The position numbers were made by a program, and so were the translations under genes. Positions 1 through 64,000 of a DNA stretch of 64,000 nt are shown piece after piece. How positions within the stretch are numbered: position 1 is the first letter of the stretch; each line of letters begins with the position of its first letter. This stretch comes from Ignavibacteriales bacterium (GTDB taxonomy: Bacteria > Bacteroidota > Ignavibacteria > Ignavibacteriales > Melioribacteraceae): the NCBI GenBank assembly GCA_026390795.1, contig JAPLFG010000003.1, forward strand, positions 806,001 through 870,000, in the 5' to 3' direction. Below the pieces are notes generated by a model. The model did not search any database. It was not told the DNA's origin and worked only from the letters and a program-made list of their open reading frames with translations.

Positions 1-278
1 TGTGCTGCAATTGTAACATTTACTGGTGTACCCATATTTAATGTTTGCACTAGAGCTGGTGGAACAGTCCAACCAGTAAATGAATTTGAGCCGCCAGTTA
101 ATATTGCTGCTTTTCTATAGTATTGTTGCGCCGTTAAAGCAATGTTCGTTAGATCTATTATTACCGCTTCTCTGTTTGACTCCATAGCACTTGCAGTAAA
201 TACACTAATAGCAACTACGACTGCTATACCAATTACAATAACACCGAGTACAAGTAGTAATAATTGTTGTTGACCCAC
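1..278 (-). CDS. Pilin-like membrane-anchored protein, 3' end missing
   Basis: An open frame of 92 codons runs off the left edge of the window. It starts with GTG at 278 and has a CTCC (GGAG on the coding strand) 7 bases upstream, which fixes the start. The protein begins MGQQQLLLLVLGVIVIGIAV, a single hydrophobic helix right at the N-terminus, followed by a polar region with QQYYRK. This looks like the one-helix N-terminus of type IV pilin-like or secretion pseudopilin-like proteins, but there is no clear prepilin peptidase site and no Glu at the usual +5 position. The function is unknown. The C-terminus lies outside the window. Confidence 0.7.
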   Translation of the reverse strand, partial: MGQQQLLLLVLGVIVIGIAVVVAISVFTASAMESNREAVIIDLTNIALTAQQYYRKAAILTGGSNSFTGWTVPPALVQTLNMGTPVNVTIAA

Positions 279-528
279 AAAACATCTCCAAGAAAACTGT
301 GAACTGGTAATTTTTTCCGATTATCTCAAGTCTAAGCTTATTATTTCAATACTATACACTCAATATTCAGACCAAATTTAGTCTACCAGATATTTCATAT
401 TTTCTTTGAAAATAATATAAAAAACAAAACTATTAATGCAAAGGAAAATCTTTGACAAATTGGATGGTCTTGTCCCTTGGGTAGAACTTACCTGTAAAAT
501 AGGGGAAGTACAATCCCAGAATGTGAGA

Positions 529-2295
529 CTATTTAATGCGGATATGTAACTCGGTTAATTGTGAATCATCGACTTTTGAAGGTGATTCGTCCATAAGAGA
601 GATACCGCTGGAAGTTTTTGGGAAAGCAATTACATCTCTTATTGAGGAGCGTCCGGCAAATAACATAGCTAACCGATCAAAACCGAAGGCAATGCCCCCG
701 TGCGGTGGAGCGCCATATTTAAAAGCACCCATTAAAAATCCAAATTTTTCCTGGGCTTCTTCTTCGGTAATCCCCAAAGCATTAAACATCTTCGACTGTA
801 AACTTGAATCATGAATTCTAATACTGCCGCCGGCGATTTCATTCCCATTCATAACTAAATCATAAGCTCTTGCTTTAACAAGTGACGGATTAGTATCCAT
901 CAGAGGAATATCTTCAATTCTTGGCGAAGTAAAAGGATGGTGCATTGCGTATAAACGTTTTGTTTCTTCATCCCACTCGAACAATGGAAAATCTGTAACC
1001 CAGAGAAGCGACGGCTTTGCATCAGTTAATATTAAATTCATTCGCTTTGCCATTTCTAATCGTAAAGCACCCATTAATGCGAGCGTCTTGAGTTTAGGAC
1101 CCGCTAGAATAAATAAAAGATCTCCAGACTGCGCATTCATTTTTTTTATAATATTTTGTTTCTCTTCATCCGATAAAAATTTTGAGATTGGTGCATCAAG
1201 ATCATTTTCTTTTACACGCATCCAGATTAAACCACCTGCACCAAGTTTTTTTACAAAGTCAGTAAGGACATCCAACTGATTTCTAGTATAGTCTCCGCAT
1301 CCTTTGGCAAGTAGAGCAGTGATAATACCGCCATTTGCAACTGCATCTTTGAAAACTCTGAAATCAGATTTTGCAAAAACATCATTAAGTGTAACCATTT
1401 CGAGTGCAAAACGAAGGTCCGGTTTATCGCTGCCATATTTTTCCATTGCTTCATCAAAACTAAGACGCGGAATTGGAGAAACAAATTCTTGATTCAAGAC
1501 TTCTTTAAAAAAGTCTCTCATCAATCCTTCGACTATTTCAAATATATCTTCCACATCAACAAATGACATTTCCACATCAATCTGTGTAAATTCGTATTGG
1601 CGGTCGGCTCTTAAATCTTCATCACGAAAACATTTTACAATTTGGAAGTATCTGTCCAATCCTGCAACCATTAAAATTTGCTTATACGTCTGCGGAGATT
1701 GAGGAAGAGCATAAAATTTTCCTTTATGCATTCGGCTCGGGACTAAAAAATCTCGTGCGCCCTCTGGTGTACTCTTCATTAAAATTGGAGTTTCAACTTC
1801 AACAAACCCATTCGCATCAAAGTATTTTCTGGTGATTTGATACATCTGATGCCGAAGCAATAAATTCTTTTGCATTTCATTTCTTCGGAGGTCTAAATAC
1901 CGGTACTTTAATCGTAAATCTTCATGAGCATCAATCCCGTCTTCTATTGGAAATGGCGGGGTTTCAGCCTGGTTAAGAATTATCAGTTTATCAACCATAA
2001 CGTCAATTAATCCGGTAGGTAATGAAATGTTTTCTGTTCCTTCCGGGCGTTTTCTAACTTTTCCTTCTATAGAAATTACATACTCATTGCGTAATTTTTT
2101 GCCCTGTTCATGCGATTCTAAATTATAATTTGGTTCAAAAACAACTTGAGTTATTCCATGACGGTCTCGCACCTCAATAAAAATTACTCCTCCAAGATCA
2201 CGACGTATAGCAACCCAGCCGTTTAGTACAACATTTTGACCAACGTTCTTTTCTCTTAATTCTCCGCAGGTATGTGTTCTTTTATTAAACTTCAT
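529..2295 (-). CDS. aspS: Aspartyl-tRNA synthetase
   Basis: The 588-residue protein attaches aspartate to tRNA(Asp) in the cytoplasm. It has the bacterial layout: an N-terminal OB-fold anticodon-binding domain (about residues 1-105), a class II catalytic core with motif 2 (FRDEDLRADRQ, about residue 220), a bacterial GAD insertion in the middle, and motif 3 near the C-terminus (GIAFGFDRLAMLFAG). The length is normal for bacterial AspRS. The ATG start is followed directly by the expected OB-fold. It stands alone, with about 250 bases of non-coding sequence downstream. Whether it also charges tRNA(Asn) cannot be judged from this window. Confidence 0.97.
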   Translation of the reverse strand: MKFNKRTHTCGELREKNVGQNVVLNGWVAIRRDLGGVIFIEVRDRHGITQVVFEPNYNLESHEQGKKLRNEYVISIEGKVRKRPEGTENISLPTGLIDVMVDKLIILNQAETPPFPIEDGIDAHEDLRLKYRYLDLRRNEMQKNLLLRHQMYQITRKYFDANGFVEVETPILMKSTPEGARDFLVPSRMHKGKFYALPQSPQTYKQILMVAGLDRYFQIVKCFRDEDLRADRQYEFTQIDVEMSFVDVEDIFEIVEGLMRDFFKEVLNQEFVSPIPRLSFDEAMEKYGSDKPDLRFALEMVTLNDVFAKSDFRVFKDAVANGGIITALLAKGCGDYTRNQLDVLTDFVKKLGAGGLIWMRVKENDLDAPISKFLSDEEKQNIIKKMNAQSGDLLFILAGPKLKTLALMGALRLEMAKRMNLILTDAKPSLLWVTDFPLFEWDEETKRLYAMHHPFTSPRIEDIPLMDTNPSLVKARAYDLVMNGNEIAGGSIRIHDSSLQSKMFNALGITEEEAQEKFGFLMGAFKYGAPPHGGIAFGFDRLAMLFAGRSSIRDVIAFPKTSSGISLMDESPSKVDDSQLTELHIRIK

Positions 2296-2453
2296 AAACT
2301 TAATTTCTCTCCAGATCTAAATTTAGAGTTAAAGATAAACATTTAAGAAGGGCTATTCAACAACGCTGAAGGGAGTAAATCTCAAAAGCTGAAATTGCTA
2401 ATCTTCAATTTTTTGTCAGTTGTAAATATTCATAAAAAAATCACAGGAAATAT

Positions 2454-3674
2454 TTATTTCACCAATATCATTTTCCGGACGCTTGAATATTCGTTTGTGT
2501 TAAGAACATAAAAATATACTCCGCTGGGGAACCATTTTTTTGCATCAAATTTCACTTCATATGCATTAGGTTTTTGAACTTGATCTACAATTCTTTCAAT
2601 TTCTTTTCCCAGAACATCGTAAACAATTAGTTTAACATGAGCTTCTTTCTCAATATTGTATTTAATTATTGTTGAAGGATTAAACGGGTTGGGATAATTT
2701 TGAAATAACTCATATACTAAAGGCATATTTGGTTTTACAGACGTAAGTGTTTGTATCTTAGCATAATACGCCAATGTGCCTATCGCGGTTTTTGCACATT
2801 TTTCGAAATATGGTTTATTAATAAATGAAATGTTATCAAACGTTGTGTGATATCTTGGGTTAAAATCTTGACTAAAATATCCTTCGATAAGTAATACCGC
2901 AGAATAATTATAATTCCAAAATGAAGAGTGATCACTTGATGTGGAGCCCGGCTCAATTAAAGCAAATTTAAGTCCTATATCATAATCGAAATTTATTCTT
3001 AAAAGATTTCCGGCAATAAGATTTGAGTTACTTATACTCTTTGTATGTATTTCAGCTAAATTATCGTTGTTGCCATCCCATCCAATCATATCCATATTTA
3101 TTACGGCAATAATGCTGTCATTCCTAGAAGATGCTTGCCGGGCATAATACCCACTGCCTAATAAACCAATTTCCTCATTATCCCATAGGGCATATATTAT
3201 TGTGTAATCTGTTTTATACTTTGAAAGAATTCTCGCTGCTTCCAGTACAGCTGAAGTGCCGCTGCCGTTATCGTCTGCTCCCGGTGCGAAACTTTGATAA
3301 GGTCTATCATCAAAATGTGCACAAATAATTATTTGTTGATTCGGTTTGATAACTCCTTTTTGAATTCCTATTATATTTGCTCCACCTCCATCGAATCTCT
3401 GTAATGATGTTGTTAAGCCATATTTTTTAAATCTGTCTTGTAAATATTCTTCAGCATAAACATTTCCTATATCTGCGTTAGCTCTCGAGTAAATAAATAC
3501 GTTCCCGTTTGGAATTTTTACCGGTTTGTCTCCTGTTAGTTCTTTAAGATTTTCGTAAAGCGAATCTATGTTGACTTGATTGATTACTGAGGAGATTTTA
3601 GGATCAACTTGCGCAAAGTATAGATGAGTTTGAAAAAATAATAATAGAAATCCAAGTTGGGAAATTCTTCGCAT
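2454..3674 (-). CDS. Secreted M28-family metallopeptidase with type IX secretion tail
   Basis: This is a predicted zinc aminopeptidase of family M28. The metal-ligand pattern is present: AHFDD, GADDNGSGTSA, then WDNEEIGLLGS, NMDMIGWDG and SSDHSSFW. The N-terminus MRRISQLGFLLLFF is a signal peptide. The last ~80 residues contain YPNPFNPSTIIKYNI and end in KMILVK, a Por-type sorting domain, so the enzyme is probably exported by type IX secretion. The frame is open further upstream to 3746, but the ATG at 3674 is preferred because it begins the signal peptide and has AAGGA upstream. The extra N-terminal segment is Cys-rich and unlike a leader. Confidence 0.9.
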   Translation of the reverse strand: MRRISQLGFLLLFFQTHLYFAQVDPKISSVINQVNIDSLYENLKELTGDKPVKIPNGNVFIYSRANADIGNVYAEEYLQDRFKKYGLTTSLQRFDGGGANIIGIQKGVIKPNQQIIICAHFDDRPYQSFAPGADDNGSGTSAVLEAARILSKYKTDYTIIYALWDNEEIGLLGSGYYARQASSRNDSIIAVINMDMIGWDGNNDNLAEIHTKSISNSNLIAGNLLRINFDYDIGLKFALIEPGSTSSDHSSFWNYNYSAVLLIEGYFSQDFNPRYHTTFDNISFINKPYFEKCAKTAIGTLAYYAKIQTLTSVKPNMPLVYELFQNYPNPFNPSTIIKYNIEKEAHVKLIVYDVLGKEIERIVDQVQKPNAYEVKFDAKKWFPSGVYFYVLNTNEYSSVRKMILVK

Positions 3675-3828
3675 CTGTATAATCCTTATTTGTTGTTTGC
3701 TAATTAAGAAAAAGAAGCACTCGCAGACAAGGCAATAATTAAACACAGAGGGCAGCTTGCTTTTTTACAAATTCTACCTTATTTTTTCAGTCAAATTTAG
3801 ACATTCTCCTAATTAAATAAGTGGTTTT

Positions 3829-4293
3829 ATGCTAGATGACTTAGATATCACAATTCTTAAAAAACTCCAAGAGAACGGAAGAACAAAACGTAACGAACTT
3901 GCCGATGCTGTCGGATTATCAATTCCCTCTTTAAGTGAGCGATTAAGAAAATTAGAAGACCATAAAGTGATCGAAGGTTACTATACAAAATTAAACCGTC
4001 ACACATTTGGATATGATATAATGGCGTTCGTATCTGTTATCATGGATTCTTCTAAAAGCTATGAAAAATTTTCCGAGCATGTTAAAAAGTCTCCGGAAAT
4101 TTTAGAATGCCATTCAATTCTAGGAGAGGGTTCTCATATTTTAAAGATAGTTGCAAAAGAGACAAAAGATTTGGAAACACTTTTAAGCAAGATTCAATCA
4201 TGGCCCGGTGTTACAAGAACAATAACAAGTTTTGTTTTATCCTCAATAAAGGAAACTACGAGTTTACATTTACAAACTAAAAAGGAGTCATAA
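3829..4293 (+). CDS. Lrp/AsnC-family transcriptional regulator
   Basis: The 154-residue protein has an N-terminal winged helix-turn-helix (residues about 5-60, [20 protein letters not shown] onward) and a C-terminal RAM/AsnC ligand-binding domain with [16 protein letters not shown]. Family members bind amino acids and act as feast/famine regulators. Its stop codon overlaps the ATG of glnA by one base (TAATG), and the ribosome-binding site of glnA lies inside it. It is therefore almost certainly cotranscribed with glnA and is likely to regulate it in response to nitrogen or amino-acid supply; that role is inferred from position only. Confidence 0.93.
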
Positions 4294-5717
4294 TGGCAAA
4301 GGTATCTTCTCCTGAACAAAATGTTCTTGCTTTTATTAAGGAGAACAAAATTCAGTTCATAGATTTCAAGTTCATGGATTTCCCCGGACAGTGGCAGCAT
4401 TTTACTGTTCCGGTAAGTCAGTTTAATGAAGACTCATTCGAAGACGGGTTCGGGTTTGATGGATCTTCAATCCGCGGATGGAAAGCAATCAATGAAAGCG
4501 ATATGCTTATCATTCCTGATGCCGGTACAATGTTTTTGGATCCATTTGTAAAGGCACCAACCATCTCTCTCGTCTGCGATGTATTTGAACCGGCGACTAA
4601 AGAGAAATACTCACGCTGTCCAAGGAATATCGCTCAAAAGGCAGAAGCGTATTTAAAATCTACAGGAATTGCAGACACTGCATATTTCGGCCCGGAAGCT
4701 GAATTTTTTATATTAGATGATGTTCGATTCGATTCCGGTCCAAATTTTTCTTTTTATTCTGTTGATTCGGTTGAAGGAAGATGGAATAGTGGTCGCGAAG
4801 AAAATCCGAACTTGGGTTATAAGCCCCGTTACAAAGAAGGATATTTTCCTGTTCCGCCAACAGATCAATTGATGGATCTTCGCAATGATATGGTTTTGAA
4901 CTTAGAAAATTTAGGAATTGAAGTTGAAGCTCAGCATCATGAAGTTGCAAGTGGAGGTCAATGTGAAATAGATATGAAATTCAAACCGCTACTAACTGCA
5001 GCCGATCAATTACTGATGTTCAAATACGTAGTTAAGAATACCGCAAAACAAAACGGCAAGACAGTAACATATATGCCGAAGCCAATCTTCGGCGATAACG
5101 GAAGCGGTATGCATGTTCATACCAGTTTATGGATGAAAGGAAAACCTCTTTTTGCAGGAGGCGGCTACGCGGGATTAAGTGATATGGCTCTTTATTTTAT
5201 AGGTGGAATTTTACGGCATGCACCGGCTCTTCTCTCAATTACAAATCCAACCACAAATTCTTACAAGCGTTTAGTACCTGGTTTTGAAGCTCCAGTTAAT
5301 CTTGCATATTCATCAAACAACCGAAGTGCATCGGTCCGTATCCCTTTCGGGAATTCTCCTAAAGCAAAACGTATTGAATTTCGTTGCCCTGATCCCGCCG
5401 CAAATCCTTATCTAGCTTTCTCGGCAATTTTAATGGCTGGGCTTGATGGAATCCAAAACAGAATTGATCCGGGCGAGCCGCTTGATAAAGATATTTATGA
5501 TATGTCTCCCGAAGAATTAAAAGATGTTCCTTCAACTCCGGAATCACTTGGACACGCGCTCAAAGCATTAGCCGCCGATCATGAATTCTTATTAAAAGGC
5601 GATGTATTTACAGAAGACGTTATCAACACTTGGATAAAATATAAAATTGAGAAAGAAATTAAACCGGCAGCTTTACGCCCAACACCGTTTGAATTTGAGC
5701 AATACTTCGATGTGTAA
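4293..5717 (+). CDS. glnA: Glutamine synthetase, type I (GSI-beta-like)
   Basis: The 474-residue enzyme makes glutamine from glutamate, ammonia and ATP. The beta-Grasp domain contains [10 protein letters not shown]. The catalytic domain has the Glu-rich metal motifs ([22 protein letters not shown]), the ATP-binding NGSGMHVH, and SVRIPFG. The insert around [18 protein letters not shown] is typical of the GSI-beta subclass. A tyrosine sits where the adenylylation site lies in enteric enzymes ([11 protein letters not shown]), so control by adenylyltransferase is possible, although no such gene is in this window. A GGAG five bases before the ATG lies inside the upstream Lrp gene. A strong terminator follows. 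Confidence 0.97.
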
Positions 5718-5739
5718 TTGGTTTATTAAATTTAATTTG

Positions 5740-5761
5740 AGCCCGCACAAGCGGGCTTTTT
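5740..5761 (+). terminator. Rho-independent terminator of lrp-glnA
   Basis: A 7-bp stem (AGCCCGC, loop ACAA, GCGGGCT) is followed by a run of T. It begins 22 bases after the glnA stop and reads on the plus strand. It reaches the stop codon of the convergent methyltransferase gene. The minus-strand reading lacks a T-run, so it probably terminates only glnA. Confidence 0.9.
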
Positions 5762-7190
5762 AATGCGGTAGAATTATTTGTTGCGTTCTGAACGCCCGCG
5801 GAAATTGACTCTTCAATCCTTCTTTTGATGCTACCGCTGTTCCAAGAAGATAATTGCCGAACTTCACAACTCGCTGCCCGCCGGTTTCAAAATATTTTTT
5901 TATAATTCCGCCGCTGAAATAAATATCAAGTTCGGCAATGCTTTCAATCTCAATGATGTTTTTAGTTATTTCTTTGCCCAGTACCTGTGCAGCTAACGGA
6001 TTGAGTTGCAAGTTTTCTCTTTTATCAATTGTACCAAGTCGTGTTCCTATCCGGTTAAATGACTCAAGATGTTCACTATACCAATTCGCATCTACAAAGT
6101 GTATATCATTGTTCTTTATTAGAAATTTGTACGAGTCGAATATGCTTGGAAAAATTCCATAGTAATTCGAAAGTCCATCTAGATATTTTCTAATTTTTCC
6201 ACTTGTTGATTTTATAAGTTCAAGTTTTCTTTCCTGATATGATGATCTCTCAACCGGTTCTGTATTATCTGTTTTAATCAGCTTAGCTAAAAAGAAACCT
6301 TCGCTGTTTATTTCCCACGGCAGTATACGATGAGTTTTTTTAAGATTGGAACTGAGCACATCGCGACCATAAGTTGTAAATCCAGGTTGACTCCTGACCG
6401 GCAATTCTATTTCGGCTAACTCAACAGGATATTTATTCAAAACTTTATTGATAACAAATTCATTTTCCTCAAGTGTTAATGTGCATGTTGAATAAACAAT
6501 TTCACCGCCTACTTTGCACATTTTAATAGCTGAGATAAGAAGACGTAATTGTTGATCGGACATAGCTTCAGCTTTGCGGATATCCCACCAATTGCTAACT
6601 TCTCCCTTTTTTTGTGTAATGCCTAAAGCGCTGCATGGTGCATCAACTAAAATTTTATCGAACCGGTTTTCAAATTGCCGGCTTAATAATTCCCCTTTGC
6701 CGTGTAGAATTCCAACATTAACAAGACTCATTTTATCTACATTAAAAACTAAACTCTTCAATCGTTCAGTAGATATTTCATTTGCAATAAGAGTTCCTCT
6801 GTTGTTCATCAATTCAGCAAGTTGTGTTGTCTTTGAACCGGGTGCCGCACACAAATCTAAAACAGCTTCATTTTCACGCGGATTTAAGACCAGTGCTGGT
6901 ATCATTGATGATAAACTTTGGATATAATATTTACCTAGAATAAACTCCAACGTTTTGCTTACAACATCACTACCGGAAACGATACGGTATGCGCTTGTAA
7001 GATTCTTGATCGATTCAAGTGTAATACCATATCTTTCCAATTGCTCAATCAGATTCTCTTTATCGGCAAATGGTGAAATTCTTAGATATGGTTTATAAGC
7101 GCTGCTGTGATATTCTGTATAGCGGTTAAGATAGGTTTTGCCAAAATGATCAAGAATATAATTTGTAATGTTGCTGCTTAGTTCGATCAA
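5760..7190 (-). CDS. RNA cytosine-C5 methyltransferase (RsmF/NSUN type)
   Basis: This 476-residue enzyme is predicted to methylate a cytosine in rRNA or tRNA with S-adenosylmethionine. The Rossmann SAM site is VLDLCAAPGSKTTQLAELM. Both family cysteines are present, in DAPCSALG and in YSTCTL. The C-terminal ~120 residues resemble the PUA-like RNA-binding domain of RsmF. The start is TTG, one base after the stop of the upstream gene, with no obvious ribosome-binding site, so translational coupling is likely. No in-frame ATG occurs before conserved sequence. The target base cannot be assigned from sequence alone. Confidence 0.9.
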   Translation of the reverse strand: MIELSSNITNYILDHFGKTYLNRYTEYHSSAYKPYLRISPFADKENLIEQLERYGITLESIKNLTSAYRIVSGSDVVSKTLEFILGKYYIQSLSSMIPALVLNPRENEAVLDLCAAPGSKTTQLAELMNNRGTLIANEISTERLKSLVFNVDKMSLVNVGILHGKGELLSRQFENRFDKILVDAPCSALGITQKKGEVSNWWDIRKAEAMSDQQLRLLISAIKMCKVGGEIVYSTCTLTLEENEFVINKVLNKYPVELAEIELPVRSQPGFTTYGRDVLSSNLKKTHRILPWEINSEGFFLAKLIKTDNTEPVERSSYQERKLELIKSTSGKIRKYLDGLSNYYGIFPSIFDSYKFLIKNNDIHFVDANWYSEHLESFNRIGTRLGTIDKRENLQLNPLAAQVLGKEITKNIIEIESIAELDIYFSGGIIKKYFETGGQRVVKFGNYLLGTAVASKEGLKSQFPRAFRTQQIILPH

Positions 7191-7191
7191 G

Positions 7192-7617
7192 TTATAAACG
7201 CGTAAGATTTAATGAATTAAAAACCTGAAGTGAAATACGTTTGAAACCTTTTGAATTAGGAAATGTTTGCTTGAAATCTTTTTCCATATCCTTCAGAAAT
7301 GAGTCCAAATGTTTTTCATAGTCGCGTACAGTTTCATAAATATGAAGATCCCTTAGCGGTAATTTTAGATTAGCCGGTTTTGTTCTGTTTCCATAAAGAA
7401 TATATTTTGCTTTGAAATGATCGTCCGTTGAAATATATGTTTCTCCTGTTTCATCGGTTATTTGATAGTTATTGAAAAAAGGAGGGGGAAGAAATAACAG
7501 TTTTCCCGGTAATGAAATAACCTCACATTCAGTATCCTTAAGAAAATCATCAGGAAATGATTTCAGTTCCTTTTTTACAATGTCAATCCAGCTTTGTGCA
7601 AACTCTTTTTCAGTCAT
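7192..7617 (-). CDS. Conserved-looking hypothetical protein, 141 aa
   Basis: I do not recognise a family. The protein is hydrophilic and mixed charge, with no signal peptide or membrane segment, so it is probably cytoplasmic. The N-terminal third is helical in appearance (EFAQSWIDIVKKELKSFPDD). The middle has a proline-rich stretch (LFLPPPFF) and a YIST-DDHFKAKYILYG stretch of likely beta structure. It sits one base before the RNA methyltransferase start, so the two are cotranscribed and a role in RNA or translation is possible but unproven. Confidence 0.75.
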   Translation of the reverse strand: MTEKEFAQSWIDIVKKELKSFPDDFLKDTECEVISLPGKLLFLPPPFFNNYQITDETGETYISTDDHFKAKYILYGNRTKPANLKLPLRDLHIYETVRDYEKHLDSFLKDMEKDFKQTFPNSKGFKRISLQVFNSLNLTRL

Positions 7618-7645
7618 ATCTTATTACCGCCAATCGGCAGCGAAT

Positions 7646-8800
7646 TTATTTTAGTGATTTAAAATTAAGATCAACCTCTTCAGGATTTTCAATCCAATCG
7701 GCAACAAATACGTTCGTATCGTGTGTCGGCTTTCTATCCGATTGTCTATTCGAACAAAAAACCAATTTTTTACCGTCATAAGAAAACATTGGGAATGCGT
7801 CAAATGTTTCTGAGTTTGTAATTTTCTCTAGACCGGTTCCGTCAATATTTATCATAAACACATCAAAAATTCGTCCGCCCTTATCAAGTGTATGATGATT
7901 TGAGCAGAACAATATTCTTTTGCCGTCAGGATGAAAAAACGGTGCCCAATTAGCTCCCGGCAGATTAGTTACTTGTTTAACGTTTTTTCCGTCGATATCC
8001 GCCATAAAAATATTTAACTCTTTCGGTTCAACATAACCATCCGCGAGAAGTTTCTTGTAAGTTTCTGCTTCTTGACCTTGCGGGCGACTTGCACGCCAAA
8101 CTATATGTTTCGAATCTCTCGAAAAGAAAGCGCCGCCATCATAACCAAGTGTATTTGTAAGCTGTAAATATTTTTTAGTTTTAATTTCATAACGCCATAA
8201 TTCTAAATCGCCGGATCGAGTGGAAGTAAAAATAATATATTTACCATTGGGAGAAACAGTCGCTTCAGCGTCATAACCTTCGCCGCCTATTAAAACTTTT
8301 GGATTAGAGCCATCTTTATTTGCCATATAAATATCGTAGGTCTTATAAATTGGCCAAACATATCTTCCACCGGAAAACATTTTTGATTCCGGACATTTAT
8401 CATCGGCAGCATGTGTGGAGGAGTAAATAATTCTTCCATCTTTTAAAAAGTAACTGCAAGTAGTTCTCCCTTCCCCGGTTGAAACAAGCATATAATGTTT
8501 TCCGTTTTCGAGCGAAGAGCCGTCAATGTTCATTTTGAAAATTTGATCGCACGGCTGGCTGTTAATTTCTTTCCAATCGCTCTGAAACGTTAACTGTTTG
8601 CTGTCAAAACTCCAATATGCCTCCGCATTGTTACCGCCAAAAGTTAACTGACGGATATTGCGCAGATGATTTTCACCGGCAAATCGAAGTGTATCGGCTT
8701 CTGGATTATAGTTTTTTTTCTGTGTTGAAGCGGTAAATAAAATAAATAATGGGAGAATAAAAAAAAGAGCGATCCGTTTAACGGATAATTTATTGTTCAT
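7646..8800 (-). CDS. Secreted TolB-like beta-propeller protein (PD40 repeats)
   Basis: The 384-residue protein has an N-terminal hydrophobic signal (ALFFILPLFILFTAS) with no lipobox cysteine. It then carries at least five PD40/WD40-like blades, visible as repeated patterns such as SFDSKQLTFQSD, SPNGKYIIFTSTRSGDLELW, SRDSKHIVWRASRP, HPDGKRILFCSNHH and SYDGKKLVFCSNRQ. Such propellers act in the periplasm or at the surface as binding scaffolds; TolB itself is one example. No catalytic domain is visible. It lies 17 bases after lgt on the same strand and is probably cotranscribed, but the specific function is unknown. Confidence 0.85.
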   Translation of the reverse strand: MNNKLSVKRIALFFILPLFILFTASTQKKNYNPEADTLRFAGENHLRNIRQLTFGGNNAEAYWSFDSKQLTFQSDWKEINSQPCDQIFKMNIDGSSLENGKHYMLVSTGEGRTTCSYFLKDGRIIYSSTHAADDKCPESKMFSGGRYVWPIYKTYDIYMANKDGSNPKVLIGGEGYDAEATVSPNGKYIIFTSTRSGDLELWRYEIKTKKYLQLTNTLGYDGGAFFSRDSKHIVWRASRPQGQEAETYKKLLADGYVEPKELNIFMADIDGKNVKQVTNLPGANWAPFFHPDGKRILFCSNHHTLDKGGRIFDVFMINIDGTGLEKITNSETFDAFPMFSYDGKKLVFCSNRQSDRKPTHDTNVFVADWIENPEEVDLNFKSLK

Positions 8801-8817
8801 ATCAAACTTTCAATGTG

Positions 8818-9630
8818 TTATTGAATTCTAATTACTTTTTTCTCTTTTCGTAAGAGAAGATAAATTCCTAAGATAACTAGAGGAATACTAAGAAGTTGGC
8901 CCATGTTAAGGAACATTCCGGCTTCGAATGGCGATTGATCTTCTTTAAAAAATTCGACAAAAAATCTAAATGAAAAAATCAGAACAAGAAATAACCCGAA
9001 AAGTAATCCCGGCTTAAATTTTCCTTCCTTATGGAAATAATACCAAAACAGAAAGAAAAAGATGAATAGATATGCGATTGATTCATAGAGTTGTGCTGGA
9101 TGACGAGGTATCATGTCAACTGAAGTAAATACAAATCCCCAAGTGGAATTTGTTGGTTTACCAATTATTTCCGAGTTAAAAAGATTACCCATTCGTATAA
9201 AGAATCCAGCCAAGGCAACCGTAATTACTACGCGGTCGAAAATCCATAGATAAGTCATTTCTTTTCTTTTTCTAACGTAAAAATAAATGGCTATCATAAT
9301 TCCAATCGCCGCGCCGTGACTTGCTAGTCCGCCTTTCCAAATTTGCAGAATTTCTTCCGGATGTTTAAGATAATATGATGGGTTATAGAAGAAACAATGC
9401 CCAATTCGGGCACCAAGTACAGTTCCAAGAATCATTATCCAAACCAAGTCATTTAGATCCTGCTCACTTTTCTTCTCTTTATTGAATATGACGAGCATTA
9501 TTTGATAGCCGACCAGGAAAGACATTGCGAAAAAAAGACCGTACCATCTAATAGTGATGGGGCCAATTGAAAAAATGTCGGGGTTTACATCCCAATAGAT
9601 CACTAAAAACCCTAAATGAATTTTCAACAA
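8818..9630 (-). CDS. lgt: Prolipoprotein diacylglyceryl transferase
   Basis: This 270-residue inner-membrane enzyme transfers diacylglyceryl from phosphatidylglycerol to the lipobox cysteine of prelipoproteins. About seven membrane segments are visible. Family motifs are GARIGHCFFYN, GGLASHGAAIG, the Lgt signature RMGNLFNSEIIGKPT, and HPAQLYES. The Arg and Glu of the signature are present, so the enzyme should be active. The annotated ATG gives a short N-terminal extension before the first helix; a later start is possible. Confidence 0.96.
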   Translation of the reverse strand: MLKIHLGFLVIYWDVNPDIFSIGPITIRWYGLFFAMSFLVGYQIMLVIFNKEKKSEQDLNDLVWIMILGTVLGARIGHCFFYNPSYYLKHPEEILQIWKGGLASHGAAIGIMIAIYFYVRKRKEMTYLWIFDRVVITVALAGFFIRMGNLFNSEIIGKPTNSTWGFVFTSVDMIPRHPAQLYESIAYLFIFFFLFWYYFHKEGKFKPGLLFGLFLVLIFSFRFFVEFFKEDQSPFEAGMFLNMGQLLSIPLVILGIYLLLRKEKKVIRIQ

Positions 9631-9796
9631 AATGAATTAACTTGCAGCGCAAATATACACTATGAAATGCAAATGATTTATAATGCAAACCTGCTCTCAA
9701 AAGTAAATTTACATAATAGGAAACTAATAAACCAACTAAACTATCATCGAAATTAACAGGATTTGTATATTTGGTGAGTTTTAATAATAGACATTT

Positions 9797-9825
9797 ACTT
9801 TTAGTGAGAATAATTTATATTTGAG
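9797..9825 (+). promoter_or_regulatory. Candidate promoter of the sensor kinase operon
   Basis: The non-coding stretch before 9883 contains TTTACT, a 16-base spacer and TATATT, which resembles a sigma-70 promoter. The -10 side also reads TATATTTG, the TAnnTTTG form known in Bacteroidetes. A second TATATTTG occurs near 9767. This is weak evidence in AT-rich sequence and the exact edges are approximate. Confidence 0.25.
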
Positions 9826-9882
9826 AAGAAATTATTCATGCCAATAAAAAGAATAGTGTGACCTTATTAGGGAAGGAAATAG

Positions 9883-11130
9883 TTGTTATGGCCTTTATCG
9901 TTGAGATTTATCTTAAAATTAACAAAGTGTTATATGAGTCTTAACGATCTAATCAAGTCATTATTCGACCCCGCTAACCCAATCTACCTTTCTATCATCA
10001 TTGTAGTAGCTTTTTTTAGTTTGATATTTTTCGTTTATAAATATTTGATCAATCCTTCAATTTCTAAATACAAAATTGAAAAAGAGAATATTGAACTCCA
10101 GTCCGCAAAATTAATGGCATTATTTGCCCAATTAGATCCTGACCCGTTAATAAGAATCGATTCGACAGGAACAATTATTGAGACAAATAAAGCTGCACAG
10201 AAGGTCTTATCAACTTTTGAATTGAAGGGGAAAAAAGTAAATGATGTTCTTCCTTTCGTTAATTTCGTTCCCGGTTCCAATTTAAATGAAAACCAGAGTA
10301 ATCTTTTAACATATACAATCGATAATAGAATTTTCTCAGTACTTTATAGAAGTGAACCGAGTTTGGATATTACCCATATCTATTTCCACGATATAACGGA
10401 TATTAAAACCTATCAGGAAAAATTAATAGAGTCGCAAAATAAATTGCGCGATTTATCGGACCATCTTCAAAATTTAATTGAGAAAGAAAGACAGAGAATT
10501 GCCAGCGGACTTCATGATGGGATTGGACAAAGCTTATCAATGTTAAGAATAAAATTACTTAGACTGAGCGAAAAAGATACCAGCCCGGCACAGAGAATGA
10601 ACTACCAAAGTATTGTAGATACTTTGGAGGATACGATTCTTGAATTGAAAACTATTTCTTACGATTTAAAGCCAAAGATGTTAGAGGAAATGGGACTTGG
10701 ATTTGCTTTGAAATACCTCGTTGACAGAGTCGTTACAGAAACCGGCTTAGTTGCCGAAGTGAATGTTGTCGGAGGAGAATATCGTTTAGAAAGCAAATTA
10801 GAAATTTACCTGTACAGAATTGTTCAAGAATCTATAACAAACATTTTGAAATACTCGAAAGCAACAAATTTCAGCATTCAATTGGTTATCTCAATGCAAT
10901 CTTTAAGATTGATCATATCGGATAACGGCAAAGGATTTGATGTTGAAGAAGTTAACTCTAGAAAAAATACTTTACACGGTCTGGGATTAATTAATATGAG
11001 AGAAAGGGTTGAATCATATCAAGGTCAGTTGAAAATTGAATCATCCCCCGAAAGCGGAACATTGATTGTAATTGAAATTCCTATGAGGAACGACTTAATA
11101 TGGCAGAATCAAAACCAATACGCATTATAA
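9883..11130 (+). CDS. Membrane PAS histidine kinase, NarL/HisKA_3 type
   Basis: This sensor kinase pairs with the response regulator that follows. The order is: a short N-terminus, one membrane helix (about residues 34-55), a linker, a PAS domain (about 70-185), a HisKA_3 dimerisation box with the phospho-acceptor His in ERQRIASGLHDGIGQ, and a C-terminal ATPase with DNGKGFD and GLGLINMRER. The TTG at 9883 is preceded by AGGA at 5 bases. An ATG at 9934 (MSLNDLIKSLF) is the alternative and matches the second kinase in this window better. The PAS-helix head is homologous to the kinase at 53224. The ligand is unknown. Confidence 0.93.
   Translation: MLWPLSLRFILKLTKCYMSLNDLIKSLFDPANPIYLSIIIVVAFFSLIFFVYKYLINPSISKYKIEKENIELQSAKLMALFAQLDPDPLIRIDSTGTIIETNKAAQKVLSTFELKGKKVNDVLPFVNFVPGSNLNENQSNLLTYTIDNRIFSVLYRSEPSLDITHIYFHDITDIKTYQEKLIESQNKLRDLSDHLQNLIEKERQRIASGLHDGIGQSLSMLRIKLLRLSEKDTSPAQRMNYQSIVDTLEDTILELKTISYDLKPKMLEEMGLGFALKYLVDRVVTETGLVAEVNVVGGEYRLESKLEIYLYRIVQESITNILKYSKATNFSIQLVISMQSLRLIISDNGKGFDVEEVNSRKNTLHGLGLINMRERVESYQGQLKIESSPESGTLIVIEIPMRNDLIWQNQNQYAL
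9888..9944 (+). CDS. Possible 18-codon upstream ORF
   Basis: ATG at 9888 opens a frame of 18 codons (MAFIVEIYLKINKVLYES) that ends in TAA at 9942-9944. It lies in a different frame from the kinase and overlaps the kinase's alternative ATG at 9934. AGGA sits 10 bases upstream, which is long. It could couple translation to the kinase or be chance. There is no coding evidence beyond position. Confidence 0.2.
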   Translation: MAFIVEIYLKINKVLYES

Positions 11131-11780
11131 TAGCAGATGATCATAAACTCTTTCGCAGCGGAATAATATCGCTGTTAGAGGATGTTGAAGAAATTCTTAT
11201 TGTTTCCGAAGTGGAAAACGGTAACGACCTAATTGAGAAATATTCAGAGGTTAATCCCGATGTGATACTTGTTGATATCTCCATGCCCGGAATAAACGGA
11301 ATTGAAGCTATCAAAACAATTAAGAAAAAGCATGAAGATGTTAAAGCGCTTATGCTGTCAATGTATGACAGCGATGAATATGTTTTTTACGCATTAAAGA
11401 GTGGCGCAAAAGGTTTGTTGAGTAAGAATACCATGAAGGGAGAGTTAATTCATGCGATTAAGATTGTTTACTCAAACAAACGGTACTTTGGCGTTACACT
11501 TAACGAAGAAAAAATAATAGAACTGGAAAAGAAATATAGAATGCTTGTTTCTACCGATCTGGAAAGTTTTAATCAACTCAACATGAAAGACAGAAATATT
11601 TTGGAATATATAAGCAAAGGAATGACAAGCCAGGAGATTGCCGACCAATTCAAGGTGAGCAAGAAAACTATTGATTACTACCGCTCGCGTATAATGCAGC
11701 GTCTTCAAATTAAATCGCTCCCCGAATTGATTTCATATGCGGTTCGTTACTCTATGATAAACAAATTGTTTGAAGAATAA
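11100..11780 (+). CDS. NarL/LuxR-type response regulator
   Basis: The 226-residue protein has an N-terminal receiver domain (acidic pair in IIADDHKLFRSGI, phospho-Asp in VILVDISMPG, Lys in LLSKNTMKG) and a C-terminal LuxR helix-turn-helix (MTSQEIADQFKVSKKTIDYY). It overlaps the kinase gene by 31 bases and is certainly its partner. Phosphorylation should make it bind DNA. The three membrane-protein genes start 11 bases downstream in the same direction, so they are probably part of the same transcript and may be its input or output. Confidence 0.95.
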   Translation: MAESKPIRIIIADDHKLFRSGIISLLEDVEEILIVSEVENGNDLIEKYSEVNPDVILVDISMPGINGIEAIKTIKKKHEDVKALMLSMYDSDEYVFYALKSGAKGLLSKNTMKGELIHAIKIVYSNKRYFGVTLNEEKIIELEKKYRMLVSTDLESFNQLNMKDRNILEYISKGMTSQEIADQFKVSKKTIDYYRSRIMQRLQIKSLPELISYAVRYSMINKLFEE

Positions 11781-11791
11781 GAAAACCGCTT

Positions 11792-12361
11792 ATGACAATC
11801 TATTTTGTAATTGTAAGCCTCTCAATGTTTTTCTGGATTTTCCCCGCTGTTAAACAATTTAAAACAAATTTGTTTTTGTACTTTCTAATTTATGCGATGA
11901 TGGACCCTATCACAATAATAATAATTTCGAACATTAAGCATACCAGAATAGAACTTCTTTTTACTTTTTTACTCATGCTTTCTGTCTTATGGTCATTTAA
12001 GTACAAAAAGTCGATCAGAATTTTGATTGCAGTGGTTTTATCATTAGTACTATATTCATACTTTTCTGACAGAATTTTCTATCTAACATTAACGATCTCG
12101 ATTCATACAATTATTGTTTATTTCTTCATCAAAAGAACTTTTTCGTTTACTGCAAATTGTGGTAAAGTAAATATCTTTCATCTTTTTCTTTTGTTAGAAG
12201 AAATTTCGATTATTTTAAAAATATCAGCTTCATTAATATCAGTAGAAACTGGGCCAGTCTATTCCTATACTACAACTGCATTCGAAATTTTGATTGCTAT
12301 ATTTTTTACTCTATACAGAGAAGACAATCCAAAACTGCATATTGATTTACGAAGCGCCTGA
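11792..12361 (+). CDS. Multi-pass membrane protein of an unrecognised family, copy 1
   Basis: This 189-residue protein has six to seven strongly hydrophobic segments and very short loops. I recognise no known family. It shares with its neighbours a start pattern FWIFPAVKQFKT followed by LYFLIYAMMDP, a central SVLWSFKYKKSIRIL, and an end FEILIAIFFTLYREDN. It follows the response regulator by 11 bases. Three tandem copies at 11792-13523 and a fourth at 52701 lie next to histidine kinases with the same sensory head. A role as a membrane sensor or as a target of the kinase system is inferred only from this linkage. Confidence 0.85.
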   Translation: MTIYFVIVSLSMFFWIFPAVKQFKTNLFLYFLIYAMMDPITIIIISNIKHTRIELLFTFLLMLSVLWSFKYKKSIRILIAVVLSLVLYSYFSDRIFYLTLTISIHTIIVYFFIKRTFSFTANCGKVNIFHLFLLLEEISIILKISASLISVETGPVYSYTTTAFEILIAIFFTLYREDNPKLHIDLRSA

Positions 12362-12369
12362 GAACACTC

Positions 12370-12936
12370 ATGAAAATTCAATATATACTTTTATATCTCT
12401 CAATGTTTTTCTGGATTTTCCCGGCTGTAAGACAATATAAAACGGAATTGTTCTGGTATTTTCTTGTTTTTGCATTCATGGATCCACTGAATGCAATAGT
12501 TATGCATTTTACCCATATTTATCTGTATCCAATTTTTAATTTTTTACTTATGCTTTCTGTTTTATGGCCTTTCAAGAATAAAAAGTCGATAAGAATTTTA
12601 ACTGCTGCGATTTTATTACTTTTATTAGTTTCGTTTACTGAAGTGAAGTTTTTCTCGATTTATCTTCATCTATTGATTCATTTAATTATTTCTTATTTCT
12701 TCATAAAAAGAACGTTCATTTTCTCTGCTAACAGCGGCAAAGTAAATTTCTTTCAGCTGTTTCTTTTGTTAGAGGAGATTTCAATAATTTTGAAATTAGT
12801 GGCATTATTAATATCACTCAAAACCGGTACAATTTATTTCTTCGCTACAGGGACTTTCGAAATTTTGATTGCTATCTTCTTTACTATATACAAAGAAGAC
12901 AATACAAAACTGCAAATTGATTTACGGAACGCTTGA
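12370..12936 (+). CDS. Multi-pass membrane protein of an unrecognised family, copy 2
   Basis: This 188-residue protein is a close paralogue of the preceding gene, with 8 bases between them. The conserved elements are FWIFPAVRQYKTELFWYF, the acidic-Pro pair MDP, SVLWPFKNKKSIRIL, FSANSGKVNFFQLFLLLEE, and the tail FFTIYKEDN. The nucleotide sequences of the copies are visibly similar, so the duplication is fairly recent. The most variable part is the segment after MDP and the loops around residues 90-100. Confidence 0.85.
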   Translation: MKIQYILLYLSMFFWIFPAVRQYKTELFWYFLVFAFMDPLNAIVMHFTHIYLYPIFNFLLMLSVLWPFKNKKSIRILTAAILLLLLVSFTEVKFFSIYLHLLIHLIISYFFIKRTFIFSANSGKVNFFQLFLLLEEISIILKLVALLISLKTGTIYFFATGTFEILIAIFFTIYKEDNTKLQIDLRNA

Positions 12937-12944
12937 GAAGACTC

Positions 12945-13523
12945 ATGAAAATTAACAATATCGTTATTTATCTTTCGATCTTTTTCTGGATATTCCCAGC
13001 AATAAAGCAATATAAAACGAAATTGTTCTGGTATTTCTTTGTATTTGCATTGACAGATCCAGTAGTATTAATAATTCGTCCACTAATTATGTTTACATCT
13101 AATAATCCGGTATACATCCTTTCAAATTTTTTACTAATGCTTTCTGTTTTATGGCCTTTCAAAAATAAAAAGTCTATCAGAATTTTGATTGTCGTAGTTT
13201 TATCATTATGCCTCTTCTCATTTTTCTCTGATCATCGTTTTTATTTTTCTTTAATGATATTGGGTCACATAATAATTACATATTTCTTTATCAAAAGAAC
13301 TTTTATGTTTATAGCAAACAGCGGCAAAGTAAATGTTTTTCATCTTTTTCTTTTGTTAGAAGAAATTTCAATTATTTTAAAAACGTCGGCAGTATTAATT
13401 TCTCTTCAAACTGGTGCAATTTATTTCGTCGCTACTGGGGCATTCGAAATTTTGATTGCTATTTTCTTTACTTTATACAGAGAAGACAATTCAAAACTGC
13501 ATATTGATTTACGGAACGCTTGA
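12945..13523 (+). CDS. Multi-pass membrane protein of an unrecognised family, copy 3
   Basis: This is the third tandem copy, 192 residues from the ATG at 12945. The frame is open from a TTG at 12933, but the ATG lines up with the start of copy 2 (both CTCATGAAAATT). Shared elements are FWIFPAIKQYKTKLFWYF, SVLWPFKNKKSIRIL, IANSGKVNVFHLFLLLEE and FFTLYREDN. After MDP-equivalent TDP there is a longer, distinct loop than in copy 2. It ends 14 bases before the convergent ccmB-like gene, with no clear terminator between. Confidence 0.85.
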   Translation: MKINNIVIYLSIFFWIFPAIKQYKTKLFWYFFVFALTDPVVLIIRPLIMFTSNNPVYILSNFLLMLSVLWPFKNKKSIRILIVVVLSLCLFSFFSDHRFYFSLMILGHIIITYFFIKRTFMFIANSGKVNVFHLFLLLEEISIILKTSAVLISLQTGAIYFVATGAFEILIAIFFTLYREDNSKLHIDLRNA

Positions 13524-13537
13524 TTGTAAGGATTATT

Positions 13538-14197
13538 CTATTCTTTCCAGATAAACTCGAATAAAAGGTAAGAAGCCGTCCCCATTATTACATCGTAACA
13601 GATCAAGACTAGGATTTCCACCAGCGACCCGCTGACTGAATTTCCATCCATGGCGAATTTTGTTAATTCAAGCAGAGTTAAAATAAGAGGCAAAAGAATT
13701 GGAAATGAAAGTACCGGGTAAAGAGTTCCCTTGGAACTTGCTTTGGAAATTATTGCCGCTATAATAGTAGATGAAATGGCGATGCCGATATTTCCAAACA
13801 GAAATGCAATAGCAAAGAGTGAAATATTTTTTATGATAAATGATGTGAAGAGAATTGAAAAAAGAAATGTGATGACAAAATTCATCAAGAAGACTAATAA
13901 GAGATTAAAAATAAGTTTACCGGAAAATATTGTTGAAGGAGAAGCGAGAAGATGGAGCGTCATTGATGTTCCCCGCTCTTCTTCCGAGACAAACGCACGG
14001 GAAAGACCGGACATTGCAGAGAAAAATATCACAACCCACAACAAACCGCCTGTTAAATATTCTGTAATCTTTTCATTACCGATTGAAAACATTATAACAC
14101 TGATTGTAACAAGAATAAACATAGCGAGAGCATTAATTGCATAACGTGTACGCAGTTCCGATTGCCAATCTTTTTTGAATAGTGCGAATGCTTTCAT
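13538..14197 (-). CDS. ccmB: CcmB-like ABC transporter permease
   Basis: The 219-residue protein has six membrane segments and matches the CcmB family in length and pattern (FSAMSGLSRAFVSEEERGTS, LHLLASPSTIFSGKL). CcmB is the membrane part of the haem-handling ABC transporter of cytochrome c maturation system I. It overlaps the ATPase gene by 4 bases. No other ccm genes are in the window and the operon instead encodes secreted proteins, so a different substrate cannot be excluded. Confidence 0.85.
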   Translation of the reverse strand: MKAFALFKKDWQSELRTRYAINALAMFILVTISVIMFSIGNEKITEYLTGGLLWVVIFFSAMSGLSRAFVSEEERGTSMTLHLLASPSTIFSGKLIFNLLLVFLMNFVITFLFSILFTSFIIKNISLFAIAFLFGNIGIAISSTIIAAIISKASSKGTLYPVLSFPILLPLILTLLELTKFAMDGNSVSGSLVEILVLICYDVIMGTASYLLFEFIWKE

Positions 14198-14838
14198 TTG
14201 CCCGTCTGCTTCTTAAATTTTTCCAGGTCAATAACTTCAGTGCATAGTTCAAGATCTGAATCTTCGTTTGATGCAATTACAATTAGATTCTTTTTTGATT
14301 CTTCCTTAATAATCTTATATACAATTTCTTTACCGGAATTATCAAGGTTTGATGTGGGTTCATCTAAAATTATTAACTGCGGCTCATGTAAAAGTGCAAA
14401 AATAAATTTTAATCTCTGCTTCATTCCGGATGAATACCCGCGCACTAAATCGTTTCTTCTTTCAAAAAGGTTTAGTGCACCAAAAAAATAATCGGATCGC
14501 TCTTTGTTGAATTTTATTCCGCGAATATTAGCCGAGTAAATCAAGTTTTCCTCTGCGGTAAACTCATCATATAGGAAAAGATAAGGCGATACAAAGCCAA
14601 GAAAATTGTGAAGATCTTCCGGCTCAATAATTTTTTCACCGTATTTATGAACTACTTTACCCCGGGTTGACGAGATCAAATCGGCAATTATTTTAACAAG
14701 TGTCGACTTCCCAGATCCGTTCGGACCTGAAATTCCGTAAACATTTCGAGATGAAAAAGAAAAATTGATTCCGTCGAAGATCAATCTTCTTCCGAAGAAT
14801 TTGATAAGATTATTTAGCTCAACTGTATAATCAATCAT
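14194..14838 (-). CDS. ccmA: CcmA-like ABC transporter ATPase
   Basis: The 214-residue ATPase has Walker A (GPNGSGKSTLV, about residue 38), the signature YSSGMKQRLK and Walker B LIILDEPTSNLD. The size matches CcmA. It energises the permease encoded immediately downstream. It overlaps the HExxH protease gene by 8 bases and the permease by 4 bases. The assignment to cytochrome c maturation rests on the paired CcmB-like permease. Confidence 0.85.
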   Translation of the reverse strand: MIDYTVELNNLIKFFGRRLIFDGINFSFSSRNVYGISGPNGSGKSTLVKIIADLISSTRGKVVHKYGEKIIEPEDLHNFLGFVSPYLFLYDEFTAEENLIYSANIRGIKFNKERSDYFFGALNLFERRNDLVRGYSSGMKQRLKFIFALLHEPQLIILDEPTSNLDNSGKEIVYKIIKEESKKNLIVIASNEDSDLELCTEVIDLEKFKKQTGK

Positions 14839-16468
14839 TATAAATTACGAATTTTCCTTTTTTAATTTTGTCGCCCGATTTAGTAACATAAATATAAACT
14901 TCGGTGGCAAGTTTATTGCCGTTTTTATCATGAGCATCCCAGCTAATCACAATTTTATCGGAGACAAGAATACGTTTAGTAATTGAATAAACCAAAGTCA
15001 TATCAACAGAATAAATATAAAGTTCAGCAATTCCATTTTCGCTGCTAGAGGTCGGAAAATAAATGAGTGAGTTTGTGGAATATCGAAATGGCTGAGGAAA
15101 CGGATAATCAATCTCTTCGGTTGAAATTTGCCCTTCACTTATAGGTACATCATTCAAAATATTCGATTCGGAAAAAAGAAACCCGTTTTGACTTTCAAGC
15201 TTGGAGTAGTATCCGTCAATAATTTTTTTCCCATTGTTTATCGGCTGCGAAGAAAGTGTATAAACAAAAGATGTGCTTGTAACCGGTGAAGTGATACCAC
15301 CGTTTATATCGCAATTGCTTATCAGCGAAACCAACACACTACCCGTACTTGTAGTATTATCATTGAATTGTAAAAAATTATTCGAGACTGCTTCCGAAGT
15401 GACGTTTATTGATGAAGGGGTATTTGTAAAATCGGTAACCATTAACGGAGTAATAAGGTTATGATAATTGGAAGCTTCTTTAAAATATTTATTCGGTACT
15501 GCGCGGGTATCAGTAAAGTATGTCCACAAACCGAAAGTATTAAATTCTGCTTTGAATGTTGAGCCCGATTCTATAATAGCATCGGCAATTGCTTTTAATG
15601 CCCGTTCTCCCCTCATCAATTCCCAGATTCTCTTTATGATATTAACGCCAAACCGATCGCGCAAAAATATATTCCATATTGCAAGATTGTAACCGTCGTT
15701 AGCGGAAAATGTGCGTTGTGGATTTCTAAAATACGAATCTATATAAAAGTAATAATCATTGATATCATTAAAGACAAACTCTTCCATAGCGGTTGATGTT
15801 ATCTCATGATAGAATACATCTTTATCGAAAAAACCGTAATTGCCAATCTGAATTGCATGGTGAAATTCGTGTGCAACAGTTACGCGTCCGCCATTTATAC
15901 CATGCGTGTAATAATTATTCCCAGAATAATCATTATCTATTACCATATAACTTGTGTAAGTAAGGTTAGTAATTTGATCTTCAGGTTGTGTATAACCATA
16001 ATCACTTGCAAGATTTTGAATATAAATATCATAAAGATCATCCCCTCCTTTACCAGAATCTTTTGGCGGGAGCAGATAACCAAGAATATTGACTTCGTAA
16101 TTGTAGGAAGAATCAGCAGCTTTGGCTAATTCGTTCAGATCATAACCCGGTACATCATTTCCTGCTTTATTAAAATGAATGCGGAATTTATTTTTAGGAG
16201 ACACAAAACTTGTATCGGTTAAAGGTCTATCAAGCAGTTTGCTGATCGATTTTTTCTGTAATGCAGTAAATTTATCGTAATTAAGTCTTACTTGGGCCAC
16301 AATTCCGAAAGAACATTTGATCGGTTCATTTTGTGTGGAGACGGTCTGTTGATTGATACTTTGTGTAATACCTTTAACTTGCATAAATCTATTATACAAT
16401 GAGTCCAAATTCTGCGCGGATGTAATCAGAACAGGGATAAAAAAGAGAAGGAGTGAAAATTTCTTCAT
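14831..16468 (-). CDS. Secreted HExxH metalloprotease-like protein (MXAN_6640-like)
   Basis: The 545-residue protein begins with a signal peptide (MKKFSLLLFFIPVLITSAQ). A zinc-protease motif HEFHH occurs near residue 200, followed by a downstream Glu-rich helix (ITSTAMEEFVF), as in the putative protease family named for MXAN_6640. The last ~90 residues (YPFPQPFRYSTNSLIYFP, then IVISWDAHDKNGNKLATEVY) resemble a FlgD-like or Por-type C-terminal beta domain, so export by type IX secretion is likely. Its ATG overlaps the FG-GAP gene's TGA by one base. The substrate is unknown. Confidence 0.82.
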   Translation of the reverse strand: MKKFSLLLFFIPVLITSAQNLDSLYNRFMQVKGITQSINQQTVSTQNEPIKCSFGIVAQVRLNYDKFTALQKKSISKLLDRPLTDTSFVSPKNKFRIHFNKAGNDVPGYDLNELAKAADSSYNYEVNILGYLLPPKDSGKGGDDLYDIYIQNLASDYGYTQPEDQITNLTYTSYMVIDNDYSGNNYYTHGINGGRVTVAHEFHHAIQIGNYGFFDKDVFYHEITSTAMEEFVFNDINDYYFYIDSYFRNPQRTFSANDGYNLAIWNIFLRDRFGVNIIKRIWELMRGERALKAIADAIIESGSTFKAEFNTFGLWTYFTDTRAVPNKYFKEASNYHNLITPLMVTDFTNTPSSINVTSEAVSNNFLQFNDNTTSTGSVLVSLISNCDINGGITSPVTSTSFVYTLSSQPINNGKKIIDGYYSKLESQNGFLFSESNILNDVPISEGQISTEEIDYPFPQPFRYSTNSLIYFPTSSSENGIAELYIYSVDMTLVYSITKRILVSDKIVISWDAHDKNGNKLATEVYIYVTKSGDKIKKGKFVIYND

Positions 16469-18621
16469 CAGAGCTTTTCGAAAGATAATGTGTTCTGTAA
16501 AATGTTCGAGTAAATTAAAAATGTCTTTATTCCATATAATCTTGTAACAAGATAATTATTGGCCTCATTGAATTCAATCAATTCCTTATCCGCTGAGGCG
16601 CCATTTGAATTTTGTATTGTAATGCCGTGCAGTTTATTTCTCTTCAAATCGTTGTAATAAATAGTCGGTTCATCGCTATTTTCATTTAAAGAATACTTCA
16701 GCAATGTATTTTGTGCAGCCGGATTTTTCAACGGGTATTTTGTAACCCGATCATTTATGATATAATATAGAGTTGATTTATTGTTTACCGTTATTATGGC
16801 TGCTGCCGGTTTAAATCGAATAAGTGCTTCCTTAAAGCAGATAAGATTGTAGCTCAACTTATCGTTGGAAGTTATATCAAAACTTAGCAGAGTTTTTCTT
16901 TCAATAATTTTTTTATCAAAAACAATTTTATTCAGAGTGACTTTATTGTTGTATCTCGAGAGTGTGTAGATGTCTCTGTAAACCCCGAACGAGAGCCAGG
17001 CTTTATCTATGTTTGAACCAATCGGATAAATAGCCGAAGATGCTGTTCGAAAATTTCTGATTTCAAAATTTTCCAAGAAAAGGTCATTTCCTTCCTTGCA
17101 GAGAATATAAAGAGTCTGCCGGTCTTTCAGCCTATCTTGACTTAACTTCATGTCTTCGATTGGTTTATCAGTATATAGATCAAGCTTAGTGTATTTATTG
17201 CTTTCAAAATTCATTTTAATTATTTCTAAAGTACGTCCGCCTTTAGAATAACAGTAAAACGTTTTTATTTTCGGTTGGAAGTCATCAACCAAAATATTTG
17301 AGCTGTTAACCGCCAAAGGAATTGAAAAGTAGATCCTAAATAAATTTCTACGCTCGCTCATAAATAATTTTAATGATTGTTCGCCTTCATCTATAAAACA
17401 GAAATCTTGAAAACCATCATTCATAAAATCGAAAGTATGCGGATCTATAGGATTGTTGCCGGCAGTTATTGAAAATAATGAATCTTCAAGACCAATTGTA
17501 TTGATTAGATATACTTTACCGTCTGAACTAAGCACTACCAATTTTTTACCTGCCCTATCTATGTATGCGGAGATATCAGTTAAACCGTTTTTCTTCATAT
17601 ATAAAACAGGCGGATAAAATTTATTTGTTCCTTGTGCAAAAGAGATATAAAGCGAACCGGTTTTAATATTTATAAAGGCAATATCATTAAAACCATCACC
17701 GTTAAAATCAAGTATCGAATATTTATCGGGTTTAACCGGATTATCAATAAATATTTTTTTCTGAAATGATGAAACAGAATCGCCAAGAAGAACTTCAAAC
17801 CGATTGCCTCGAACATAGATTAGATCGGTGAAACCATCGGAATTTAAATCGGATGTTTTGAATTCACAAACATCCTCATATAGACCAATTGATCGCAATT
17901 CTCTGAAATTTCCGGATTTATCATTATAGTAAAGAATTATTGAGTTTGACAACTGGTCTATCGCGGCAATATCAACGAATGAATCATAATCGAGATCTAT
18001 GAAACTTGCAGAAGAAAAAGCTTTCCCCTCAATTATTTTAGTTTCCTTTAATGTTCTGTTTTTTTCATGCAGCAAATATAATCCATCAAGTGTGCTGCCG
18101 CATACAAGTCCTTCCGGTTTTCCGTCACCTTCAATATCGCTAACGTCTATGGTTGAAGGAAAACCTTGAAATTTTATTTTGCTTGAAGAGAACATCATAC
18201 CATTTTTAGAAAATGCAGCAAGAGCAACTTGTCTAGTTTTAGGTGAAGCGATTAAAAATCTCTTTTCTGAAGTTCCGCTGCCGAAAGGGTGAATACTTTC
18301 AAGGGAGAATGAAGAAAATTTTTCTGAAGCATTACCAAAATTTGATTTTGGATCCGAAATGAGAGTAGCGTATTTATTGTTTGATTGATTATAAATCAGC
18401 AAATCTCTATAGCCATCCGAATTGTAATCAATCGGCAAAATTTTTGAATAATTAATTTTTGCAGCAAATTCTCTATATCTGCAAAAACCATTAATTGGAA
18501 TTTGTGCTGATATGCTTGACAGATAAAGGAAGGAAATAAAAACTGAAACAATAAATACTTTTTCAGTTACCGAGGCGGTTTTTTCTTCGTTGAAGTGCTT
18601 CTTCAAATCTTCTTTTTTCAT
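16468..18621 (-). CDS. Secreted FG-GAP/VCBS repeat protein
   Basis: The protein is about 717 residues and made of repeats with calcium-binding-like loops such as DYNSDGYRDLLIY, DIEGDGKPEGLV, DLNSDGFTDLIYV and DFNGDGFNDIAFI. These predict a beta-propeller at the cell surface or periplasm. A signal segment (VFIVSVFISFLYLSSISAQ) starts about 22 residues after the chosen start. The frame is open to 18672; the ATG at 18621 is chosen because GGAA lies 7 bases upstream. The ATG at 18624 is equally possible. It overlaps the thioesterase gene by about 59 bases. No enzymatic domain is seen. Confidence 0.85.
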   Translation of the reverse strand: MKKEDLKKHFNEEKTASVTEKVFIVSVFISFLYLSSISAQIPINGFCRYREFAAKINYSKILPIDYNSDGYRDLLIYNQSNNKYATLISDPKSNFGNASEKFSSFSLESIHPFGSGTSEKRFLIASPKTRQVALAAFSKNGMMFSSSKIKFQGFPSTIDVSDIEGDGKPEGLVCGSTLDGLYLLHEKNRTLKETKIIEGKAFSSASFIDLDYDSFVDIAAIDQLSNSIILYYNDKSGNFRELRSIGLYEDVCEFKTSDLNSDGFTDLIYVRGNRFEVLLGDSVSSFQKKIFIDNPVKPDKYSILDFNGDGFNDIAFINIKTGSLYISFAQGTNKFYPPVLYMKKNGLTDISAYIDRAGKKLVVLSSDGKVYLINTIGLEDSLFSITAGNNPIDPHTFDFMNDGFQDFCFIDEGEQSLKLFMSERRNLFRIYFSIPLAVNSSNILVDDFQPKIKTFYCYSKGGRTLEIIKMNFESNKYTKLDLYTDKPIEDMKLSQDRLKDRQTLYILCKEGNDLFLENFEIRNFRTASSAIYPIGSNIDKAWLSFGVYRDIYTLSRYNNKVTLNKIVFDKKIIERKTLLSFDITSNDKLSYNLICFKEALIRFKPAAAIITVNNKSTLYYIINDRVTKYPLKNPAAQNTLLKYSLNENSDEPTIYYNDLKRNKLHGITIQNSNGASADKELIEFNEANNYLVTRLYGIKTFLIYSNILQNTLSFEKL

Positions 18622-19033
18622 CATCTGTTTCCGGAACAATTTCATTTGTATCAACCGGTTTTCCGTTTTCATCTACGCTAACAAAAGTTAAATATGCCGT
18701 ATTCGTAAGAATACGCGTACCTTCAATATGAGATTCCGCAAAAACTGTTACCCCGACTTCCATCGAAGTTCTGAATGCACGATTTACAGATGCGATCAAT
18801 GTTACAACATTGCCAAGTTTAATCGGATGATGAAAATCAATTCTATCAACCGAAGCAGTAACGCAAATTCGCTGTGAATGTTTAGCCGACGCTAAAGCGG
18901 CGCATATGTCAATCCAGTGCATCAATTGACCGCCCAACAAATTGCCAAGCTGATTTGTGTAGTGCGGCAAAACGAGTTCCGTCATCGTAACAATTGATTC
19001 GCTTACTTTCTTTTTTCTTCTTTCAAAGTTCAT
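18563..19033 (-). CDS. Acyl-CoA thioesterase, hotdog fold
   Basis: The 156-residue protein matches the YciA/acyl-CoA hydrolase hotdog family: LPHYTNQLGNLLGGQLMHWID, a helix with AALASAKHS, and VDRIDFHHPIKLGNVVTLIA. Such enzymes hydrolyse acyl-CoA in the cytoplasm. The conserved Asn and Asp catalytic region is present. The start overlaps the BamD-like gene by 4 bases. The chain-length specificity cannot be read from sequence. Confidence 0.9.
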   Translation of the reverse strand: MNFERRKKKVSESIVTMTELVLPHYTNQLGNLLGGQLMHWIDICAALASAKHSQRICVTASVDRIDFHHPIKLGNVVTLIASVNRAFRTSMEVGVTVFAESHIEGTRILTNTAYLTFVSVDENGKPVDTNEIVPETDDEKRRFEEALQRRKNRLGN

Positions 19034-19785
19034 TTACTACCCGAAAGCTTCGACTCTATAGATTGAAGTTCTTTTGCATTAGAATCATTTGGATAGCGGC
19101 TCAAGAATAAATTAACATCTGCGACCGCTTCGTTATTCATATTTTTCTTTACTTCCAATAATATTTTGTTGTAAAGAGCGAGCGGTGCAAATTTGGTATC
19201 ATGATAAGTTTCCGCAACCATAGCGTAAGATTTCATTGCAGCTCTTTCGTATTCCATCTTTTGATAAATCATCCCGCTCATATAATCTTTTTCTGCAAGT
19301 TTTTCAGTGAGTGATTGTATTTTACTTTCAGCTTCTTCCACTTTTGGATTTGCCGGAAAGAAATCTATGAACGCTTGAAATTCTTCAATAGCTTTTTTGG
19401 TGTAAGCCTGATCTAGCTGATAAGGCGGCGAAAGCTGAAAATACGATTCAGCCAGCATATATTGCGCTTCAGGTACAAAAGGACTTGCCGGAATATTTTT
19501 GATCAGTTTGCTGAATTCATAGGCAGCAAGAAGAAATTGTTTCCTTTTATGATAAGTCATTCCTAAATAGAATTGAGCATCATCATTATATGCGCTGCCT
19601 GAATACTGCAGCAGAAAATTTTGAAAATTTGAAATTGCTTCTTCATAATCTTCTTGCGTATAAAGTTTATAGGCATAGTTGTAGTAATCTTCTGCATTGA
19701 ATTTGCTTGTATCAACAGAACTGGAACATGCGTAAACAAATATTAGTCCTATTAAAACAGAAATAATTATTTTTCGATTGTGCAA
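19030..19785 (-). CDS. bamD: BamD-like outer-membrane assembly lipoprotein
   Basis: The 251-residue lipoprotein has a signal peptide ending in the lipobox-like FVYACSSS. The rest is TPR repeats typical of BamD/YfiO (YYNYAYKLYTQEDYEEAISNF, YLGMTYHKRKQFLLAAYEF). It should sit on the inner face of the outer membrane and support insertion of beta-barrel proteins. It is the first gene of a six-gene overlapping operon. The name is by resemblance to BamD; other TPR lipoproteins of similar size exist. Confidence 0.87.
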   Translation of the reverse strand: MHNRKIIISVLIGLIFVYACSSSVDTSKFNAEDYYNYAYKLYTQEDYEEAISNFQNFLLQYSGSAYNDDAQFYLGMTYHKRKQFLLAAYEFSKLIKNIPASPFVPEAQYMLAESYFQLSPPYQLDQAYTKKAIEEFQAFIDFFPANPKVEEAESKIQSLTEKLAEKDYMSGMIYQKMEYERAAMKSYAMVAETYHDTKFAPLALYNKILLEVKKNMNNEAVADVNLFLSRYPNDSNAKELQSIESKLSGSK

Positions 19786-19857
19786 AACAGTTTCCTCGCT
19801 TTTTAAGACGATGTAAAAATAAACAAAATAGGGTAGCTGTAAAATAGCTAATTGTAG

Positions 19858-20457
19858 TTATTTGCTTCTGACCGTAAAAAGCAAAATAACTGTAACGATT
19901 AGAGTTCCAACAACAATAATCGGTTCCCAAAAAGTTGAAAGCAGCGGCTCTGATGGAATTTGCCCCTGGGTGAATGGAATAGACTTATTTTCAAGGTTTG
20001 AAATCTCATCTAGTTTTACAGTATCTGTAACACTTTCTGTAAACTCAACCGGTTTTATGATTTGACCAGACTCCACAACATTGAAAGACCCTTTTAACGT
20101 CAATTTTCTTTCAAGTCCAATATTGCCAAAGAATCCATTGGTAAAAGAATTATTGTATTCAACGGTTGCAGAAGTGATAGTATAATTAACAGGAATTGCA
20201 GATTCGGCACCTGACGCTGTAAGTAAGTAACCCCGATTACTGAATAACTGAAGCACTTTGGGTTTTAGAATTTCAAGCGGAGCCGCAGTAGTTACAGATA
20301 AATTTATTGCTTGTTTTCCTCCGAGTAGTGAATCGGCTTGTGCAACCGAGCGTTCAATTAAATTATAAATTACATCGATATTATTCTGTGTTTGTGCATT
20401 CAGAAATAAAATAGGAATAAAAAATAAAATAGAAACGGCGGAGAATTTTGTTTTCAA
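19858..20457 (-). CDS. Hypothetical exported protein with C-terminal membrane helix
   Basis: I do not recognise the family. The 199-residue protein has a signal peptide (FSAVSILFFIPILFLNA), a soluble domain rich in beta structure, and a C-terminal helix (PIIVVGTLIVTVILLFTVRSK) ending in a short basic tail. This predicts an envelope protein anchored in the inner membrane by its C-terminus with the domain in the periplasm. It lies upstream of the bamD-like gene on the same strand, with 72 bases between them, so a link to envelope biogenesis is possible. Confidence 0.75.
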   Translation of the reverse strand: MKTKFSAVSILFFIPILFLNAQTQNNIDVIYNLIERSVAQADSLLGGKQAINLSVTTAAPLEILKPKVLQLFSNRGYLLTASGAESAIPVNYTITSATVEYNNSFTNGFFGNIGLERKLTLKGSFNVVESGQIIKPVEFTESVTDTVKLDEISNLENKSIPFTQGQIPSEPLLSTFWEPIIVVGTLIVTVILLFTVRSK

Positions 20458-20589
20458 TTAATCACATGAATTTTGTTAGTACCGTTTTCAAATTAGAGAT
20501 TAGTCAAAGTAATTTCAATTAGAAAATTGTTTGATGCGTTGGAAAAAATGCTATCCAATCTAAATCGGGTATTCATTTATTTAGAACAG

Positions 20590-20610
20590 ATGCCGGAACA
20601 TGTCCGGCAT
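20590..20610. terminator. Stem-loop near the htpX 3' end
   Basis: A perfect 8-bp stem (ATGCCGGA, loop ACATG, TCCGGCAT) lies 30 bases past the htpX stop. There is no strong T-run on either strand, so termination activity is uncertain. It may be a processing or Rho-linked structure. Confidence 0.4.
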
Positions 20611-20624
20611 TACATTCTAAATTC

Positions 20625-20640
20625 GAATAAAATTTTATTC
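20625..20640. repeat. 16-bp perfect palindrome at the htpX stop
   Basis: GAATAAAATTTTATTC reads the same on both strands and its last base is the final base of the htpX stop codon. It is AT-rich and may be chance or part of the adjacent stem-loop. Confidence 0.35.
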
Positions 20641-21491
20641 TATCTTCTTCCGGCGGCAATTTCTTGAAGCCGTTCAATTCTCTGTTCAATCGGCGGGTGA
20701 GTTGAAAATAGTTTCATCAAAGATTTTCCGTTTAACGGATTAACGATAAACATGTGTGCAGATGAAGTGCCTGCATTAGTCATCGGAATAAGCTCATTTC
20801 CACGTTCCAATTTGTTGAGTGCTGATGCTAGTGCGAGCGGTTTACCCGAAATTTGCGCACTTCCTTCATCAGCCATATATTCGCGCGATCTTGAGATTGC
20901 CATCTGGATTAATAACGCAGCAATCGGAGCGATAATCATCAGAGCTAAATCCGAAAAAATATTTCCTCTATCTCTTTCACCTCTTCCGCTGCTAAACATT
21001 GCCGCCCATCCAGCCATGCGCGCAATAAATGTAATTGTTCCAACAAGAGTTGCCGCTATAGTGCCGACAAGTATATCTCTATTTTTAACGTGTGTTAATT
21101 CGTGTGCAATCACTCCTTCAAGCTCTTCCTTGTTAAGAATTTTCATAATACCTGTTGTAACTGCTACCGCGCTGTGTTCCGGATTTCGCCCGGTTGCAAA
21201 AGCATTAGGGGCCGGGTTCTCCATAATGTAGACTTTTGGAACCGGCAGGCCTGCTTGAGTTGCTAAATTCTCAACTGAATCATAAAGCTGCGGATATTGC
21301 TCGCGCGTAACTTCTTGAGCTCGGTACATTTTTAAAACAATTTTGTCCGAAAACCAATACGAACCGAAATTCATTGCTAATGAGATTACAAATGCAATCA
21401 TCATACCCGATTCGCCGCCAATAAGACTTCCGACAAGAATAAACAATACCATCATTACAGTCATCAAAATGACAGTCTTAAAACCGTTCAT
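20640..21491 (-). CDS. htpX: Membrane zinc metalloprotease HtpX
   Basis: The 283-residue protein has HtpX features: two N-terminal membrane segments, the zinc motif HELTHVKNRD near residue 130, two further hydrophobic segments, and the third ligand region SREYMADEGSAQ. It degrades misfolded membrane proteins. The length is normal. The start lies after an AGGAG-like sequence (TTAGGAG just before the ATG). Nothing nearby indicates its regulation, and I see no CIRCE element. Confidence 0.97.
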   Translation of the reverse strand: MNGFKTVILMTVMMVLFILVGSLIGGESGMMIAFVISLAMNFGSYWFSDKIVLKMYRAQEVTREQYPQLYDSVENLATQAGLPVPKVYIMENPAPNAFATGRNPEHSAVAVTTGIMKILNKEELEGVIAHELTHVKNRDILVGTIAATLVGTITFIARMAGWAAMFSSGRGERDRGNIFSDLALMIIAPIAALLIQMAISRSREYMADEGSAQISGKPLALASALNKLERGNELIPMTNAGTSSAHMFIVNPLNGKSLMKLFSTHPPIEQRIERLQEIAAGRR

Positions 21492-21680
21492 ACAAAACTC
21501 CTAATTATTTCTAATGAAATTTATAGTGAAAGAATCCTTCCGTCAAGGTCGGATTGTACACATTTCTAACAATAACAAATTCATTGGTGTTCCCAAAAGA
21601 AATCATTCTAGAAGATGTTTCGTATTACCTTGCCTTTATAGTCAATAATCTTTAAAATCGCTCGTCAATTTGAGAGAATT

Positions 21681-22619
21681 ATGCATAAACATTTCATTCG
21701 GGCAATAATTTGTGTTGTATTGTTATCAACTATTTTATCCGCACAGTCATCTTTCGATTTTCTCCATTTAGATGCTAGTCCGCGAGCAGCAGCCGTTGCC
21801 GGCAGTTATGTAGCAAACGGAGATGATCCAAATGTAATCTTTTATAATCCTGCCGGAATAAATTTATTAACCGGAACACCGGTTTCTTTTTCTTTCTTAA
21901 AACATTTGATGGATATTAATTCTGCAAGTATTTCTTTCTCAAAAGAGATTGAAGGAATCGGCAGATTTGCTGCAGGTATTCAATATATCAATTACGGTTC
22001 ATTCACCAGAGCAGACGAAAATGGAATGAAGCTTGGTAATTTTGGCGCCGGCGATATTGCGTTTATTATTGGATATGGAAATCAGCTTGATAAAAATTTC
22101 TATTATGGTGCTAATATAAAATTCCTTTACTCATCAATTGAAAGTTATTCTTCATCTGCCGCGGCTATTGATCTCGGTTTACATTATGCAATTCCGGAAT
22201 TAAGATGGAATTTTGGTTTTTCGGTACTGAATCTTGGTTCACAGATCTCAAATTACTTTAACACAAAGGAAGATTTACCACTTGATATTCGTCTCGGCTT
22301 TTCAAAAGGATTAGAGAAACTTCCGTTCACATTTTTCTGGTCGTTCAACCGTTTAAATGAAAGATATGATAATTTCTTTGAACGTTTCAAACAGATTACA
22401 CTTGGCGGAGAATTACGGGTTGGACAAAATTTAAAACTGCGTCTGGGTTACGATAACGAAAAAAGAAAAGAGATGAAACTCGGTTCAACAAGCGCCGGAC
22501 TGGCTGGATTTAGTGTCGGTTTAGGATTCATTGTAAATAAATACAATGTTGATTATTCCTTCTCATCGCTTGGTTCTGTTGGCGCACTGCACAGATTCGG
22601 AATTTCAACAAGTTTGTAG
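21681..22619 (+). CDS. porQ: PorQ-like type IX secretion outer-membrane protein
   Basis: The 312-residue protein has a signal peptide (IICVVLLSTILSAQ) and a predicted outer-membrane beta-barrel of the PorQ/PorV (UPF0164-like) type. Typical features are SSFDFLHLDASPRAAAVAG with a DDPNVIFYNPAG motif near the start, many alternating hydrophobic strands, and a C-terminal strand. PorQ is part of the type IX secretion apparatus in Bacteroidetes. The window also encodes likely type IX cargo at 2454 and 14831. PorQ versus another PorV relative is not certain. Confidence 0.8.
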   Translation: MHKHFIRAIICVVLLSTILSAQSSFDFLHLDASPRAAAVAGSYVANGDDPNVIFYNPAGINLLTGTPVSFSFLKHLMDINSASISFSKEIEGIGRFAAGIQYINYGSFTRADENGMKLGNFGAGDIAFIIGYGNQLDKNFYYGANIKFLYSSIESYSSSAAAIDLGLHYAIPELRWNFGFSVLNLGSQISNYFNTKEDLPLDIRLGFSKGLEKLPFTFFWSFNRLNERYDNFFERFKQITLGGELRVGQNLKLRLGYDNEKRKEMKLGSTSAGLAGFSVGLGFIVNKYNVDYSFSSLGSVGALHRFGISTSL

Positions 22620-22630
22620 ATGCAATTGAT

Positions 22631-22681
22631 AATTGCGAATTGATAATTGAAAATTTAATTCAGCATAGATAATTCGCAATT
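22631..22681. repeat. Inverted repeat between convergent genes
   Basis: AATTGCGAATT at 22631-22641 is repeated in inverse orientation at 22671-22681, with 29 bases between. It lies between the 3' ends of porQ and the TPR gene and may act as a weak bidirectional terminator. No T-run follows. Confidence 0.5.
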
Positions 22682-22686
22682 CTAAA

Positions 22687-23847
22687 TTATCTTTTATAAG
22701 GTGTTTTTAAATACTGCTCTGCAAATTTATGAGAATCATTACGGTCTTTTAATTCCAGCGTCTCTTTGTAATAAGCAATTGCTTTGTCTCTCTTGCCCAT
22801 CTGGTCATATAACATTCCAAGATAAAAAACTGTGTTGATTAAAAAACCGGATTCTTTTGCTTTGTCCATTTCACGGGAAAGTTTTTCCGATTTTTCAAAA
22901 TAAAACGCGGCTGAATCAACTTTTTCTTTCAGCTTAAAATCCATTCCGATATAATAAGAAGCTTCTCTATCAAATCGTTTGTTGTAACCAGGCATACCGT
23001 GTCCGGCTTTATTATAAATATCATGAAATGTTTTAGCTGCTTCATGATAATTATTCTCTTTAATAAAAGTAAGACCGTAATATTTTTGAAAATACGGATT
23101 GTTCGGATAATCATTAAGCAAAATTTTTGCCCACTTTCTTGATTCATCCATGTTTTCTTCGAACTGAAAATTTAATTTCATTAAAAAGTTTCGAGATTCA
23201 ATTCTGGTATATCTTCCGTTCCATGCGACGTTTTCAAGTTCTTTCAAACCTTTAAGTCGATCTCCTTTCGGAAAGAATACCATAAACGGTTTAACAGCCG
23301 GATAGCGGCCGGGAATTACATCGGCGTAATAATGATATATACCAAAACCAAGCTGAACATCAACATTTTTTGGATTTAGTTCGTAAGACTTAAACACTAA
23401 ACCCAAACCATCTTTGCCGTCAAGCGCGGCTTTGAACCAGCTTTCCCGTATGGCGCGTAATTGTCCGCGAAATCCAAGTGCGCCACCTTTGAAAAACATT
23501 GCATCAACATTTTTTTCATTCTTATCTAATATATCGTCGCACATGTCAATTAATTCATCGAGCTGATTAAAAAATTTCTCATCCAAACTTTCATTATCAA
23601 TATCAAGCAGAATGCGCCACCAAGTAATCATTGCCTTAAAAAATTTTCCGGAAGGATGCGTTGAATATTCTTTAACTACAACGTCGAAAGTTTTTTCAGC
23701 TTTATCGAATTCGATACCGTAGATTTGATTTATTCCGGTTTTAACAAGAGAATCATGCTTAACCCAATTATAATTTTGAGCCGAGATTCGAATTGTGATC
23801 AAGAAAAAAATTGCAAGTATAAATTTTGTTTTCAAAGTTTTAGCCAA
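22687..23847 (-). CDS. Exported TPR protein
   Basis: The 386-residue protein begins with a signal peptide (FILAIFFLITIRISAQ). TPR helices are seen throughout, for example DKAEKTFDVVVKEYSTHPSG and GKRDKAIAYYKETLELKDRN. The central region (GFGIYHYYADVIPGRYPAVKPF) is a non-TPR insert. This kind of protein occurs in the periplasm in Bacteroidetes-type bacteria as a scaffold. No enzyme domain is visible and the role is unknown. It is 12 bases from the lpdA start on the same strand, so the two may be cotranscribed. Confidence 0.8.
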   Translation of the reverse strand: MAKTLKTKFILAIFFLITIRISAQNYNWVKHDSLVKTGINQIYGIEFDKAEKTFDVVVKEYSTHPSGKFFKAMITWWRILLDIDNESLDEKFFNQLDELIDMCDDILDKNEKNVDAMFFKGGALGFRGQLRAIRESWFKAALDGKDGLGLVFKSYELNPKNVDVQLGFGIYHYYADVIPGRYPAVKPFMVFFPKGDRLKGLKELENVAWNGRYTRIESRNFLMKLNFQFEENMDESRKWAKILLNDYPNNPYFQKYYGLTFIKENNYHEAAKTFHDIYNKAGHGMPGYNKRFDREASYYIGMDFKLKEKVDSAAFYFEKSEKLSREMDKAKESGFLINTVFYLGMLYDQMGKRDKAIAYYKETLELKDRNDSHKFAEQYLKTPYKR

Positions 23848-23859
23848 AATTTTTAGTAA

Positions 23860-25278
23860 TTACTTTCTTTTAGGTCGGTACATATCCGTAGCATGACCAT
23901 AAAATACTTCCGCTGCAGCCATCATAGTTTCAGATAATGTTGGATGCGGATGAATTGTCAATTCCAAATCTTTTACAACCGCGCCCATTTCAATTGCTAA
24001 TGTTCCCTCAGCAATCATATCACCGGCTCCAACACCAACAATTCCAACGCCCAGAATTCTTTCTGTTCCGGGTTCGATGATTAACTTAGTCATTCCATCG
24101 TTTCTATCCAATGTAGTTGCGCGTCCGCTTGCACCCCATGGAAATTTAGCGACTTCAACTTTAATTCCTTTTTCGCGAGCTTCAATTTCGGTTATACCGG
24201 TCCATGCAAGTTCCGGATCCGTAAATACAACCGCAGGGATTGCATTTGGTTCGAATGCGACTTTGTGCCCAAGAATAGCTTCGACAGCAACTTTACCTTC
24301 TGCAGCAGCTTTGTGCGCAAGCATGGGATTACCAACAATATCGCCGATTGCATAAATGCTCGGGTCATCAGTCTTTAAAGTTTTATCAACGGTTACAAAT
24401 CCGCGTTCACCAATTTTAACTTTTGTATTTTCTAATCCAAGACCCGTTGTAACGGGTTTGCGCCCGACAGAAATTAGAACTTTATCGAAAGTTTGTTCAG
24501 GCTCAGTTACTTTATCGCCTTCCAACCTTACAGTAATTCCATTGGCGGATTCTTTTAACTCGACAACTTTTGTTTCCGTGAAAACATTTTCCATCATTGA
24601 TTTTACACGTTTATCTAATACAGCTACCAAATCTCGATCCGCTCCGGGCAATAATCCCGGAAGCATTTCAACTACAGTAACCTTACTTCCCAGAGCAGCA
24701 TATACGGTACTTAATTCCAAACCGATGTACCCTCCGCCAATTACAAGCAATCGTTTTGGAATATCATTCAATTCAAGTGCTGACGTTGAATCCATAACCC
24801 GCGGGGAATCGATTGAGAGTCCCGGTACTTTTGCGGGAATAGAGCCTGTTGCAAGAATAACTTTTTCGTACTGAACTTCGTCGGTTGTTCCATCAATTTT
24901 ATTTACCAATAATGCGTTTGAGTTTATGAACGAAGCTTTCCCTTGAATGAAATTGACTTTGCGTTGTTTGGAAAGCTGCCCCAATCCGCCTGTTAGTTTA
25001 TTAACAACCCCATTTTTAAAATCCCGAAGTTTATCAAGATCAATTTTAGGTTCGCCGAATTCGATGCCCCATTTTTTTGCTTCCTCAGCTTCTTTAATAA
25101 GCTTGGCAATATGAAGAAGAGCTTTTGAAGGAATGCATCCTCTGTAAAGACAAACACCGCCGGGGTTCTTTTCAAGATCAATTAAAGTAACTTGCATGCC
25201 AAGATCGGCAGCAAGAAACGCTGCTGCATATCCGCCGGGTCCTCCGCCAATGATTGCTAGTTGTGTATTTATTGTCAT
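23860..25278 (-). CDS. lpdA: Dihydrolipoyl dehydrogenase (E3)
   Basis: The 472-residue flavoprotein reoxidises the lipoyl groups of the pyruvate dehydrogenase complex with NAD+. It shows the FAD-binding GGGPGGYAAAF, the redox disulfide in GGVCLYRGCIPSKALL, the NAD-binding GGGYIGLELS, and the C-terminal HPHPTLSE with the catalytic His-Glu pair. It lies on the same strand as aceE and the E2 gene but is separated from them by a gene on the other strand. It may also serve glycine or 2-oxo-acid complexes elsewhere. Confidence 0.97.
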   Translation of the reverse strand: MTINTQLAIIGGGPGGYAAAFLAADLGMQVTLIDLEKNPGGVCLYRGCIPSKALLHIAKLIKEAEEAKKWGIEFGEPKIDLDKLRDFKNGVVNKLTGGLGQLSKQRKVNFIQGKASFINSNALLVNKIDGTTDEVQYEKVILATGSIPAKVPGLSIDSPRVMDSTSALELNDIPKRLLVIGGGYIGLELSTVYAALGSKVTVVEMLPGLLPGADRDLVAVLDKRVKSMMENVFTETKVVELKESANGITVRLEGDKVTEPEQTFDKVLISVGRKPVTTGLGLENTKVKIGERGFVTVDKTLKTDDPSIYAIGDIVGNPMLAHKAAAEGKVAVEAILGHKVAFEPNAIPAVVFTDPELAWTGITEIEAREKGIKVEVAKFPWGASGRATTLDRNDGMTKLIIEPGTERILGVGIVGVGAGDMIAEGTLAIEMGAVVKDLELTIHPHPTLSETMMAAAEVFYGHATDMYRPKRK

Positions 25279-25478
25279 AAATTTTTACCGGTTATCTTTC
25301 ATTTTATTAATATTTCTAAACAAAAATAGTAAAAAGGGGTCAATAATCTTATCTTAGAAATAAGATAAAAAATTAATTCTTTTTATTAGAGTATTTCAAA
25401 ATAAATTGAGAAATTTAAGTTCAAGATTAAAAGAAAAATTGGGAATAATCATTCAACCACAAACAGCAGTGTGACTAT

Positions 25479-27656
25479 TTGAAAAAATTTCATGTGCTCA
25501 ATTGGATTCTATTCTTTGTACAACTGGCTTTTACTTATTCAATCGAAGCTCAAGAACAATTAAAACCAACTAGAACAGACACACCTCCTATAGTTGACGG
25601 GAAGCTTGATGATTTAATTTGGCAGAATGCTTTAGCTGTTTCCGAGTTCAAAACATTTGCACCCGACTACGGTAAAGATGGTACCGAACGTACTGTTGCA
25701 TACGCCGCTTATGATAGCGAGAATCTCTACTTCGCTTTCTATTGTTATGATAGTGAACCTACAAAAATTAAATCCAGTGTCGGCAATAGAGATAACATTA
25801 GGTCTGATGACTGGGTTTGTATAAATCTTGATTCATTCAATGATCATCAATCTCTCTATGCTTTTTATGTCAATCCGCGTGGGATTCAAATGGACAGCCG
25901 TTTTGCAGCCGGACAAGAAGATTTTAGCGCCGATTATGTTTGGTATAGTGCCGGTCAACTAGTGCCTGGCGGTTATACTATCGAGATTAGTATTCCGTTA
26001 AAAAGTATTCGTTACTCGGGAACATCGCCGGTAACCATGTCCATCTTTTTTGAACGATATATAAGTAGATTTTCGGAACATGATTCTTATCCGGAACTAG
26101 ATCCTGCAAAAGGAATGGCATTTCTTACACAGATGAGTCCTGTAGTTTACAATGATTTAAAAAAATCAACTCTATTAGAAATTCTTCCGGCTTTTACCTA
26201 CAGTAAAAAATACAAGCTGGATCAAAGTCAGTTAGCAAAATATGAAGATAAAGGAGAATTAAGTCTTACTGCAAAATATGGAATTACTTCGGACCTTATT
26301 CTTGATGGTACCTACAACCCTGACTTCAGTCAGATTGAAGCTGATGCGGGTCAAGTAGATGTTAACCTTAGATATGCTTTATACTACCCTGAAAAGAGAC
26401 CTTTTTTTCTTGAGGGAAATGAAATTTACAATCTTGCTGCAACACAATCTTCAGTAGTTGATCCGATCATATCATTAGTTCACACAAGAACAATAGTCAA
26501 TCCGTTGACAGGTATAAAACTTTCCGGAAAAATAAGTACAAAAAGTACAATCGCGGTAATGTACGCAATGGATGAGCTTCCTCAAGATGAATCAATTGTT
26601 AATGGTGATTATGCACATATTCCAATTATTAGATTTAAACGGGCACTATCGGGCGACAGTTATCTGGGCGGAATTTTCACCGGTAGAGAAACAAAAAATA
26701 GTAACAACAATGTTTTAGGAATTGACGGCAACATAAGATTGACAGACGCAAGTACAATTGAATGGAACGGTTTGTACTCAAGTTCAAAATTTGCAACCGG
26801 TCCAGAGAAAAAATACGGACACGCAATTGGACTTAATTACAATCATAATTCAAGAGATCTATCTTACGATTTCAGTCTCAAAGATGTCTCCGAAGATTTT
26901 AATGTTGAAACCGGATTTATAACACGTACCGGAATATTTGGATTAACCGGATTAATAGGACCAAAAATTTATCCTGAGTCTTCAATCATTCAGAGAATTG
27001 ATTTAGAAGCATTCTCAGCCCAGACAAATGATAAACCGAGTTCCTTGTGGGAGACATACAATTATTTTTCTACAACAGGTTTTTTTCTTGGTTCATATAA
27101 CGCAAAAGTAAAGTACTCATATTCTACAGAAATTTTTGGAGGAGAAAAATTTAAAACCGGCGGTTTGCAATTTGTTCTTGGAGGATTGATCTCGAATAAA
27201 ATTAATTTTTCAGTCGGTTATAAAAGAACAAACGCTATTTATTATTCACAAGAGCCATTCCAGGGTTACAGCAACCAAATTAATGCGATTATGATTTATC
27301 AAGTTTCTGATAATGTAGAATCCTACTCTAGTTTTATCTATTCCGATTTTTATAGAGATTCAAATTCAGAATTGATTTTTGAGTATCCGATCTTTAGAGA
27401 AAGATTAACTTATCAGCATAACAAGCATCTTTTCTTCCGCGGTGTTATTGAATACAACAGATATTTACGGCAATTGCTCACAGACTTTCTAGTATCATTT
27501 ACTTACGTACCGGGTACGGTAATTTATCTTGGTTATGGTTCACTTTATCAAAAGACTGAATGGAATCAGTATGAGACTAGATATACCGGCAGCCAAAATT
27601 TTAACGAGGTGAATAGAGGTTTCTTTTTCAAGATGTCTTACTTGTGGAGGGATTAA
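25479..27656 (+). CDS. DUF5916-like outer-membrane protein with carbohydrate-binding fold
   Basis: The 725-residue protein has a signal peptide, an N-terminal family-9-like carbohydrate-binding domain (PIVDGKLDDLIWQNALAV to about residue 200) and a long C-terminal region of alternating strands that looks like an outer-membrane beta-barrel (YYPEKRPFFLEG at the junction). This is the DUF5916 layout. Its substrate is unknown. The start is TTG at 25479 with no strong ribosome-binding site. It is divergent from lpdA. Confidence 0.82.
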   Translation: MKKFHVLNWILFFVQLAFTYSIEAQEQLKPTRTDTPPIVDGKLDDLIWQNALAVSEFKTFAPDYGKDGTERTVAYAAYDSENLYFAFYCYDSEPTKIKSSVGNRDNIRSDDWVCINLDSFNDHQSLYAFYVNPRGIQMDSRFAAGQEDFSADYVWYSAGQLVPGGYTIEISIPLKSIRYSGTSPVTMSIFFERYISRFSEHDSYPELDPAKGMAFLTQMSPVVYNDLKKSTLLEILPAFTYSKKYKLDQSQLAKYEDKGELSLTAKYGITSDLILDGTYNPDFSQIEADAGQVDVNLRYALYYPEKRPFFLEGNEIYNLAATQSSVVDPIISLVHTRTIVNPLTGIKLSGKISTKSTIAVMYAMDELPQDESIVNGDYAHIPIIRFKRALSGDSYLGGIFTGRETKNSNNNVLGIDGNIRLTDASTIEWNGLYSSSKFATGPEKKYGHAIGLNYNHNSRDLSYDFSLKDVSEDFNVETGFITRTGIFGLTGLIGPKIYPESSIIQRIDLEAFSAQTNDKPSSLWETYNYFSTTGFFLGSYNAKVKYSYSTEIFGGEKFKTGGLQFVLGGLISNKINFSVGYKRTNAIYYSQEPFQGYSNQINAIMIYQVSDNVESYSSFIYSDFYRDSNSELIFEYPIFRERLTYQHNKHLFFRGVIEYNRYLRQLLTDFLVSFTYVPGTVIYLGYGSLYQKTEWNQYETRYTGSQNFNEVNRGFFFKMSYLWRD

Positions 27657-27741
27657 GTTATTGCTGTAATAATTTAATTGTTATAAGAAATAAATTTTTT
27701 AGTCAAAAAAAAAGCAGCAAAACATAATTCTTCAGGTAAAA

Positions 27742-29400
27742 TCATCCTTCCAAAGACAAAAGCGCGAGATCTTCAAGAGCATCAACAACCCATTTCAAAA
27801 ATCTAATTCCATCGGCTCCATCGATAATCCGGTGATCGTAAGAAAGTGATAAAGGCATCATTAAGCGCGGTTCAAATTTACCGTTGATATAAACTGGCTC
27901 ATAAGCTGATTTTGAAACGCCGAGTATAGCTACTTCGGGTGAATTAATAATCGGTGCAAAATATGTCCCACCGATTCCGCCAAGGTTACTTATAGTAAAA
28001 CATCCGCCCTGCATTTCTTCCAGTGAAAGTTTTTTATCACGCGCTTTTTTGGATAAACCGGCAAGCTCAATACTTATTTCGATAATATTTTTTTTATCAA
28101 CATCACGAATTACCGGGACCAACAATCCGCGGTCTGTATCAACAGCCACACCTATATTCATAAATTTTTTATAAACAATTTCGTTCTTCTCCGTATCAAC
28201 GCTTGAGTTGAACTGCGGGAAAGTTTTCATTGCAGATGAAATTACTTTAAGAAGAATCGCCGTAACAGTTAGTTTTCCGCCTGCATCAACAACTTTCTGA
28301 GCATTTTCTTTTCTAAATTTTTCCAGTTCAGTAATATCTGCCTTATCAAATTGAGTTACGTGTGGAATTGTACTCCATGCATAAGAGAGATGTTCAGATG
28401 TTTTACGGCGAATATTGCTCATCGGCTGCCGTTCAATTTCACCCCATTTTTTAAAATCGGGAAGTGATTCTTTAACAAAACCCGTTGGTATGCCAGTAAA
28501 CACACCCGACTGAATTTGTTGATTCAATGATTTAGCATACGATTTAATATCTTCAATCGAAATCCTGCCATTGGCACCTGTTCCTTTAACAAGATGAACG
28601 TTAACGCCTATTTCTCTAGCAAATTTTCTGACCGAAGGAGCGGCCGGTACAACAACTTGAACAATATCACGGGGTAAAGTAACAACTGACGGAGCGTGTG
28701 AATGTTCTACTTTTTGAAATGGTTCTTTTGTGGGTTCAATAGTCGGTGATTGACTTTTAGCAATTGGTGATTTTTCCTCTTTTGAAATTTGCAATTCAGT
28801 TGTTTCAAGAACGAAAGCAACCGAACCAACCGCAACCTTATCACCGTCTTTAACTTTTACTTCTTTAACCGTGCCGCTAACTTCCAAAGGCACTTCTACT
28901 GTTGCCTTATCTGTCTCTATCTCAAGAACAATTTGATCTTGCTCAACATGGTCGCCAACTTTTAACAGAACTTTTGTGATTTGAGCTGATGAAATATTCT
29001 CTCCCAGTACCGGAATTCTAAACTCATACATGCTTGTTGTTAGTGATTGGCTAATTATTGTTGGTGCTTCAATCTTCATTTCTTGAACGTTTGATCTAGG
29101 TTCGACCTCTAGCTTCTCGCCTCTAGGCTCTTTCTTTTCAGTGCTCAACTCAGATTTCGAACTATCAACTTCAATCCCGATAATCGGTTCTCCGACATTT
29201 GCTTTCGTCCCCTCTTTCACATAAATTTTTTTTACGGTACCCTCGATATCACTCGGCACTTCAACAGTAGCTTTATCAGTTTCTATCTCAATAACAACTT
29301 GATCCAGTTTGATCTCTTCGCCCTCTTTTACATTAACTTTAATTACATCCGCAGAGTGGATGCCATCGCCGAGATGTGGTAATTTAAAATCTACTATCAT
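27742..29400 (-). CDS. aceF: Pyruvate dehydrogenase E2, dihydrolipoamide acetyltransferase
   Basis: The 552-residue protein carries acetyl groups between E1 and CoA. Two lipoyl domains are seen, each with [12 protein letters not shown] (Lys is the lipoylated residue), near residues 40 and 160. A peripheral subunit-binding domain follows ([19 protein letters not shown]), then the catalytic domain with [14 protein letters not shown]. The second lipoyl domain is joined by a long Ala/Pro/Glu-rich linker. It is downstream of the E1 gene with a 118-base spacer that holds two palindromes. Confidence 0.95.
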
Positions 29401-29435
29401 TTTCTTCCCAATATTGTTAATAATAAAAATGGAAC

Positions 29436-29468
29436 AGAGATCATCATGATCTCTTATGATTAATCATA
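29436..29468. promoter_or_regulatory. Two adjacent palindromes in the aceE-aceF spacer
   Basis: A hairpin (AGAGATCA, loop TCA, TGATCTCT at 29436-29454) is followed directly by a 14-bp perfect palindrome TATGATTAATCATA at 29455-29468. They lie 36-68 bases upstream of the E2 start. They could form an mRNA processing or attenuation structure, or a protein-binding site. No function is shown. Confidence 0.5.
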
Positions 29469-29518
29469 ATATCAATCTTAAGAAATCATAACCATCATAA
29501 AAATCAGCGTTCTGTTGT

Positions 29519-32197
29519 TCATGATTTTGCCGGATTCATTTTATCCGGATTTATATTTAATTCTTTCTGAGCTTTTTTTACCACATCCGGTTTTATCTTT
29601 CCATCAATCATCAAAGAATAAAGTGTTGCATAAACAATATGCTTTGCATCCACCTCAAAGAAATCCCGCAAAGATTTTCTTCCTTCGCTTCTTCCAAATC
29701 CAAATGTACCTAACGAATGAAGAGGCCCTGGCAGCCATTTGGCAATCCCGTCTTCCAAAAGTTGGACATAATCCGACGCAGCAATAAATATTCCTTTTTC
29801 ATTTTTCGTAATCTCGGAGATATAAGGAAGTTTCCTTTCTTTATCCGGATTGAACATATTCCATCGTTCTGTTTCTTGAGCATCTAAATGCAAGTTTTTA
29901 TAACTAGTTACACTCCAAATATCGGTTGCTACTTTGTAATCCTTCTCTAAAATCTCAGCTGCTTTAATTACTTCATTTAGAATTGTTCCGCTGCCCAGCA
30001 AATGCGCTTTTACTTTTTGATCTTTTTGTTCACTCGCTCTAAATTTATACATCCCTTTTAGAATTCCATCTTTCACTCCCTCGGGCATGTGCGGCTGCGG
30101 ATAATTTTCATTCATTATTGTTATATAATAGAAAACTTTCTCCTGCATTTCATACATGCGGTAAATTCCGTCACGGATAATAACAGCAAGCTCAAATGCA
30201 AAAGCCGGATCGTAAGCAACAAGATTAGGAACGGGATAAGCAAGGAGATGAGAATTTCCGTCTTGATGCTGAAGACCTTCGCCGGCAAGAGTTGTTCTTC
30301 CGGCTGTAGCGCCGAATAAAAATCCTTTGCAGCTCATGTCTGCTGCAGCCCAAACAAAATCTCCAACGCGCTGCATTCCAAACATTGAATAAAAAGTAAA
30401 GAATGGTATTGTATTAATTCTGTGTGTTGAATATGAAGTTCCCGCGGCAATAAAAGACGAGATTGAGCCTGCTTCAGTTATTCCTTCTTCCAGAATTTGT
30501 CCATTCTTTGCTTCTTTATAATATAGTAAACTATCGCGGTCAACCGGTTCGTATAACTGACCGGGGTGCGAATAAATTCCGACTTGTCTAAATAAAGATT
30601 CCATGCCAAATGTGCGGGCTTCATCCGGAACGATTGGAACAATCAAAGGCCCAATTTCTTTATCACGTAAAAGTTTAGCAAGAATTTTTACATATACCAT
30701 CGTTGTTGAAACTTCGCGACCCTCAGTTCCCAAATAAAATTCTTCAAATATTTCTTCAGAAGGAGTTTTAAAAGGAGGACCGTTGACAGTTCGTGTAGGA
30801 ACATAACCGCCAAGTACTTTTCTTCTTTCCTGTAAATATCTAATCTCAGGGGAATCATCTGCAGGACGGAAAAACGGTGCATTTGCAATTTCGTCATCGC
30901 TTATTGGTATTGAAAAGCGCGATCTAAATTCTTTTAGTTCATCTTCATTTAATTTTTTTTGCGAGTGAGTAACGTTTTTTCCTTCACCGGCTTCTCCTAA
31001 TCCGTAACCCTTTACCGTCTTTGCAAGAATAACGGTAGGTGCGCCTTTGTGTTCAACTGCTTCTTTGAATGCAGCATAAACTTTTTCAGGATCGTGCCCG
31101 CCGCGTTTCATTTTTTCAAGCTGTTCATCGGAATATTTTTCAACCAGTTTAAGAAGTTCGGGATATTTACCAAAAAATTGTTCGCGGATATATTTTCCGC
31201 CTCTCACAACATGATTTTGAGATTCACCATCGAGTGTTTCCTGCATCCTTTTAATAAGCAATCCGGTTTTATCGGCTTTGAATAGAGGATCCCAATCACT
31301 TCCCCAAATAACTTTTATAACATTCCAGCCTGCGCCGCGGAAATTTGCTTCAAGCTCTTGAACAATATTTCCGTTTCCACGAACGGGACCATCAAGTCTT
31401 TGCAAATTACAGTTTATAACAAAAATTAAATTGTCGAGTTTCTCACGTGCCGCTAGTGATATGGCACCAAGCGCTTCCGGCTCATCTGTTTCTCCATCAC
31501 CAAGAAACGCCCATACTTTTTGATCGCTTACTTTCTTCAATCCCCGATCTTCTAAATAACGGTTGAACCGCGCTTGATAAATTGCCTGAAGTGGACCGAG
31601 TCCCATAGATACAGTTGGGAACTGCCAGAATTCCGGCATAAGCCAAGGATGTGGATAAGATGAAAGTCCGCCGCCCGGTTTGAGTTCACGTCTAAAATTT
31701 TCCAATTGTTCTTTCGAAATTCTTCCTTCAAGATATGCCCGCGCGTAAATGCCGGGTGAAGCATGACCTTGAAAATAAATTATATCCGCCTCATGGTTTT
31801 CGTCCTTACCTCTGAAAAAATGATTAAAACCAATTTCATACAGAGTGGCGGCGGATGCATAAGTTGAAATATGTCCGCCGATTCCTGCTTCTTCTTTATT
31901 AGCACGAACAACCATTGCCATTGCGTTCCATCGAACCAAACTTTTGATACGGCGTTCCATTTCTCTTCCGCCGGGAAACGGTGGCTGTTTTTCTTTCGGG
32001 ATTGTATTTATGTAAGGTGTATTGGCTGTGAATGGAAGATCAACGCCCGCTTGGTGAGCGTAAGTATCAAGATCATGTAAGAGCGCTCTAACTTTTTCCG
32101 GTCCGCCGGATTGCAAAACGGCTTCTAAAGATTCCAACCATTCACGGACTTCGATTTCATCAAGTTCAGCATAACCGTTATTATGTAATTCGTCCAT
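29519..32197 (-). CDS. aceE: Pyruvate dehydrogenase E1, homodimeric type
   Basis: The 892-residue thiamine-diphosphate enzyme decarboxylates pyruvate and acetylates E2. The long single-chain form is the AceE type, not the two-subunit form. The TDP-binding GDGETDEPEALG with a following asparagine-containing stretch (NLIFVINCNLQRLDG) is present, with GGHISTYASAATLYEIGFNHF in the N-terminal domain. AAAGGAATT lies just before the ATG. It is transcribed with the E2 gene; lpdA completes the complex. The length is normal. Confidence 0.97.
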   Translation of the reverse strand: MDELHNNGYAELDEIEVREWLESLEAVLQSGGPEKVRALLHDLDTYAHQAGVDLPFTANTPYINTIPKEKQPPFPGGREMERRIKSLVRWNAMAMVVRANKEEAGIGGHISTYASAATLYEIGFNHFFRGKDENHEADIIYFQGHASPGIYARAYLEGRISKEQLENFRRELKPGGGLSSYPHPWLMPEFWQFPTVSMGLGPLQAIYQARFNRYLEDRGLKKVSDQKVWAFLGDGETDEPEALGAISLAAREKLDNLIFVINCNLQRLDGPVRGNGNIVQELEANFRGAGWNVIKVIWGSDWDPLFKADKTGLLIKRMQETLDGESQNHVVRGGKYIREQFFGKYPELLKLVEKYSDEQLEKMKRGGHDPEKVYAAFKEAVEHKGAPTVILAKTVKGYGLGEAGEGKNVTHSQKKLNEDELKEFRSRFSIPISDDEIANAPFFRPADDSPEIRYLQERRKVLGGYVPTRTVNGPPFKTPSEEIFEEFYLGTEGREVSTTMVYVKILAKLLRDKEIGPLIVPIVPDEARTFGMESLFRQVGIYSHPGQLYEPVDRDSLLYYKEAKNGQILEEGITEAGSISSFIAAGTSYSTHRINTIPFFTFYSMFGMQRVGDFVWAAADMSCKGFLFGATAGRTTLAGEGLQHQDGNSHLLAYPVPNLVAYDPAFAFELAVIIRDGIYRMYEMQEKVFYYITIMNENYPQPHMPEGVKDGILKGMYKFRASEQKDQKVKAHLLGSGTILNEVIKAAEILEKDYKVATDIWSVTSYKNLHLDAQETERWNMFNPDKERKLPYISEITKNEKGIFIAASDYVQLLEDGIAKWLPGPLHSLGTFGFGRSEGRKSLRDFFEVDAKHIVYATLYSLMIDGKIKPDVVKKAQKELNINPDKMNPAKS

Positions 32198-32372
32198 TAT
32201 AATTCCTTTAATTCTTTTCTAATGATATAAGAGATATAATTTCAAACCACTTAAAAGATATAATTAATTTAAGAATTCTGTTGATAGAATACTATCCTAC
32301 ACTTGCTTAAGGATATATCTCAAATAATTAACGTGCTCTTAATAAGCTAAGTTCAATAAATCTAAAAAATTA

Positions 32373-33251
32373 TTAATGGCTTTCCGGTTCGGCGTGAATC
32401 ATCACTTTGACATTTTTTATTTTATTACTTATTGCTTCTTCAACGCGGTGGGAAATTTCGTGTGCTTGATTAATCGTCATATTTTGATCAACATGAATGT
32501 TTAACTCAACAAATTTATTGGGTCCGGATTCGCGTACTTTTAAATCATGGAATTGTTTTACTTCTAGAATTTCTTTCACAATTTCTTCTACTCTTTCATG
32601 CAGACCTTTCGGCGCCCTATCAACAAGCGCATCGAATGATCTTTTGCCAAGACGATAACTTACACTGAGGACAATTATTGCAACAATCAATGCAGCAATT
32701 GGATCGGCATATTGAAAATTGAATGAAACTCCGATTAAGCCGATTAAGACAACGGATGAACTCCAGATATCAGTTGAAAAATGCAATGCATCAGCTTCAA
32801 GAGCCTGGCTGTCATGTTTTTTAGCCACTCGATAAAGCGCACGCGAGCGGGAAAAATCAATAACGATCGATGTGACTATAACTAAAAAACTCCAGATGGT
32901 CACTTCTATTTTAACGTCATGCGAAACTAGTCTTCTCACAGCTTCATAGATAATCCAAACACACGTAATTACAAGGAGCAATGTTTCTACTAGTGCAGAA
33001 TAGTTTTCAATTTTTCCATGTCCGAAGTTATGATCTTCATCCGGCGGTGTATCGGAAAATTTTACGGCAAAAAATGTTATAACTGCTGCCACTAAGTCCA
33101 AAGCTGAATGTAGTGCCTCAGAGAGTATACCAAGACTTCCGGTGAGAAATCCAATAATGAGTTTGAACCCGGTAAGAAAAACGGCGGCAATAACAGAAGT
33201 CAATGCGATTGATTTTTTTTCCTTGGAAGCTGTCGTGGAAGAATTCAACAA
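32373..33251 (-). CDS. Cation diffusion facilitator family transporter
   Basis: The 292-residue inner-membrane protein exports divalent metal ions such as zinc or iron by proton antiport. Six membrane segments and both metal motifs are present, HSALDL (helix 2) and DALHFSTD (helix 5). The cytoplasmic C-terminal domain ends with HAEPESH. HNFGHGKIENYSALVETL is typical of the FieF/YiiP type. The metal specificity cannot be set from sequence alone. The gene stands alone. Confidence 0.93.
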   Translation of the reverse strand: MLNSSTTASKEKKSIALTSVIAAVFLTGFKLIIGFLTGSLGILSEALHSALDLVAAVITFFAVKFSDTPPDEDHNFGHGKIENYSALVETLLLVITCVWIIYEAVRRLVSHDVKIEVTIWSFLVIVTSIVIDFSRSRALYRVAKKHDSQALEADALHFSTDIWSSSVVLIGLIGVSFNFQYADPIAALIVAIIVLSVSYRLGKRSFDALVDRAPKGLHERVEEIVKEILEVKQFHDLKVRESGPNKFVELNIHVDQNMTINQAHEISHRVEEAISNKIKNVKVMIHAEPESH

Positions 33252-33397
33252 AGTTCTCCATAGTTATCGTAAATACTTGAGTAATTTAACTATTTTCCAA
33301 ACAATACCGTCAAATATTGGTTTAGCTCACATATTCAAAAAATCATTTGAATTAATATAAAATTCGCCTTATTATGAATAAGTAATTATTGGAATGT

Positions 33398-33919
33398 ATG
33401 ATTTCTAACTCAATAAATACGAATTCCCCTTTTCTTAATACCCCGAGTATTATTGCAGGTGTTAACGGCATCCGTAAGAATAATTCTTTAAAATTTGATC
33501 TGGATAAAAAAACAATTCTTGAATCCTCTGCTCAGGATGTAAAAAATAGGATCGTTTCAGAAAAACCGGATCAGAATCAAACAATTCAAGATTATAATTA
33601 TCGTTTGCAGCAAAACACTCCGACCTCCAAATTGTTTGATACAACTAAAACATTTAACGAAACCCAAAAAAAAGAGAGGATCAATTACGAGAAGAGTTCT
33701 GATGATATCATTGAGTTAACTGAAACTGACGATTACGAAAAAGTCCGCAATTCATCTGAAGGACAAGGATATTATATTGTTATAAATGATCGGAAATCTG
33801 ACACCGGTAAAAAAAATAAATTAATGAATTCAATTGACCGGTGGCGGGAAAGAATTAATACGACCTACCAAATCGGTATCCCAAAGAAACATGGTACACT
33901 TGTAAATCTTGTTATCTAA
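33398..33919 (+). CDS. Hypothetical protein, 173 aa
   Basis: I do not recognise a family. The protein is hydrophilic, rich in Asn, Asp, Lys and Ser, with no signal peptide or membrane segment; it looks largely disordered except for a C-terminal basic segment (RWRERINTTYQIGIPKKHG). The frame is open from a TTG at 33389, but the ATG at 33398 is a more natural start. It runs tail to tail with the next gene and the two stop codons overlap by 4 bases. Confidence 0.55.
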   Translation: MISNSINTNSPFLNTPSIIAGVNGIRKNNSLKFDLDKKTILESSAQDVKNRIVSEKPDQNQTIQDYNYRLQQNTPTSKLFDTTKTFNETQKKERINYEKSSDDIIELTETDDYEKVRNSSEGQGYYIVINDRKSDTGKKNKLMNSIDRWRERINTTYQIGIPKKHGTLVNLVI

Positions 33920-34293
33920 TTTTTGTAGAAACCATTTTTCTTGTAAAGTTTGGCTCCGTAAATCCGTTCGTCTCCAATTTGATTAACTATAAAATGTTTT
34001 TCCGGTTTTCCATTTACATCCAGTATTTCATAACCAATTATTCCGTGCTTTAAAAGATTAGCCAGCATCTTTAAAAATTCTTCTTTCTCTGCATCATTTA
34101 AGTCCGTTACATCTAATCTGTCCGGTCTACCCAAATTTAAAAATTTATCAATCCGGTCGTAAACTTTGGCAGTATTCGAAATCTCGACTGAATCTTTCGA
34201 TTGAGAATTTAGATTCGCTTTTTTTACATTTTTAAGATTTTCATCAAAAATATTTAGTATCGATATTGAATTATCAATAGGCTTCATTAGCAA
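33916..34293 (-). CDS. Hypothetical protein, 125 aa
   Basis: This small soluble protein is not in a family I can name. The N-terminal third is polar with DSVEISNTAKVYDRID, a pattern that vaguely resembles the start of FlgM-like anti-sigma factors; the similarity is too weak to assign. The C-terminal half (LLKHGIIGYEILDVNGKPEKHFIV) looks like a small alpha-beta domain. Either ATG at 34293 or 34287 could be the start. It is convergent with the preceding gene. Confidence 0.65.
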   Translation of the reverse strand: MLMKPIDNSISILNIFDENLKNVKKANLNSQSKDSVEISNTAKVYDRIDKFLNLGRPDRLDVTDLNDAEKEEFLKMLANLLKHGIIGYEILDVNGKPEKHFIVNQIGDERIYGAKLYKKNGFYKN

Positions 34294-34400
34294 TTTCTTT
34301 TTCTTTGATTATCGAAACTTTTGGGGAAAGTTTGAATAAAACTTTGTGCGGAGTATCATAAATGATTTAATTCCGGTTTTAAAAACCGGAAATTTTCTAA

Positions 34401-35240
34401 TCAATATTCTTGAGGCAATTCTTTCATTTGAGCATATGTGAATACCGGACCGTCTTTGCAGACGTAAACATTTCCGACGTTACACCGCCCGCATTTTCCT
34501 AGTCCGCATTTCATTCTGTTTTCTAGAGTGGTAATAATATTTTCTTCTTTGAAACCGAGTTTCTGCAGAACCGGGATTGTAAATTTTATCATTATCGGAG
34601 GACCGCAAACAATAGCAACAGTATTTTCTGCTTTAGGCGCGGTCTTCTCAACAATCGCGGGAACAAAACCAATTTCTCCATCCCAATCCGGAACTTCTCC
34701 GCCGGGATCAAGAGTAACAACTGTTTTAATATCTGTTCTGCTTTTCCATTCTTTTAGTTCGCGTTTGTAAACAAGATCTTTATACGAACGTGCGCCATAG
34801 ACAATTGTCACATCTTTAAATTCGTTTCGCAAATCCAGAACATTCCATATCACACACCTAACCGGTGCTAATCCGATTCCGCCGGCGATGAATAAAACAT
34901 TTTTCCCTTTCATCTCATCAACAGGAAAGAAATTTCCATAAGGACCGCGGAATCCGATTGTATCACCAACGCTTAATCTTGTTAACGCTGTAGTGACTTT
35001 CCCAATTTGTTTGAATGAACACTCAATATATTGCGAGCGGGTTGGTGATGAGGCGATGCAAAATGTTGATTCGCCTTCTCCAAAAACAGAATACTCGCCA
35101 AATTGTCCCGCTTTGAAATTAAAATTTTTAGCAATCTCTTCGTCTTTGAATTTCAACCGGAAAGTTTTTGTATCTGAAGTCTCTTCAATGATGTCTGTAA
35201 TTTCCATCAGTTCCGGTTTGTAAATATTTGAGTCACACAT
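34401..35240 (-). CDS. flxA: FlxA-like FAD/NAD(P) oxidoreductase subunit
   Basis: The 279-residue subunit has a ferredoxin-reductase fold: an FAD domain (ending near GESTFCIASSPTRS), an NAD domain (FIAGGIGLAPVR, VCGPPIMIKF) and a C-terminal four-cysteine iron-sulfur motif CX4CX2CX7C (CGLGKCGRC). It resembles FlxA of the Hdr-Flx complex of sulfate reducers and also sulfhydrogenase gamma and AsrB subunits. It would oxidise NADH and pass electrons to the Hdr core. It is the last gene of the cluster. A 101-base spacer with a repeat precedes it. Confidence 0.85.
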   Translation of the reverse strand: MCDSNIYKPELMEITDIIEETSDTKTFRLKFKDEEIAKNFNFKAGQFGEYSVFGEGESTFCIASSPTRSQYIECSFKQIGKVTTALTRLSVGDTIGFRGPYGNFFPVDEMKGKNVLFIAGGIGLAPVRCVIWNVLDLRNEFKDVTIVYGARSYKDLVYKRELKEWKSRTDIKTVVTLDPGGEVPDWDGEIGFVPAIVEKTAPKAENTVAIVCGPPIMIKFTIPVLQKLGFKEENIITTLENRMKCGLGKCGRCNVGNVYVCKDGPVFTYAQMKELPQEY

Positions 35241-35255
35241 ATTATTTCCTTTTAT

Positions 35256-35340
35256 GTCATTCTGATGACGAGCGTTAGAGAGGAAAAAGAATCTCCAAAC
35301 TATTTCTTAAGGGATATTTCACTCGCTCAATAGGACAATG
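35256..35340. repeat. Degenerate intergenic repeat R1
   Basis: GTCATTCTGATGACGAGCG begins a GTCATTCTGA-type element that contains AAAGAATC. It fills most of the spacer between flxB and flxA. It is the same kind as R2 (36385-36490) and the pair near 63586-63728. The edges are approximate. Confidence 0.5.
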
Positions 35341-35341
35341 T

Positions 35342-36373
35342 TTATTTATTCATTGCTAATAAATTTATTTCACTTGCCACTTCGGCAATATCAATTCCAA
35401 CAGGGCATCCGCGGCTACATCGCCCGCATCCGGTGCAAAGTATTTCATCAAATTTATCTTGGTAGTATTTGAATTTGTGAGCTACTCGTTGACGATACCG
35501 TTTACCTTGATTATCACGCGGGTTGTGCCCGGATCCGTGAAGCGTGAACAATCCGAACTGACAAGCATCCCAATTTTTCATTCTGCGCCCGCAGCTGTAA
35601 TTGCATTCTTCATCAACTATATCGAAGCAATGGCATACGGGACACACAAAAGCACATTGACCGCATCCCAAACATGTTTCGCCGATTGTATCAAATAATT
35701 TGTTCTCAAAATTGTTGGTTATCCATTCTTTTACATTTCCGCTTTCAAATCTTTCCTCGGGATTTTTAATCTTAGAAAGTGTTTCATTTGATAATTCAGA
35801 ATTCCCATCGTTCAAATATTTTTCATACGGCTTAATGAATTCTTTCCCCTTGTCGCTGATAATTCTCAAACCATATTTATTTTCATCAAGAGGAACTAGA
35901 AAAATATCCGAACCACTTTCTGTTGTTGGACTTAAACCTACAGAAGTACAGAAACAGAATTCATCTTGATAATTACACGCTACGCCAATTACAATCGAAC
36001 GATCCGCACGCTGATTGAAAAATTTGTCTTTGTAATCCCAGTTAAAAACTTTGCTCATAATATCAATTGAGCGGGCATCACATGGTTTTGCACCTATGAA
36101 AATTATTTTCTGGTTATCTGGTATCGGTTCAACGAGATCGTAATCATCCTTTTTGTTTTTGAAATAGAAGATCGGTTCGGTTTTGGTAAAAATAAATTCT
36201 TTATATGAAACGTTTGATGGAACACCTGAGTAATTGATTTTCATTTCATTAGCATCAGCAAGTCTTTTCCAGCCGATAGACTTCTCATCTTGTCCGATAA
36301 CAAAGTGATTAGCTTTTATCAGATCACTCACAAGTGAAATTAAATTTTGGTGGCTGATTAACTTTTCTTCCAC
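35342..36373 (-). CDS. FlxB-like iron-sulfur subunit of Hdr-Flx
   Basis: The 343-residue protein has two four-cysteine ferredoxin motifs, CLGCGQCAFVCPVCHC and CTGCGRCSRGCPV, in its C-terminal half, plus an N-terminal region resembling sulfhydrogenase beta or anaerobic sulfite reductase A (IFIGAKPCDARSIDIMSKVF, VGVACNYQDEFCFC). By position it is the second Flx subunit, carrying electrons between the flavin subunit and HdrA. It should bind two [4Fe-4S] clusters. The B versus C name is by gene order only. Confidence 0.8.
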   Translation of the reverse strand: MEEKLISHQNLISLVSDLIKANHFVIGQDEKSIGWKRLADANEMKINYSGVPSNVSYKEFIFTKTEPIFYFKNKKDDYDLVEPIPDNQKIIFIGAKPCDARSIDIMSKVFNWDYKDKFFNQRADRSIVIGVACNYQDEFCFCTSVGLSPTTESGSDIFLVPLDENKYGLRIISDKGKEFIKPYEKYLNDGNSELSNETLSKIKNPEERFESGNVKEWITNNFENKLFDTIGETCLGCGQCAFVCPVCHCFDIVDEECNYSCGRRMKNWDACQFGLFTLHGSGHNPRDNQGKRYRQRVAHKFKYYQDKFDEILCTGCGRCSRGCPVGIDIAEVASEINLLAMNK

Positions 36374-36384
36374 AGTTTCTCCTT

Positions 36385-36490
36385 GTCATTCTGAGAAGTT
36401 CTATTAGGACGACGAAGAATCCAAAAAATTTTATTTGCAGATCCTTCCCCCGATGCTTCGACATACTCAGCATTCGATTTCAGGGATGAC
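36385..36490. repeat. Degenerate intergenic repeat R2
   Basis: The element starts GTCATTCTGAG and ends GGGATGAC, so its ends are imperfect inverted copies (GTCAT...ATGAC). It contains GACGAAGAATCC and GATGCTTCGACATACTCAGC. It fills most of the spacer between flxC and flxB. Confidence 0.6.
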
Positions 36491-36494
36491 TTCG

Positions 36495-37355
36495 TCACTT
36501 TATAAAATCTTCTCTATCATTAATATTATATGTTCCAACGAGTGTCGGCGTATCCAAACCGATTCCCGCCGTATAATCAAATTCCTTTTTGGCGACCATT
36601 CCCATTTTTCTATTGAGAAGTGAGAGCGGAATTTCCGCTGGGCATGCTCTTTCGCATTCGTTGCAGCCGATGCATCTTCCTGCAAGATGAAAAGCTCGAA
36701 TTATATTCCAAGAAAAATTTCCGCGCGTATGGGCGCTGCTTTCGATCCATCGTGGTTGAGATTTATCTGCTATGCATCTTTCGCAATAACAGAGAGGGCA
36801 AGCTTGACGGCATGCATAACATTTAACGCATTTATCAAATTCCGCTTCCCAAAAATCCCATCTCTCTTCCGGTGTCATTGCTTCAAGTTTTTGCATCGTC
36901 TCAAAATTACGGTCTTCCCGTTTAGGCAAATCTTCCAACTTGCCGAGTAATGTATGATGAAGGTGTGGCGTACGGACGCTGCAACGCAAGCATTTAGTTG
37001 CGATTGTTTCGGCGTTAAATTCATTTCCCAATTCCGAAACAACTCCGTTACAGTTCATACCAATAATATAGATATCATCTTTATTAATTTGATTTTCCTG
37101 GATGAGTTGAACTATAGCTTTTACATCACAGCCCTTGGCAACTATTCCGATAGTTCCTTTGTTTTTATATTCTTTTCGAGTAAGATAAACTGCAAGATTG
37201 TTCACGCAAAAGTTATTGAACACAAGTTTGTCTGCATCTTCAACTGTTCGTGCGATGAATGGTTTTGTCCCATTTGTGCTTTCAATAAAACCGATAATTA
37301 CTTTTACTGTGCCTGCTTGTAATAGTTCTTTTGCTTTTTCTCTAAGTTCATTCAT
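36495..37355 (-). CDS. FlxC-like iron-sulfur subunit of Hdr-Flx
   Basis: The 286-residue protein has two ferredoxin motifs, CVKCYACRQACPLCYC and CIGCNECERACPAEIP, in its C-terminal half. An N-terminal domain with AKGCDVKAIVQLIQEN resembles the F420-hydrogenase beta type fold. It overlaps flxD by 8 bases and probably passes electrons between the MvhD-like protein and the flavin subunit. The name follows gene order. Confidence 0.78.
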   Translation of the reverse strand: MNELREKAKELLQAGTVKVIIGFIESTNGTKPFIARTVEDADKLVFNNFCVNNLAVYLTRKEYKNKGTIGIVAKGCDVKAIVQLIQENQINKDDIYIIGMNCNGVVSELGNEFNAETIATKCLRCSVRTPHLHHTLLGKLEDLPKREDRNFETMQKLEAMTPEERWDFWEAEFDKCVKCYACRQACPLCYCERCIADKSQPRWIESSAHTRGNFSWNIIRAFHLAGRCIGCNECERACPAEIPLSLLNRKMGMVAKKEFDYTAGIGLDTPTLVGTYNINDREDFIK

Positions 37356-37794
37356 GAATCACAAACTCCTCATTTATCTTGGCATATTTTACAAACGGTC
37401 CTTTCTCTTTTATTTTATTTGTTACTTCAGTAACAACGTCAACAAACTTTTTCCCTTCTGATGCGGAAACCCAGGAGAAATGCAAACGCGATGAATCGAT
37501 TCCGATGAAATCAAGAAGCTGACTAAAAAGAATCCAACGCCGCCGTGCGTGAAAATTTCCGGTATTATAATGACAATCGTTTGGATGACAGCCGGAGATT
37601 AAAACTCCATCAGCGCCTTTTTCAAATGCTTTAATTATAAAAACCGGATCAATTCTTCCCGTGCATGGTACGCGAATCATTTTAATATTAGTCGCATACT
37701 TCAACCTAGACGTACCTGCAAGATCGGCGCCGGTATAAGTGCACCAGTTACATACAAATGCTGTAATCTTCGGTTCAAAAGTTTTTTCTTCCAT
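37348..37794 (-). CDS. flxD: FlxD/MvhD-like iron-sulfur protein
   Basis: The 148-residue protein is a stand-alone MvhD-type domain. It has the conserved cysteines in FVCNWCTYTGADLAG, VPCTGRID and SGCHPNDCHY, which bind a [2Fe-2S] cluster. In Hdr complexes it relays electrons between the electron-input module and HdrA. It overlaps flxC by 8 bases. A 268-base spacer with an inverted repeat separates it from hdrA. Confidence 0.92.
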   Translation of the reverse strand: MEEKTFEPKITAFVCNWCTYTGADLAGTSRLKYATNIKMIRVPCTGRIDPVFIIKAFEKGADGVLISGCHPNDCHYNTGNFHARRRWILFSQLLDFIGIDSSRLHFSWVSASEGKKFVDVVTEVTNKIKEKGPFVKYAKINEEFVIHE

Positions 37795-37848
37795 AGCTGT
37801 TCACTTTTATTTTTATTGTTCACGTTCTTTATTGGTTGAAAAGAAAAC

Positions 37849-38005
37849 CGCAAAGAACGCTAAGTTTTCGCAAAGGTCGCAAAAAATTGAAAATTATTTA
37901 CAACTCTTCTTATACTGTTTTTTAGGATTGCTACATTGAGATTTATCAACTTACAGTATTTGATAACTCATTTTCATCCAACGCAATTCCTTAGAGTTCT
38001 TTGCG
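37849..38005. repeat. Inverted repeat pair between hdrA and flxD
   Basis: CGCAAAGAACGCTAAG at 37849-37864 is repeated in inverse orientation at 37990-38005 with one mismatch. Further similarity (CGCAAAGGTCGC versus GCAAAGTTCGCG on the opposite strand) extends inward and outward. The element resembles short intergenic palindromic repeats and fills the largest spacer in the cluster. Confidence 0.6.
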
Positions 38006-38062
38006 CCTTCTTCGCGAACTTTGCAGTTAGCTGATTGCATTAAGAAGGAGCAGCATCCATAA

Positions 38063-40063
38063 CTAACCTAACGCATTAATCTCTGCATAAATTTGTTCAT
38101 CATTAAAGCCGATCAGTTCAACTGCCTTCGATGGACATACCGCATTGCAAGTACCGCATCCTTGACACAATCCGGAATTAACATATGCGATTGTTTTAAT
38201 CAAGTTGCCTTGTCTATCTCTAATTTCCTTCTTCTCAATTGCATTATATGCACATGCTTTTTGGCAGTAAAAACATCCCGCACAAACTGATTCATTCACG
38301 CGCGCAACGGTTGGTTCCCTTTCTAAAACATCTGAACCAAATAGTACCAACGACTTTGCTGCGGCAGCGGACGCCATAGCTACAGATTCCGGAATATCTT
38401 TTGGAGATTGACAAGCGCCGGCAAGAAAAATTCCTGCTGTACTTACTTCTACCGGTCTAAGTTTTGGATGAGCTTCATTATAGAAACCATATTTATCATA
38501 AGAGATTCCTATTGTTTGAGCTAACTTAGTAGCGTTCGGCTGCGCAATCATTGCCGTAGCCAGAACAACCATGTCTGCATCAATAGTAATCGCTTTACCT
38601 AAAAGTGTGTCTTCCCCTTTCACAATATATTTTCCGTTCTCTTCATAGATGCGGCTTACTCTGCCGCGGATATATTTTACATGATCTTCCTCAATTGCTC
38701 GTCTTACAAATTCATCGTAACCTTTTCCGCCGGCGCGGATGTCCATATAGAAAACATATGCTTCACCATCATGAACTTTGTGTTTGTAGAGCATTGCATG
38801 TTTAGCGGTATACATACAGCATATTTTACTGCAGTATGAAAATCCTTTTGATTCATCCCGTGAGCCGACACACTGTATGAAAACAATTTTCTTTGGAGTT
38901 TTTTTATCGGATGGTCTTTGAATTTCTCCCGATGTTGGTCCTGAAGCGCTTGCGATTCGTTCAAACTGCAGACCATCAATTACATCTTTGTATTTACCGT
39001 AACCATATTCTCCATAACCTTTAATTGCACTCTCATCCGGTTTCTTATCTATAGTATAAAGTTTGTAGCCCGTAGCAACCACAATCGAACCCACATCTTC
39101 GGTAACAAAAGCATCTTCTTGATCAAACATGATTGCTTCTCTGCCACAGACTTTAACACAAAGCTGGCATTTTCCGGTTTGATAATATGTACAAACGCTT
39201 CTATCAATTACCGGAATATTTGGAACAGCTTGCGGAAACGGAACATAGATTGCAGAACGGAATGATAATCCTTCATCAAATTCATTGAAAGCTTTTTTCT
39301 TGATTGGACATTTCTGAGCACAATTTCCACAGCCATTACATTTTGTTTCATCTATTGAACGTGCTTTTTTACGAATGGTTACTTTGAAGTTGCCAATAAA
39401 TCCTTCAACTTTTTCAACTTCCGAATAAGTAAGTAATTTTATTTTAGGATGCTGATAAACTTCAACCATTCGCGGTGTGAGAATACATTGAGAGCAATCG
39501 AGAGTTGGAAATGTTTCGGAAAGCTGGCTCATGTGTCCGCCAATTGACGGTTCTTTCTCAACAAGAATACATTCGAATCCCGCATTTGCAATATCAAGAG
39601 CCGCTTGGATTCCGGAAATTCCTCCGCCAATTACAAGCGCACGTTTTGTAACCGGAACCCGGATTGGTTCAAGAGAGGCGTTACGTTTTACTTTTTCAAC
39701 TGCAATACGAGTGAGATCAATTGCTTTCTTAGTCGCTTCAATTATATCTTCATGAACCCATGAACAATGCTCGCGCAAGTTTGCCATTTCGAAGAGATAC
39801 GGATTTAATCCAGCATCGGCACAAGCTTTGCGAAAAGTTTTTTCATGCATATGAGGTGAACAAGAACCGACAACTACGGCATCAAGATTTTTTTCTTTGA
39901 TTGCATTCTTAATAACATTCTGCCCGGGATCTGAACACATATATTTATTGTCTACCGCGTATGCAACTCCGGGAAATCTTCCCGCAGCTTCAGCAACGGC
40001 CGGACAATCAACTGTTCTACCGATGTTCTCACCGCAATGACAAATGAAAACTCCAATCCTCAT
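38063..40063 (-). CDS. hdrA: Heterodisulfide reductase subunit A (HdrA-type flavoprotein)
   Basis: The 666-residue subunit holds the bifurcating FAD. The Rossmann site is VIGGGISGIQAALDIANAG (about residue 145). Cysteine motifs are CNGCGNCAQKCP and CQLCVKVC in the middle, and two ferredoxin motifs at the C-terminus (CAGCFYCQKACAYNA, CQGCGTCNAVCPSKA). The N-terminal domain has FICHCGENIGRTVDC. It starts 3 bases after hdrB. In related systems this subunit couples exergonic disulfide reduction to ferredoxin reduction. Confidence 0.95.
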   Translation of the reverse strand: MRIGVFICHCGENIGRTVDCPAVAEAAGRFPGVAYAVDNKYMCSDPGQNVIKNAIKEKNLDAVVVGSCSPHMHEKTFRKACADAGLNPYLFEMANLREHCSWVHEDIIEATKKAIDLTRIAVEKVKRNASLEPIRVPVTKRALVIGGGISGIQAALDIANAGFECILVEKEPSIGGHMSQLSETFPTLDCSQCILTPRMVEVYQHPKIKLLTYSEVEKVEGFIGNFKVTIRKKARSIDETKCNGCGNCAQKCPIKKKAFNEFDEGLSFRSAIYVPFPQAVPNIPVIDRSVCTYYQTGKCQLCVKVCGREAIMFDQEDAFVTEDVGSIVVATGYKLYTIDKKPDESAIKGYGEYGYGKYKDVIDGLQFERIASASGPTSGEIQRPSDKKTPKKIVFIQCVGSRDESKGFSYCSKICCMYTAKHAMLYKHKVHDGEAYVFYMDIRAGGKGYDEFVRRAIEEDHVKYIRGRVSRIYEENGKYIVKGEDTLLGKAITIDADMVVLATAMIAQPNATKLAQTIGISYDKYGFYNEAHPKLRPVEVSTAGIFLAGACQSPKDIPESVAMASAAAAKSLVLFGSDVLEREPTVARVNESVCAGCFYCQKACAYNAIEKKEIRDRQGNLIKTIAYVNSGLCQGCGTCNAVCPSKAVELIGFNDEQIYAEINALG

Positions 40064-40066
40064 TAT

Positions 40067-40924
40067 TTACTCCTTGCCAATTTTTTCTAGCATTGTATTA
40101 CTAGAAATAAAATGCATTTCAATTCCAAGTTCTTTTGGGTGAATGCCAAGAGCCAATCCAAGAAACTCTGTAAGATAAAGTATCGGCATCTCTTGATGAT
40201 TTTTCATTGCACGCTGGCGCATATCAAGATTAGAGTGGCACATAGGACAAGCGACGACAATTACATCCGCACAGTGAAGCCGCGCATCATCAATAATTTT
40301 TTTAGAGAGATCAACTACAATTTCTTTATGTGCAAAGGAATGCGCACCACCGCAGCATTCAATTTTAAAATTCCAATCAACAGTTTCTGCGCCTGTTGCA
40401 GAAATTATTGCCTCCATTGATGACGGTCTTTCGGGGTCATCAAAATGAGTTATTTCAAATGGGCGGACCAGTAAACATCCATAATAACATGCGACCTTAA
40501 TTCCTTTCAAATCATTTTTTCTTTTCTCAATAATTTTATTCTTACCGATCCGGTCAAACAATTCAACAATATTTATTATTGAAATTCCATTGTTTACACT
40601 CTCACCAAGAACTTCGGAGATTTCTTTTTCGAGTTTAGGATTTGTTTCGAGATCATGTTGTGTAACAATCAATCTATTATAGCAAGCGGCGCATGGCGCA
40701 ACTACTTCCGAAAGTTTTTGATTCTTGGCGATAATTAAATTGCGGGCTGGCAATGCCACCGAGAGAAGATGATTTGTTGCGTGTGCCGATGTTGCACCGC
40801 AGCATGACCAATCTTCAAGCTCTTCAAGTTGAACATCAAGAAGAGAAAATACTTTACTCAAAGAAATGCCGTACTCTTTTCCTGTTCCGGATAACGAGCA
40901 TCCGGGATAATAACCAATTTTCAC
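40067..40924 (-). CDS. hdrB: Heterodisulfide reductase subunit B (CCG protein)
   Basis: The 285-residue catalytic subunit has two CCG domains. The first has C9, C41-C42-G and CAAC; the second has CYYGC, CCGGAH and CPMC. Both are complete, so it should bind the non-cubane clusters that reduce a disulfide. The true substrate in bacteria is unknown; a DsrC-like protein or another thiol is proposed in sulfate reducers. It starts 10 bases after hdrC. Confidence 0.94.
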   Translation of the reverse strand: MKIGYYPGCSLSGTGKEYGISLSKVFSLLDVQLEELEDWSCCGATSAHATNHLLSVALPARNLIIAKNQKLSEVVAPCAACYNRLIVTQHDLETNPKLEKEISEVLGESVNNGISIINIVELFDRIGKNKIIEKRKNDLKGIKVACYYGCLLVRPFEITHFDDPERPSSMEAIISATGAETVDWNFKIECCGGAHSFAHKEIVVDLSKKIIDDARLHCADVIVVACPMCHSNLDMRQRAMKNHQEMPILYLTEFLGLALGIHPKELGIEMHFISSNTMLEKIGKE

Positions 40925-40934
40925 TCGCTGCCTC

Positions 40935-41486
40935 TTAATCTATATTATCAAATATCTTTTTTATTCCCTTTTTGTCTTTCACATTGTGAGGGAATAGACT
41001 GATTTTCCCTTTGATAAACATTTCGGGGGCAACATCAACATCCTGCATAAAATTTTGCGTTGTCAATTTGTAATCACGCGCCAAACCAAACTCAAACATC
41101 TTACCATGATTTTTAATCTGGTTCAAAAACACTTTATGAAATTTAACCGTGTCCTTCTCGCCAATTTCAATTCCCTCTTTTAATGCAATTTGCCTCATAG
41201 CATCCATAAATTTAGCGAGATCAAAATTTTGAGGGCAGCGTGAACTGCATGTTAGACATCCGGCACAAAGCCAATAAGTTGATGACTTCAATGCTTCTTC
41301 ATCAAATCCAAGTTGAACTAATCTTAAAACATGATTGGGCGATTCACGCATGTAGTCTCTAACCGGACATCCGGCAGAACATTTTCCGCATTGATAACAA
41401 ATCATTGGTGACTGAGAGGTGAGTTCTTTTACTTTTTCTGAAAGAGTTTTGGTATTACTGTTAGCATGATCCATAACCATTCCCAT
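40935..41486 (-). CDS. hdrC: Heterodisulfide reductase subunit C
   Basis: The 183-residue protein has two ferredoxin motifs, CYQCGKCSAGCPV and CAGCLTCSSRCPQ, separated by about 45 residues, as in HdrC. It passes electrons from HdrA to HdrB. It is the first gene of the cluster. Several in-frame ATGs occur at the start (41486, 41480, 41474); the one at 41474 has GGGA upstream and may be the real start. Confidence 0.93.
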   Translation of the reverse strand: MGMVMDHANSNTKTLSEKVKELTSQSPMICYQCGKCSAGCPVRDYMRESPNHVLRLVQLGFDEEALKSSTYWLCAGCLTCSSRCPQNFDLAKFMDAMRQIALKEGIEIGEKDTVKFHKVFLNQIKNHGKMFEFGLARDYKLTTQNFMQDVDVAPEMFIKGKISLFPHNVKDKKGIKKIFDNID

Positions 41487-41514
41487 TGCAAAGGAAAAAT
41501 AGAAGTAACCAAAT

Positions 41515-41533
41515 AATTCAAAATTTTTGAATT
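41515..41533. promoter_or_regulatory. Operator-like palindrome upstream of hdrC
   Basis: AATTCAAAATTTTTGAATT is a perfect 9-1-9 palindrome located 29 bases upstream of the hdrC start. Its position suits an operator of the Hdr-Flx operon. It does not match the Rex or FNR consensus as I know them, and AT-rich DNA makes some chance palindromes likely. Confidence 0.4.
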
Positions 41534-41716
41534 GTACTGTTTGATTATATTGGAGTAACTTCTATGCCAAAGGAATGTGCGTTATTTAGTTGAATTCCCA
41601 AATCGCGATCAATTATTTCTCGGTTATTGGAGAGTGGTTTTTAGATATGAGAAAAACCGCTTTTTATTTAAAGTCACCGATCAATTTTTTAAAAGCAAAT
41701 TAAGAACTTTATCTCA

Positions 41717-42046
41717 TTATATACGTTCTACAACCACTGCAGTTCCGTAACACAAAACTTCCGTAACGCCGCCCATAACCTCCGTTGCATCGTAACGGAC
41801 ACCAAGAAGAGCATTAGCGCCAATTGCCTGTCCGTGCTGAACCATTAATTCAAAAGCATCAGAGCGCGTTTTTTCGCAGAGCTCTGTGAATAGCGTTATG
41901 TTGCCTCCAAAAATTGTTTGCAATCCGGCGCCTATCGTTCCAATTACAGAACGCGAGCGTACGACAATTCCTTTAACAACACCAAGTTGTTTTACAATTC
42001 TGTATCCGTCAAGTGTGAATGTTGTTGTGATAAGAGAATGATCCAT
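41717..42046 (-). CDS. YbjQ/UPF0145-family protein
   Basis: The 109-residue cytoplasmic protein matches the YbjQ (DUF74) family, with [29 protein letters not shown] and [11 protein letters not shown]. Members form oligomers and have been called heavy-metal-binding, but the function is not established. The start has GGGAG upstream. It lies 14 bases after the DUF72 gene and is cotranscribed. Confidence 0.9.
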
Positions 42047-42060
42047 TTTGAGCTCCCGAT

Positions 42061-42924
42061 TTATATGTTATTTAAAAGAAAATTAATTTTTTGAATTGTT
42101 AACGGCGCAGAGCCCTCATAATGATTATTCACGTTCAAATAAACATCCACATTCCGTTCCAGAAGTTCTTGAACCATCAGGACAACCTGTTCAAGCTCTT
42201 TATCTTTCGGATCAAGAATTTTATTCCATTCTCCGCCCGAGCGGTTTTCAATTCCATGACGGTCTGTTCCGTGCAACCGGATAATTACATAATCTTTTAT
42301 ATAATCTTTGTATCGTTTGTAAATATCAAATATCGACGGCATGAAATACCCTTGCAGAAAAACATGCCCCAGTTTATGTTCCCTTATAAAACGGAAATAG
42401 TCTTCGTTAAGATAGTCGGGATTTCTGATCTCAATCGAAAAATCAAATCCTTCCGGAAGCTGCTTAACAAACTCACGCATTAAACCTTGGAATTCGAATT
42501 GCGATTTCATTTTATCTTTGTTCAAGTACTCGAACTGAAACATCAACGGTCCAAGATTATCTTTCATCGGCTTGATGATATTTATAAATTCAGAAAGGAG
42601 ATCATGCGAAAGAAAATGAGGATTAGGAATCAGAGAATCAGATTTTTCGGCTTTGTAAAGGTGGGTTAACGAAATACTATTCGGAATTTTGATTGTGAAT
42701 ATAAAATCATTCGGTACAGAGATTCTGTATGCCTTAACAACGTCATGTTTTGGAAGTGTAACCTTATTAATTCCGTGCAAAGACCAAAACCATTGATCAA
42801 TTTCAACTGTGTTGAAATGCTGTGAATATTCTTTGAGATAGTTGATTTTAGGCTCGTGTGAGTAAACTATTCCGCGCCATGAATCGTATTTCCAACTGCA
42901 TGTTCCAATTTTTAATCGGGACAT
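42061..42924 (-). CDS. DUF72 (YecE-like) protein
   Basis: The 287-residue protein has the DUF72 TIM-barrel-like pattern: [16 protein letters not shown] at the start, then [24 protein letters not shown], and [11 protein letters not shown], ending with [15 protein letters not shown]. The family is widespread but its biochemical role is unknown. It precedes the YbjQ gene in the same direction. Confidence 0.9.
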
Positions 42925-43011
42925 TTTTTCTTTCTAAGTTTATTTAATGAATCACAACAAAAACAATTCGAGAAGGATCTACTTAAAAATATACGGCAGA
43001 TACTTTCACGA

Positions 43012-43446
43012 TCAGTAATTAGCGCTTTGCAGCCACTTCTTAAGAGAATTTTTTTGAGTTATTTCCAGAGACGCACCCGGATGTAAATAAACATACTTAC
43101 TCAAAGGCATTTCATCTTGGCTTATCTCTTCCCAAATTTTCTTTTTTAGCTCTTCTCGTTTATCACTTAAGAGAGTTCCCCATTCAGAAAAATTTAAATG
43201 TTTCCTCCCGTCGTTCACATCATCTATAATCATCCAGGAAATTGGCGCGACCTTGCTGTACCACGGCCACTTGGTTTGATTTGAATGACAGTCATAACAA
43301 GATGTTCTAAAAATAGTTTTTATTTCCATTGGAGCTTCAAGATCTGCTTTCACCGGAGGATTAGTGCGGTCAACTTCTATATATTGAATTCCAATGAATG
43401 CGAGAACAAGTACCACAAACACTGTTCTGAATATCATTCGTCTCAT
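43012..43446 (-). CDS. Membrane-anchored haem-binding protein (CxxCH)
   Basis: The 144-residue protein has one N-terminal membrane helix (FVVLVLAFIGIQYI) and a single haem-attachment motif in SCYDCHSNQTKWPWYSKVAPIS, as in the haem_bd (PF14376-type) family found in Bacteroidota. It should face the periplasm and bind one c-type haem. The conserved region NFSEWGTLLSDKREELKKKIWEEI follows. The electron-transfer partner is unknown. It is 63 bases downstream of mfd on the same strand. It would need cytochrome c maturation, consistent with the ccmAB-like genes elsewhere in the window. Confidence 0.85.
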   Translation of the reverse strand: MRRMIFRTVFVVLVLAFIGIQYIEVDRTNPPVKADLEAPMEIKTIFRTSCYDCHSNQTKWPWYSKVAPISWMIIDDVNDGRKHLNFSEWGTLLSDKREELKKKIWEEISQDEMPLSKYVYLHPGASLEITQKNSLKKWLQSANY

Positions 43447-43509
43447 ATATCTTTCCTGAATTAATTAGTTTAATATAAAAAAGAATAGTCAGAAATAAAT
43501 TGATAAAGT

Positions 43510-46500
43510 TTATGAAATGACTTCGATCACTTCTTTGCAAAATTTAATTAAGAAATTCATTGCGGCTTCCGGTGAATTAAATTTGTTATTCATCTCCAGT
43601 TTTAGAACTTCTTTCACCTGAACAAATTTAATCTCTTTTGAGTAATTCGAATTGATGTATGTCAACAACGGCACAAATCTGTTCTGATAGAAATTTTCTC
43701 TTTCATTTTTAGGAAGAATAATAATGATCCGGTTGTACTGAACAATAATCCGTTCAAGGAGAGCAAAGGATGCATAGAATCTTAAAGTCGCCGCAAGTAT
43801 TAGCCGTTCAATGTTGGGAGGAAGCTTGCCGAAGCGGTCAATCATTTCTTCTTTGATTTCGTCAAGCTCTTCAATTTTTATCATTGAGAAGAGTGCAGTG
43901 TAAAAACTTAACCGGTCTGCTTGATCCGGCATAAATAATTTTGGAATTCCAATTTCGAAGAATGTATCAATTGTGGGTTCGGAACGCTCCACCTGACGCG
44001 GCAAATCTTTAAAGACCTCCTTAAACTCGTCCTGTTTCAATTCTTCAACTGCTTCATCAAGAAGTTTGAGGTACATATCGAACCCGATTGAATCAATGAA
44101 TCCGCTTTGTTCTGTTCCAAGTAGATTACCCGCTCCGCGAATTTCAAGATCACGCATTGATAAATTAAATCCTTCGCCAACATCTGTATATTCCTCAATA
44201 GCCTGCAAACGCTTAACTGCTTTTTTTGTAATTGAATTTAGAGACGGAACAAGAAAATATGCATACGCCTGCCTGTCGCTTCTCCCAACTCTTCCGCGGA
44301 GTTGATGAAGTTCCGCAAGACCAAAACGGTCCGCACGGTTAACAATGATTGTATTTACATTCGGTATATCAAGTCCGGACTCAATTATTTTTGTTGAGAT
44401 AAGCATGTGATAATTTTTATTTAGAAAATTGTGAATCACTCTTTCTAGTTCAGATGGTTTCATCTGCCCGTGAGCAATACCGATTTTTATTTCCGGAATA
44501 TATTTTTGAACATAGGCAGCAATTTTTTCAATTGATTGAACTCGGTCGTGAACAAAATATATTTGTCCGTTACGTTTAATTTCATTCAGAACCCACTCCC
44601 GTACCTTGTGAATATCGAACACATCAACCTTAGTATAGATTGACTGGCGGTTTGGCGGCGGAGTTGCAATGATTGAGAGATCGCGTGCGCCTAGCAGCGA
44701 AAGGTTTAGGGTCCGGGGTATCGGCGTTGCTGTCAATGTTAATGTATCAACATTAGCTTTTAGTGAACGCAATTTTTCTTTTGCCATCACGCCAAAACGA
44801 TGCTCTTCATCAATGACAAGTAATCCCAAATCTTTGAAGAGAATATCTTTTGAAAGAAGCCGGTGAGTTCCAATTACCAAATCAACTTGCCCATTCTCAA
44901 GTTTTTTCGAAATTTCTTTTTGCTCTGCTTTTGTCTGAAACCGTGATAGAGCTTCAACTTTAACCGGAAATTGCGTGAGCCGATCTTTAAATGTGTTGTA
45001 ATGTTGCTCAGCAAGAATTGTTGTGGGGACTAAAAGAGCGACTTGTTTTCCATCATTGATTGCTTTGAACGACGCGCGCACTGCAATTTCTGTTTTACCA
45101 AAACCGACATCACCGCATACCAAACGGTCCATCGGATTTTCACTTTCCATATCCCGTTTTACTTCTTCCGTTACTTTTGTTTGATCCGGAGTATCTTCAT
45201 AAAAGAATGACGCTTCAAGTTCTTTCTGCCAAATTGAATCGGCACTGAATGAAAAGCCCTGTGCGGATTTTCGTTTTGCATAAAGTGTAATAAGCTCTTT
45301 TGCGGCTTCTTTTATTTTCGCTTTTACTTTTTTCTTTGTGGATTTCCACTCACCGCCTCCGAGAACTGTAAGTTTTGGCGGAGCATTATCTTGTGATGAG
45401 AATTTTTTTACAAGAGAGAGATAGTTCAGATTGACATAAACCACTCCGCCTTCAGCATATAAAATTTTGATTGACTCCTGTTCAACTTCACCAATTTTAA
45501 TTGTTTCAAGACCGACGTACTGCCCAATTCCAAAATTTACGTGAACTACATAATCGCCTTTCTTAATTGACGCAAAATCTTTAACGCGTGATTTTTTATA
45601 CTTCGCTTTCGAAGAAAGTTTTGTCCGGTACGGTTTGTTAAAAATTTGATAATCGGTTAATAAAACTATATTGCTGCTCTTTGCTATAAATCCATTCTTA
45701 ACAGCAAGTTCTACAATTTTAATTTTGCCCGATTCAAAAAGTTCTGTAAGTGCTTTGTTATCCGGTGCATTAGCCGGTTTAAATTCCGAGAGCAGTTCAT
45801 ATAGACGTGAGCTTTGCAGTTCGTTTTCAACTGCAATAATCACTTGATAATTTTTGTTTGCGTATTCTTGAAGAAAATTATGGAGTAATTCAAAATTAGA
45901 ATTAACCACCGGGGCTTCAGTTAAATGAAGTTCTATCCGTTCATCATATTGACCAATTGCATCTTCTATCAACCATCGCGCGTTTTTCTCGAATAATGAT
46001 TCTAATAAATTATTCTTTCCTTCTTTTCTTTCTTCCTTCTTTCCTTCTTTTCTCTTTTCCCTTTCATCATTTTCGTAAAGCTCTTCTTTCAGATCTTCAT
46101 CAATTTCTTCTTCGATTGTTTCTACTTCATCGGAGATTTTCTCTACAAAAAGATTTTGCAATTCATAATTGGAAGCGAAGACGAATGGATTGTCGAGATA
46201 ATCAAAAATATCGCTTGAATTTTCTTCTTCGGATATAATTGAAGCTGCCACCGTAACCGACGTAAGTTTATCGAGCGAGCGCTGTGTTTCCGGATCGAAG
46301 TGCCGAATTGATTCAAGAAAATCACCGTCGTATTCAAGCCGGCATGGCTGCTTTTCGCTGTAAGACCATAAATCAATTATTGAGCCGCGCACTGCAAAAT
46401 CGCCCGGATTTTCTACATACTTATCGCGGTTGTAATTAATTGTATTAAAGTAATCGATGAGGTCATCGTACGTTAAGTTGCCGCCGATTTCAATTTTTGT

Positions 46501-46884
46501 TGTGTTTTTATCTATCGCGTTCTTCGACGGTAATTTTATTTTCAACAGATCGTAAGTTGAGACCAATATAAAGTGTTGCCGTACATTTAAATCAGTTAGC
46601 TTTTCTTGTAATACTTCCGCACTCAAATCATCAATGCCAACAACAAGATTTTCAAAGCCAAGAATGCTCAATTCAACTTTTGTTTCATTTACGGATTGAA
46701 TGCTCGGACACAAAAGGACTATCTGCTTCGCTTTTTCAGAAATTGATTTTATAAAAAGAGATCTTGATGAGCCGGCAAACGGCGAGACATAGATTTTTTC
46801 TCTTGGTGTTCCGGCAATAATTTTTGCTTTTAATTCATTAAGAGATTGAAGCGAATCAATAATAATTTCAGCAGGTGATTTCAT
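43510..46884 (-). CDS. mfd: Transcription-repair coupling factor
   Basis: The 1124-residue protein removes stalled RNA polymerase and recruits UvrA. The layout is an UvrB-homologous N-terminal region, the CarD-like RNA polymerase interaction domain (KKGDYVVHVNFGIGQYVG), helicase motifs (GDVGFGKTEIAVRASF, DEEHRFGV, TATPIPRTL, STKIIESGLDIPN, QLRGRVGRSD), and a C-terminal D7 domain. A charged low-complexity insert rich in Glu and Lys lies near residues 267-287, encoded by a homopurine stretch at about 46020-46080. The rest is of normal length. Confidence 0.96.
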   Translation of the reverse strand: MKSPAEIIIDSLQSLNELKAKIIAGTPREKIYVSPFAGSSRSLFIKSISEKAKQIVLLCPSIQSVNETKVELSILGFENLVVGIDDLSAEVLQEKLTDLNVRQHFILVSTYDLLKIKLPSKNAIDKNTTKIEIGGNLTYDDLIDYFNTINYNRDKYVENPGDFAVRGSIIDLWSYSEKQPCRLEYDGDFLESIRHFDPETQRSLDKLTSVTVAASIISEEENSSDIFDYLDNPFVFASNYELQNLFVEKISDEVETIEEEIDEDLKEELYENDEREKRKEGKKEERKEGKNNLLESLFEKNARWLIEDAIGQYDERIELHLTEAPVVNSNFELLHNFLQEYANKNYQVIIAVENELQSSRLYELLSEFKPANAPDNKALTELFESGKIKIVELAVKNGFIAKSSNIVLLTDYQIFNKPYRTKLSSKAKYKKSRVKDFASIKKGDYVVHVNFGIGQYVGLETIKIGEVEQESIKILYAEGGVVYVNLNYLSLVKKFSSQDNAPPKLTVLGGGEWKSTKKKVKAKIKEAAKELITLYAKRKSAQGFSFSADSIWQKELEASFFYEDTPDQTKVTEEVKRDMESENPMDRLVCGDVGFGKTEIAVRASFKAINDGKQVALLVPTTILAEQHYNTFKDRLTQFPVKVEALSRFQTKAEQKEISKKLENGQVDLVIGTHRLLSKDILFKDLGLLVIDEEHRFGVMAKEKLRSLKANVDTLTLTATPIPRTLNLSLLGARDLSIIATPPPNRQSIYTKVDVFDIHKVREWVLNEIKRNGQIYFVHDRVQSIEKIAAYVQKYIPEIKIGIAHGQMKPSELERVIHNFLNKNYHMLISTKIIESGLDIPNVNTIIVNRADRFGLAELHQLRGRVGRSDRQAYAYFLVPSLNSITKKAVKRLQAIEEYTDVGEGFNLSMRDLEIRGAGNLLGTEQSGFIDSIGFDMYLKLLDEAVEELKQDEFKEVFKDLPRQVERSEPTIDTFFEIGIPKLFMPDQADRLSFYTALFSMIKIEELDEIKEEMIDRFGKLPPNIERLILAATLRFYASFALLERIIVQYNRIIIILPKNERENFYQNRFVPLLTYINSNYSKEIKFVQVKEVLKLEMNNKFNSPEAAMNFLIKFCKEVIEVIS

Positions 46885-47124
46885 TTTTTCTTTCTTTAAA
46901 ATACAGTTATCCCTTTCTCTCTATCTCGCGAGGGAAAAGGTTTTTCGTAAAAACAACTAGCTAAACATAAAACCTTTCACTTCAAATTGCATACAAGAAC
47001 TTACAGCAACGATAAAATCAAATTAATCTGGCGAATCAATTTGTTTCCGTTATCCCTACACCTTTCATAAATTTTATATTATTTTAGAAACGGATTTCCA
47101 TCAACTAATTCTAGGAAATTATTT

Positions 47125-49614
47125 ATGACACTTCTTAAAGCCCGCAATTTGAACGAGTTAAAATCAGAAGAATTAAAATGGACTTGCGATACCGATGTAT
47201 TTGATTTTGAGAATACAAAAAATGTTAAACCGATCGAGGGAATAGTAGGACAGGAACGCGCGTTGAAAGCCTTACGGCTCGGTGTTGAATTGAAAAGCCC
47301 AGGCTACAATATTTTTATTACCGGTCTTTCAGGCACGGGTAAATTCACTGCAATAAAACAGATGCTGGAATCAATAACACCGGATTGTTCTAATCTTTAT
47401 GATTACGCATATGTAAATAATTTTAAAGATGAAGACAGACCAATGCTGCTGCAGTTTCCAGCCGGACAGGCGAACAAATTCAAAAAAGATTTATCGCGCT
47501 CAATTAAATTTTTACAAGAAAAAATTCCGCAGTTGCTCTCCGCCGAGCCATTTGCGAAACAGAAGAAACAAATATTCTCTGAATTCGGCAAAATACAACA
47601 GAGGATGATGACGGAGTTCGAAGAAAAACTTAAAAAAGATAAATTCACTCTCGGTCAAGTTAAAGTGGGTGAACTTGCCCGTCCCGAAATCTTAGCTCTG
47701 GTTGATGAACAGCCCGTTTTTGTTCAACAGCTCGATGAACTAATTCACACGGAAAAAATCACAAAAGAAAAAGCAGAAGAGATTGTTACAAAATATGCTT
47801 CTTATCAGGATGAACTTCAGAGAGTTTTCAGAGAAAGTTTAAAACTCACACAGGACTTCCAAGAAAGAGTAGCAAAACTTGAGGGTGAGTTTGTTAATGA
47901 ATTTATAGCACTCACACTTGAGGAATTGAAGAAGAAATATAAAATTCATTCCGTTAAGGATTATTTAGACCAGGTTCACGAAAGTATTCTTATTAATCTG
48001 GATGTATTTAAAGGACAGAAACCGGCTCGCGAGGAAGCCGACGGCGGAGTTATAATTGATTATCTGAAAGAGTACGAGCTCAATATCATACTCGATAATT
48101 CTCGTACAAAAAAATGTCCGGTAATTGTTGAAACATCGCCAACATATAATAACTTATTCGGAACAATTGAAAAGTATAGTGACGGAAAAGGCGGCTGGTA
48201 CGCAGACTTCACAAAAATAAAAGCCGGTTCCTTACTTCGTGCGAACGGCGGATATATAATTATCAATGCTATGGACGCTTTTGGAGAACCGGGCGTTTGG
48301 AAAACTCTCAAACGCGTTTTACTATTTGGACAATTAGAAATCCAAGACGTTGCCAATCTTTATCAACTATCACCCAGCATATTAAAACCGGAACCGATTG
48401 ACGTTGACACAAAAGTAATATTGATTGGAAACAGTTATATCTATTCAATGCTCTCTTCGTACGAAGATGACTTTAATAAAATTTTTAAGGTTAAAGCCGA
48501 TTTTGATTATGAGATGAAACGTTCGGAATCTACTATGACCGAATACGCGATGGTCATTAAGAAATTAATTCAGATGGAAAAACTCTTAGAGTTCGATAAA
48601 TCTGCAATAGCAAAAATTATTGAATATGGCGCTCGTTATGCAGGTGAGAAAAATAAACTGACTACTCGTTTTGCATACATCGCGGATCTAGTACGCGAAG
48701 CTTGTTTTTGGGCGCGCGACAACAAACAAAAAATGGTATCAAGTTTTCATGTTGATGAAGCATTCAATTCCTCAAAAGAACGGCACGGGCTTTATGAATC
48801 CAAACTTTCTGAAATGATTAATGATGGAACAATACTCATAGATACAGATGGAATGCGTGTGGGAACAATCAATGGACTCGCTGTTTACGAAAGCGGAAAA
48901 TTTGCATTTGGAAAACCAACACGAATTACTGCGTCTGTTTCACTTGGTACCGGAAATATTATAAATGTTGAACGGGAATCCGGATTAAGCGGAAACACTC
49001 ACAACAAAGGTGTGTTAATAATTTCCGGCTACTTCAGAGAAAATTTCGGTACACGCATTCCTCTTTCATTTACGGCAAGTTTGGTTTTTGAACAAGGATA
49101 TGGAATGATTGACGGAGACAGCGCATCAATTACAGAAATCTGCGCTCTTCTTTCCGCCCTTTCCAATATTCCGCTCAAGCAATCTTTTGCAATTACGGGA
49201 TCTGTAAATCAAAAAGGAGAAATTCAACCGATCGGTGGTGTGAATGAAAAGGTTGAAGGATTTTTCGATGTCTGCAAATCGAAAGGATTAACCGGTAAAC
49301 AAGGCGTGGTAATTCCCGCACAGAATGTTAAAGATTTAATGCTCGATGATGAAGTGGTTGATGCGGTGAAAAAAAATAAATTCCATATCTATGCCGTAAG
49401 AAAAGTTGAAGAAGCTGTTGAAATATTAACAGGAATTCGCGCGGGCACAAAATTGAAGAATGGTAAGTATGAACCGAATACCGTCTTTGGCGAAGTTGAA
49501 AAAGAACTTACATCAATGAGAAAAAGATTACGTCCTGCCGAGAAGAAAAAAAATAATTCCAACGCAAAAGAAAACGGCGAGTCAAAATCACTCAAGAGTA
49601 AAAAGAAAAAATGA
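47125..49614 (+). CDS. Lon-related ATP-dependent protease
   Basis: The 829-residue cytoplasmic protein is of the Lon-related type (archaeal LonB-like without the usual N-domain). It has an N-terminal P-loop region (GLSGTGKFTAIK), a long helical insert with charged residues, and a C-terminal S16 protease domain with GDSASITEICALLSALS (Ser nucleophile) and GGVNEKVEGFFDVCK (Lys). The P-loop has Phe where Ser or Thr follows Lys in most family members. The last ~40 residues are very Lys-rich. The start has AGGAAATT. Its final codons overlap pyk by 4 bases. Confidence 0.92.
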   Translation: MTLLKARNLNELKSEELKWTCDTDVFDFENTKNVKPIEGIVGQERALKALRLGVELKSPGYNIFITGLSGTGKFTAIKQMLESITPDCSNLYDYAYVNNFKDEDRPMLLQFPAGQANKFKKDLSRSIKFLQEKIPQLLSAEPFAKQKKQIFSEFGKIQQRMMTEFEEKLKKDKFTLGQVKVGELARPEILALVDEQPVFVQQLDELIHTEKITKEKAEEIVTKYASYQDELQRVFRESLKLTQDFQERVAKLEGEFVNEFIALTLEELKKKYKIHSVKDYLDQVHESILINLDVFKGQKPAREEADGGVIIDYLKEYELNIILDNSRTKKCPVIVETSPTYNNLFGTIEKYSDGKGGWYADFTKIKAGSLLRANGGYIIINAMDAFGEPGVWKTLKRVLLFGQLEIQDVANLYQLSPSILKPEPIDVDTKVILIGNSYIYSMLSSYEDDFNKIFKVKADFDYEMKRSESTMTEYAMVIKKLIQMEKLLEFDKSAIAKIIEYGARYAGEKNKLTTRFAYIADLVREACFWARDNKQKMVSSFHVDEAFNSSKERHGLYESKLSEMINDGTILIDTDGMRVGTINGLAVYESGKFAFGKPTRITASVSLGTGNIINVERESGLSGNTHNKGVLIISGYFRENFGTRIPLSFTASLVFEQGYGMIDGDSASITEICALLSALSNIPLKQSFAITGSVNQKGEIQPIGGVNEKVEGFFDVCKSKGLTGKQGVVIPAQNVKDLMLDDEVVDAVKKNKFHIYAVRKVEEAVEILTGIRAGTKLKNGKYEPNTVFGEVEKELTSMRKRLRPAEKKKNNSNAKENGESKSLKSKKKK

Positions 49615-51038
49615 TAACAAAATTCGCAAAGACGAAAATACTTGCTACCATTGGACCGGCGACGGATTCAATGGAAAAATTAGAAGCATTAATAGATGCC
49701 GGATGTAACGCGTTCAGACTTAATTTTTCTCACGGTAATCTGGAATATTTCGAAAAGGTTTTTAATTCTATAAATGAATTATGCATTTCAAAATCACTTC
49801 CAATTCCTATTCTTATTGATTTACAAGGACCTAAAATTAGAATCGGTGAGTTAGAAAAACCGGAGATAGAAATATTCGACGGAAACAAAATTGAAATAAC
49901 AAATGAAAAAGTAATTGGAACGGCGCAAAAGATTTCTACTTCATATTTACCACTGCCGACGGATGCGGAAATAGGAGATAGAATTTTAATTGATGACGGT
50001 CTGATTAATTTAAAAGTTATTTCGAAAACCAAAACATCTGTAATATGCGAAGTAGTTAACGGCGGAATCTTAAAGCCCAAAAAGGGAATGAATCTTCCCG
50101 GTATGAAACTCAGTTCTCCATCCGTCACCGAACTAGATTTAGTCAATCTTGAATTCGCTTTGAAGCATCGTGTTGATTTTATTGCTCTCTCTTTCGTTAG
50201 AAACGCATCGGATATTTATGATTTGAGGAAGTGGTTAAAAGACCGCGGTTTCGATAAACCGATAATAGCAAAAATCGAAAAGCCGGAAGCAGTAACAAAT
50301 TTTGAAAGTATTCTAATTGCCGCTGACGGAATAATGGTTGCAAGGGGCGATCTTGGTGTTGAGTTAAAACCATATGATGTTCCGATTATTCAAAAAAGAA
50401 TTATTAAAAGATGTAACGAGTTAGGAAAACTTGTTATAACCGCGACTCAGATGCTTGAATCGATGGTGAGTAATCCCGTTCCGACCAGAGCCGAAGCATC
50501 CGATGTAGCGAATGCGGTTTGGGATGGAACCGATGTTGTAATGCTCAGTGCTGAAACATCCGTCGGAAAATTTCCAATGCAAGCTGTAAAATTAATGGGA
50601 GAAATAATTCTTAACGCCGAACGCGCTTACGAATTTGATAGAGAAATAAATTTTGCTCAACCCGAATTTATTGAGGCAAATCTATTCGATTCCATGAACA
50701 AAGGAATCTGTTCGATTTCCAAACAAATTAATGCAACGGCTATTGTTGCATTTACAGCTAAAGGGAATACTCCAAATAGTCTTTCGAAATTTAGACCGCA
50801 CTCAATTATTATTGCCGTGTCGGATAGTTTTGATACAATGAATAAACTCTCTTTAAAATGGGGAGTGCTCTCTTTGTATTGTGAAGATATTAGCAACAGA
50901 AACATAGCCGCTGAGATTGTCCGCAAACAAATTCTTGAAGAAAAGATTGTTGCACCTGGCGATTTAGTTATATTTACAGAAGGCGGACTTAAGATTAAAA
51001 ATGTACGTGAAAACTGGATTCGATTCGAAGTAATTTGA
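49611..51038 (+). CDS. pyk: Pyruvate kinase
   Basis: The 475-residue enzyme converts phosphoenolpyruvate and ADP to pyruvate and ATP. The catalytic motif IIAKIEKPEAVTN with MVARGDLGVEL is present, as are the N-terminal substrate site (LNFSHG) and the B domain. The C-terminal allosteric domain is present but lacks a long extension. Its ATG overlaps the Lon-related gene's stop (ATGA), so the two are cotranscribed. Pyruvate is then used by the dehydrogenase genes in this window. Confidence 0.97.
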   Translation: MITKFAKTKILATIGPATDSMEKLEALIDAGCNAFRLNFSHGNLEYFEKVFNSINELCISKSLPIPILIDLQGPKIRIGELEKPEIEIFDGNKIEITNEKVIGTAQKISTSYLPLPTDAEIGDRILIDDGLINLKVISKTKTSVICEVVNGGILKPKKGMNLPGMKLSSPSVTELDLVNLEFALKHRVDFIALSFVRNASDIYDLRKWLKDRGFDKPIIAKIEKPEAVTNFESILIAADGIMVARGDLGVELKPYDVPIIQKRIIKRCNELGKLVITATQMLESMVSNPVPTRAEASDVANAVWDGTDVVMLSAETSVGKFPMQAVKLMGEIILNAERAYEFDREINFAQPEFIEANLFDSMNKGICSISKQINATAIVAFTAKGNTPNSLSKFRPHSIIIAVSDSFDTMNKLSLKWGVLSLYCEDISNRNIAAEIVRKQILEEKIVAPGDLVIFTEGGLKIKNVRENWIRFEVI

Positions 51039-51062
51039 TGGAATTTTTTGATTGGATGTGTT

Positions 51063-52091
51063 ATGGATTTACAAACAGAAAAATATCATTCCGCACTTTG
51101 GTGGAAAGAAGCAGATAATGGAAAAATTCTTTGCACACTTTGCCCGCGTTATTGCACAATCGGTGAAGGACAAGCTGGTTTTTGTTTCATCCGCCAAAAT
51201 ATTGACGGCAAACTTTACTCAATCGGTTATGGCAAACCTACAGGATTTGCAATCGATCCGATTGAGAAGAAACCTCTTAACCATTTTCTGCCCGGTACAG
51301 AAATATTAAGTTTTGGAACTGCAGGCTGTAATCTCGGCTGCAAATTCTGTCAGAACTGGTCGATCTCTAAATCAAAATTGGATAGTGTCCGCTCACTCAC
51401 TGCATCTCCTGAAGATGTTGTAGCCCTTGCTAAAAAACACAAAGTCCCTTCAATAGCTTACACATATAATGACCCGGTAATTTTTGGCGAGTACGTTATT
51501 GATATTTCAAAACTTGCTCGTGAAGAAGGAATTAAATCAGTAATGGTAACCGCCGGTTACATTGATAAAGAAGCTCGGAAAGATGTTTATAAATATATTG
51601 ATGCCGCTAATGTTGATCTGAAAGCATTCTCAGAAAATTTTTATCACAAGTTAACTTTCTCACATCTCTCCGATGTTTTAGATACTCTAGTCTGGCTTAA
51701 AAACGAAACAAATGTATGGTTTGAAATAACCAATTTAATGATTCCCGGAGAAAACGATTCTGAAGAAGAAACTAAATTAATGTGCGAATGGATTCTAAAT
51801 AATCTCGGAGATGAAGTTCCGATTCACTTCACAGCGTTCCATCCCGATTTTAAAATGATTGAAAAAAAAAATACTCCGGCGGCAACATTATTAAACGCAA
51901 GAAAGATCGCTTCAAATATCGGGATTAAATATTGTTATGTCGGAAACATTCATGATAAGAGAGCACAAACCACGTATTGCCAAAGTTGCGGGAAAGCTCT
52001 AATTACCCGGGATTGGCACTCAATATTAACCAATAATGTGACAGAGAATAGATGCCCCTACTGTAAAGCTCAAATTCCCGGTTTTTTTTAA
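51063..52091 (+). CDS. amrS: Radical SAM protein of the AMMECR1/Memo (AmmeMemoRadiSam) type
   Basis: The 342-residue protein has the radical SAM motif CNLGCKFC, preceded by a Cys-rich N-terminus (CTLCPRYC) and followed by a C-terminal four-cysteine zinc-like motif (CQSCGKAL...CPYCKA). This is the AmrS layout. Its partners, AMMECR1- and Memo-like proteins, are not in the window. The reaction is not established. The frame is open from TTG at 51048, but the ATG at 51063 is preferred (GGATGTGTT just before). It is 24 bases after pyk. Confidence 0.87.
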   Translation: MDLQTEKYHSALWWKEADNGKILCTLCPRYCTIGEGQAGFCFIRQNIDGKLYSIGYGKPTGFAIDPIEKKPLNHFLPGTEILSFGTAGCNLGCKFCQNWSISKSKLDSVRSLTASPEDVVALAKKHKVPSIAYTYNDPVIFGEYVIDISKLAREEGIKSVMVTAGYIDKEARKDVYKYIDAANVDLKAFSENFYHKLTFSHLSDVLDTLVWLKNETNVWFEITNLMIPGENDSEEETKLMCEWILNNLGDEVPIHFTAFHPDFKMIEKKNTPAATLLNARKIASNIGIKYCYVGNIHDKRAQTTYCQSCGKALITRDWHSILTNNVTENRCPYCKAQIPGFF

Positions 52092-52185
52092 AAAATAATT
52101 TGTTGAATGGTGGTAAATCTATATATTATAAACGCTATAATTGGGTAATTATGGCGAATGTCAAAAATAACAGCCAGGAGATTGT

Positions 52186-52704
52186 ATGAAAAAATTATTA
52201 TTGTCATTTATCCCTCTTTTACTTCTATTAATACTGTTCTCTTCAGTTTCTAACGCACAAGGCAAATTAGGCGTAATTGGAGCAATGTTCGATAAAAGAG
52301 AAGCGAATATCTTATTCGGTAAAGTTATCGGTTCGCTTACAATAAGCGTAGCTGATTTGCAAGCCGCACTTGATAAAGGAAAAGATTATATCTTAATAAC
52401 TGTAAAAAATAACCAGGTTGTTATACGAAACGAAAAGAGGGACTTTTTATCCAGAGAACGTGTTGATATGGGTAGAGATGAAAAAATGTATATGTTCAGT
52501 AAAAGCATGATACGAGATTTATTAAAAGCTAAAAAAACGGGTAAGCATGGGACTTCTGAATTAGGTGCAAATACAATGAGTACTTCTGCAACTGCTTCAG
52601 ACCTTATTACGGTAGAAGTACGAGCTTCTGTAATTTCGTTATCTTATGGTGATGCAACGCTTGAAAGAGCAATGGACTGTCCACCATGGTGTCCTAACGA
52701 ATGA
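52186..52704 (+). CDS. Small exported protein of unknown function in signalling locus B
   Basis: I do not recognise a family. The 172-residue protein has a signal peptide (LLLSFIPLLLLLILFSSVSNAQ) and a soluble domain with a predicted beta region (KVIGSLTISVADLQAALDKG), a helix with FSKSMIRDLLKAKKTG, and a C-terminal pair of cysteines in MDCPPWCPNE. AGGAG lies just before the ATG. It overlaps the membrane-protein gene by 4 bases (ATGA), so it is translationally coupled. It may be a periplasmic ligand-binding or regulatory partner of the signalling locus; that is inference. Confidence 0.8.
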   Translation: MKKLLLSFIPLLLLLILFSSVSNAQGKLGVIGAMFDKREANILFGKVIGSLTISVADLQAALDKGKDYILITVKNNQVVIRNEKRDFLSRERVDMGRDEKMYMFSKSMIRDLLKAKKTGKHGTSELGANTMSTSATASDLITVEVRASVISLSYGDATLERAMDCPPWCPNE

Positions 52705-53279
52705 CGACGGTTGACGTTTCGAAAGTACTGTTTTTTACAAGTATAATTGTCTGGCTCCTACCGCCGTTTAAACAATTTAAAGGAAAGTATTTCCTTTATT
52801 TTTTAATCTTAGCATTCATGGATCCTATCAACTTATTGTTTTTTTTTGTTTTAAAATCCCCACTGCAAAGTCAAATTTCAATTTTGCTTGATTACTGTTT
52901 ACTACTTTCATTAATCGAAAAAAAATTACTTAGAAAGTATTGGATCTGGGTTCTTTTAATTACTCCGGCTTTGTTCTCACCAACCATATTACATCTTAAG
53001 GGAAATGAGATAACATTGGTCCGAATATTATTGGAAGTAGGCATTACATTGATCATTCTCAAAAATTTAATTACTAACTATGTTTCGACTGGTAGGTTAA
53101 GTTTGTTTCTTGTTGTTTTTCTCTCTTTTGAATTCACAAATATTGCAAAATTTTCAAATCTTTTATTCGGGTTTGCTGATGCCTTTGCTTTTTATATACT
53201 TACAACAATCGTCCAGATCATCTTTGGACTCTTCTTTTCAGTCTATACCGAAAGCGATAAAACCGGAGTCTCTGTTTAG
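52701..53279 (+). CDS. Multi-pass membrane protein of an unrecognised family, copy 4
   Basis: The 192-residue protein has six to seven hydrophobic segments and shares with copies 1-3 the N-terminal pattern WLLPPFKQFKGKYFLYFLI followed by AFMDPI. The middle and C-terminal parts are more diverged, but SVYTESDK at the end corresponds to the LYREDN of the others. Its ATG overlaps the upstream gene by 4 bases. The downstream kinase frame overlaps its 3' end. The same linkage to a PAS histidine kinase in the first locus supports a shared function, which is unknown. Confidence 0.82.
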   Translation: MTTVDVSKVLFFTSIIVWLLPPFKQFKGKYFLYFLILAFMDPINLLFFFVLKSPLQSQISILLDYCLLLSLIEKKLLRKYWIWVLLITPALFSPTILHLKGNEITLVRILLEVGITLIILKNLITNYVSTGRLSLFLVVFLSFEFTNIAKFSNLLFGFADAFAFYILTTIVQIIFGLFFSVYTESDKTGVSV

Positions 53280-54480
53280 TATAGAGAATCCGCTTTTGCT
53301 TTCGTTATTGATGATAATAATTGTTATGGCGGTAACGTTTATTTATTACCGCTATATAATTATACCAATGAAGAAGAAGCACCTTGAAGAAGAAAAAAAC
53401 CTAAAGCTGGAACAAGCTGAACTGATGGCTCTTTTCGCATCACTTTCCCCCGACCCGGTTTTCAGATTTGACCCGAGTGGATTAATTATACTTGCAAACA
53501 ATTCCGCACACAATATTTTACCGGGTAAGAATCTTGTGGGAGACCAAGCTCAAAAAGTACTCCCATTTGTAAACGATCACGATATAAAAGAAGTTATTTC
53601 AAATAACCTTACAATCAGCGATACTGCACTCTTAGGCGGAAGATATTTTCAATTCATTATTGAAGGTGTCTCAAAATTTCAGGTCTGCCAGGTTTACGGA
53701 CGTGATATTACCGATCTAAAAAATACCGAACGCGATCTTAAGGAAGCATTGATAAGAGCTGAAGACGCCAAACGGATGAAAGAATTTTTCCTCGCACAAA
53801 TCTCTCATGAAATTCGATCTCCTTTAAATGTTATAGTTGGCTATTCGGATTTATTAGCAGATGAATTAAAAGATGAGAAGAAGGATGAGTATACGAATAT
53901 TCTGCGTTCGATGAAGAATAACAGCAAACGTCTCTACAGAACTTTTGATCTTCTGCTTAATGTATCCCAGCTTCAAACCGGCAGGTATGATGCCCGCTTT
54001 GAATTGGTAGATCTTCATTCGCTATTGAAGACTCTTCAAAATGAATTCTTGTCGATGGCGGAAGAAAAAAATCTCTCTTTAGAATTAACCAATTCAATCA
54101 ATGAAGAAGTTTCAGTAATTGTGGATCATTACGCATTAGCTCAAATTTTTATGAATTTGTTTGATAATGCAATTAAATACACAGATAAAGGATGGATCAA
54201 AGTGAACATTTACCAGAGCGGTCCATCTGTTTGTGTTGATGTTTCAGATTCGGGGAAAGGAATATCAAAAGAATATATTGACAAGCTATTTATTCCTTTT
54301 ACTCAAGAGGAAATGGGATATACCAGACGTTACGACGGTACCGGTCTGGGTCTTTCCATGATTAAAAGCTTTATAGATATTAACAAAGCTAAAATAAAAG
54401 TAAAAAGTGAAATAAATCACGGAACAACTTTCACAGTAATCTTGAATGGAGAAAAAAGATGGGGAACACCACGGACATAA
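53224..54480 (+). CDS. Membrane PAS histidine kinase, HisKA type
   Basis: The sensor kinase has one membrane helix (LLLSLLMIIIVMAVTFIYY), a PAS domain, a HisKA box (FFLAQISHEIRSPLNVIVGY, His is the phospho-acceptor) and an ATPase with NLFDNAIKYT, DSGKGIS and GTGLGLSM. The first ~150 residues are homologous to the kinase at 9883, but the transmitter type differs. The start is uncertain. The frame is open back to 53110 and overlaps the membrane-protein gene in the +1 frame; no ATG lies close to the homologous N-terminus. TTG at 53224 is chosen by homology; ATG at 53179 is the alternative. Confidence 0.85.
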   Translation: MDSSFQSIPKAIKPESLFSIENPLLLSLLMIIIVMAVTFIYYRYIIIPMKKKHLEEEKNLKLEQAELMALFASLSPDPVFRFDPSGLIILANNSAHNILPGKNLVGDQAQKVLPFVNDHDIKEVISNNLTISDTALLGGRYFQFIIEGVSKFQVCQVYGRDITDLKNTERDLKEALIRAEDAKRMKEFFLAQISHEIRSPLNVIVGYSDLLADELKDEKKDEYTNILRSMKNNSKRLYRTFDLLLNVSQLQTGRYDARFELVDLHSLLKTLQNEFLSMAEEKNLSLELTNSINEEVSVIVDHYALAQIFMNLFDNAIKYTDKGWIKVNIYQSGPSVCVDVSDSGKGISKEYIDKLFIPFTQEEMGYTRRYDGTGLGLSMIKSFIDINKAKIKVKSEINHGTTFTVILNGEKRWGTPRT

Positions 54481-54896
54481 AACCGAAACTTCTTATTACT
54501 GAAGATGATTTCGAGAACCAAAAATTTCTTCAACTATTTCTCAAGAAATATTTCATAGTTGATATTTGTGATTCCTCTGAGTCTTTCTATGATTTAATGG
54601 GTAGAGAAAAATACGATATCATCTTGATGGATATTTCTATCAAGGGAGATAAAAACGGTCTCGACTTAACGAGAGAGATGAAGAGCAATCCGGATTACTC
54701 ACAGATTCCGGTGATTTGCTACACAGCCCATGCTTTTAATAAAGACAGAATAAATGCACTTGACGCAGGCTGTGATATTTATTTGAGCAAACCATCGGAT
54801 ATTCACACCCTCCTAAATGCACTTTTTGATTTGTTGAAATTGAGAGGTAAATACTTTTTAGGATCAAGTGCTTCTCAGAATTTTGCTACTACTTAA
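54459..54896 (+). CDS. Single-domain response regulator (CheY-like)
   Basis: The 145-residue protein is one receiver domain: acidic residues in LLITEDDFENQ, the phospho-Asp in IILMDISIKGD, the Thr/Ser region in CYTAHAF, and Lys in YLSKPSD. It has no DNA-binding output, so it acts by binding another protein or as a phosphate relay. It overlaps the kinase by 22 bases and is its partner. A strong bidirectional terminator follows. Confidence 0.93.
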   Translation: MGNTTDIKPKLLITEDDFENQKFLQLFLKKYFIVDICDSSESFYDLMGREKYDIILMDISIKGDKNGLDLTREMKSNPDYSQIPVICYTAHAFNKDRINALDAGCDIYLSKPSDIHTLLNALFDLLKLRGKYFLGSSASQNFATT

Positions 54897-54900
54897 TACA

Positions 54901-54931
54901 AAAAAACCTCCGCTTCACGCGGAGGTTTTTT
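54901..54931. terminator. Bidirectional terminator
   Basis: A GC-rich stem (CCTCCGC, loop TTCAC, GCGGAGG) is flanked by six A on the left and six T on the right, so it can terminate transcription from both directions. It serves the signalling operon and the convergent ahcY gene. Confidence 0.93.
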
Positions 54932-54953
54932 ATTTTCATCTCTACACTATTTC

Positions 54954-56273
54954 CTAGTATCTGTAATAATCAGCTTTATAAGGACCTTCAACTTTTACTC
55001 CAATATAGTTTGCCTGCTTCTCATTCAGAACATCTAACTCAACACCTATTTTATCCAAATGCAATCTTGCAACTTGTTCATCAAGATGTTTAGGAAGCAT
55101 ATAAACTTTATGCTCGTACTTATCGGAATTATTCCAGAGCTCGAGTTGAGCAAGGACTTGATTTGTAAATGAATTAGACATTACAAAAGAAGGATGACCT
55201 GTTGCACAGCCAAGGTTAACTAATCTTCCTTCGGCTAGAACAATTATATCTTTTCCATCAATTGTGTATTTATCCACCTGCGGTTTGATAGTGTCTTTTG
55301 TCTTTCCATAATTTCCATTCAACCAGGCCATATCAATTTCATTATCGAAATGACCGATATTGCAAACAACCGTTTTATCTTTCATCAACCGGAAATGTTC
55401 TTCGGTAATAATATCAACATTGCCTGTAGCGGTAACAATCAATTGTGCACGCGGGATTGCATTTTTAATTTTCTTAACCTCATAACCATCCATCGCTGCC
55501 TGCAAAGCACAGATCGGATCAATTTCAGTAACAATTACGCGCACGCCCGCACTTCTTAATGATTGAGCGGAACCTTTTCCAACATCGCCATAACCGGCAA
55601 CTACTGCAACTTTCCCAGCCATCATAAGATCGGTTGCTCTGCGGATTGCATCAACCAATGATTCACGGCAGCCATACTTGTTATCAAATTTTGATTTTGT
55701 AACCGAGTCATTAACGTTGAACGCAGGAATTGGAAGAGTTCCCTCTTTTACTCTATCGTATAAACGATGAACACCGGTTGTAGTCTCTTCAGAAATTCCT
55801 TTGATGCCGCCGACAAGTTCCGGAAATTTATCGAGAACCATATTTGTTAAATCACCGCCGTCATCTAGAATCATGTTTAATGGTTTTTTATCATCGCCAA
55901 AAAATAATGTTTGTTCTATGCACCAATCAAATTCTTCAAGACTCATTCCTTTCCAAGCAAATACCGGAACACCCGCAGCGGCAATTGCGGCAGCTGCATG
56001 ATCTTGAGTTGAAAATATATTGCAAGAAGACCACTGAACTTCAGCACCCAGTTCAATTAATGTTTCTATCAGAACTGCGGTTTGAATTGTCATATGGAGA
56101 CAGCCGGCAATTCTTGCATTTTTGAGAGGCTTTATTTTACCGTATTGTTTTCTTAACGACATTAGTCCCGGCATTTCTGCTTCTGCTAATTGAATTTCTT
56201 TTCTTCCCCATTCTGCCAGTGAAATATCTTTTACTTTATAATTTAAAGACTTCGTTTCCGCTGCTTGACTCAT
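54954..56273 (-). CDS. ahcY: Adenosylhomocysteinase
   Basis: The 439-residue enzyme hydrolyses S-adenosylhomocysteine to homocysteine and adenosine. It has the NAD-binding [20 protein letters not shown] and the catalytic [15 protein letters not shown], with [11 protein letters not shown]. The ATG at 56273 (MSQAAETK) is chosen because AAGGGAAC lies just before it; a longer frame to 56336 reaches into metK. It follows metK by 17 bases and is cotranscribed, so the pair recycles the methyl cycle. Confidence 0.97.
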
Positions 56274-56290
56274 TTTGTTCCCTTTTTTTA

Positions 56291-57433
56291 TTATAAATAT
56301 TTTTTGAACGTAGGCACAAGATCTAATTGTTCCCAAGTGAAATCTTTATCATTACGTCCAAAGTGACCGTACGCAGATGTTTTTTGATAGATTGGTCTTC
56401 GAAGTTTAAGACGCTCAATAATTCCGCGCGGTGTTAAATCAACTTCTTTTTTTATCATGTTCGCAATTTGTTTGTCGGAAATTTTTCCCGTGCCCCTTGT
56501 ATCGACAAAAATTGAAACCGGTTCTGCAACACCAATTGCATAAGCGACTTGAACAAGACATTCTTTTGCAAGACGGGCTGCAACAACATTCTTTGCAATA
56601 TGTCTGGCTGCGTATGTAGCGCTTCGATCAACTTTTGAAGGATCTTTACCGGAGAATGCGCCGCCTCCGTGTGGAGCCCATCCGCCGTAAGTATCAACAA
56701 TAATTTTTCTGCCGGTCAAACCGCTGTCACCATGAGGTCCCCCAATTTCAAATCTTCCGGTCGGATTTACAAAATATTTCGTTTTGCTGTCTAAATATTT
56801 TCCAGGTATAACTTTTTTAATAACGTGTTTAATGACATCATCTTTAATTTTTCTCTGGCTCACATCTCCGTCATGCTGAGTTGAAATAACAACAGCGTCA
56901 ACTCGTAATGGTTTATGATTATCATCGTATTCAATTGTTACTTGAGATTTAGAATCAGGTCTTAAATACGGCATCAATTTTAAATTTTTCTTACGAATAT
57001 CAGCAAGACGTTTCATAAGTTTATGCGCATATACTATTGGCATGGGCATATATTCCGGCGTTTGATCACAAGCAAATCCAAACATAATTCCTTGGTCGCC
57101 GGCGCCGCCGGTATCAACACCCATTGCAATATCCGGGGATTGAGAGTGGATCGCATTTAATATACCGCATGAATCAGCATCAAATTTATATTCGGCTTTT
57201 GTATAACCAATTTTCCGAATTGTAGTTCTAACAACTTCCTGAACGTCAACGTAAGCGTTTGTTGTAACTTCGCCGCCTACTACAACTAGTCCTGTAGTAA
57301 CAAAGGTTTCGCACGCTACACGGGCTTTAGGATCTTTGGTAAAGATTGCATCTAATACACCGTCGGAAATCGCATCGCAAACTTTATCGGGATGCCCTTC
57401 AGAAACGGATTCGGATGTAAATAGGTAAGACAT
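56291..57433 (-). CDS. metK: S-adenosylmethionine synthetase
   Basis: The 380-residue enzyme makes S-adenosylmethionine from methionine and ATP. Signatures are [17 protein letters not shown] at the N-terminus, [12 protein letters not shown] in the middle and [17 protein letters not shown]. The length is normal. It lies between the nucleotidyltransferase and ahcY genes on the same strand. I see no SAM riboswitch before it: only 18 bases separate it from the upstream gene. Confidence 0.98.
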
Positions 57434-57451
57434 TTATTCCTCTATTTAGTT

Positions 57452-58429
57452 TTAATTAAATTCTATTTCGGATGAATCACCGGTATTCAATTTTTTATAA
57501 TTACTATTTACAATCGCATTGCTTCCAATTATAGAGTCTTCTAAAATAACTCTCCCAATCTTTGCGCCGGGACTAACAATCGAGTTACGAATGATCGCGT
57601 CGCAAATTTCACAATTTTCAGAAATTGTTGTGTATGGTCCGATCACAGAGTTTTTAACATTTGCACTCTCGGCTATAAATACCGGATCGTTTATAACAAC
57701 ATTATCTATCATCCGATTCGTTCCACGTTTAGTCAATAAATATTGATTCGTGGATAGGAGCGTTTCGGGTTTTCCGCAATCGTACCAACCTTCAACCGGA
57801 AATGTAGTAATCTGTTCCCCTTTCTCTATCATAATTTGAAGTGCATCCGTAAGCTGGTATTCGTCCTTTGTTTTAATATTCTTCGAAAAAAGCTCGTTTA
57901 ATGAGTCCACTAATAATTTTGTATTCGCGATGTAATACAAACCGACAAGAGCAAGTTTGGAAATCAATTCTTTCGGTTTTTCAACTAGTCTAATAATTTT
58001 TCCGTCTTCGCAAACAGCAACACCAAAACGGGAAGGATCATCAACTGTTTTTACGCCAAGTGAACTTACTTTTTTTTTAAGAACGGGTTTCAAATCAACA
58101 TCGAATATTGTATCGCCGAGAATAATGAAAATGTCTTCACCCTTAAATGTCGGAACCGCAATCTGTATCGCGTGGCCAAGTCCCAGCATCTCTTCTTGGT
58201 GTACAAAGTCGGCCTGAAGAGCAGGGTAATTGTTTTCAACATACTCAACAATCTGCTCGCCCAAATACCCGGTTATAAAAGTTGCTTTGTTAATTTTTTC
58301 ATCAAGCAGCTTTTCAATGATATGCCCAAGAATCGGCTTCCCGCCTACATTGAGTAGAACTTTCGGAAGTGAATATGTATGCGGCTTTAATCTTGTGCCA
58401 AATCCGGCTGCAGGAATGACGGCTCTCAA
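57452..58429 (-). CDS. Sugar-phosphate nucleotidylyltransferase
   Basis: The 325-residue enzyme has the nucleotidyltransferase signature AVIPAAGFGTRLKPHTYSLP near the N-terminus and a C-terminal stretch of hexapeptide-repeat (left-handed helix) type with NSVIGPYTTISENCEI. It activates a sugar 1-phosphate, of the glucose-1-phosphate thymidylyl- or uridylyl-transferase type; the exact sugar cannot be set. The start is TTG at 58429 with AGAGGA 5 bases upstream and matches where family proteins begin. The open frame continues to 58582 in a non-homologous extension that is rejected. Confidence 0.88.
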   Translation of the reverse strand: MRAVIPAAGFGTRLKPHTYSLPKVLLNVGGKPILGHIIEKLLDEKINKATFITGYLGEQIVEYVENNYPALQADFVHQEEMLGLGHAIQIAVPTFKGEDIFIILGDTIFDVDLKPVLKKKVSSLGVKTVDDPSRFGVAVCEDGKIIRLVEKPKELISKLALVGLYYIANTKLLVDSLNELFSKNIKTKDEYQLTDALQIMIEKGEQITTFPVEGWYDCGKPETLLSTNQYLLTKRGTNRMIDNVVINDPVFIAESANVKNSVIGPYTTISENCEICDAIIRNSIVSPGAKIGRVILEDSIIGSNAIVNSNYKKLNTGDSSEIEFN

Positions 58430-58595
58430 TCTTTTCCTCTTTATTAAAATAAGCGGTGGCAATTTAATTAATAGGTGTACGTTTATCAAACTATACACAT
58501 GATTTACAACTTTTAAATACATGTCTTGGATTTTGACTTTTGAATTTTCCATTTTGGGTATGCTGAAAAAGTTTACAATCATTTAATGGATTAAA

Positions 58596-59543
58596 ATGAA
58601 AGTTAGAAATCGAATTACGGAGCTTTTCGGAATTACATATCCGATCATTCAGGCAGGAATGGTTTGGGTGAGTGGTTGGAAACTTGCATCGGCAGTATCA
58701 AACAATGGCGGATTGGGATTGATCGGTTCCGGTTCGATGAAACCTGATCTTTTGCGTGAACATATTCAGAAATGTAAGGCAGTAACCAATAAACCTTTCG
58801 GCGTAAACATTCCATTATTGCGAAGTGATGCTGCTGATTTGATTAAGGTTGTTATTGAAGAAAATGTCAAAATAGTTTTTTCGTCTGCGGGTCATCCCGG
58901 AAAATTTATTGATGAGTTAAAAAAGAATGATATTACTGTCGTTCATGTCGTGCCTTCAGTTAAGTTTGCACTCAAAGCGGAAAGTGTTGGATGTGATGCA
59001 ATAGTCGGAGAAGGTGTTGAAGCCGGCGGGCATAACGGCGCAGATGAGATTACAACTTTTTGCCTGATCCCTCAACTTGCCGATGCATTGAAAATTCCAA
59101 TTATTGCCGCAGGCGGAGTATCCGACGGACGGGGAATTCTTGCAGCTTTATCTCTTGGAGCAGAAGGTGTTCAAATAGGAACACGATTTGCGGTTACTGA
59201 GGAATCATCCGCTCACTCTAACTACAAACAGAAAGTTGTTCACGCAAAGGATAACGATACAATTTTGGTTTTGAAGAAAATAGGCGCCGCGCGAATGATC
59301 AAAAATGAATTTACTGCAGAAGTTAATAAAGCAGAATTAGCGGGTGCGGATGAAAATCTTTTGAAACAATTGCTCGGCGAAAAACGGGAACGCCTTGGCA
59401 TCTTCGAAGGCGATGAATCGAATGGGATGATGGAAGCGGGTCAAGGCGCCGGATTGATTAGAGAAATTATTCCGGTTAAGGAATTGATGGAAAAATTGCT
59501 AATTGAATTTGACGAAGCTTTAGAAAGACTAAAGCTAGTTTGA
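58596..59543 (+). CDS. Nitronate monooxygenase / FabK-like flavoprotein
   Basis: The 315-residue FMN enzyme has a TIM barrel with TYPIIQAGMVWVSG at the start, GVNIPLLRS, a GEGVEAGGHNG catalytic-His motif and AAGGVSDGRGILAALSLGAEGVQIGTRF. This pattern is shared by nitronate monooxygenases and by FabK, the flavin enoyl-ACP reductase. The overall motif order resembles FabK. The choice between the two activities is not settled by sequence alone. It stands between divergent and unrelated genes. Confidence 0.85.
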   Translation: MKVRNRITELFGITYPIIQAGMVWVSGWKLASAVSNNGGLGLIGSGSMKPDLLREHIQKCKAVTNKPFGVNIPLLRSDAADLIKVVIEENVKIVFSSAGHPGKFIDELKKNDITVVHVVPSVKFALKAESVGCDAIVGEGVEAGGHNGADEITTFCLIPQLADALKIPIIAAGGVSDGRGILAALSLGAEGVQIGTRFAVTEESSAHSNYKQKVVHAKDNDTILVLKKIGAARMIKNEFTAEVNKAELAGADENLLKQLLGEKRERLGIFEGDESNGMMEAGQGAGLIREIIPVKELMEKLLIEFDEALERLKLV

Positions 59544-59682
59544 TTCCAAATTCAGCTATCAAATAAATTTTGGTAACCGAAAAGTTGAATAGTTTTTTTC
59601 AAGTCTGTTCTCTTCATCCATAAATTCATTCAATGACACTTTTTATTATATTTACCCTAGTTAATCTTGAAAGGAATAGCTA

Positions 59683-60168
59683 ATGGATTATATGTTGATT
59701 TCAAAATTGCATGCCGTTTTTGCTGGTATATGGCTTATAAATATGCTCACCGATTTTCTCTTAAAGGGATATGTAATTTCCAATAAGAAGAAAGCCGGAG
59801 AGAAAAAATTCATTCATCTTTATCTAACGTTCGCGAATTTGTTCGGTATGATTGGTGCTCTTGGTATTTTAATTACCGGAATTATTTTGGTGGTGAACAA
59901 TCCGGCTTACGGTTTTTTCAATATGAGCTCAAACCACTGGCTTGCAACAAAACAAATTTTAATGGTTCTGCTTTTAATTATTCTTGCCGGGTTTATTATT
60001 CCGACTGCAAAAAAAGTTAGAGCCGCAATTGGGAAAGACCTGGAAAACCAAAGTGCGGTGAGTGAAGACGGCTACAAAAATCTTCATAAACTTTTTAAAC
60101 TGAACATGTCAATCAACATAATCGTTTTGATAAATTTTCTGTTGGCAATTACTCACAGACTCTTTTAA
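59683..60168 (+). CDS. Small integral membrane protein (DUF2269-like)
   Basis: The 161-residue protein has four membrane segments, with short basic loops (KKKAGEKKF). It loosely resembles DUF2269/CopD-like membrane proteins. A His near the start of helix 1 (KLHAVFAG) and others later could bind metal or haem, but this is speculation. AAAGGAATAGCTA lies before the ATG. It precedes dxr by 29 bases and may be cotranscribed. Confidence 0.75.
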   Translation: MDYMLISKLHAVFAGIWLINMLTDFLLKGYVISNKKKAGEKKFIHLYLTFANLFGMIGALGILITGIILVVNNPAYGFFNMSSNHWLATKQILMVLLLIILAGFIIPTAKKVRAAIGKDLENQSAVSEDGYKNLHKLFKLNMSINIIVLINFLLAITHRLF

Positions 60169-60197
60169 CTGTTATTTACCAGCTCATGAATTAATGC

Positions 60198-61358
60198 ATG
60201 AGTTACAAAAAAATGAAGAAAATTTTAATTTTAGGATCTACCGGCTCAATAGGTGTAAACACACTCGAGATAGTCCGTTCATTCCCTCAAGAATTTGAGA
60301 TTACCGGTCTAACTGCCAATACTAATATTGAACTGCTTGAAAAACAAATAGAAGAATTTCATCCAAAAATTGTTGCGGTTAGAGATGAATTAAAATCGAA
60401 AGAGCTTAAACAGAGAATTGGAAACAAATGTGAAGTCCTTTCCGGGAATGAAGGATTGCTGGAGATAACAAGACGCGGGGATTACGGCATACTTGTCTCT
60501 GCAATGGTAGGATTTGCCGGATTAGCACCGACCATCGAAGCAATCAATCTGAATAAAAGAATTGCGCTTGCCAACAAGGAAACGCTTGTTACAGCCGGAC
60601 AAATTGTAATTGATCTTTGCAAAAAATATAACTCGGAATTAATCCCTATTGATTCGGAACATAGTGCAATCTTTCAATGTTTGAAGGGAGAAGAACAAAA
60701 AGAGATTCAAAAAATAATTCTTACGGCATCTGGCGGACCATTTTTAAACAAAAGTGAGAACGATCTTAAAAAAGTAACTGTTGAAGAGGCTTTAAAACAT
60801 CCTAATTGGAAGATGGGAAATAAAATAACAATCGATTCTGCAACAATGATGAATAAAGGTCTTGAAGTTATAGAAGCGTTTTGGCTTTTTAATTTGACTA
60901 AAGAACAAATTGAAGTGATAATTCATCCTCAATCTATAATTCATTCAATGGTTGAATTTATAGACGGTTCAATCAAAGCACAGCTAAGTTCACCGGACAT
61001 GAAACTCCCGATTATTTATGCTTTGAGTTATCCTGAAAGATATTATTTTAAGCATGTTCAAACTGACTTTAGGAAAATAAATCAATTGACGTTTTTTGAG
61101 CCGGATTTTGATAAATTTGCATGCCTTAAAATTGCTTACGATGTTATAGCAGAGGGCGGAACTGCTTCCTGTATTCTTAATGCTGCTAATGAAGTTGCGG
61201 TTGAAAAATTTCTTTGCGGAAAAATTAAATTTATTCAAATTCCGGAAATGATTACCGAAGCACTGAACAAGATTGACAATCATAAAGATGCCGATCTTGA
61301 AACAATTGTTGAATGCGACTTTAGAACAAGAGAATTTCTTCTAAAAAAATATAATTAA
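60198..61358 (+). CDS. dxr: 1-deoxy-D-xylulose 5-phosphate reductoisomerase
   Basis: The 386-residue enzyme carries out the second step of the MEP isoprenoid pathway. It has the NADPH-binding LGSTGSIGVNT, LANKETLVTAG and PIDSEHSAIFQCL, and GGPFLNKS. An in-frame ATG at 60213 is another possible start. It lies just upstream of rseP (8 bases between), a common bacterial neighbour pair. Length is normal. Confidence 0.97.
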   Translation: MSYKKMKKILILGSTGSIGVNTLEIVRSFPQEFEITGLTANTNIELLEKQIEEFHPKIVAVRDELKSKELKQRIGNKCEVLSGNEGLLEITRRGDYGILVSAMVGFAGLAPTIEAINLNKRIALANKETLVTAGQIVIDLCKKYNSELIPIDSEHSAIFQCLKGEEQKEIQKIILTASGGPFLNKSENDLKKVTVEEALKHPNWKMGNKITIDSATMMNKGLEVIEAFWLFNLTKEQIEVIIHPQSIIHSMVEFIDGSIKAQLSSPDMKLPIIYALSYPERYYFKHVQTDFRKINQLTFFEPDFDKFACLKIAYDVIAEGGTASCILNAANEVAVEKFLCGKIKFIQIPEMITEALNKIDNHKDADLETIVECDFRTREFLLKKYN

Positions 61359-61366
61359 AGGATCGA

Positions 61367-62767
61367 ATGGAATTTCTAAAACACATATTGGATAATGTAG
61401 TAAACTCTGCGGATTATTTTCTCTACTTCATTATCACTATTGGAATCTTAGTCTTTGTACACGAGTTTGGACATTTTGCTGCAGCCAAACTTTCCAAAAT
61501 GCGTGTTGATGTTTTTGCAATTGGATTCGGACAAAGATTATTCGGCTGGAATAAACTTACGGGATTCACATTCGGCAACCTTCCAAAAGATTTTGACGGA
61601 CAAGGAAACACAGATTATAGATTATCATTACTTCCACTCGGCGGTTATGTAAAAATAGCCGGTATGGTTGATGAAAGTTTCGATACCAAATTTGCGAACA
61701 CGGAACCAAAGCCATACGAATTCAGAGCGAAGAAAACTTTACCAAAGCTTTTTGTTATAACAGCCGGCGTATTGATGAATTTAACTCTTACTATTATGAT
61801 CTTCTGGGGAATTAATTTTTTCCATGGTAAGGAAGTTCCAAAATCCGTAACGGTTGCAAAAATAGATCATGGAAGCGCCGGGGAAAAAGCAGGCTTTCAA
61901 GCATATGATAAAATCTTATCCATAAATGGAGTACCGGTTAAAGATTGGGAAGAAGTAGTTAATAATATAGTACTCAACAATCAATCAAAAGATATTTCTG
62001 TAAAAGTAGAAAGAAACGGTGCAGAAAAAAATATTTTCATTTCTAATAAATTTATCACGGAAAATTCTCAAAAGAGATTTTTTCTATTCCCTTATCCCAC
62101 TACCCAGCCATATATTGTTGAAGTGATAAAAAATTCTCCGGCTGAAGATGCGCAGATGAAGGCCGGCGACACTATTCTATCAATAAATAATATACATATT
62201 AATGACGGTGAACAGATAAACGAAATTGTAACTTCGAATAAGGAAACAAACCTTCCGGTGGTTCTCCTTAGAGGAAAAGATACTGTCCGCACTTCAGTGA
62301 AACCTGCCGAAGATGGAAAGATCGGTATTAGTCATTCGGTTGCATACACAGGCGAAATTGAATACCGTACTTATAGCTTCTTCGGTTCAGCTACTCATGC
62401 CTTTGCTGATGCTGCTCAGTACACAACTCTAACTTTCAGCATGTTGAAAAATGTTATTACAGGAAAGATTGCATTTAAGCAGGCATTTGGCGGACCAATA
62501 AAGATTGCCCAGATTGCAGTTAAATCGGCTGATACGGGAATAATTTCGTTTCTACTTTTCTTAGCGATGTTAAGTTTGAGTTTGGCAATAATAAATATTC
62601 TTCCGTTCCCGGTTTTGGACGGTGGACATTTTGTTATTCTTCTTCTTGAAGGAATTTTCAAGAAAGAACTTCCAATTAAAATTAAGATGGTAATTCAGAA
62701 TATAGGATTTGCACTTCTTCTTATTTTGATGGCGTTTATAATCTACAACGATGTAATCAGTATGTAA
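61367..62767 (+). CDS. rseP: Site-2 protease RseP (M50)
   Basis: The 466-residue intramembrane metalloprotease has the zinc motif HEFGH in helix 1, two periplasmic PDZ domains (about residues 170-320) and the C-terminal PVLDGGHF with the third zinc ligand. It degrades membrane-anchored anti-sigma factors and signal-peptide remnants. It is the last gene of a dxr-rseP operon. A stem-loop follows. Confidence 0.96.
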   Translation: MEFLKHILDNVVNSADYFLYFIITIGILVFVHEFGHFAAAKLSKMRVDVFAIGFGQRLFGWNKLTGFTFGNLPKDFDGQGNTDYRLSLLPLGGYVKIAGMVDESFDTKFANTEPKPYEFRAKKTLPKLFVITAGVLMNLTLTIMIFWGINFFHGKEVPKSVTVAKIDHGSAGEKAGFQAYDKILSINGVPVKDWEEVVNNIVLNNQSKDISVKVERNGAEKNIFISNKFITENSQKRFFLFPYPTTQPYIVEVIKNSPAEDAQMKAGDTILSINNIHINDGEQINEIVTSNKETNLPVVLLRGKDTVRTSVKPAEDGKIGISHSVAYTGEIEYRTYSFFGSATHAFADAAQYTTLTFSMLKNVITGKIAFKQAFGGPIKIAQIAVKSADTGIISFLLFLAMLSLSLAIINILPFPVLDGGHFVILLLEGIFKKELPIKIKMVIQNIGFALLLILMAFIIYNDVISM

Positions 62768-62781
62768 TTTTTATACGCAGG

Positions 62782-62816
62782 CATTCGAGGTTTCAAACTC
62801 ATGTAAGCCTCGAATG
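62782..62816. terminator. Stem-loop between rseP and the TonB-like gene
   Basis: A perfect 9-bp stem (CATTCGAGG with CCTCGAATG) closes a 17-base loop. It lies between convergent genes 15 bases past the rseP stop. There is no strong T-run, so it is a probable but not classic terminator. Confidence 0.6.
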
Positions 62817-62827
62817 TTCAATTCCTT

Positions 62828-63520
62828 CTACAACTTAAAAACCAGCGATATCGTTAGCTGAACTTTAACAACTTTACCTTTCATTCTTCCGGGTCGAAAT
62901 CTTGAATTCATCACCGCAGCAATCGCGGCTTCGTCGCAGCCGCTTCCAATTCCTTTTATTACTTCTGCCCGTCTTACCGAACCGGATTCATCAATGAATG
63001 CTTTTATAATTACTTTACCTTCAACTTTATCCCGGCGCGCTATTGGTGGATAAACTATTTTTTTTTGAATTGCTTCAATGCCGCCGCTTGGTTCAGGCAT
63101 CATATCAACGGCAACATAATATGTCTCATCAACAACTTCTTTTTTCACTTCAGCTTTAGGCGGCTCAACTTTTACATCTCCTTGTGTACCGGTTTCTTTC
63201 GGCACTTCAAATTCGCTGACCGCCTCTCCTTTTTTAGCGGCTACAGGTTTGCCAAAATTCGGTTTCGGTGCATTTATTTTTTCAGTCTGTGGTTCATTTC
63301 TGATGATTGACGGCGGCGGACCGAGCTCTGCATATTTGAGAATCCTAATTTTTATTCCATTCTCCGGTTCGTATTGCCCTTCCGGCTTAATAATAATATA
63401 AAGAGCAATAACAATGAGATGAAATATTATCGCTGCAATAAAACCAATGAAGTAGTTTTTCTTATAGATTTTCTTAAGCTCAAACGCGCCGTATTCGGTA
63501 TTTGGAATAGATGTTTTCAT
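62828..63520 (-). CDS. TonB-family energy transducer
   Basis: The 230-residue protein has an N-terminal membrane helix (FIGFIAAIIFHLIVIALYII), a proline/lysine-rich periplasmic linker (PPKAEVKKEVVDETYYV), and a C-terminal TonB domain with YPPIARRDKVEGKVIIKAFI and VMNSRFRPGRMKGK. It carries proton-motive energy from ExbBD to outer-membrane receptors. ExbBD are not in the window. TonB versus a paralogue such as a periplasmic TonB-like protein is not distinguished. Confidence 0.9.
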   Translation of the reverse strand: MKTSIPNTEYGAFELKKIYKKNYFIGFIAAIIFHLIVIALYIIIKPEGQYEPENGIKIRILKYAELGPPPSIIRNEPQTEKINAPKPNFGKPVAAKKGEAVSEFEVPKETGTQGDVKVEPPKAEVKKEVVDETYYVAVDMMPEPSGGIEAIQKKIVYPPIARRDKVEGKVIIKAFIDESGSVRRAEVIKGIGSGCDEAAIAAVMNSRFRPGRMKGKVVKVQLTISLVFKL

Positions 63521-63585
63521 ATTTATTAATAGTCAGTTATTTAAAGCGAAGACGAAATGCGCTAGAGAAAGATAAATTGCAGTTT

Positions 63586-63728
63586 CTCATTCCTCGTCTC
63601 TGCTCGGGATGACTAAATTTATTTGAATACAAAGTTAGAAACGGGGTGAGTGATTAGCAATTTCAAGTTGTGCAAGTTGTGCAAATATAATCCAACTGTC
63701 ATGCTGAGCGGAGACGAAGCATGACCAA
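63586..63728. repeat. Inverted-repeat element R3/R4
   Basis: A 28-base unit (CTCATTCCTCGTCTCTGCTC, then GGGATGAC, 63586-63613) recurs in inverse orientation as GTCATGCTGAGCGGAGACGA with GCATGACC at 63698-63726. About 84 bases separate them. The units belong to the GTCAT...ATGAC family seen at R1 and R2. A short direct repeat of TTGTGCAAG lies between them. Confidence 0.65.
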
Positions 63729-63742
63729 GGGGTTGCGTGATC

Positions 63743-64000
63743 CTAGTTTTTATTCTTAGAATGACTTTCATTTTTGCATTCTGCTAACTCGTGAAGCAAA
63801 TTAAAATCGGCTCTGATAAGTGCTTCCTTTTTTGCTCTCGACCATCCCTTAATCTGTTTTTCTGCAGCTATTGCATCTAAAGGATTACTAATTTCTTGCG
63901 AGAAAACTAACTCGACGGGCAATCTGACAGAAGTATATCCATCATGTGCACCATATTGATGTTCAGTTATTCTTCTTTCTAAATTATTAGTTACACCGGT
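63743..64000 (-). CDS. GIY-YIG nuclease-superfamily protein, 5' end missing
   Basis: A frame of 85 codons runs from the right edge (ACC codon at 64000) to a TAG at 63743-63745. It encodes TGVTNNLERRITEHQ and LDAIAAEKQIKGWSRAKKEA, as in the small GIY-YIG proteins of the YhbQ/endonuclease type. The N-terminal GIY-YIG motif lies outside the window. Small members of this family are often fixed chromosomal genes of unknown role. Confidence 0.8.
   Translation of the reverse strand, partial: TGVTNNLERRITEHQYGAHDGYTSVRLPVELVFSQEISNPLDAIAAEKQIKGWSRAKKEALIRADFNLLHELAECKNESHSKNKN

Follow-up and report, generated by a model that had tools for sequence, protein, structure and literature searches.

Many bacterial histidine kinases have no evident sensor, and the gene cassette described here shows where the input to such kinases may lie. 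BceS is described as lacking an extracytoplasmic sensor, with the separate membrane protein BceAB as the likely sensor (PMC8534201), and LiaF is presented as an accessory protein of LiaS (PMC3543457). A seven-helix input module is known from BtsS, a kinase of the LytS type in which seven helices with an external N-terminus feed the kinase; AgrC, LuxN and the 7TMR families are also named in that source (PMC10653868).

The window, i.e. the whole stretch of 64,000 nucleotides analysed here from the genome of an Ignavibacteriales bacterium, carries three membrane-protein genes arranged head to tail on the plus strand at 11792-13523. Copy 1 (11792-12361), copy 2 (12370-12936) and copy 3 (12945-13523) encode proteins of 189, 188 and 192 residues, respectively. 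The initial annotation had described three tandem proteins of ~190 residues following a kinase and its regulator; the coordinates are right, and the three paralogues are 61-68% identical in pairwise comparison. The order of the locus is a HisKA_3 kinase (9883-11130, plus strand), a LuxR-type regulator (11100-11780, plus strand) and the three seven-helix (7TM) genes. The kinase has a short N-terminus, one membrane helix and a PAS-like region with a LMALFAQLDPDP head, followed by HisKA_3 and HATPase_c domains matched in Pfam at E-values of 5e-10 and 5e-16. Its start is uncertain, the TTG at 9883 giving the longest open reading frame. In the regulator, Pfam identifies a receiver domain and a LuxR-type helix-turn-helix (HTH). 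For copy 3, the ATG at 12945 was chosen over the TTG at 12933 of the mechanical open reading frame, because a GAGAA(C/G)ACTC spacer precedes the ATG in copy 2 as well.

A fourth copy lies at 52701-53279 (plus strand) in a different arrangement. Its start overlaps by 4 bases the stop of a gene (52186-52704, plus strand) for a 172-residue protein with a signal-peptide-like N-terminus, a folded body and a C-terminal CPPWC. Downstream are a histidine kinase with the same head and with HisKA and HATPase_c domains (53224-54480, plus strand) and a receiver-only response regulator (54459-54896, plus strand). The exact start of this kinase is uncertain (the longest open reading frame begins at 53110), and its conserved reading begins before the seven-helix gene has ended. 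Outside the window, a fifth copy (G000:C3:320952-321515, minus strand) comes after a kinase gene, a regulator gene and the gene for a small protein. At both the fourth and the fifth copy, the adjacent upstream gene encodes a protein of 155-172 residues whose C-terminus is CPPWC or CPPFC followed by two or three further residues. This CPPxC protein and the topology of the seven-helix protein, with the N-terminus outside and the C-terminus inside, were missing from the initial annotation. As to the surroundings, the type-B cassette at 49611-57433 of the window is flanked on one side by genes whose translations suggest pyruvate kinase and a radical-SAM protein, and on the other by ahcY and metK of the SAM cycle, likewise named from their translations. 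Lengths of open reading frames suggest the same type-B flanks in several species of the genus.

No CPPxC gene lies within 5 kb of the three-copy locus. Across members of the genus, the number of seven-helix genes at this locus ranges from 1 to 3; the copies of the window cluster with those of two other genomes (G010 and G005), and a separate triplicate is found in G006. The tandem copies are best explained as a lineage-specific expansion of receptors in a variant locus without its own CPPxC gene, an explanation that we hold, together with the receptor role proposed below, to be probable. On the opposite strand, the three-copy cassette is flanked by lgt and by a pair of genes for a CcmB-like protein and an ABC ATPase (8818-9630 and 13538-14838, both minus). 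Flanks of similar length recur in the genus despite the varying number of seven-helix genes. A scan for promoters and terminators gave no excess over shuffled sequences and was uninformative.

The proteins had been said to belong to an unrecognised family, and no established family was matched consistently in Pfam, NCBIfam or PADLOC. None of the four window copies has a significant match in Pfam or NCBIfam. When 73 aligned members were compared with Pfam one by one, only single-member matches were obtained, the best being HTTM at 1.8e-4; NCBIfam returned three one-member matches (best 8e-4) and no consistent family, and neither PADLOC nor the PDB sequences gave anything consistent. 7TMR-DISM, HisKA_7TM, 5TMR-LYT, MASE and other Pfam sensory membrane domains are not among the 18 families matched by the 73 members (E-values up to 1, one member each). 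A relation to these domains that is too remote for Pfam remains possible. Viral contigs yielded no relative of copy 2 and plasmids none of copy 3. A full-text search of open papers in PMC, judged from titles and the beginnings of abstracts, gave no account of the seven-helix family or of a CPPxC-tailed signalling protein among the matches listed, which is weak evidence of absence.

A single-sequence search matched 41 of 57 genomes, among them that of the window itself, and the 73-member profile matched 95 of the 164 genomes of the order. From an even draw of the phylum, 31 of 395 genomes match; the two outside the order, G211 and G389, carry only proteins of ~410 residues, which were dropped as resembling a different, presumably O-antigen-ligase-like, type of polytopic membrane protein. 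Other phyla were reached by one pattern scan of genome contigs only. All 23 loci from that scan are in metagenome-assembled genomes titled Ignavibacteria, Ignavibacteriae, Ignavibacteriales, Ignavibacteriaceae, Melioribacter, Stygiobacter, Bacteroidetes or Bacteroidota. Within the data searched, and with that one scan of other phyla, the family has been seen only in Ignavibacteria and their close relatives.

Where six to seven hydrophobic segments had been counted before, an AlphaFold model based on 30 sequences from the window and the scan supports seven helices and not six (mean pLDDT 92.3, pTM 0.86). In copy 3, the modelled helices span residues 3-21, 28-48, 55-69, 75-92, 97-126, 131-152 and 154-177. 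The positive-inside rule places the N-terminus outside and the C-terminus inside, the four segments predicted to be inside having on average 2.5, 2.2, 1.3 and 3.0 lysines plus arginines, and those outside 0.2, 0.6, 0.5 and 0.2. Conservation is highest on the cytoplasmic halves of the helices (entropy 2.24 versus 2.74) and the outer loops are the most variable (3.44). A bias of this size was reached by 2 of 128 assignments of helix direction, the observed one included.

Comparison of the model with known structures gave borderline scores. Foldseek found no significant match in the PDB (best E-value 0.19, ~10% identity), and nearly all of the 50 matches listed are G-protein-coupled receptors (GPCRs), with a few rhodopsins. 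VIA-align gave the class T GPCR 7xp6 at Z 10.6 (rmsd 3.9 Å over 181 residues) and Ste2 (7ad3) at Z 9.8, and the 50 matches listed are GPCRs or designed GPCR-like folds. It should be mentioned that a Z of 10.6 is below the level advised by the tool for helical bundles. Since such scores may, by the tool's own advice, reflect merely the common arrangement of seven helices, no kinship with GPCRs is claimed. A GPCR-like packing is possible on the basis of the predicted model, for which no control fold of another bacterial seven-helix protein is at hand. Microbial rhodopsins bind retinal through a lysine in helix 7. Helix 7 of copy 3 (residues 154-177) contains no lysine, so the retinal-binding residue is absent, and the conserved K146 sits in helix 6.

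Gene neighbourhoods were compared at 60 loci together with L006 and the window, yielding 64 clusters with 81 copies including fragments; the gene-order table holds 63 of them, one having been lost to the overlap rule. Most members had been expected to sit beside kinases, and this was borne out. On the same strand and within 5 kb, a kinase is found in 56 of the 64 clusters, a regulator in 51, a CPPxC gene in 47 and all three in 38, with a random same-strand expectation for a kinase of 8.8% on the window's contig. Neither outcome named beforehand as refuting a signalling role was met with: there is no strong match to an unrelated established family, and the co-occurrence with kinases holds in other genomes. 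The profiles for kinase, regulator and CPPxC protein were built from the same loci, which are related by descent, and the linkage counts are thus not fully independent.

Among the eight clusters without a kinase, L042 and L089 are cut by a contig end on the upstream side and L090 lies near a contig start; L077 does have a regulator, L064, L080 and L083 have a CPPxC gene only, and L049 has none of these genes. In three 7TM/CPPxC pairs, both kinase and regulator are missing within 5 kb, and a further such pair is near a contig start. The CPPxC gene is absent within 5 kb in 17 of the 64 clusters, namely the three-copy locus and 16 others, two of which are cut by contig ends. Two layouts are prevalent: kinase-regulator-(CPPxC)-7TM and CPPxC-7TM-kinase-regulator. 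The window has the former with HisKA_3 and LuxR and the latter with HisKA and the receiver alone. Neighbouring CPPxC-7TM, 7TM-kinase and kinase-regulator genes for the most part overlap or abut, the median gaps being 7 bases for CPPxC-7TM (48 pairs), -20 for kinase-regulator (51 pairs) and -104 for 7TM-kinase, where starts are uncertain; from regulator to CPPxC gene the median is 85 bases. Both the 7TM and the CPPxC families occur in 91 of the 164 genomes of the order and neither in 63, only 4 having the 7TM family alone and 6 the CPPxC family alone. In G002 and G004, besides other loci, one locus has a kinase and a 7TM gene without CPPxC and another a CPPxC and a 7TM gene without kinase. These split loci suggest that the partners may act in trans. 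No residue cleanly sets apart the 7TM proteins that have a CPPxC gene linked to them.

The fourth copy's kinase had been reported to share its sensory head with the kinase of the three-copy locus. Kinases of both layouts indeed have a common head, which in 23 aligned examples consists of a short N-terminus and one membrane helix with an NP...P frame, leading through LMALFAELDPDP into PAS. For the two kinases of the window, Pfam gives HisKA_3 or HisKA together with HATPase_c and nothing else above the cut-off, PAS being below it. Judged from their sequences, the kinases of this class have no evident extracytoplasmic sensor domain. In the window's genome, the head profile has three strong matches (E-values 1e-61 to 1e-70), all beside seven-helix genes, among 74 matches to HATPase_c; the next match, at 5e-6, covers the PAS part only. 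In the 395 phylum genomes there are at least 46 head matches at an E-value of 1e-20 or better, of which 41 have a 7TM gene no more than 5 kb away; with CPPxC genes counted as well, the number is 44. Counted in reverse, 50 of the 60 7TM genes of this sample are near a head kinase, 44 near a CPPxC gene and 3 near neither, while 40 of the 49 CPPxC matches have a 7TM gene within 5 kb and 9 do not, 6 of them being near neither a 7TM gene nor a head kinase. As no more than 8 or 9 candidates were scored per genome in the searches of the phylum sample for head, 7TM and CPPxC, these counts are lower bounds.

Three loci from a different class of the phylum (L129:5026-7209, L130:3321-6726 and L131:5069-7296) combine a CPPxC gene with another multi-helix protein of ~280 residues and a kinase that matches the head over the membrane helix only (E-values 7e-10 to 7e-12 in a three-sequence search). 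Because only the helix match is kept in this class, we infer that the membrane helix is a likely docking site. An alignment of the seven-helix family with the 280-residue partner by hhalign reached a probability of 42%, and homology is not shown. No shared family of CPPxC partners beyond the 7TM proteins emerged, the 204-residue partner in G175 matching only 3 of 198 genomes, its own included.

The CPPxC protein has ~150 residues, is in most cases predicted to be exported and carries the motif at its end, C-terminal in all 44 aligned members of the profile. In a search independent of the tail, with a profile of the body alone, 80 matches were found, some genes being counted twice across two collections. 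The motif is present in 74 of these, and in 71 of the partly redundant 74 no more than 3 residues separate it from the C-terminus; exactly two cysteines follow residue 25 in 48 of the 80. Of the six body matches without the motif, L141, L142, L146, L147 and L084 are cut, masked, fused or frame-broken; L069 is complete with a different C-terminus. Separate observations concern two unusual products: L088:3880-4692 encodes a 270-residue protein of two tandem CPPxC-type domains, each ending in CPPYC, and in L142:1841-3196 some 60 initial residues of CPPxC type, signal peptide included, are continued in one frame by ~390 unrelated residues.

By a crude rule applied to 59 non-redundant CPPxC proteins, 45 have signal-like leaders, 5 were flagged for a lipobox and 9 were assigned none. 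Inspection by eye of these nine found a later leader in L046, L088 and L090, an ambiguous one in L006, which comes from the window's genome, and a broken frame in L084, leaving four proteins without signal peptide (L043:5520-5891, L045:1879-2253, L086:1742-2110 and L145:4530-4913). A Shine-Dalgarno-like stretch precedes the ATG in two of these four genes. The leaderless copies disfavour a purely periplasmic role of the CPPxC protein and are the strongest point against it. AlphaFold predicts the body with a confidence of ~95 over residues 31-80 (whole-protein mean 84.3). All 50 matches listed by VIA-align are DNA sliding clamps, the best at a borderline Z of 8.0 (rmsd 3.0 Å over 102 residues), and the best E-value in Foldseek is 0.037. 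The two halves of the body show no internal sequence repeat of the kind a clamp fold would predict (hhalign probability 2.5). Among the 44 members, Pfam and NCBIfam matches occur in at most two, and PDB sequence matches are weak, starting from an E-value of 0.006.

Ten matches with longer frames were obtained in the 395-genome draw, eight of which (263-320 residues, E-values 1e-7 to 4e-14) have a C-terminal GerE domain, i.e. a LuxR-type HTH; the remaining two are the dropped proteins of ~410 residues. These seven-helix fusions are at L132:4067-4966, L133:3973-4872, L134:3683-4477, L135:3971-4855, L136:4001-4792, L137:3625-4587 and 11755-12714, and L138:3566-4480, and no CPPxC gene was detected in the stretches fetched around them. 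As far as domain content can tell, they are membrane-bound one-component regulators. Fusion to a DNA-binding domain points to an input role for the seven-helix protein and to a C-terminus in the cytoplasm. Among eight type-B loci of the genus, mean identity is 50% for the CPPxC protein and 49% for the 7TM protein versus 72% for the kinase and 77% for the regulator, from which it follows that the input half evolves faster. Divergence of the 7TM and CPPxC proteins remains correlated once the distances of kinase and regulator are removed (partial r 0.31 over 36 loci, reached in 0 of 2000 permutations). The correlation is modest: other partial correlations are up to 0.22 (7TM-kinase) and 0.20 (CPPxC-regulator), and the permutations leave shared descent in.

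We propose that the seven-helix protein is a receptor subunit feeding a kinase of the intramembrane-sensing type, usually together with a CPPxC partner on the outer face. We regard this as probable in the absence of any data on binding, signal or phenotype. The signalling or receptor role surmised in the initial annotation is supported by the kinase linkage (56/64), by the head kinases near 7TM or CPPxC genes (44/46) and by the eight LuxR fusions, physical interaction being inferred. In the proposed mechanism, separate seven-helix proteins, N-terminus outside and C-terminus inside, would serve as receptor subunits of a two-component system. The protein would perceive a signal and, by means of its conserved cytoplasmic face, relay it to the kinase's membrane helix, a contact that is inferred and not shown. 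The kinase would then act like an intramembrane-sensing kinase with an accessory sensor, whose requirement for signalling is likewise an inference. The CPPxC protein may be a periplasmic co-sensor, or may itself be the ligand and contact the receptor with its tail; of all the proposed steps, this one is least certain. Receptors of the three-copy locus may rely on CPPxC proteins from other loci of the genome, or on a different ligand. A more specific, GPCR-style version, in which the CPPxC tail of an exported clamp-folded protein would enter an outer pocket of a GPCR-like receptor that drives the kinase by helix-helix contact, and in some relatives the LuxR domain directly, can only be offered tentatively and is somewhat unlikely as a whole.

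Other readings give the CPPxC protein a different part. Its tail could be a thiol or metal site for redox or metal sensing, with the 7TM protein merely anchoring it or relaying to the kinase. The two invariant C-terminal cysteines (C-x3-C), the 48 of 80 partly redundant matches with exactly two cysteines after residue 25, and leaderless copies that could function in the cytoplasm all agree with this. The CPPxC gene is missing, however, in 17 of 64 clusters, and no recurring metal or redox gene was noticed in the gene-order table, to which no dedicated test was applied, so that we find this reading doubtful while still worth serious attention. The same tail, 3 residues or fewer from the C-terminus in 71 of 74 partly redundant carriers, could instead be an autoinducer on a released CPPxC protein, sensed by the seven-helix protein as in quorum sensing; candidate ligand and receptor do diverge fastest (50% and 49% versus 72% and 77%) and receptor copies stand in tandem. 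Against such a release, the tail is invariant (44/44), which group-specific autoinducers are not, the body is predicted well as a domain and is no short peptide, a few of the proteins appear lipoprotein-like by eye and four have no leader. We consider it unlikely.

The remaining two readings move the seven-helix protein away from the receptor position. It might be a small transporter or enzyme under the control of the two-component system and not its input. Many kinase-regulator pairs adjoin their targets, and three 7TM/CPPxC pairs have no kinase or regulator nearby; yet the LuxR fusions, the single class of kinase head tied to the family and the tight packing of the cassette make this quite improbable. 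Finally, a membrane protein of about the size of AgrB adjoins a small cysteine-tailed protein and a kinase, as if an AgrB-like peptidase or exporter processed the CPPxC protein to a cysteine peptide sensed by the kinase. The catalytic cysteine and histidine of the AgrB peptidase are conserved. Here there is no conserved cysteine (22 of 73 members have none, and the richest column holds 11) and no invariant histidine, so that an AgrB-like peptidase was rejected; eight relatives are fused to a DNA-binding domain, and the kinase, with its single membrane helix, has no evident receptor part. Processing or export of this kind is thus left with very little credence.

If the seven-helix protein is a receptor subunit as proposed, the cassette would provide a compact bacterial model of how seven-helix receptors signal, and would assign a testable role to two families that are unnamed in the libraries searched. 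The same protein is found with two types of kinase or with a LuxR DNA-binding domain fused to it, and usually with a small Cys-tailed partner. The modelled body of this partner may resemble DNA sliding clamps in fold, with the borderline score given above, and the protein differs from them in being mostly exported, by prediction, and single-domain, in its cysteine tail and in halves without sequence match. With GPCRs and microbial rhodopsins the modelled protein has in common seven helices and the N-out/C-in topology; in contrast to them, it has only a distant resemblance in Foldseek and no helix 7 lysine in copy 3, and common ancestry is not shown. Seven helices with an external N-terminus that feed a kinase are also the design of BtsS, 7TMR-DISM, AgrC and LuxN. 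Unlike in these, the proposed receptor here stands alone or is fused to a LuxR HTH, and its 73 members show no Pfam sensory membrane domain. As with BceS/BceAB and LiaS/LiaF, a kinase anchored by membrane helix and devoid of an extracytoplasmic sensor is accompanied by a separate membrane protein as the likely sensor. The cassette differs from those of BceS and LiaS in that the seven-helix partner has no Pfam transporter match, the kinase has one membrane helix followed by PAS, and a CPPxC protein is usually added.
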